Source: Spartobacteria bacterium AMD-G4
GTDB taxonomy: Bacteria; Verrucomicrobiota; Verrucomicrobiia; Chthoniobacterales; Terrimicrobiaceae
Length of the DNA: 32,408 nucleotides
Assembly: GCA_002290555.1 (NCBI GenBank)
Contig: NEUK01000025.1
Span: 1-32,408, forward strand
Reading direction: 5' to 3'
Part shown: positions 1 to 32,408 of the stretch, one piece after another
Layout of the letters: each line of letters begins with the position of its first letter
How positions within the stretch are numbered: position 1 is the stretch's first letter
Made by a program: the position numbers and the translations under genes
Notes under the pieces: generated by a model
What the model saw: only the letters and a program-made list of their open reading frames with translations
Told to the model about the DNA's origin: nothing
Databases searched by the model: none

Positions 1-553
1 TTCCGACCCGCTCCTCTCCGAGCAGGAACCCTGCCCGTAGGCCCACGCTCCGGAGGGTCGGCTTTATGATCTGGAGGTGGCGACCGTGAAAGACACTCGC
101 GTGGCAACCTCATCGACGATAGCAAGCGCCCCAGCACCTCCCCCAAAAAAATGATTTTGCTGTCCATGATTTTGTCAAAAAGAGTTGAGAGTCCAGTGTC
201 CATCGGTGCGACCAATTCCCAGCGCTCACAGAGACGCCGCTACAGAGAACGCTCGGCACCTCATATTGTCAAAATCGTCACAGTCCACCCGTTGATGCGA
301 TAAGACCCTTTTCCGAATCCTCCCAATCCTGCTCTCCATGCCGGCCCGAGATGCCACGATCCGCCAAGCGCACGAACCACGACATGCGCCTGCGTGGGCG
401 AGACGACCATGCCAACCTCAGACGCCGCTGCGCGGCTGAAAAATGGGTCATGCGAGATGATGCCCCTCACATTGGGGCGAGGAGCGCTGACACGCCGGGG
501 TTTTTAGAGAGTGGTTTGCGGTTGAGGGACTGGGGCGTGTGAGGCGGGCGCTA

Positions 554-1510
554 TCACTCGGCAAGGATCTGATTCGGGCGTTTTTCGTCCGCTGGAGCAT
601 CGGTGGCCGAATCTGGCAGCGCTACAGGACGGTCGCTGAGCGAGGGCACAGCGGGCTTGGCAGCTGCCGCGGCGGGGTCGATTTCTTGAGCGCCGATGAC
701 CTGGATTTTTCCATCGGGGCCTTCACGAAGGATCGGGCGCTTCACAATCTGGCTGTATGTCTTGCGCTGCAGAACTTCGCCGTTGAGGCCGATGTGCGAA
801 TAAAGAAATGACTTGGGAGCCGCATTTTGAAGGATATGAACCTGATTTTTCTGATCGAGAATGATTTCCGGTGTGCCGTAGGAAACGAGCCTCCCCAAGC
901 GGTGCGTGCAGAAAACCGTGCCACCTTTTTTGTTTTCGATACGGAGGTAGAGCTGTGTGCTGTTCGGCAGGCGGTGCGTCATCGCTGTGATTTCGCGCGT
1001 TTCGCCTGCTCCCGGCATTCCGTCGGGGACTCCCACTATCTTTTGGAAAACAGGGCGTCCGTCGGTGATCTCGATGTTCAACGCCGGAGAGTTGAAGAAG
1101 CGCTTGAGGGTTGCGGCGTAGATGGCGGCCCGAATGCGGTAGCCGCCAAATTCCCCGATCGGAAAGAGGGGAGTGAGATTCACGGTGCGGCTCAGCTTTT
1201 GACCCGCCTCGAGGACGAGAGACTCGTTTGTATAGTTCAAACTCCGTGGAGCAATCGGGCGTCCGTCGAGCGTCTCGACCTGGAATCCAAACCAATGGTT
1301 GTCATTCGCATCACTGAGTGGAAGCGGGTTTCCACTCAGGTTGGTCATGCTCACGGTGATCAAAATCGGCTCGTAGCTGACATAGAGCGTGCGCTTGAGC
1401 TTGATATCCACCTGCAATTGCGCAGAGCCGCAGTGGATGAAGCCGAAGAGAGCCAGCGCAAGAACGACAAGCCGCAGCGAAGCGGAGTGAGCCTCTCTTT
1501 TCATGCCCAC
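554..1510 (-). CDS. secreted or lipoprotein-like hypothetical protein
   Basis: 318 aa ORF with N-terminal hydrophobic signal (LRLVVLALALFGFIHCGSA). It lies 41 bp downstream of the 1552-3843 gene on the same strand. Confidence 0.75.
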   Translation of the reverse strand: MGMKREAHSASLRLVVLALALFGFIHCGSAQLQVDIKLKRTLYVSYEPILITVSMTNLSGNPLPLSDANDNHWFGFQVETLDGRPIAPRSLNYTNESLVLEAGQKLSRTVNLTPLFPIGEFGGYRIRAAIYAATLKRFFNSPALNIEITDGRPVFQKIVGVPDGMPGAGETREITAMTHRLPNSTQLYLRIENKKGGTVFCTHRLGRLVSYGTPEIILDQKNQVHILQNAAPKSFLYSHIGLNGEVLQRKTYSQIVKRPILREGPDGKIQVIGAQEIDPAAAAAKPAVPSLSDRPVALPDSATDAPADEKRPNQILAE

Positions 1511-1551
1511 TCTTCTCCGAGTCCTCTCTGAACTCTGTGGTCAATCATCCC

Positions 1552-3843
1552 TTAATTCGCGTCCTCGGCGGTTCGGAAGCCCAGCGCGTCGTCGCTCTGG
1601 AATTCCGTGAGCTTCGTTCCTCGGCGAAGGGCGGTATTTTCCTCGGGCGTCTTCCAGCTGCTGCCACGGTAGACTGGAACCTTGTCGCCTCCCCGCTCGG
1701 CATCCTCGGCCCACGAATCTGTCCACTCGAAGACATTGCCTGCCATGCCTTGCACCCCGAAACTGCTGACATCCGTTTTGGGCTTGTTCACGGGACTCCA
1801 GCGCTTGAACCCATCGTTTTGGGCGCCGACCTTTGGGTCTGGGTTGTTGCTGAAATCGCTACCAGTGTTGGCAAGTTTGTTGTCAAATTCATTTCCCCAC
1901 GGGTGGTTGAGACCCTTGTCGCCGCGTGCGGCACGCTCCCACTCCTGCTCGGTGGGCAGGCGCTGACCTTTCCATTTGGCGTAGGCATAAGCATCATACC
2001 AATCAACTCCGAAAACCGGGGAGTCAAGGGAGAGGGGAACCTCCTGATAGCGACCCCATTTCTTCGCCCTGCTGTAGTAGCCGGGGTTAGGCGGGCTGAG
2101 CTGGGTCATGTCGGCCCAGCCATTGGGAATGTGCGATTTCCCCGGTGGTTGCTTGGGGTGGGCCACTGCCTTCGCTTTTTCTTCACTCCCACTAACATCT
2201 TTCAGAAATGCGGCGTATTCGATGATCGAGACCTCGTATTTGGAGATTTTAAAGGCGGGCACTTTCACTCTCCGGCCTTGAATGGTGATTTTGCCTGCGG
2301 GGATTTCGACCATCTTACCCAGGTCTTTGACGTTTATGCTCGTCTTCGTGAGGGATTTCCAAGCAAAGAAACAGGCCGCTACTGTGAGTGTCAGCGAAAC
2401 GGCGCTGTAGATGATCGTGTTGCGGCGATTGTTCTTTTTAGAGTCCTCTACAGCGCGAATTCGGGCGATGCTCTGAGACTGGATTTTTGCGGCATCGACG
2501 GGAGCGGCTTTCGGCATCCGACTCTCGGCAAGATCGGCGATGGCGGCCCATGTAGATTTTTCAGGGGCCAAGTTTTGAATTTCGGTCAGTGTTGTTTGAG
2601 CGACGGCGGAGGATGCGTCTGCTGCCAAGAGCGGCCTCAGGAGGCTGATCAGATTTTGGATTTCCTCCGGGCGGTCGATGGGAGTTGGAGCCTGGTCGCA
2701 GGCCAGATTTGTCAGGCGTGGCGCGCTTCCCGGCTTGAGAAGGATGTGGCGTGGGAGGAGTGCAACGCGGGCTATGCATTCCTTGTCGAAGAAGTTGAAA
2801 ACCTCCCCCACGGTTTTAACAATCTGAAGTGCGGTAGGGGCATCGATTTTTCGACCGTTTTCAATCACATCCTCGAGTGTGGGCGCCGCGACGATCTCAT
2901 TTGAGTAGTAGTGGACGCCCTCATGCTCGCCGCGCTCGTAGACAGTAGTCACGAGCGTGTGTGTCACGCGTGCTTTGGCGCGGGCGTTGGCCATGAACTT
3001 CTCCAAGGTGATAGGGTCGGCTGCTGCTGCGGGTTTCAGGACGCGGAGCATCACCGGACGGCCGATATTTGTCTGTGTGGCTCGATAAAAGGTTTCGGTC
3101 TCCATGTCGCGAATGCGAGCTTCAATTGTGAAATGGTGGAGCGTTTTTCCGACCCATTCATCAGGAGGAAGGTCAGGCTTGGGCGGTAGAGCGGGGGCCG
3201 CAGCGGGCCTCGCCTGAGCTTTTGCAACAGGTGTTGCCGCGCCCTTGGCTACGGATTTCATTGCCACTTTGGGCGTCGCCGCAACTCCAGCTTGAGGCTT
3301 GGCTGCAGCAGCTTGAGGCTTGGAGGTAGCGGTGGCTTGAGGCTTGGCGGCAGCGGCTGCCGCGGGTTGGGCAGCGGCTGGTTTTGGAGCGACCGCAGCA
3401 GACCTCGGCTGCGCAGCCGCAGCAACGGGCTTAGGAGCTGGAGCTGGAGCTGGAGCTGGAGCTGGAGCTGGAGGGGCTGCCTGGGATTCGTCGGCGATTC
3501 CGAGTTCTGTCAGGGCCTGCGCGAGGGATTCGTTTGTGATCGGTTGAGAAAGGAATGGCGCTCCGGCGAGACGCTCCATATAGGGCGAGATGTCGTGCGG
3601 CGAGGTGAATATCACCTTCAGATCAGGCAGGTAGGGGAGGAGTGCATCGCGGAGGGAGAATCCATCCAGGGGGGTGAGATAAACTTCCGAGATGAGTAGG
3701 TCGCAGCCTCCATTGGTGTTGATCCACTCGATGGCGGCGTCCGAGTTTTTGGCCAGCCCGAGATCGGATTTGCCAAGTGCTGTCAGGGACAGTGCGAGGG
3801 TTGATGAGGTGTCGGAATCGCCGAGTGCTATGAGCGTCTTCAT
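1552..3843 (-). CDS. multi-domain protein: receiver-like domain, Ala/Pro-rich linker, Ser/Thr kinase-like (pseudokinase) domain, TM helix, FGE-sulfatase/SUMF1-like domain
   Basis: Start placed at MKTLIALGDSD (ATG 3843-3841), overlapping the upstream stop (TAATG). REC-like block CDLLISEVYLTPLDGFSL; kinase-like block GKTLHHFTIEARI...RPVMLRVLKP...; TM NTIIYSAVSLTLTVAACFFAW; C-terminal FGE-like motifs VPAFKISKYEVSIIEYAAFL, GVDWYDAYAYAKWKGQRLPTEQEWERAARG, GVQGMAGNVFEWT, ALGFR. Confidence 0.85.
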   Translation of the reverse strand: MKTLIALGDSDTSSTLALSLTALGKSDLGLAKNSDAAIEWINTNGGCDLLISEVYLTPLDGFSLRDALLPYLPDLKVIFTSPHDISPYMERLAGAPFLSQPITNESLAQALTELGIADESQAAPPAPAPAPAPAPAPKPVAAAAQPRSAAVAPKPAAAQPAAAAAAKPQATATSKPQAAAAKPQAGVAATPKVAMKSVAKGAATPVAKAQARPAAAPALPPKPDLPPDEWVGKTLHHFTIEARIRDMETETFYRATQTNIGRPVMLRVLKPAAAADPITLEKFMANARAKARVTHTLVTTVYERGEHEGVHYYSNEIVAAPTLEDVIENGRKIDAPTALQIVKTVGEVFNFFDKECIARVALLPRHILLKPGSAPRLTNLACDQAPTPIDRPEEIQNLISLLRPLLAADASSAVAQTTLTEIQNLAPEKSTWAAIADLAESRMPKAAPVDAAKIQSQSIARIRAVEDSKKNNRRNTIIYSAVSLTLTVAACFFAWKSLTKTSINVKDLGKMVEIPAGKITIQGRRVKVPAFKISKYEVSIIEYAAFLKDVSGSEEKAKAVAHPKQPPGKSHIPNGWADMTQLSPPNPGYYSRAKKWGRYQEVPLSLDSPVFGVDWYDAYAYAKWKGQRLPTEQEWERAARGDKGLNHPWGNEFDNKLANTGSDFSNNPDPKVGAQNDGFKRWSPVNKPKTDVSSFGVQGMAGNVFEWTDSWAEDAERGGDKVPVYRGSSWKTPEENTALRRGTKLTEFQSDDALGFRTAEDAN
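3434..3469. repeat. hexanucleotide tandem repeat (GGAGCT)x6
   Basis: Six consecutive GGAGCT copies read directly; they encode Ala-Pro repeats (PAPAPAPAPAP) in the minus-strand CDS. Confidence 0.95.
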
Positions 3844-4835
3844 TAGGGTTGGCTGGGGAGGTAGAGTGGCAGGGGGTGGTCGGCCGCAAGCGATCCGGGA
3901 TCGGCCCGTGTGTCTTGGAGGTCGTTCTTGTAGTAGATTCCGACCACATAGCCCACATAGGTGAATGCGGGATTCGTAGCGGGTGTGTAGATGGCGTTCA
4001 AAAGTTCTGGCTCGTTGTTGCTCCAATCGACAGGTGGGCTGATCCATTCGGTGACCACCTGAGAGTTTGTGAGTTGGATTTGGCCGGTTTCATCGCGCTC
4101 GTAAAAGAAAACATGCACAGCTGTGAGTTGGGGGTCCACGGCCGGTTTGGGTCTGGACTTGATCGATATGCGCAGGATTTTTGTGTTGTTTGGGCCATCG
4201 CTTTGAAGTGTCTCAATGATTCCGAGATTCGCCCCGGGCTGCAGTCCAAACTCATCCCGCATGTCGGCGCCGGCCTCAGTAGCCAGCACCGTTGGCACCG
4301 GGGCCGTCTCAGGTAGACTGAGCATCCCCATTTTCCGTTGAGTCTGGGCGCGGAGCTCGGTGGAAAGGTCCGGTAAGGCGAGCACTTTTTTGTAGGAGTC
4401 CGAGGCCGCCAAGATGTCACCTTTTTTCTCCAGCAGGCGCCCGATACGAAGCATCACCCCGGGATCGCCTGGCAGAATTTTATCGGCCTCTTGGATTTTC
4501 CCCAAACCGAGGTCGTATTCGCCTACTCGAAAAGCCTTGTCCGACTCATCGACAAGGCGGGTGATCCTTTGCATGAGCACCTCATCGATTTGAGCCCCTG
4601 ACTCAACGGGCTGAGGCGTGCTTTGGACTGCCGCGATTGGCGCCTGGGCTGCTGCCACTTGCTCAACCGGGGGGGGAGCGTTTGCCGTGATTTTTTGAAC
4701 GATGTCTTTTTGGAGGAGTGGGGCGAAGTGCAGGGCGACCAGCCCTATTTGCAGGATCAGAAAGATTCCCAGCAGGGCGGCGGAAACCCGAAAAGTTGTC
4801 CCAACAGGCATTTGGGGAATGGGTGGTTGGCTCAT
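3843..4835 (-). CDS. membrane-anchored TPR-like protein
   Basis: 330 aa; N-terminal TM (VSAALLGIFLILQIGLVALHF) and TPR-like helices (DKAFRVGEYDLGLGKIQEADKILPGDPGVMLRIGRLLEKKGDILAASDSYKKVL). Overlaps the next CDS by 1 nt. Confidence 0.8.
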   Translation of the reverse strand: MSQPPIPQMPVGTTFRVSAALLGIFLILQIGLVALHFAPLLQKDIVQKITANAPPPVEQVAAAQAPIAAVQSTPQPVESGAQIDEVLMQRITRLVDESDKAFRVGEYDLGLGKIQEADKILPGDPGVMLRIGRLLEKKGDILAASDSYKKVLALPDLSTELRAQTQRKMGMLSLPETAPVPTVLATEAGADMRDEFGLQPGANLGIIETLQSDGPNNTKILRISIKSRPKPAVDPQLTAVHVFFYERDETGQIQLTNSQVVTEWISPPVDWSNNEPELLNAIYTPATNPAFTYVGYVVGIYYKNDLQDTRADPGSLAADHPLPLYLPSQP

Positions 4836-4919
4836 GGTGGCTACACAAACTCAATATCCTCTACTGGCCAAAAATCAAAGGCGTATTGAAAAGGAAAATG
4901 GAAATGTGCGGAGTATTCT

Positions 4920-5540
4920 TTACGCTGCAGGCCTTTTGCGGAGGAGGCCGAGCGTTTCACGCCCCAGCCTTCCAGGGAATGTCGGAGTGCATGTGGTCAT
5001 TTCGAGGATTTCAAAGCCCCCCTCGAAACAGGCTCGGATTTCGGCAGGGTCGCATCCGAAGGGGGGGGCGTGCGGGTCTGGGTTCTCGGGATTGGTAAAA
5101 AACACGGCAAGCAGCAACCCTCCGGCGTCCAATGCGGCGTGGGAGGCCCTCGCGTAATCGCTCCGACGGCCGGGTGGGATGGCGCAAAAGCAGGTGTGCT
5201 CAAAAATCGCATCAAAGGAATCTGAAGGCACGGCCTCACCGCTCAAAAAATCACCTCTGAGATAAGTTTCGTTGCCGGTTTTCAAAAAACTCTCAGCCAG
5301 TCGCAGCGCCGAGGGTGAAATGTCGAGTCCGAGGACGAACTCGGACCCCTGTGCGGCAATCGCGCGCACATCGTGGCCTGCTCCGCAACCTGGGACCAGC
5401 ACCCTGCCCGGAAGAGGGTGTTTTTTCATCCAAACCCGCAGTGCTGGGTGGGCGCCACCTTTGTCCCACGGCGTATCGCCGGCGACGTAGCGTGCATCCC
5501 AATCAACGCCTGCGCCAGCGGGTGCCAAGGGAGATGCCAT
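4920..5540 (-). CDS. TPMT/thiol methyltransferase-like SAM-dependent methyltransferase
   Basis: Start assigned at [41 protein letters not shown]-type features: GRVLVPGCGAGHDVRAIAAQG, FDAIFEHTCFCAIPP. Confidence 0.85.
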   Translation of the reverse strand: MASPLAPAGAGVDWDARYVAGDTPWDKGGAHPALRVWMKKHPLPGRVLVPGCGAGHDVRAIAAQGSEFVLGLDISPSALRLAESFLKTGNETYLRGDFLSGEAVPSDSFDAIFEHTCFCAIPPGRRSDYARASHAALDAGGLLLAVFFTNPENPDPHAPPFGCDPAEIRACFEGGFEILEMTTCTPTFPGRLGRETLGLLRKRPAA

Positions 5541-6246
5541 ATTGGAATTTTCTGGAATGTTCACGGATGAGGAATGGGAGATTTTTTGTGAGTTCGAGAG
5601 AAAACGCCGGCTCCAGAATCTCTGCAAGGATTTCATGCGAGGGACGCGAAGCCCCCATTCCTCCCAGCCAATTCTCCTCGGGCGTGAATTCCGCGAGCCA
5701 GGAGAAGGGGGTCGCAAGCAGCAACTGCCCGCCGGGGACGATGAGATCCTTCAGGCGCTCGATGAATCGCATCGGTTGCGGTAGGCGGCAAATGAGATTC
5801 GCCGCCAGCACGACATCAAAGACTCCGATGTCATTTCGCAAATCCATCGCGTCTCCCGTTTCAAAATGAACGCGCCCACGGTCGATCCCTTGGGGAACTT
5901 GGGCCTGGAATGCTTGCTCGCGCTTGCCTTCGAACGCCACTTTGGCCTCTAACGATCCAGTGGTTTTCAATGCCTGCGCGGCATCAATGAATGCCCCGGA
6001 AAAATCGATGCCTGTGACATGGGAGATCGATCGGGTGAGTTCGAAGGACGACGCTCCGACTGCACAGCCTACATCCAATGCTCGGTGGGGAGTGGATGCG
6101 CGGTCGATGAGCTCGGTGACTACCCGCATGGGAAAACCCCATGCCTCCTTTGGAACCGGAAGGTCGCCGGCCGCCTCGGTGAATGTGGCGTAGTGAAAAA
6201 AGAGATACTCATCAACCAGCTTCCGAGACTCGTAGGGATTTTGCAT
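5503..6246 (-). CDS. putative 4-mercaptohistidine N1-methyltransferase (OvoA C-terminal-like, stand-alone)
   Basis: [23 protein letters not shown]...[36 protein letters not shown] resembles the stand-alone ovoA_Cterm methyltransferase family as I recall it. Confidence 0.75.
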
Positions 6247-6330
6247 TGCGAAACTTTAGCAGGCTCCTCGATCGATCGAAACAGGAATCCCAGCTTGGAA
6301 AGTTCCCTTGGCCTCTGTTATAAGACTTCC

Positions 6331-7866
6331 ATGCTTACCTGCGTGTTCTCAGCCGCGCTTCAGGGGGTCGAGGCGATCCAAGTCGAAGTGGAAGTGAACA
6401 CCGGCTCCGGAAGCCCGGTCGTCATTGTCGTTGGCCTTCCCGATGCCGCCGTGCGCGAGAGCAAGGATCGCGTCACCACCGCCATTTCCAACAGCGGCTT
6501 CCGCTGGCCCCGTGAGCGGACGACGATCAACCTCGCTCCAGCGGATATTAAAAAAGAAGGCCCGAGCTTTGATTTGCCGATGGCCGTAGGGATGATTGCC
6601 GTGGCCGAGCGTGCCGAGCTTCCCCGCCTCGAGCGTTGCTTCGTGATTGGTGAGCTCGCCCTCACCGGCGAGATTCGTCCGATCAAAGGCGCTCTGCCCA
6701 TTGCGGTGGCGGCGCGCGACCAAGGGATGAAAGCCGTGATCCTCCCTGCTGCGAATGCCGCCGAGGCGGCAATCGTCGAAGGTATCGAAGTCTATGGGGT
6801 CAAAAATCTGCGTGAGGCGTATGAATTTCTCGCCCGGAAAAAAGAACTCACGCCCGTGCGCGGCAATGCCGCCGAGCGACTCACAGCGGGTTCCAGCGAC
6901 GATGTCGATTTCTCGGAGGTCAAAGGCCAGCACCAAGTCAAGCGTGCCATCGAGGTCGCCATGGCCGGCGGACACAATCTCTTGCTTATAGGCCCACCCG
7001 GCTCCGGCAAGAGCATGCTCGCTAAGCGCATTCCGACGATCATTCCTCCCATGACCCTCGATGAGGCCATTGAGACTACAAAAATCCACAGTATTTGTGG
7101 CCTGCTCGACGAGTCGAATGCCTTCGTCTCCAGGCGCCCGTTCCGCTCGCCCCACCATACCATCAGCGATATCGGACTCCTGGGCGGATCTGCCAACCCA
7201 ACGCCGGGGGAGGTGAGCATCGCGCACAATGGAGTCCTCTTCCTTGATGAGTTGCCGGAATTCAAGCGCTCCACACTCGAGGTCATGCGGCAGCCGATCG
7301 AAGACGGCAAGGTGACTATTTCCCGTGCTGCCGGCACCATGACATTCCCTGCCGAATTTATTCTGATTGCGGCTATGAATCCCTGCCCCTGCGGATTCCA
7401 CGGCGACCCACAGCGCGAGTGCCGTTGTTCCAGTGTCCAGATCGAGCGCTATCGTAACCGTATCTCCGGTCCGCTTCTCGACCGCATCGACATCCATGTC
7501 GAAGCCCCTGCTGTGGCTTTTAAGGAGCTCTCCGGCGGCGGATCTGCTGAGTCCTCAGCTGCCATTCTCCAGCGCGTCCTCCAAGCGCGCGAGTTGCAGG
7601 AAAAGCGTTTCACCGGTGAAGGAAAAACCGCCTCCAATGCTCGAATGTCGCACAGTCAGATCAAAAAATTCTGTGCCATCGACGACACCTCCCTCGAAAT
7701 GCTCCGCCACGCCATGGAGGATCTCCATCTCAGTGCGCGAGCCTATGATCGTATTCTGAAAGTCTCCCGCACCATCGCCGACCTCGCAGGCAGCGAATCC
7801 ATAACCCCCGACCACATTGGCGAAGCCATCCAATACCGCACCTTGGACCGCCGACTCTGGGTCTGA
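6331..7866 (+). CDS. comM: YifB/ComM-family Mg chelatase-like AAA ATPase
   Basis: Start [25 protein letters not shown]; Walker [11 protein letters not shown]; Mg-chelatase motifs [34 protein letters not shown]. Confidence 0.93.
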
Positions 7867-7950
7867 ATCGACTCGAAAAGTGCAGCGACCAAGGGCTTTG
7901 AAATTCACTTTTGCGTTCAATTGACGGCATCCGTCCATTATCAATAACGG

Positions 7951-9153
7951 GTGTCTTTCCTTTCCGATTCCCACCGCGTTTTTGTTACCGGCTGTAGCGT
8001 TCTCACCGGTGGGTGTGATTCTTTGGATGGGCTTTTTGAGTTATTGTGTGCCGACAGGTCTGTGAGCGGGTCGCTTCCCGCTTCCAATGCTCTGGCGGAG
8101 ATCGCAGGACTGGAAGCGGGAGATTCCAGTATCCTCTCGAGACATCAACTTCTCGCCTTGGCCGTGGTGGAGCGCGCCTGGAACTCTGCCGGCCTGCCGC
8201 CGAAGCGTAATCGCCTGCGGGGGGAGGGCACTAAACACCGCATTTCCGGCTTCGGGTGCGTCAGTGGGAGTTCTCTCGGTGGGTTGGTCGCGATGGAGGA
8301 GGATCTGAAGGCCTCGGGAAAGCTTTCTCCCTATTCGATCAGTCGCTGGCGGGGAAATGCGGTCTCCGCAGTCACCACCGTGCGATACGGGCTCGGTGGC
8401 GCGGACTTTTCTTTGAATGCCGCTTCAGCGACCGGGGCTCAAATTCTGTATCTGGCGGCTTCGCTCATCGCCTCGGGAATGCTTGATGCCGTAGTGGCCG
8501 TTGCAGCGGACGCCGCAGTGTCACCCGTTCTCAAATCCGCCATGGGACGAGGCGGCAGCGTGACCAGGAATTCCGATTGCCGACCCTTGAGTGCCGGGCG
8601 CTCGGGAATGTCTCCTGTGGAAGGTGCCGCCTGTCTGGTGCTTGAATCCGCGAGTCACGCCACCCGCCGCGGAGCGGCGCCGCTTGCGGAGTGGAGCGGC
8701 GGCTTTTGTGCCAACGAGTCGAGGCATCTCATGGCTCCGGATCCTGAAGCCCTCGTGCTGGAAGAGCTTCTTACGAATGCGAAAAAACAGGCCTCACTGC
8801 GAGAAGGGGCCTGCCGCCCGATTGACTGGGTTTCGCTGCATGCCACGGGAACGCCCCGGTTCGATGCGGCGGAGGTGGCCTGTGTGCGGCGTGTTTTCGG
8901 GAACAGTCTGCCTTGGATTTCCGCCATGAAACGAACGACCGGCCATGCCCTCGCAGCCTCCGGACTTTTGGAGGCAGCCCTGATTGTCGAGGGCTTGCGC
9001 TTGGGAAAATGGCCCGCTTGGCCTGCGGGTATTGATCCTGAATTCGGGCTTCCCGAAAGCCCGTATTTTCCATCGCAGCAGCCAAGCATGGCTGTCCAGA
9101 TCGGGCAGGGCATGGGAGGGACTGTGGTGGTGAATGCCCTCTGCCGAGTTTAA
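7951..9153 (+). CDS. beta-ketoacyl synthase-like protein with Ser at the nucleophile position
   Basis: GTG start. KS fold motifs: NAASATGAQ (ACASG equivalent), HATGTPRFDAAE (HGTGTxxxD equivalent), MKRTTGHALAASGLLEA (KxxxGHxxAAxG), GQGMGGTVVV. Confidence 0.85.
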   Translation: MSFLSDSHRVFVTGCSVLTGGCDSLDGLFELLCADRSVSGSLPASNALAEIAGLEAGDSSILSRHQLLALAVVERAWNSAGLPPKRNRLRGEGTKHRISGFGCVSGSSLGGLVAMEEDLKASGKLSPYSISRWRGNAVSAVTTVRYGLGGADFSLNAASATGAQILYLAASLIASGMLDAVVAVAADAAVSPVLKSAMGRGGSVTRNSDCRPLSAGRSGMSPVEGAACLVLESASHATRRGAAPLAEWSGGFCANESRHLMAPDPEALVLEELLTNAKKQASLREGACRPIDWVSLHATGTPRFDAAEVACVRRVFGNSLPWISAMKRTTGHALAASGLLEAALIVEGLRLGKWPAWPAGIDPEFGLPESPYFPSQQPSMAVQIGQGMGGTVVVNALCRV

Positions 9154-9168
9154 GTGAACAGGTTTTGT

Positions 9169-10302
9169 TTAGAACCTCGAACCGGTATTTGCCGTCCACT
9201 TTTGAACGAGTTCAAGCCACTCGTCCGAGTTGATGAAATGCAGCATCGCCTCGTTGATTTTTTTATAGTCCTTGTGGCCTTCGCGAATCGGAATGGCGAG
9301 ATAGGCTTCGCGCAGGCGGAAGGAAGGGATGTTGAAGTGAATCGGCGGCTTGCGGTGAGCGAATTCCTTGCTCACGAAGGAGAGGGTGTTTCGGTCTGCG
9401 ACGACACCTTCGATTTTTCCCGCATGAAGATCCTCAAAGGCTTCGGAAATGCTTTCGTATTCATGTGTGGTGACTCCGATGCGGGTGAGGATGTCCGCTG
9501 AGAGTGAGCCTCGGAGCGCTCCGCAGGACAGGTGTTGGAAATCGGAAGCGCTCTCGATGCTGTTTGCCCTTCGAGCCATGGAAATGCTTGAGGTGATCGT
9601 GGCCGTGAATGCCGAGACGAGAATCACTCCGAAAAGCATCCAGAAAACAGCGATAATCCTACCCGTGATGGTCGCCGGTGTTTTGTCACCATAGCCAACT
9701 GTGGTCATCGTCACCGCTGAAAACCAAAGAGCGGAACCAATGCCGCTGAGGCCTCCATGAAAATGCTTGGTTCCGTGATGGCGCTCCGCCAGCCAGAGCA
9801 AGAAGCTGATAGCCAGCATGGCTGTGAAGATGAAGAGGAGGTATCCCGCGATGCTCCAGTTGAAAAAATCCTTGATCACATTTTTCCAAGCCGATTCCCA
9901 GTGGGTCTTGGCCAATGCGATACAGAGGCTCGAGGTCAGGAAAGGTTGGGTGAAATCCACAATCTTTTCGGCCTCTGCGGAGACTTCGATCTCGCCCGCC
10001 GCCGCATCGAGTTTTCCATCCGCCACCTGCGGGATCAAATCCTCGTTGGGAAGTTCGATAAATTCGAATTTCAACCCCGTGGCATCGCTGATTCCTTGCC
10101 AGAGGCCGGGAGCAAGGCCGGTCCATGTGCCATCTGGATTTTTCAAGGCATACGGGGGCTTTTCATGGATGCCCACGCGCAGAGGGGCTTCCTTTTCAGC
10201 ACTCCTCAGGAGGGGCAGGGCGCCCAGCAGGAGCAACACCAAAAATGCGCGCCGCAGGTGCCTTCCCACTTGGCGGATTCGGGTTCCGCGACCGCAGGTC
10301 AT
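9169..10302 (-). CDS. GluR0-like glutamate-receptor-type potassium channel (periplasmic binding domain split by a TM-pore-TM module)
   Basis: Binding-protein lobe LRVGIHEKPPYALKNPDGTWTGLAPGLWQ; pore GSALWFSAVTMTTVGYGDKTP; second binding lobe after the pore. ATG at 10302 overlaps the upstream stop (ATGA). Confidence 0.9.
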   Translation of the reverse strand: MTCGRGTRIRQVGRHLRRAFLVLLLLGALPLLRSAEKEAPLRVGIHEKPPYALKNPDGTWTGLAPGLWQGISDATGLKFEFIELPNEDLIPQVADGKLDAAAGEIEVSAEAEKIVDFTQPFLTSSLCIALAKTHWESAWKNVIKDFFNWSIAGYLLFIFTAMLAISFLLWLAERHHGTKHFHGGLSGIGSALWFSAVTMTTVGYGDKTPATITGRIIAVFWMLFGVILVSAFTATITSSISMARRANSIESASDFQHLSCGALRGSLSADILTRIGVTTHEYESISEAFEDLHAGKIEGVVADRNTLSFVSKEFAHRKPPIHFNIPSFRLREAYLAIPIREGHKDYKKINEAMLHFINSDEWLELVQKWTANTGSRF

Positions 10303-11531
10303 TGGCCTCGCCGGATGCGGGATCCGGGGAAGTTGACAATGAAGCGCCACACAATCTTCTCGCGGTTTTCGATCTCCCATGTCTCTGGATTTATTTTTCC
10401 AGGCACCTCGTAGCGGCGGATATCGATGACGGTGTCGTAGCCGCGGTCGGCGAAGATATCGATGATCATCGCCAGCACGACAGGCTCTGCGAGTAGCGAA
10501 TTTTCGGAGTTGATGTGCGCCCGGCCGGACATGTTGTGACGGCGAATGATGGGCATGAATTTTTCATCGATGAGCGCCACCGATTGCTCAAAGAGACCCG
10601 GGTGCTCCGCATTGTAGTTGTCGAGGCGCATCACGAGCTCCTGCCTCGCATGGATGCTCAACTCGCGGGCGATTGGAATGCGGGAGATGCGGTCGAAGGT
10701 GCTCTGATCGAGTTCCAATGAGCTCTGGTAGCGGAGTTCGTCCTGAATGCGCCTTTGCACCTCGTCCACCGTGCCGTGTGCGTTGACATAGTGGTAGTGG
10801 AAGACTTGGCGCAGGGTTTTGAGGGATTCGTAGGTGACTTCCTTGAAGGTGCGGTAGCGGTTGCGCGCGGCTTCGTCGGAGAGATCCGTGGACCGGGTTT
10901 CGATTATCTCGCCGACTCCGGATGCCTCCACAGCGGCATTGTGGGCGCGGGCACGCTCACCGCGAAGAATCTGGCGGCGGACGGACTCGGCTTCATCCAC
11001 AAAGAGGACGACAATATGGAACATCGGCTTGCGGAACTGTGCGGCTAGAGAGGTTCCGACATATTGATTCCGCAGGGCGATGAGTTTTTCATGCAGCAGC
11101 CGGAGGCAAAGAACCTGAACTTTCGTGCGCGGGTAGCCATCCACCACGACACCGGTTTGGTTCTCGGGATGCAAAAGCGCTCGCAAAAGCAGACCTGTCA
11201 CCTCGCGGTCGCCAACCATCATCCCAGCATCAATCAGCTTGCGCGCGGCCGGGCTGTCAAGAAGCGCACTAACCACAATCGGTTCGGCCGTGAGGCTGCG
11301 GTAGTTTTGAATAAATCGTGTTTGAGTGCCTTTTCCAGCTCCTGGCGCGCCATTCAGCCAAATGACTTCGTTGGGGAAGGTGAGTTCCTCGATTCCGACT
11401 TCGGCCACCAAATCCTGCCAGGCGGCATTGAAGATAAGATTTGCATCTTTCACTTCGAGGTCGATCGCCTGTGCGGGCGAGGGTTTGGATGCAGGCGTCA
11501 AGGAAATCGGGTCTTGGGAAGTTTTCATCAA
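10299..11531 (-). CDS. adenylate kinase-like nucleoside monophosphate kinase with long C-terminal extension
   Basis: P-loop WLNGAPGAGKGTQTRFI; VVVDGYPRTKVQ; RRQILRGERARAHN. 410 aa, much longer than a canonical Adk. Confidence 0.85.
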   Translation of the reverse strand: MMKTSQDPISLTPASKPSPAQAIDLEVKDANLIFNAAWQDLVAEVGIEELTFPNEVIWLNGAPGAGKGTQTRFIQNYRSLTAEPIVVSALLDSPAARKLIDAGMMVGDREVTGLLLRALLHPENQTGVVVDGYPRTKVQVLCLRLLHEKLIALRNQYVGTSLAAQFRKPMFHIVVLFVDEAESVRRQILRGERARAHNAAVEASGVGEIIETRSTDLSDEAARNRYRTFKEVTYESLKTLRQVFHYHYVNAHGTVDEVQRRIQDELRYQSSLELDQSTFDRISRIPIARELSIHARQELVMRLDNYNAEHPGLFEQSVALIDEKFMPIIRRHNMSGRAHINSENSLLAEPVVLAMIIDIFADRGYDTVIDIRRYEVPGKINPETWEIENREKIVWRFIVNFPGSRIRRGQ

Positions 11532-11577
11532 TCTATCGGTGAAGGCTGGCAGATATGAACCCTGATCTCAACGAGTT

Positions 11578-13908
11578 TTACCCGATGAGGTCCTGCGCGT
11601 CTTGGATGCTTAAGCCTACGACAGAATCGGGTTCAAGGAGTTCTGTGCTGAGAATTCTCTTCTTGGCCTGCATTTCCAACACGCGTTGTTCCACAGTGTC
11701 ACGAGCGATAAGTTTGATGGAAGTGACGACTTTTTCCTGTCCGATGCGGTGTGCGCGGTCGGTGGCCTGGGCCTCTACGGCTGGGTTCCACCACGGATCA
11801 AAATGGATGACTGTGTCGGCGCCAGTGAGGTTGAGTCCGGCTCCCCCGGCTTTGAGGCTGATGAGAAAAACAGAGATCGATGCGTCGGATTGAAACCTCT
11901 CCACCACGGCGCCTCGATCTTTTGTGGAGCCATCCAATCGGCACCAGGAAATACCCGCTTCATCCAGTGCGGGAACGATGAGGTCGAGCATGGAGGTGAA
12001 TTGGCTGAAGACAAGGGTGCGGTGGCCGCCATCCACCGCTTCGCCGAGAAGTTCCAGAAGGGCTTCGAGCTTGGCCGAGGGGGCCTCGGATTCGCCATTC
12101 AACAACCGGAGGTCGCAGCATGCCTGCCGCAGGCGCAGGAGGGCGGTGAGAACCTTCATGCGGGCGGCCCCGCCGGATTCCCTCATGGCATCGACCTCCG
12201 CCCGGGCTGCAATTTGAAGCTGTGTGTAGGCGGCTTTTTGATCGGGCGAAAGTTCCACCTGCACGACTTGCTCGATCTTGGCGGGAAGCTCTTTGAGGAT
12301 TTCGGATTTTCTGCGGCGAAGCATCCAGGGCTTCACCCGGCGCAGTAGACGCAGCCAGACGCCGGCAGATTCTCCCGCTGCGAGAGGTTTTTCGTAGCGC
12401 TCCTGAAAATCCTTCCGCGTGCCCAGATAGCCCGGCAGGAGAAAGTCGAAGAGGGACCAGAGATCCCGGATGCAGTTCTCAAGCGGCGTTCCCGTGAGGA
12501 TGAATCGGGACTTCGAGCGAATGGCACAAGCTGCCCGTGCGTTTTGACTGCCTGGATTTTTAATATGTTGGGCCTCGTCGAGGGTGGTCGTGGAAAAGAC
12601 GAACGCCTTGTAGTGCTCGGCATCGCGACGGAGAAGGGCGTAGCTCGTCACGATCAGATCGTGATTCGGAATTTTAGGAAATCGCTCCGCGCGTTCGGGG
12701 CCTTCGATGGTCAATACGCGCAGATTGGGACAAAAAACCGATGCCTCCCGGCTCCAATTCCAAACGAGGGAGGATGGACACACAACGAGGTGAGGGCCTG
12801 GTAGGGCCTCCATCATGGCCAGAGCTTGAATCGTTTTGCCGAGCCCCATTTCGTCGGCAAGCAAGCCTGCTGAAGAGTTGCGGGCATTTTTCAAAAGCCA
12901 CAGAGCGCCCTCGATCTGGTAGGGGCGCAGGCGTTCGCGAAGGGGGCCAAGGGCTTTTGCATCCAGCGCCGGAGCGGGTGGGGGAGTTTTCCCCGTCCAT
13001 TCAGCGATGCTGGATTCGATATACCCGCGCTGGGATTCCCGGAGCTTGTAGGCCCCGCGCTCCTGGGAGGGATCGCAGTCGCGAAGAACCTCCTCCAAGT
13101 CAGAGGCGAGATCGACATCCGGAACTGCGATGCGTCCGTCGGCGAGTTTGAGTTGCGGTTTTCCGCTTTGCAGAAGGCGCTGGAGGTCATGGGCGCTGAG
13201 GACAGCCTCTTTGCCAGCGGTGAAGTGGATGTGGAAATCGAGCCAGCCATCGCTTCTCTCCTTGAGTGCGAAGCGCGGTTCGAAGCGGACGATGTCCTTC
13301 GTGACATGCTGAAAGCGTTCGCCCTCGCGGATCGTCCAATTTTTTTTGAGCCTTGGCAGATCGGCGGCGAAAAATTTCACAACGGCGTCCTCTCCCCGTA
13401 GGACGGCCTTGCCCTTGTCATTCTCAAATCCGCAGGCGATGAGCTTTGCAAGCGAGACGGCCTCGGCGTTCGGGTTCTGAATCCCTGGTCGTGAGTAGTG
13501 GAAGGATATGGCGGCCTCGAGGTGCCGCAGGGAGCCTTCGATCCCGAGTTCCACACGAGGGGCTTCAGAGGTGGAAGGGGTCGAGGAAAAGGACTTCGCC
13601 GCTGCCTGCTCGGCAACTGCATGCCGCGCAGCAACCGGTGCGAGGATTTGAAGGGCCACGGCTATGGAGTGGGCGCAGATAAGCCCTCGCTGGCGGGAGT
13701 CCCTGCAGGGGCAGAGATTCTCGATGTCCACGGGATTCCGTATTCTTAGACCTGCCGAAAACTCGCGACCACCCTCGCTCAGGCGGCCTTTGAGAATCGG
13801 GGGGGCGTAAACAGCATCTTGGATGCGTCCCGCGTTGCGAATCGACTTCGCCTCCTTGAAGACCGGCCAACCGCCGAGCGAGACGAGGAGTTTTTCTGTG
13901 ATTTCCAT
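11578..13908 (-). CDS. SNF2/RapA-type helicase with N-terminal SWIM zinc finger
   Basis: SWIM CPCRDSRQRGLICAHS; motif I LADEMGLGKTIQAL; DEAQ box TTLDEAQHIKN; C-terminal ATDRAHRIGQEKVV. Confidence 0.95.
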   Translation of the reverse strand: MEITEKLLVSLGGWPVFKEAKSIRNAGRIQDAVYAPPILKGRLSEGGREFSAGLRIRNPVDIENLCPCRDSRQRGLICAHSIAVALQILAPVAARHAVAEQAAAKSFSSTPSTSEAPRVELGIEGSLRHLEAAISFHYSRPGIQNPNAEAVSLAKLIACGFENDKGKAVLRGEDAVVKFFAADLPRLKKNWTIREGERFQHVTKDIVRFEPRFALKERSDGWLDFHIHFTAGKEAVLSAHDLQRLLQSGKPQLKLADGRIAVPDVDLASDLEEVLRDCDPSQERGAYKLRESQRGYIESSIAEWTGKTPPPAPALDAKALGPLRERLRPYQIEGALWLLKNARNSSAGLLADEMGLGKTIQALAMMEALPGPHLVVCPSSLVWNWSREASVFCPNLRVLTIEGPERAERFPKIPNHDLIVTSYALLRRDAEHYKAFVFSTTTLDEAQHIKNPGSQNARAACAIRSKSRFILTGTPLENCIRDLWSLFDFLLPGYLGTRKDFQERYEKPLAAGESAGVWLRLLRRVKPWMLRRRKSEILKELPAKIEQVVQVELSPDQKAAYTQLQIAARAEVDAMRESGGAARMKVLTALLRLRQACCDLRLLNGESEAPSAKLEALLELLGEAVDGGHRTLVFSQFTSMLDLIVPALDEAGISWCRLDGSTKDRGAVVERFQSDASISVFLISLKAGGAGLNLTGADTVIHFDPWWNPAVEAQATDRAHRIGQEKVVTSIKLIARDTVEQRVLEMQAKKRILSTELLEPDSVVGLSIQDAQDLIG

Positions 13909-13999
13909 GTAGGGCGTGAGCTACCTTGATAGTCGGAGTGCGAACTGCCTGAAATCAGAAACTCCGTATTCTTGACAGGTCGCACACGGAGAGATCTAC

Positions 14000-14248
14000 A
14001 TGGAAAAAATGAAAACCGCCCTTCTTGCCTCCATCCTGGCGATAATCCTCCTCTCCTCCTGCACAACGATTCAAAACCGCAGGGATCTCTTCTCTCCCCA
14101 ACCTGTGGAAGGCCCTTACACCCGCATGCTCAAAGACGGGAGCTGGCGCAAGCAAATGGTTGCCGATATGAGGGGAGATTCGGGCTCTCCGGCGAATGGC
14201 TCCACCACCTCCGATTCGAAGATGGTGAAACCCCCTGTGGTGGAGTGA
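14000..14248 (+). CDS. small lipoprotein
   Basis: 82 aa; signal and lipobox MKTALLASILAIILLSSC; GGAGAG ribosome-binding site just upstream of ATG 14000. Confidence 0.75.
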   Translation: MEKMKTALLASILAIILLSSCTTIQNRRDLFSPQPVEGPYTRMLKDGSWRKQMVADMRGDSGSPANGSTTSDSKMVKPPVVE

Positions 14249-14252
14249 ATCC

Positions 14253-14915
14253 TCACTCGCCCGTCTTCTCTGCCGATGCGGGTTTCGAGTCGTTTTTTGC
14301 GGGTTTGATTTTATCCAAGACATCCGCGAGCGAGGGATCGGCTGTGATCATGGCATCGCGCATCGCTTTGCGGAAATTCTCAGCCGCCTCGTGCCGTGCC
14401 TCGGGAGATGATGCGGACTGCATGGCGGCTTCGGCGGATTGAACGGCAGGCGCCTGTTTGGCGATTTCTCGGGCAGCCTCCAAACGGGTGCGCTCGGCAG
14501 GTGGGAGCTTTTTCAGGGGGTCCTCGAAATTTGCACCCGGGCGGGGCTTCTTGTCTTTGCCCTTGGGCTCCGACGGAGATGTTTTGTTAAAATATGTGGC
14601 CAGTTGGTCGGCGAGATCGGGATTTTTCTCGGAGATGACTTTTCTCACAGCCTCGCGAAGTTCCTTGGCCGCTGACTCCGTCTTCTCGCGGAGTGCCTGG
14701 ATTTCGGGATCCTTCATGGCCTCCTCTTTGGCTTCACGGAAGCGTTTGCGGACGTCCTCGGGAAGGTTCTCCATTTGGTCCCGGTATTTTTTCCAGTCCA
14801 TGGGTTTGTCTTTTTCCTCCCGTGCTGGTGGCGTGCCTGTGGGTTGCTGGGCGCTTGCGATGGATGATGAACCGCAAAGTGCGGCCAGGGCGAGGAGTGG
14901 GATGATAGTCTTCAT
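14253..14915 (-). CDS. secreted helical hypothetical protein with two internal repeat modules
   Basis: Signal peptide MKTIIPLLALAALCGSSSIASA; two similar modules each ending in (N/D)P(D/S)LAD(Q/V)L. Confidence 0.8.
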   Translation of the reverse strand: MKTIIPLLALAALCGSSSIASAQQPTGTPPAREEKDKPMDWKKYRDQMENLPEDVRKRFREAKEEAMKDPEIQALREKTESAAKELREAVRKVISEKNPDLADQLATYFNKTSPSEPKGKDKKPRPGANFEDPLKKLPPAERTRLEAAREIAKQAPAVQSAEAAMQSASSPEARHEAAENFRKAMRDAMITADPSLADVLDKIKPAKNDSKPASAEKTGE

Positions 14916-14961
14916 AGGTTCGAAGGCGTAAACCCGCCCGATGGGGAATAGTTGCATGTCT

Positions 14962-16272
14962 TTATTTGGAGGGGACGGATTCCCTCTGCGAGAGGGGGAG
15001 TCGAATCACGAATGTGGCACCGGCTCCTGGCGTGCTCCGCAGGGAAACCCCTCCGCCATGTGCGAGGATGATATTCTTGACAATGGATAGCCCGAGTCCC
15101 GTGCCTCCGGCGTCGCGTGCCCTGTGTTTGTGCACGCGGTAGAAGCGCTCGAAGATGTGGGCCTGATCCTCGAGAGGGATTCCTGTGCCGTTGTCGGCGA
15201 TTGATATTTCCACGGACTCGCCAGCGAGTCGGGAGGTGATTTGGATTCGCAGTTTGTTGGTCTCGCCGTGGCGGATGGCATTGGTCAGGAGATTCCAATA
15301 AACCTGCTCGATCCTGCTCTCATCGGCATCGGCATAGATGGCATCCTGAGCCCAGTTGATTTCAAAAATCGCCTTCTTCGCCGAGCCGCTGCTGTCTAAA
15401 TTTTCAATGACGCGCTCGGCGATTCGCCGAAGGTTGAGTCTCGAAAAATTCAGACGCCGACCCTTGCCTTCCATGCTGGAAATAGTCAGTAAATCCTCGA
15501 GTAGCAAAGAAAGCCTTTGCACATTGCGGTTGATCGCACCGAGCGACAGGGCGGTCATCTCGGCATCCTCTGTTGCGCCGTCTTGAAGAGTTTCCACATA
15601 GCCGCTGATCACCGAGAGCGGCGTGCGAAATTCATGGGAAACATTTGCGACAAATTCCCTTCGTGCGGATTCCAGTGTGCGGATAGCCGTGACATCCTGA
15701 AAAACAAGAAGCACCGCCTGTGGGGGGTCATCGGGTTGGCGCACCATAGGAGAAATGTGGATGTCGAAGTGCTTTTGGAGGACGGCTCCACCCGGCTGTG
15801 GAAAATCAAAAATCAATGAAAGGTCCCTTTTCTTGGCATCTTCGAGTGTCGCGGAGACGGCCTGCTCGATCTCATGGCGACGGAAAACTTCGAGAGGCGA
15901 ACGCCCGACTGGCGACTTGGCTGCCGGAAAAAACGCCTGTAGCGATTCGTTGGCGAGGGTGATTTTTTTGTTTCTTTCTGCGATGACGATGCCCTCTTTC
16001 ATGCCGGACAGGATTCCCCGCAGACTTACGCCGCCTTCCACCGTTTCCTCGTCGAGTTGTCGCAACCGCTCGGCGATTTGTCGGATATGGCTCGCCGTGG
16101 ATTGGTAGGTGGATGACTCCAAGTCCACAGGTGGGAGTCGGAACTGACCTGCCGAAAGGTTCTCAAGATCCTGCTTGATTTGGTGGAAGGGTTTGATGAA
16201 TCGGAGGTAAATCCACCACCCGGCCGCGATGATGGCAGCCGCCAGCAACAAGAAAATTTCTATTGTGATCAA
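14962..16272 (-). CDS. phoR: PhoR-like sensor histidine kinase
   Basis: H-box FVANVSHEFRTPLSVISGYVETL; N-box VYWNLLTNAIRHG; G-boxes DNGTGIP, GTGLGLSIVK. Single N-terminal TM. ATGA overlap with the regulator gene. Confidence 0.92.
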   Translation of the reverse strand: MITIEIFLLLAAAIIAAGWWIYLRFIKPFHQIKQDLENLSAGQFRLPPVDLESSTYQSTASHIRQIAERLRQLDEETVEGGVSLRGILSGMKEGIVIAERNKKITLANESLQAFFPAAKSPVGRSPLEVFRRHEIEQAVSATLEDAKKRDLSLIFDFPQPGGAVLQKHFDIHISPMVRQPDDPPQAVLLVFQDVTAIRTLESARREFVANVSHEFRTPLSVISGYVETLQDGATEDAEMTALSLGAINRNVQRLSLLLEDLLTISSMEGKGRRLNFSRLNLRRIAERVIENLDSSGSAKKAIFEINWAQDAIYADADESRIEQVYWNLLTNAIRHGETNKLRIQITSRLAGESVEISIADNGTGIPLEDQAHIFERFYRVHKHRARDAGGTGLGLSIVKNIILAHGGGVSLRSTPGAGATFVIRLPLSQRESVPSK

Positions 16273-16961
16273 GGTGTCGTGAGGCCGTTGAAGCGGTATC
16301 CATGGCCCCGCACGGTTTCAACCTTTGTAGCATGGTCACCCAGTTTTTCGCGGAGTCTCCGCATGTGGGTGTCCACTGTTCTTGTGTCTGCTCCAGTGGA
16401 ATACCCCCATACATCGCTCAGGAGGGTTTCGCGGGAAAGAGTTTTACTACGGTTGTGGATGAGTGTGAGGAGGAGCTTGAACTCGATGGTGGTCAAATCC
16501 AGACGCTCGTTGCCAATCGAAGCCTTGAGAGTGGATTTATCGATCGCAATGCCATCGACTTCCACGATACTGACCTCCTCGGCAGCGCTGCGTATGCGCC
16601 GCAGCAGACCCTGCACTCGAAGGACGACCTCCTTGGGACTAAATGGCTTGGTGACATAGTCGTCGGCTCCAATTTCGAGGCCCTTCACCCGGTCTTTGAC
16701 CTCGCTGCGGGCGGTCAGCATGAGCACGGGTATGGAAGCCGTTTCGCTGTCGATTTTGAGGGCGCGACACACCTCCAAACCGGTCATTCCGGGGAGCATG
16801 AGGTCGAGAACCACGGCATCCGGCCTCTGGGAGCGCACAGCGGCAAGACCGGCATCGCCGGAATTCGCAATTTGGACTTTGAACCCGGCTTTTTTGAAGT
16901 GGTAGCGAAGCAAATCGACCACATCACTTTCATCTTCGACCAAAAGCACGGTGTCTTCCAT
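16269..16961 (-). CDS. phoB: PhoB-like OmpR-family response regulator
   Basis: Receiver VLLVEDESDVVDLL...DAVVLDLMLPGMTGLEV...TKPF; C-terminal winged helix TRTVDTHMRRLREKLGDHATKVETVRGHGYRF. Confidence 0.93.
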   Translation of the reverse strand: MEDTVLLVEDESDVVDLLRYHFKKAGFKVQIANSGDAGLAAVRSQRPDAVVLDLMLPGMTGLEVCRALKIDSETASIPVLMLTARSEVKDRVKGLEIGADDYVTKPFSPKEVVLRVQGLLRRIRSAAEEVSIVEVDGIAIDKSTLKASIGNERLDLTTIEFKLLLTLIHNRSKTLSRETLLSDVWGYSTGADTRTVDTHMRRLREKLGDHATKVETVRGHGYRFNGLTTP

Positions 16962-17019
16962 ACCGCCCTCCTACTCAAACTCCGTTGGTGCTGCAAGTGG
17001 ACAAATGCAACAAAAAGAT

Positions 17020-17074
17020 CAGGTCACCGCTTGGTGGTTCGGAAAAACAATTAAAACCGAACCGCGGTGACCTG
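17020..17074 (-). terminator. intrinsic terminator-like hairpin downstream of xth
   Basis: Arms CAGGTCACCGC-(TTGGT bulge)-GGTTCGG / CCGAACC-GCGGTGACCTG, loop AAAAACAATTAAAA; on the minus strand followed by ATCTTTTTG. Confidence 0.8.
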
Positions 17075-17143
17075 AGTTGTTGTCTCAACTGTTAGGTTAG
17101 ACTCCTGCCCTATGGCGGTGTTCAAAAATTTTTTCAAAAAAAA

Positions 17144-17899
17144 TCAGGCACCCAAAACCAGTCCCACCGGGCAGTGATCGCTCCCGGTGATGTGGTCATG
17201 GATGAAGGCGGATTGGAGTTTGGGCGTGAGTTTCGAGGACGCGCAGAAGTAATCAATGCGCCACCCGATATTCCTCTCGCGGGCGCCACTCTGGTAACTC
17301 CACCAGGTGTAGCGCCCCCCGCGCGGTTCAAAGTGGCGGAAGGTATCCACAAAACCTGCTGCGAGCGTGAGGTCGAAGGCCTTGCGCTCCTGCAGAGTGA
17401 AGCCAGCGTTGTGCGTGTTGTCCTTGGGGCGTGCTAAATCAATCTCGTGGTGAGCGACATTCAAGTCGCCACAGAAAATGACAGGTTTGGTTTTTTCGAG
17501 GGCCACAAGGTGGTCGATAAATGCCGGCGTCCACTCCCTCGTCCTGTAATCGAGTCGCGTGAGTTCCCGCTTCGAGTTCGGCGTGTAGACATTCACGAGG
17601 AAAAAATCCCCCATGTCGGCGCTGATGACGCGTCCCTCGTTGTCATGCTCCGCCCGTCCGATGCCATTGAATACGGAAACCGGTTTTTTACGGGTCAGGA
17701 TCGCCGTGCCGGAATAGCCGGGCTTGGTGGCCGCATTCCAGAAAACCTCATATCCCTCGAAGGTCTGGGGCACCTGCTCCTCCCGTGCCTTGACCTCTTG
17801 GAGGCAGATCACATCGGGCTGTTCGGCCTCCAGATAATCCATGAAACCCTTGCCGAGTATCGAGCGAATGCCGTTGACGTTCCACGAAATCAATTTCAT
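17144..17899 (-). CDS. xth: exodeoxyribonuclease III
   Basis: MKLISWNVNGIRSILGKGFMDYLEAEQPDVICLQEVKA...GDLNVAHHEIDLARP...GWRIDYFCAS...GSDHCPVGL. Confidence 0.95.
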   Translation of the reverse strand: MKLISWNVNGIRSILGKGFMDYLEAEQPDVICLQEVKAREEQVPQTFEGYEVFWNAATKPGYSGTAILTRKKPVSVFNGIGRAEHDNEGRVISADMGDFFLVNVYTPNSKRELTRLDYRTREWTPAFIDHLVALEKTKPVIFCGDLNVAHHEIDLARPKDNTHNAGFTLQERKAFDLTLAAGFVDTFRHFEPRGGRYTWWSYQSGARERNIGWRIDYFCASSKLTPKLQSAFIHDHITGSDHCPVGLVLGA

Positions 17900-17962
17900 C
17901 CCTCCCAAAAAACACACCGACGGCCAACCCCGCGAGAGCGAAATGCCTCTCGGCGGAAAATT

Positions 17963-18808
17963 TCAGTTTTTGGGGAGGCTTGGAGACTTCGCCCGCTTCA
18001 GGGAGCGGGCATGGTGGAAGAGGTATTGCTGCACATAGCCCGCATAGGGGCCAAGGCGGCGCCTCGCATAGCGCGCGAGTTCCGCTGCCGTGCCATCGCG
18101 GCCTCCTCGCATGGCGAGCAAAATACGGTGAATCCATGTGTCGATGGGCACGGCATCCAGCCTTTCATAGGCAAACAGCAGGATGCAGTTCGCCACCTTT
18201 ACCCCTACGCCTGGAAGAGTCATAAGAGATTTGCGAAGGGTGGGGGTTCGCTGTTTTGAGAGGGAATCCAGGCTCAGCCGGCCCTCAGCCAAAAGGCGCG
18301 CGGTTTTCAGAAGGTTTTCGGCGCGGTAGCCGAGGCCGCAGTCGCGTAGCGTGGACTCCGAAGCGGTCGCCAGAACCTCAAAGGATGGGTAGGCCGGAAT
18401 CTCGGATCCCTCCACAGCAAGGCCGAAGCGCGCACGGATCGCCAGTGACATCGAGCGGATGTGGGCGACCTGTTTCATGGAACTCGTGATAAATGTGGCG
18501 GTGCACTCCCAATGTGGCTGGCGCAGAATGCGCATTCCTTGGCAGGCTGTGAGCGCCGCTTGGCTCATCGGGTCGCTGGGAAAAGCGGCGGCGATTTCGT
18601 CCAGCGGATGATCCAACGCAAAATGCCGCGCAATCGTGGCAGGATCGCCCTTCTCGACCACCAGCCGCCGGTCTTTTTCGGAAACCCGCACTGGCATCGC
18701 ACCAATCAGCCCGCTCCAAGAGCCGTCCGCGTTCGGATGCCAATGAAAGACCTGCCCGCTCCGGAGGGTGGCGGCGAGGTCAATCGGAGCGGAAAAGGGA
18801 TCCGTCAC
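17963..18808 (-). CDS. OGG1/AlkA-like 8-oxoguanine DNA glycosylase
   Basis: HhH and catalytic motif LMTLPGVGVKVANCILLFAYERLDAVPIDTWIHRILL with Lys and Asp retained. GTG start at 18808 overlaps the upstream TGA. Confidence 0.85.
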   Translation of the reverse strand: MTDPFSAPIDLAATLRSGQVFHWHPNADGSWSGLIGAMPVRVSEKDRRLVVEKGDPATIARHFALDHPLDEIAAAFPSDPMSQAALTACQGMRILRQPHWECTATFITSSMKQVAHIRSMSLAIRARFGLAVEGSEIPAYPSFEVLATASESTLRDCGLGYRAENLLKTARLLAEGRLSLDSLSKQRTPTLRKSLMTLPGVGVKVANCILLFAYERLDAVPIDTWIHRILLAMRGGRDGTAAELARYARRRLGPYAGYVQQYLFHHARSLKRAKSPSLPKN

Positions 18809-19047
18809 GCCTCCTCCAGCCACGCGAGAGCCTTCGTGTAGCTCTGGCGCTCGAGGTAGTGGCGGAGTGTGGGGTCGGTGTTGGCAGGGAGGCTGCCGAC
18901 AAGCGTGTCGAGCTGGCCCGCTACGGCTTTCAATGCCTCCAGATGAGCTACTGCATCGCGGTCGCGGAAGGCGTGGTCGGCCACGATATCGAGACGGGCT
19001 TTGACGGCGGCGTGGAGGCTTTTGTGCAAGGAGGCAAGATCGCTCAT
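18805..19047 (-). CDS. small helical hypothetical protein
   Basis: 80 aa, MSDLASLHKSLHAAVKARLDIV...; overlaps the glycosylase start by GTGA. Confidence 0.65.
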   Translation of the reverse strand: MSDLASLHKSLHAAVKARLDIVADHAFRDRDAVAHLEALKAVAGQLDTLVGSLPANTDPTLRHYLERQSYTKALAWLEEA

Positions 19048-19132
19048 GGGATGTTGTCTTATGGCTTTTGAGGAAAGAAAACCAGCCCTTCATGGCGACT
19101 TCACCCTTTCTTTGTGGGGAGGCGTTTCCATA

Positions 19133-19504
19133 ATGTCCGGCACACAAATTATGATCGCAAATTTCCTCAGCGCCCTCGGCGGATCCAAGGACGGCATGGT
19201 CGTCTCCTTTCTCAAGCCTGAACTGGAAAAGCAGCTTGCTGGCATCGGCACCATTCAAAACATCGAGCTGGATACCCCGAACAAGCGTGCGGCCGTGACG
19301 ATCGCCATGCACGGGGATCCCAACCCGGTCAAAATCCAGATCGACCGCTACTCGCTTGCGCCATCCCCCGCCGGTTCACTGCTCACCATACACGACTACT
19401 CATGTCCCACGCACGAGTGGCTCGCCAAGCTTGGAAAAAAAATCCGCCCGACTTTTGAAATTCCGCTGCCTGTCCCGTATGCGATGGCCAGCGCGCTCGT
19501 TTGA
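19133..19504 (+). CDS. hypothetical protein
   Basis: MSGTQIMIANFLSALGGSKDGMVVSFLKPELEKQLAGIG...; compact 123 aa ORF between oppositely oriented genes. Confidence 0.65.
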   Translation: MSGTQIMIANFLSALGGSKDGMVVSFLKPELEKQLAGIGTIQNIELDTPNKRAAVTIAMHGDPNPVKIQIDRYSLAPSPAGSLLTIHDYSCPTHEWLAKLGKKIRPTFEIPLPVPYAMASALV

Positions 19505-19521
19505 GCTGGCGAGGCGCCCTC

Positions 19522-20526
19522 TTACCTGGCGGTGCTCTTCTCGAGGGCGTGGTAGGCGGCTCCGAGGAGTGCGGCTTGGTCGTTGAGGATCACGAATACG
19601 GGCATGTTTTCCATAAGCGATGAGAGGCGACCCTTGTCGTTGAATGCATGAAGGAATGCCACGCCTTGGATGTGCTTGAGGAGCTTTACTGGTATGCCCC
19701 CACCGAGGAACACGCCGCCAGTGGCCATCGTTTTAAGGGCCATGTTTGACGCTTCTGCGCCAAGACAGTTGACGAAAATATCCAAGGTCTTCGCGCACAT
19801 CGGGCACTCGCCAGAGTCAGCAAAGCGGGAAATAACCTCGCCAGCGACCCGGGTTTGCATGGCCTCGGCGACAGCGGGAAGTTCGGACCCTCGGCCTGTA
19901 TCGCGGAGGAATTTGTAGATGTTTTCGATGCCCATGCCGGAGGCCACGCGCTCGGCACTCACGTGCCCGAATTGCTTGATGAGATATTCGAGCAAGGCGA
20001 TTTCGAGTTCACTCCTGGGTGCGAAATCTGCGTGCCCACCCTCGCAGGCCCAGACATGGTGGCGGTGCCCATCCCAGAAGAGTCCTGCCTCGCCGAGTCC
20101 CGTTCCGGGAGAGACGATACAGCGGTTGCCTTGGGCATCGGTAGCCCCCCTTTGGACAATGGCAAAGTCCGAGGCAGGCAGGTGTGCGATGCCGCAGGCG
20201 TTGGCTGCGAGGTCGTTCAGCACCCCGACATGTGGGATTTGAAATTCCACCGAGATCTCCGCAGCGTCCACGCCCCAGCTGAGGTTTGTCGGCTTGGCGC
20301 GACCGTTGTGCACGACACCAGGGACGCCGAATCCGGCGGCGAGGATCGGCTGGGTCTCTTCGGCGAGAAATTCGCGCAGGATGGCATTCAGGCCGGGATA
20401 ACCCGCGCTCGGGTAGCGCTGTTGACGCTCGAGGGAGAGCTTGCCGCCGATGACATGAAAGAGGGCGATGTTCGACTTTGTGCCGCCGATGTCGCCCGCG
20501 AGGATGAGGTGAGGTCGTGTGGGCAC
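19522..20526 (-). CDS. glk: glucokinase
   Basis: VPTRPHLILAGDIGGTKSNIALF...VSPGTGLGEAGLF...EGGHADFAPRSELE. GTG start one nt after the zwf stop. Confidence 0.9.
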   Translation of the reverse strand: MPTRPHLILAGDIGGTKSNIALFHVIGGKLSLERQQRYPSAGYPGLNAILREFLAEETQPILAAGFGVPGVVHNGRAKPTNLSWGVDAAEISVEFQIPHVGVLNDLAANACGIAHLPASDFAIVQRGATDAQGNRCIVSPGTGLGEAGLFWDGHRHHVWACEGGHADFAPRSELEIALLEYLIKQFGHVSAERVASGMGIENIYKFLRDTGRGSELPAVAEAMQTRVAGEVISRFADSGECPMCAKTLDIFVNCLGAEASNMALKTMATGGVFLGGGIPVKLLKHIQGVAFLHAFNDKGRLSSLMENMPVFVILNDQAALLGAAYHALEKSTAR

Positions 20527-20527
20527 T

Positions 20528-22057
20528 TTAGCGATCCAGTTTGTATTGGTGCCAAGAGTGGCCGGATTTTTCGATGAGACGGTCGGACGCGTCCGGCCCC
20601 CAAGTGCCAGCCGCATAGTTTGGAAAGTCTCGCGGATGCAGTGCCTGCCAGACATCGAGGATAGGGTTCACGATCCGCCAGGAGGCATCCACGCTGTCGT
20701 AGCGGTGGAAGAGCGTCATATCGCCGATCATGCAATCATAAAGTAAAGTCTCGTAGCCGGTGGCGGCAGTCGATTCGCCGAATTCTTTGTAGCTGAAGTC
20801 AAGTGGCACATTCGCAATAGAAACGCTGGGGCCAGGCCGCTTCGCATGGATATCCATCGTGATGCCCTCGTCGGGCTGCACATGGATGACAAGGCGGTTT
20901 GGCATGATGTTTTCATCCGCACTCTTTCCAAACAGCAGGAGTGGCGTGCGCTTGAAGCCGATCACGATTTGGGTCGTGTGTGTGGCGAGGCGCTTGCCAC
21001 TGCGAATGAAGAATGGCACATCGGCCCAGCGCCAGTTGTCTACTTCGAGTTTCATGGCTACAAAAGTCTCGGTATTCGACTGAGGATTTACATCCGGTTC
21101 TGTGCGGTAAGCGGGCACATTTTTGCCGCCGATGATTCCCGCGCCGTATTGGCCGCGAACGGTGTTGGCCAGGACCTCCTCGGGTTCCATCGGGCGGATG
21201 GCCTCGAGGACCTTCACCTTTTCGTTGCGCACGCTGTCACCGGAGATCGAGGTGGGCGGCTCCATGGCGACAAGCGAGAGGACGGAGAGGATGTGGTTCT
21301 GAACCATGTCGCGCGTCACGCCGGAGTGGTCGTAGTAGCCGCCGCGCAGCTCCACGCCGAGCTCCTCGGCCACCGTGATCTGGACATAGTCGATGTAACG
21401 GCGGTTCCAGATCGGCTCGAAAACGCTGTTCCCGAATCGGAAGACCATGATGTTTTGAACGGTTTCTTTGCCGAGGTAGTGGTCGATACGGTAAATCTGC
21501 GACTCGGCGACATGCTTGGTGAGGTCCGCATTCAGGTCGCGTGCGCTCTGCAGGTCGTGTCCAAAGGGCTTTTCAATAATGATGCGGCGCCAGGCCTCGG
21601 GTTTTTCCTCGGTGAGACCTGCATTTCCGAGCTGCTCGACCACCTTGCCGAAGAAGCTTGGCGAGATGGCGAGGTAAAAAAGCACATTGCCTGGCAGGTT
21701 CCAAGTCTTCTGGACTTCTGCGATTTTTGCCCCGAGCTGCTGGAAGGTGTCGGGATTGTTGAAGTCACCGGAAATGTAGTAGCTGCGGCTCGAAAAGTCC
21801 GCCCACTCGGCCTGATCGACCGGACGGGTCGCAAATTGTTGGATGTCTGAGGTGATCTGAGACCGAAAAAGCTCGTCGTTGCTGTCGCTCACCGCCACGC
21901 CGACAACGGCGAAATTTTCAGGCAGGAGTTTAAGAGCTTTGAGATTGTAGAGGGCCGGAAGGAGCTTGCGCTTGGTCAGGTCCCCTGAGGCTCCGAAGAT
22001 GACAATGGTGCACGGGTCGCCGGGACACTCGTGGCCGGTCAAAGGTTTGGTAGACAT
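20528..22057 (-). CDS. zwf: glucose-6-phosphate 1-dehydrogenase
   Basis: TIVIFGASGDLTKRKLLPALYNL; RIDHYLGKETVQNIMVFRF; FFIRSGKRL. Confidence 0.97.
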   Translation of the reverse strand: MSTKPLTGHECPGDPCTIVIFGASGDLTKRKLLPALYNLKALKLLPENFAVVGVAVSDSNDELFRSQITSDIQQFATRPVDQAEWADFSSRSYYISGDFNNPDTFQQLGAKIAEVQKTWNLPGNVLFYLAISPSFFGKVVEQLGNAGLTEEKPEAWRRIIIEKPFGHDLQSARDLNADLTKHVAESQIYRIDHYLGKETVQNIMVFRFGNSVFEPIWNRRYIDYVQITVAEELGVELRGGYYDHSGVTRDMVQNHILSVLSLVAMEPPTSISGDSVRNEKVKVLEAIRPMEPEEVLANTVRGQYGAGIIGGKNVPAYRTEPDVNPQSNTETFVAMKLEVDNWRWADVPFFIRSGKRLATHTTQIVIGFKRTPLLLFGKSADENIMPNRLVIHVQPDEGITMDIHAKRPGPSVSIANVPLDFSYKEFGESTAATGYETLLYDCMIGDMTLFHRYDSVDASWRIVNPILDVWQALHPRDFPNYAAGTWGPDASDRLIEKSGHSWHQYKLDR

Positions 22058-22123
22058 AAGAGTTCCTGCGTATCGGAGGATACGCCCTGCGACAAGACAT
22101 CCGTTTGATCCCTGCCGAAAAAG

Positions 22124-23980
22124 CTAAGCGGCAGACTCCGCCTCGCACTGGGCGGCACTGGCGAGCCACTCGGCATTGGCCTTTTCCAGAGAGTCTCCCA
22201 AATCGGCAAGCTCGCGATTGATGCGTATCGCGAGGGAGGGATTGTCGTGCGTTTCCTTCTCCTCCATGGCGGATGTGAGTTCACGCTGACGGGCTTCAAG
22301 TGTCTGGATCTGCGCCTCGAGTTCGGCGACACGCCTCTCGCGAGCACGCTTCTCGGCGGCCTCGGCCTTGCGGACCTCCGCTTCGGCACGGCGTTGGGCT
22401 TTGATTTCCTTGAGCCCCATCTTCGGCTGATCCGAGGACTTTGCGGCCGCGGCCTCGGGCTGGAAATTTCCCAGTGAGGCGACGGTGCCCGCCCTCACGC
22501 TCCCGCCTGCACGCGACTTCTCGCGGAAGTAATCGTAATCCCCCGCGTAGGGCGTGAGTTTGCCAGCCTGCACATGGATGACGGATGTGGCGATGGCTCG
22601 AATGAAATGCACATCGTGACTCACAAAAAAGATGGTTCCCTCGTAGGGCTTGAGCGCTCGAATGAGCGCATCGATGCTCGGCATGTCGAGGTGGGTCGTG
22701 GGCTCGTCGAGGAGCAGGAAATTCGGAGGATCCAGGAGAAGCTTGACCAGCGCCACACGGCTTTTCTCCCCGCCGCTGAGGACGCGGATCGGCTTGAAGA
22801 CATCATCCCCTCGAAACAAAAAGGCTCCCAGCACGGTGCGCGCAGCCTGCTCGGGAACCGGGCGGGAAATGGACTGCACCTCCTCGAGCACAGAGAGATT
22901 GGTGTTGAGCCCCTCGGTGCGGTGTTGGGCAAAGTAGCCGATGCCGCAGTTGTGGCCGGGTGTGCGCGAACCCGCCTCGAGTTCCAGTTGGCCACCGAGG
23001 ATTTTCAACAATGTGGATTTGCCTGCCCCATTCGGGCCCACCAGAACGGTTCGCTGGCCCTTTTCGATTTCGAGGTTGAGATTCTCATAAATAACCTTTT
23101 CGCCGTAGGCCTGCCGAATGCCCTCGAGGGCAATCACCCGCTGACCGCCTCGCGGAGGCTGTGGAAAACGGAAACTCACCGTCGGCTCGTCGGACTCGGG
23201 CGCCTCTATGCGCACCATGCGGGCGAGTTGCTTGATACGGTCTTGCGCCTGTGCGGCCTTGCTGGCTTTCGCACGGAAGCGGTTGATGAAATCCTCAAGG
23301 TGGGCAATTTCTTTTTGCTGATTGCGGTAGGCGGCGAGTTGCTGCTCCTCGCGGGCTTTTTTCTGGTCCAGACAGGCGTCGTAGTTTCCCGTGTAGCGAA
23401 TGAGTTTGCGGTGCCGGATTTCGACAATCCCCCGGCAGATGAGGTTGAGGAATTCACGGTCGTGCGAAATAGTGAGAATGGCCCCCGGATAACCCACGAG
23501 ATGGTTTTGGAACCACCCGAGGGTCTCCAGATCGAGATGGTTGGTGGGCTCGTCGAGTAAAAGCAAATCGGGCTCCTCGACCAGTAACCGTGCGAGGTGC
23601 GCCCGCATGATCCATCCGCCGCTCAACTCGCGCAGCGGACGATGGAAGTCGCCCTCGCGAAACGCCAAGCCGGACAAAATCCGCTTAGCCATGGCCTCCG
23701 ATCGGCCGTCAGCTTCGGCGCCTGCGGCCAGCTCCATCACAGAGTTCTCGCTCACTGCCGCCGTTTCTTGGGGCAAATATCCAACCCGCGTTCCGCGCTG
23801 CAGCGTGACCTGTCCCTCGTCGGGTTCGTCATTGCGGAGCAGCAAGGAAAAGAGTGTTGATTTGCCCGCGCCATTCGGGCCGATCAGCCCGATGCGGTCG
23901 CCCGCGTTCACTTGAAGCGCGGCGTCCTCGAAAAGAACACGCCCGCCAAAAGATTTTGTCACCTGTGAAAGAGTCAGCAT
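22124..23980 (-). CDS. ABC-F family ATPase (Uup/YheS-like)
   Basis: Two ATPase cassettes (GPNGAGKSTLFSLLL, GPNGAGKSTLLKILG; LSGGWIMRAHLA, LSGGEKSRVALVKLL), no TM segments, C-terminal coiled coil. Confidence 0.95.
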   Translation of the reverse strand: MLTLSQVTKSFGGRVLFEDAALQVNAGDRIGLIGPNGAGKSTLFSLLLRNDEPDEGQVTLQRGTRVGYLPQETAAVSENSVMELAAGAEADGRSEAMAKRILSGLAFREGDFHRPLRELSGGWIMRAHLARLLVEEPDLLLLDEPTNHLDLETLGWFQNHLVGYPGAILTISHDREFLNLICRGIVEIRHRKLIRYTGNYDACLDQKKAREEQQLAAYRNQQKEIAHLEDFINRFRAKASKAAQAQDRIKQLARMVRIEAPESDEPTVSFRFPQPPRGGQRVIALEGIRQAYGEKVIYENLNLEIEKGQRTVLVGPNGAGKSTLLKILGGQLELEAGSRTPGHNCGIGYFAQHRTEGLNTNLSVLEEVQSISRPVPEQAARTVLGAFLFRGDDVFKPIRVLSGGEKSRVALVKLLLDPPNFLLLDEPTTHLDMPSIDALIRALKPYEGTIFFVSHDVHFIRAIATSVIHVQAGKLTPYAGDYDYFREKSRAGGSVRAGTVASLGNFQPEAAAAKSSDQPKMGLKEIKAQRRAEAEVRKAEAAEKRARERRVAELEAQIQTLEARQRELTSAMEEKETHDNPSLAIRINRELADLGDSLEKANAEWLASAAQCEAESAA

Positions 23981-24060
23981 CCTGTTTTAGAAAAGCCGAG
24001 TAAACTGGCGGAGCAAAGCCTCCCCGTCCAACGCAATTTTCTCCGTGCCCCGCATGATCA

Positions 24061-25113
24061 TCAATCCGCCGACGAAGCGGTGTCGTCCGGGGAGCTGAAG
24101 CAGGGGAGGGGTTTGACGGGGGAGGTGTTGAGTGCCTTGACGCGCTCGTGGATGCCCGGCGCAATTTCCGGCTGGCGGGTGTAGGCCATTGCGAACATTT
24201 CCAATTTGGCGTCGAGATTGTCGACCATGTTCAAGGCCACAGCCTCCGGGGTCTTGGGCTCGACGGGAGAGCCATATTGGAGTTCCCCGTGGTGGGAGGC
24301 GATGAGGTGCAGGAGGTGCAGGCGCACATCCTCCGAGGTGGGCTCGATGCCGCGCCAGCTCTCGAGTGGCAGCCGCCGCCAGAGGGCGTTAACGGCTTCA
24401 ATGCCGATGCTGATATGGCCGAGCAATTCGCCACGCAACTCGCGGGGAATCTCAAAGCCAGCCTCCGGGGGACACATTTCCCAAAGCTTCCCGCAGTCGT
24501 GAAAAAGAACGCCTGTGAGCAGCAAGTCCCGGTTCAGAACAGGATAGGCGCTGCAGACAGCCGAGGCCGAGCGCATCATCTGCCCGGTGTGCCGCAGCAG
24601 GCCGCCTCGGTGGGCGTGGTGGTTGTGGCGGGCGGCTGAGGCTCGCTGGAAGCGGGGTCCAAATTCCTGGAGAAATAACTCGCAAAGTCCGCGCAGGCGG
24701 GGATCCCGCATGCTTTGCACAAGTTCTCCGACATCGGCAAAGTCCTTTTCCCCAGCAGCTGCCTCCTCCTCTCCTCCGGCGAAAAGTTCCGCTGTCTCCT
24801 GCGGATTGAGCACGCGCACCTTCCAGCGCCGGGCATCCAATCCAAATCCTCCATTCACCGCAAACTCACCTTCCACCTCCACGCACTCGCCACGAGCCAG
24901 ACTCTGGCAAGCCGCGAAGGCGTCCGTATCCGACCAGGCCCGAAAAGTGAGCACATCGCCCGCGTCGCGGACCTTCATTTCCCAATAGGGCTTACCGTTT
25001 GAGGATTCCTTTTTGGTCAGTTCATCGACCTGGCCGCGCAGGCGTGCAGCGAGTGAAATACCACGGCATTCCTCACGAAGTTGGCCGATGGTTTTGCGTC
25101 CGGGATCGTTCAT
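24061..25113 (-). CDS. YhaM-like 3'-5' exoribonuclease (OB fold + HD domain)
   Basis: MNDPGRKTIGQLREECRG..., OB-like KPYWEMKVRDAGDVLTFRAWSD, HD motifs HHAHRGGLLRHTGQM...LLTGVLFHDCGKL. Confidence 0.85.
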   Translation of the reverse strand: MNDPGRKTIGQLREECRGISLAARLRGQVDELTKKESSNGKPYWEMKVRDAGDVLTFRAWSDTDAFAACQSLARGECVEVEGEFAVNGGFGLDARRWKVRVLNPQETAELFAGGEEEAAAGEKDFADVGELVQSMRDPRLRGLCELFLQEFGPRFQRASAARHNHHAHRGGLLRHTGQMMRSASAVCSAYPVLNRDLLLTGVLFHDCGKLWEMCPPEAGFEIPRELRGELLGHISIGIEAVNALWRRLPLESWRGIEPTSEDVRLHLLHLIASHHGELQYGSPVEPKTPEAVALNMVDNLDAKLEMFAMAYTRQPEIAPGIHERVKALNTSPVKPLPCFSSPDDTASSAD

Positions 25114-25123
25114 CGAAGTGCTT

Positions 25124-26209
25124 TCAATCCTCCGAAGGCAAGGCACCGTCGCCCGCACGACAGAGCACGCCTGTTGCTTTGTGTTTGGTTTGAGAAGCGT
25201 AATCCTGTTCGACCGACAAGCGGATAGACTCGGCCGCATCGATCTTAACAAGTGCCACGATGGCCCCACCGAATCCGCCACCCGTGAGGCGTGCTCCGAG
25301 GCAGCCCGGCTGTGCGGTGGCAAGACTCACGAGCAAGTCGAGCTCGGGCGTGCTGTTTTCAAAATTCTCGATCGAACTGCGGTGGGAGGCCGACATGAGC
25401 GGTCCGAGCGCCTCGGCGTGTCCGGATCGCATGGCTTCGATAGCTTGGAAAACGCGTTCATTTTCTCCCACCACATGGCGTGCACGGCGTTTGGCCAATG
25501 CGGGCATCTCGGTGGCCTCAAGTTGCGCGCTGGAGACATCCCGTAGGGCAGGCACGGCCATGCAGCGGGCGGCTTCGAAGCACTGCTCACGCCGCTCGTT
25601 GTATTCCCCGCCAGTGAGCGCGTGCTTCACTCCGGAGTTGATGATGAGAAGTCCGAGATGGGCGGGAAACGGCACGGCATCGACGGATTCGCTGCGGCAG
25701 TCGAGATAGACCAAATGGTCTTTTTTCCCAAAAACAGACGAGGCCTGGTCGAGGAGACCGCAATTAACTCCCACAAATTCATTTTCCGCGCGTCGGCACA
25801 ACTTGGCGAGGTCCATACGGGAAATTTTAAATGGGTAAAGGCGCGTGAGAAAGACCGCTGTCGCCACTTCCAAGGCTGCGGAGCTCGAAAGTCCAGCGCC
25901 AGTCGGCAAGCTGGCTTCATAGGAGACTTCAAATCCACCAGCTTCAGCTCCGGCGCGCGCGAGCATCTCGGCGACACCCAGAGGATAGTCGGTCCACTCG
26001 CCCGTTTTCTTTAGCCCGGCGGAGCGCTGGATTTTCCCCTCATGGACAACCCCCGAGCTGGAGAGTCGGATCTCGCCATTCTCCAGCTTGCGGCCGGTGG
26101 CAGTGATGCCAAGTTGGAGGGCAGCGGAAAGAACAACGCCTCCATTATAATCTGTGTGATTCCCGAGGATTTCCACGCGACCGGGCGCGAACGCTTTGAT
26201 ATGGGTCAT
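25124..26209 (-). CDS. galK: galactokinase
   Basis: APGRVEILGNHTDYNGGVVL; LPTGAGLSSSAALEVA; RLTGGGFGGAIVALV. Confidence 0.95.
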   Translation of the reverse strand: MTHIKAFAPGRVEILGNHTDYNGGVVLSAALQLGITATGRKLENGEIRLSSSGVVHEGKIQRSAGLKKTGEWTDYPLGVAEMLARAGAEAGGFEVSYEASLPTGAGLSSSAALEVATAVFLTRLYPFKISRMDLAKLCRRAENEFVGVNCGLLDQASSVFGKKDHLVYLDCRSESVDAVPFPAHLGLLIINSGVKHALTGGEYNERREQCFEAARCMAVPALRDVSSAQLEATEMPALAKRRARHVVGENERVFQAIEAMRSGHAEALGPLMSASHRSSIENFENSTPELDLLVSLATAQPGCLGARLTGGGFGGAIVALVKIDAAESIRLSVEQDYASQTKHKATGVLCRAGDGALPSED

Positions 26210-26289
26210 ACACCCCTCATATTCGATGCCTGATAGGCGCTTGCCAAGGTGCAAATCCGTGGCAGGATGAGATTGCAACAACTTTTACC

Positions 26290-26658
26290 ATGTCCGAAAC
26301 ACTTGATAGCAACATCGTGAGCAAAAAACTCGAAAGCAGCAGCGAACACGCAAAAAAAGCCATCGACGCTGCCGCCCAAGCCGGTCGCACGGTGGGTGAC
26401 ACTGCCAAAAAAGAGGCGAAAGCTGCTTATGAAACCGGTCGCGGTCACCTCGGCGCCGCCGCCAAGGATCTCGGCGATGCTGCCAGTGCGTCCTATGGTC
26501 ATGCGCGCAGTCGCGCCAACTCGATCTACTCGGATGCTTCCAACCGCGCCCACCATTACCAGCACGAGGCGGAAAGCTGCATCCGCGAGAACCCGCTCCA
26601 GGCCGTGGCCGTTGCTGTCGGCGTTGGTTTTATCCTTGGTATCCTGCTCCGTCGCTAA
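26290..26658 (+). CDS. YqjD/ElaB/DUF883-like membrane-anchored protein
   Basis: Amphipathic helix-rich N-terminus then C-terminal RENPLQAVAVAVGVGFILGILLRR. Confidence 0.85.
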   Translation: MSETLDSNIVSKKLESSSEHAKKAIDAAAQAGRTVGDTAKKEAKAAYETGRGHLGAAAKDLGDAASASYGHARSRANSIYSDASNRAHHYQHEAESCIRENPLQAVAVAVGVGFILGILLRR

Positions 26659-26664
26659 CACATT

Positions 26665-27069
26665 TTGGAAACCAAAGCCACGCTTGGGGCTTCGCGAGGG
26701 TTGATGGTGGAGCTTCTGAGCCTCGTTGGATCACTCGGTCGCTACGCGCAGGCCATGGGAGCTCTCGCGGGCGAAGAGTCTCGAGAGGCTGCTGCTCTTG
26801 GCGTCCGTCTGCTCGTGATGCTCTTGGCGGCCCTTTTCTTTGCGGCTTTTGGCTACATCCTTCTTATTTTCGCTTTGGCATTTTTTGCGGCCTTTGTCCT
26901 CGGGATTTCTTGGCTTTGGATTCTGGGGGGGTTCACCTCTCTGCACGCCCTGCTGGCTTATATCTGCGCCCGCCATGTGAAAATCCACTGCCGCACGCCG
27001 ATCTTCGAGGAAACCCGCCGCGAAGTCTCTCGCGACTTGGAATCGCTTCGCAAACCCTCCGCTCCATGA
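26665..27069 (+). CDS. YqjE-like/phage-holin-superfamily membrane protein
   Basis: TTG start; two TM segments LLVMLLAALFFAAFGYILLIFALAFFAAFVLGISWLWILGGF. Confidence 0.8.
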   Translation: METKATLGASRGLMVELLSLVGSLGRYAQAMGALAGEESREAAALGVRLLVMLLAALFFAAFGYILLIFALAFFAAFVLGISWLWILGGFTSLHALLAYICARHVKIHCRTPIFEETRREVSRDLESLRKPSAP

Positions 27070-27446
27070 CCAGTAAAAAGGAAATTCTTGAGGAGCTTCG
27101 CCGCAGTCGCATCGCCATAGCCCGCGACACGTCATCCATTGCAGAGGAGCTGAACCTTGTTTCCAAAATCCGGCGCTCGGTGACGGCTCGTCCGCTCGCC
27201 TGGCTGGGGAGTGCCGCCGCGTTTGGCTACATTCTCGCCGGCCCGAAGACGCGCAAAGTGCCGAAAATTGTTTCCAATAAAAAGGGCGCCAAGCCCGAAA
27301 AAACCGAGCCTGCCCGCCGTGGTCGGCACGGCTTCTTTGGTATGCTTTTCAATCTGGCCAAATTCCTCCTTCCGCTTTTCCGTCCGGCCCTCTCGGCCTA
27401 CGCCGCCCAACGCCTGGGCGAACTGTCCTCGCGATTCCCACGCTGA
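27066..27446 (+). CDS. YqjK-like small protein
   Basis: [39 protein letters not shown]...; ATGA overlap with the YqjE-like gene. Confidence 0.75.
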
Positions 27447-27454
27447 TTTTCTCT

Positions 27455-28612
27455 ATGCACGATCCACGTTGTGACCAACTTGCCGATGTTCTGACACGGC
27501 ACTCCACTAAACTCCAACCCGGCGAAAATGTGCTCATCGATATCTTCGATGCCCCCGAGGCGATTGCCATCGCACTCATCCGCGCCACACGCGCCTGCGG
27601 GGCCGTGCCATTTGTCCAATATCACCATGCGCGCATCAGTCGCGAAATGGCGCTCGGAGCCGAGGTCGAGCAACTCGAGGTAACCCGCTCCGTCGAACTC
27701 GCCCGCATGAAAAAAATGCAGGTCTACATAGCCGTGCGCGGTAGCCACAACATTACCGAAATGTCCGATGTGCCGGATGAAAAAATGCGCGTCATTTCCG
27801 GTGCCATGCGTCCTGTTATGGACTGGCGCATTAACAAAACCAAGTGGGTCGTCCTCCGCTGGCCGACTCCTGCCATGGCTCAGCAGGCGCAGATGAGCAC
27901 GCCGGCCTTCGAAGATTTCTTCTTCAAGGTCTGCACGCTCGACTACGGCCGTATGGCTCCTGGCATGGCGGCGCTCAAGGAACTCATGGATCGCACCGAC
28001 AAAGTCCATCTCAAGGGTCCTGGCACCGACCTTCGCTTTTCGATCAAAAACATCGGCTCCGTGACTTGCGGCGGCGACCGCAACATTCCTGACGGAGAGG
28101 TTTTTTCATGCCCTGTGAAGAAGAGCGTCGAGGGCCATGTGACCTTCAATGTCCCCAGCATTTATCAGGGCCACGCCTTCGACAATGTGCGCCTGGAATT
28201 CTCTGAAGGCCGCGTGGAAAATGCGACTGCCAACAACACCGCCGCCCTCAACCGTATCCTTGATAGCGATGCCGGTGCCCGCTTTATTGGCGAGTTTGCG
28301 CTCGGATTTAATCCGCACATCCTCCATCCGATGCGCGACATCCTCTTCGATGAAAAAATTTCCGGTTCCTTCCACTTCACTCCTGGCCAAGCCTACAAGA
28401 CAGCCGGAAATGGCAATACCAGCCGCATCCACTGGGATATGGTCTGCATCCAACGCCCCGACTACGGCGGTGGAGAGGTGTGGTTCGATGGCAAACTCAT
28501 TCGCAAGGATGGTCTCTTCACCCCTCCCTCCTTAAAAAAGCTCAACCCCGATTATCTGCTCGGGCCGGTTCGGTCCGGCGAGAAGGCCCACACGGATCGC
28601 CGAGCCGTTTAA
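27455..28612 (+). CDS. M29-family aminopeptidase (AmpS-like)
   Basis: [71 protein letters not shown]. Confidence 0.9.
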
Positions 28613-28687
28613 AATTTTTAGCACCCGCGCCAAGGATTTGAATCCCGCCGAATCCGCACCCACGCGCCTCATGGGCATGACCCGCCT

Positions 28688-28999
28688 TTGAAGTCCCATG
28701 AAAAGCCAGAGCGTCTCGGGCTGGCGCGTGTCGTAGGCCAGAGTCCGTCGATTGGGCCGCTCATCGATATCGCCCTCGCCGTTGGCGGGCTCGTGCTGCT
28801 GCTTCGCTCCTCAAAATTCCAGCCCCTCTGGCATTGGTTCGTTTTCCCCGCAGCGACAATCGTTCCCGTCCTCGCTCTTTACGGAACGCTCGTCCCATTT
28901 CCCAGCTGGCCCGAACGCTTCGGCCTTCTGGCCGGACTCGCCGCCATTGCGACAACAGCTATCCGGCTTGTCGTCCTCAAACACCGCAAGCTTGTGTAG
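28688..28999 (+). CDS. small hypothetical membrane protein
   Basis: Hydrophobic segments PLIDIALAVGGLVLLL, FVFPAATIVPVLALYGTLVPF, FGLLAGLAAIATTAIRL; start codon uncertain (TTG). Confidence 0.55.
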   Translation: MKSHEKPERLGLARVVGQSPSIGPLIDIALAVGGLVLLLRSSKFQPLWHWFVFPAATIVPVLALYGTLVPFPSWPERFGLLAGLAAIATTAIRLVVLKHRKLV

Positions 29000-29123
29000 T
29001 TTCAACCTTGGTTTTGCGCGCCTTTCAGTGCGAGAGGTGTTTGAGGGTATGGAACATTCCTCCGATATTCACGGGTTTTAGGTTGATACCCCCGTCCCCT
29101 GTCCGCTAAGTTTCTCGCTTCCT

Positions 29124-29330
29124 ATGGAACAATCCATCGCCCTGCGCGAACTCCAAGTCGAACGCAAGCACATCATCATCGAGCTTCGTGAAAATGACCG
29201 AGGTCGCTTTCTCAAAATCACCGAGGAAGCCCACGGGCGCAGGAACTCTGTTATTATTCCCAGCACCGGCCTCGACGAGTTTGAAGCCTGTCTTGACGAT
29301 GTCCTAACCGAGGGTGAGGAAGCCGAGTAA
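29124..29330 (+). CDS. PUR-alpha-like nucleic-acid-binding protein
   Basis: 68 aa; [48 protein letters not shown] resembles the PUR repeat. Confidence 0.75.
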
Positions 29331-29347
29331 GGCCATTACTTCGATTT

Positions 29348-30427
29348 ATGAATATCCTTGTTACCGGGGGCTGCGGATTCATCGGCAGCAACTTCATCCG
29401 CCAGCGGCTCGCTGAAAGCGCCTCGCCGCTCCGCAAGCTCGTCAATCTCGACCTCCTCACCTACGCGGGCAACCCGGCCAATCTCGCCGACCTCGCCTCC
29501 GACCCTCGCTATGTTTTTCAAAAAGGCGATATCGGCGATGAAGCGCTCGTGGCCGGTTTGCTCAAGGAACATGACATCGACGCCATCGTGAATTTCGCAG
29601 CCGAGTCGCATGTGGACCGCTCGATTGACTCACCCGAGCCATTCATCCAGACCAATGTCACAGGCACTCTTCGCCTTCTGAATGCCGCCCGCCGCCACGG
29701 GAGCCAACTGCCGGAGGGCCGCCGCGAAAAGTTCCGCTTTCTGCATGTCTCTACCGACGAAGTCTACGGAACTCTCGCCCCGCACGACCCGGCCTTCTCT
29801 GAGACGACACCCTTCGCCCCCAACAGTCCCTATGCCGCCTCCAAAGCCGCAAGCGACCACCTCGTCCGCGCCTTCCAACACACTTACGGGCTCCCCACTC
29901 TCACGACAAACTGCTCCAACAACTACGGCCCCTTCCATTTTCCCGAGAAACTCATCCCTCTCATCATCCTGAACGCCCTCGATGGCAAGCCCCTCCCGGT
30001 CTATGGCGATGGGCAGCAAATTCGCGACTGGCTCTATGTCGAGGACCACGCCGCCGCCATCTGGCTTGTTCTGCAACGCGGCCGCACGGGTGAAACCTAC
30101 AATGTCGGAGGCCTCAACGAACGAGCGAACCTCGATGTCGTGAAAACCCTCTGCGCCCTCCTCGATGCGAAATCGCCCCGCCCCGACGGAGCCTCCTACA
30201 ACGCGCAGATCACCTATGTCGCCGACCGCCCCGGGCATGACCGCCGCTACGCGATCGATTGTTCAAAACTCCAATCCGAACTCGGCTGGGCCCCCCACGA
30301 GTCTTTCGAAACCGGCCTCACAAAGACCGTGGACTGGTATTTGAAAAACCGCTCCTGGACCGACGACATCACTAAAAACCGCTACAACCGCGAACGCCTC
30401 GGTGCGGCTCAGCCGGTTTCAAAGTAA
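29348..30427 (+). CDS. rfbB: dTDP-glucose 4,6-dehydratase
   Basis: [77 protein letters not shown]. Confidence 0.95.
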
Positions 30428-30496
30428 TTTGTTCCAAACAATCTTCTGTGCGACGGCGTGCGCCGAATCTTGAAATCCTAAATCTCCCCGTCCGCC

Positions 30497-31336
30497 ATGC
30501 TCGGAAAACTCAATCGCCTCACTGTCCTCAAAGACTCCAGCCCCGGGCTTTTCCTCGATGGCGGGGAACTCGGTGAAATCCTCCTGCCGGGCGATGCCAT
30601 CCCTAAAGGTGCAGCTCCCGGCGATGTGCTGGAGGTATTCATCTATCGGGATTCCGAGGATCGTCTTGTCGCGACAACGCGCAAACCACTCGCCACCGTC
30701 GGCGACTTCGCCGGATTGAAAGTCAAGGAAGTCCACCCGCGTATGGGGGCCTTTCTCGACTGGGGCCTGCGAAAGGATTTGCTCCTTCCCAACGCCGAAC
30801 AAGACCGTCGCGTGCAAGTCGGCGAAACCGTGGTCGTCTGTGTCTTTATCGACCACCAGACCGAACGCATCATCGCCACCACGCGCCTGCAGGGCCACCT
30901 CGACCACACCCCTGCTCCCTTCAAGATCGGCTACGAAGTCTCTCTCCTCATCGCCAGCGAGACGCCCCTCGGTTACAACGCGATCATTAACAATTCCCGC
31001 CTCGGGCTCCTCTACCGCAGCGAACTCGCCACGCCACTCGCAATCGGCCAGCGCTGCCAAGGCTTCGTGCGCGCCATCCGATCCGACGGCAAGATCGATC
31101 TCGGCCTCGACCCGCAGGGCTACCAACGCGTCGCCCCACTCGCCGACCGTATTCTTGCCGCCATCCACTCAAACAAAGGCAGCCTCCCCTACAGCGACTC
31201 CAGCTCACCCGAGGAAATTCGCGACGCCTTCCAAACCAGCAAAAAAGCCTTCAAACAAGCCCTCGGCAACCTCTACCGTCAACGCCTCGTCGAACTCCAT
31301 GGGGCCGGCATTCGCCTAAAATCGGGAAAAGCGTGA
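30497..31336 (+). CDS. CvfB-like S1-domain RNA-binding protein
   Basis: MLGKLNRLTVLKDSSPGLFLDGGELGEILLPGDAIP...GAFLDWGLRKDLLLPNAEQ...GKIDLGLDPQGYQ. Confidence 0.85.
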   Translation: MLGKLNRLTVLKDSSPGLFLDGGELGEILLPGDAIPKGAAPGDVLEVFIYRDSEDRLVATTRKPLATVGDFAGLKVKEVHPRMGAFLDWGLRKDLLLPNAEQDRRVQVGETVVVCVFIDHQTERIIATTRLQGHLDHTPAPFKIGYEVSLLIASETPLGYNAIINNSRLGLLYRSELATPLAIGQRCQGFVRAIRSDGKIDLGLDPQGYQRVAPLADRILAAIHSNKGSLPYSDSSSPEEIRDAFQTSKKAFKQALGNLYRQRLVELHGAGIRLKSGKA

Positions 31337-31413
31337 AATCGAAAACACCATCTCTCATTCAAGCGGCCCGTGCGACAGCACGAACTTAAAACTTAAGACT
31401 CCCCCGCCCCCCC

Positions 31414-31824
31414 TCACCCCACCCATTCGAAACGCGTGTCCTGAACGACCTCCGGATGCAGACTCAAGTGGACCGGGCAACTGCGGGCTGCACTTTCCAA
31501 AAGCGCGCGCCGGGGATGGTCCACAGGCAGCGGAATGGTAAAAACCACCGTGAGCTTGGCAATGCGTCGGGGCGGCTGTGGCGTCATCTCCTTCCGCACC
31601 TTCACCGTTGTCTTTCCGAGGTCGATTCCATGCCGCCGCGCTGCAATACCCATGATAGTCAGCATGCAGGTGCCAAGCGATGTCGCCGCAAGATCCGTCG
31701 GCGAAAACGACTCCCCACGCCCCTCGTTGTCCAACGGGGCATCGGTCCTCATGGAAGCTCCCGACGGCTCGTGCTGTGCCTCGCAACGCAAATCTCCCAA
31801 ATATTTAATCGAAATTTCAACCAT
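31414..31824 (-). CDS. OsmC/Ohr-family protein
   Basis: SFSPTDLAATSLGTCMLTIMGIAARRHGID and ARSCPVHLSLHPEV, both redox Cys retained. Confidence 0.9.
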   Translation of the reverse strand: MVEISIKYLGDLRCEAQHEPSGASMRTDAPLDNEGRGESFSPTDLAATSLGTCMLTIMGIAARRHGIDLGKTTVKVRKEMTPQPPRRIAKLTVVFTIPLPVDHPRRALLESAARSCPVHLSLHPEVVQDTRFEWVG

Positions 31825-31972
31825 CCAAAGACTCTAAACAAACATGACCCTCCCTTGCAAAGCCGGCTTTTTTTCAGCACTGCAGTTCCTCTTTCGAAGT
31901 AAAAATGATTTCGCCCGTGTGGCACATGGCGTCACACGGAACAATCCCTGATGTTTCTTCTCAAAAAAACAT

Positions 31973-32166
31973 GGCGCGTCTATGCCCGCCGACTCCCCCT
32001 GTAGCGGCGCGTCTATGCCCGCCAACTCCCCCTGTAGCGGCGCGTCTATGATCGCCAACTCCCCCTGTAGCGGCGTGTCTATGACCGCCAACTCCCCCTG
32101 TATCGGCGCGTCTATGACCGCCGACTCCCCCTGTAGCGGCGTGTCTATGACCGCCGACTCCCCCTG
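31973..32166. repeat. 33-bp tandem array, five full copies plus one 29-bp partial copy
   Basis: Units begin at 31973, 32006, 32039, 32072, 32105 and 32138; consensus GGCGYGTCTATGMCCGCCRACTCCCCCTGTAGC. Confidence 0.97.
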
Positions 32167-32408
32167 GAAGTCCCACCTCAAATACGATTGCCCGCACGCC
32201 CTCTGCTACGCCCACCTGCTGCGCGTACTCGTCTTCCTCCACGAGCAGCACAAGCAAGTTTGGGCCCAAGCCATGATCGACCACCTGCTCACCATCAAGC
32301 AAGCCGTCGCCAACGCCCGCACCGCGCAACGCCAAGCCCTTCCCGACACCGAAAAAGTCCCCCTCAGCGCCCGATACAATCGCATCTTCGAAGAAGGCCA
32401 CGCAGAGA
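32147..32408 (+). pseudogene. IS66-family transposase fragment (5' portion missing, 3' end outside window)
   Basis: Frame reads ADSPWKSHLKYDCPHALCYAHLLRVLVFLHEQHKQVWAQAMIDHLLTIKQAVANARTAQRQALPDTEKVPLSARYNRIFEEGHAE, matching the IS66 HALCNAHxLREL...EQxxQxWA region; open at window end. Confidence 0.75.

Follow-up and report, generated by a model that had tools for sequence, protein, structure and literature searches.

What a bacterium does with a signalling protein whose kinase-like domain carries none of the residues needed for catalysis is the question raised by gene B. This open reading frame (763 amino acids plus stop; 1552..3843) lies on the (-) strand, as do all features of genes A, B and C given below, of the window, the whole 32,408-nucleotide stretch of Spartobacteria bacterium AMD-G4 DNA analysed here. 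A first-pass annotation had read it as a fusion of several inactive modules acting as a scaffold or ligand-sensing receptor rather than as an enzyme. The reading frame is indeed present as described, and its start at 3843 is favoured by the orthologs over a longer ATG at 4047; this start ATG overlaps the stop codon of the upstream gene A (TAATG). The encoded protein has the order receiver, linker, pseudokinase, transmembrane (TM) helix and FGE-type domain. Residues 1-115 (3499..3843) form a degenerate receiver, assigned by a sub-threshold Pfam Response_reg match (E 0.003), the ortholog alignment and AlphaFold2. They are followed by a low-complexity, Ala/Pro/Lys-rich linker (residues 116-227; 3163..3498), delimited by AlphaFold2 pLDDT values mostly below 50; in 5/30 aligned orthologs a DUF4388 domain sits between receiver and kinase. 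The pseudokinase occupies residues 228-445 (2509..3162). Beyond it, a hydrophobic stretch noted by eye (residues 477-495; 2359..2415) falls within a long helix, residues 451-499, predicted by DSSP on the AlphaFold2 model, and is taken as a TM helix; the FGE-type domain then fills residues 509-763 (1555..2319; Pfam PF03781, E 4e-38), so that the membrane helix and C-terminal domain originally proposed are both recovered. The predicted topology places the receiver and pseudokinase in the cytoplasm and the FGE domain presumably in the periplasm. A search of the contigs of the same genome for loci related to B returned matches confined to the FGE part and the stretch immediately ahead of it.

Pfam Pkinase was not found in the B protein itself, and its assignment as a kinase domain therefore comes from its relatives and from structure. 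Pfam Pkinase matches 16/30 of the orthologs, and the NCBIfam PknB model matches residues 252-348 of B (E 2e-16), well short of the curated cut-off for that model. A profile built from the B orthologs found PknA (3e-25) and PknB (7e-23) in the PDB. AlphaFold2 modelled residues 228-445 as a bilobal kinase fold with a pLDDT of 96.1 and a pTM of 0.91, and Foldseek placed mycobacterial PknA/PknB at the top for this model (E 2e-13, TM-score up to 0.79 by query length); the full-length AlphaFold2 model agrees. On these predictions the kinase fold in B is firm, and the fold anticipated between residues ~270 and 480 is present. The domain is, however, compact: it spans 218 amino acids, little structure is predicted between the DFG position and the next helix, and the helices past that position, read from secondary structure without superposition, are few and close together. 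This suggests that the activation segment of the modelled domain is shortened and that the G helix is missing.

The Ser/Thr kinases PknA and PknB thus share the fold of B and are its nearest PDB structures by both profile and model, whereas B lacks the VAIK Lys, the HRD Asp and the DFG Asp and carries an FGE domain in place of PASTA on the outside. HMM alignment to PknA and the motif table put Arg267 (codon 3043..3045) at the VAIK Lys, RVALLPRH (residues 359-366; 2746..2769) at HRDxKPxN and NLA (N379-L380-A381; 2701..2709) at DFG. Within the second motif, R359-V360-A361 (2761-2769) stands at HRD and H366 at the catalytic-loop Asn. The three substitutions had been read by eye, and the profile alignment returned them at the same codons. 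An active Ser/Thr kinase carries all three residues, at which B has R267, A361 and N379; having a kinase fold and lacking at least one catalytic residue, it is a pseudokinase by fold and sequence. An alternative catalytic Lys or Asp was also considered and rejected, as inspection around the motifs found none. Since AlphaFold2, Foldseek and the profile all recover the fold and no substitute residue was found, the original reading of a dead kinase domain therefore stands. The genome as a whole does not show such motif loss: three other protein kinases encoded in it keep intact HRD and VAIK patterns together with DFG or DLG.

The same loss runs through the family. Asn replaces the DFG Asp in 41/42 aligned kinase domains, the HRD Asp is missing from all 42 rows except two with HLD (L012, L014), the VAIK Lys is retained in eight (all from families f3, f4, f6, f10 and f11), and no row has all three motifs together. 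Seven further homologs from elsewhere in the class have lost the motifs in a similar way; two of them keep the Lys, and one has His at the DFG Asp position. Because the DFG Asp is Asn in nearly every row, the alignments indicate that the catalytic death of this domain is family-wide and old. As canonical kinases have the Lys and several separate families do not, it would appear to have been lost repeatedly; the unrooted kinase-domain tree implies a minimum of two changes. Other kinase-domain residues are near-invariant (for example Q257, R262, E303, E316 and W432), none of them with a canonical catalytic counterpart.

The family is also widespread. In a search for the same domain order elsewhere, matches spanning both the kinase and FGE parts, counted from the match table, occur in about 42/58 genomes of the order or nearer, the source genome included. 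Homologs are found elsewhere in the class, among them one in Akkermansia muciniphila (genome G146, most likely ATCC BAA-835, near 2,175,508-2,177,028). Rows of the kinase-domain tree group largely by family, with some weak deep branches and three long ones (L073, L075 and L030), and B is apparently inherited vertically. The pseudokinase evolves under purifying selection: dN/dS, computed on the two halves of the domain and rough since several dS values exceed 1, is about 0.06-0.15 in 5/6 close pairs, much as in the FGE domain, and reaches 0.36 in the C-lobe of the sixth pair (L009-L010), where substitutions are few. The FGE domain is present in 30/30 aligned orthologs. Architectural variants do occur: the receiver is absent from the Akkermansia protein and two other class-level homologs, family f8 either lacks B or keeps no more of it than a receiver and a DUF4388-like stretch, and in one locus (L053) the open reading frame stops before the FGE domain.

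The receiver and the FGE domain were likewise thought to be inactive, and here the picture is mixed. A phosphorylatable receiver has an acidic pair, an Asp and a Lys. In the ortholog alignment B has L7/G8 at the acidic pair; the phospho-acceptor Asp is replaced by Glu53 (3685-3687) and the Lys by Gln100 (3544-3546), and Ser81 is kept. The clade of B has Glu for the Asp, no acidic pair, and Gln or Leu for the Lys; f4, f35 and class-level loci share the Asp to Glu change. Several families (for example L022, L023, L031, L034 and L043-L046) have a canonical receiver, so a dead receiver describes B and some lineages but not the family. The FGE domain scores 131.8 bits against PF03781 (curated cut-off 23.3) and carries the GNVxEW and GFR motifs; NCBIfam models for GldK, EgtB and PvdO give 50, 71.4 and 28.3 bits against cut-offs of 350, 360 and 500. 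B therefore shares the FGE fold and motifs of the FGE/EgtB/PvdO/GldK superfamily; it differs in having no FGE cysteine pair, no visible DinB domain, and a fusion to a TM helix and pseudokinase. The active-site cysteine pair of a formylglycine-generating enzyme is missing from B, whose FGE domain contains no cysteine, as the first reading had noted, and was found in no ortholog across the conserved C-terminal stretch of the alignment. Members without the pair are usual in this superfamily, EgtB, PvdO and GldK among them, so its absence is not clearly a loss and is not in itself proof of a dead enzyme. We also rejected the FGE end as the target of a diversity-generating retroelement: it is conserved, and the genome's sole RVT_1 match is intron-like and on another contig. 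That match (L058, 1123-2277) looks by sequence like a group II intron reverse transcriptase/maturase.

B is the middle gene of a conserved A-B-C cassette. Gene A (3843..4835; 330 amino acids) has an N-terminal TM helix by eye, a TPR region and a conserved C-terminal domain, and gene C (554..1510) begins at GTG 1510 or ATG 1504 with a signal-like sequence, also by eye. C belongs to no Pfam family, and a PDB profile search with it gave no significant match, the weak ones being arrestin-like. Where an ortholog locus has enough flanking sequence, tblastn nearly always places C next to B, and in most cases A as well; the complete A-B-C arrangement is seen within the order and also in Akkermansia and f35. 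Seven loci, from further families, have A-B without an adjacent C (L115, L116, L119, L120, L123, L125 and L128), and in f7 and f13 A and C are present with no B between them. C is found in 137/188 class genomes, with a single match each, and in 93/145 genomes of a phylum sample, 87 of them with a single match. The six with two matches are G231, G271, G272, G289, G299 and G310; in 5/6 the matches are adjacent on one contig, where a single gene may have been hit in two parts. Of the 188 class genomes, 105 have the C-terminal domain of A. Because this gene order is conserved, A and C are likely partners of B.

The wider surroundings of these genes were also inspected. The genes outside C vary and gave no consistent lead to its function, an approach we therefore abandoned; by eye, C is followed by an mreB-like gene in one locus (L078, 3004-4204) and preceded by a rho-like gene in two (L080, L081). 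A DUF4340 gene lies directly before A homologs in L114, L117, L118 and L124, itself preceded by an ABC_transp_aux gene in L117 and, by eye, by a similar gene in L124; this context left the function of A unexplained. Within the window, two adjacent methyltransferase genes, one with a TPMT match, lie upstream of A (4920-6246, (-)). The product of a further gene (9169-10380, (-)) matches SBP_bac_3, Lig_chan and Ion_trans_2 and resembles a prokaryotic channel of the ionotropic glutamate-receptor type. The sole histidine kinase of the window forms an ordinary-looking pair with its own regulator (14962-16961, (-); HisKA/HATPase_c and Response_reg/Trans_reg_C).

Taken together, we consider it on balance probable that B is an old non-catalytic transmembrane scaffold or switch that works through protein-protein contact. 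Since relatives throughout the class share this loss, the pseudokinase has probably been retained for a scaffold or switch role and not for enzymatic activity. Lacking residues for ATP binding, metal binding or catalysis, it would offer a docking or dimerisation surface. The presumably periplasmic FGE domain would bind something there, most plausibly the TM-TPR protein A and/or the secreted protein C. The receiver, phosphorylatable in many orthologs, would set the state of B, and the Asp to Glu change possibly fixes that state in its lineage. This retains the non-enzymatic part of the original proposal, with a kinase death that extends to the whole family, but "dead" has a different meaning for each of the three modules, and a scaffold or ligand-sensing receptor is a role that we infer. 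Set against a scaffold is the dispensability of its modules in places, namely the missing receiver in Akkermansia and the departures in f8, f7 and f13. The VAIK Lys kept by eight orthologs also counts against it, as part of the family may bind nucleotide.

The receiver is also the basis of a rival account, in which B acts chiefly as an output or sensor protein of a two-component system: the receiver is regulated, the pseudokinase and FGE domain relay the signal to or from the periplasm, and Asp to Glu fixes an active-like state. Many orthologs do have a canonical receiver, f8 keeps just this domain and the DUF4388-like stretch, and the Glu recurs in the clade of B, f4, f35 and class-level loci. 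However, three class-level homologs, that of Akkermansia included, do without a receiver, and no histidine kinase stands beside B in the window; we regard this account as unlikely. Less likely still is a kinase-like domain with another enzymatic activity or with metal-free nucleotide binding, for which SelO and SidJ are precedents among kinase-like folds (PMC12599244). The near-invariant Asn379 and the eight rows with a VAIK Lys would suit it, but the Lys is lost in most rows and the remaining near-invariant residues are not the canonical catalytic ones. Finally, the FGE domain could be the business end, structural or binding as in GldK, above a vestigial cytoplasmic part. Its presence in every aligned ortholog and the partial, weak NCBIfam matches to EgtB, SenA and GldK agree with this, yet those matches lie far under their cut-offs and extend over no more than the common FGE core, and purifying selection acts on the cytoplasmic domains; we therefore hold this to be very improbable.

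The scaffold or switch that we favour has a parallel in EssB/YukC of type VIIb secretion, a membrane pseudokinase that has lost all three motifs, has a reduced activation loop and works by scaffolding (PMC12599244). Receiver, DUF4388 and FGE domains are not described for EssB/YukC in that review, and the likeness is one of analogy only; as such it supports a scaffolding role for B. The review distinguishes seven bacterial pseudokinase families, ActPs1-3, GLW, CP1, DYD and DLHK, some of them without all three motifs, and ActPs1 often lacks the G helix (PMC12599244). Like B, all are conserved bacterial pseudokinases, a comparison made by the review's description alone. It makes no mention of Verrucomicrobia, receivers or FGE (PMC12599244), our search for literature on Akkermansia or Verrucomicrobiota pseudokinases returned nothing relevant, and we found no description of the architecture receiver, DUF4388, pseudokinase, TM, FGE.

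To conclude, bacterial pseudokinases have been little studied, and B represents a conserved family of them with a conserved operon, whose lineages retain different subsets of the catalytic residues and whose likely partner C is a widespread Verrucomicrobiota protein outside any Pfam family. We tentatively suggest that A, B and C may assemble into a trans-envelope complex of early origin in the class, with the pseudokinase as cytoplasmic assembly hub and the secreted, usually single-copy C as periplasmic or surface partner. If this is true, A-B-C would be an undescribed envelope machine. As a member of the family is present in cultured A. muciniphila, its function is directly testable.
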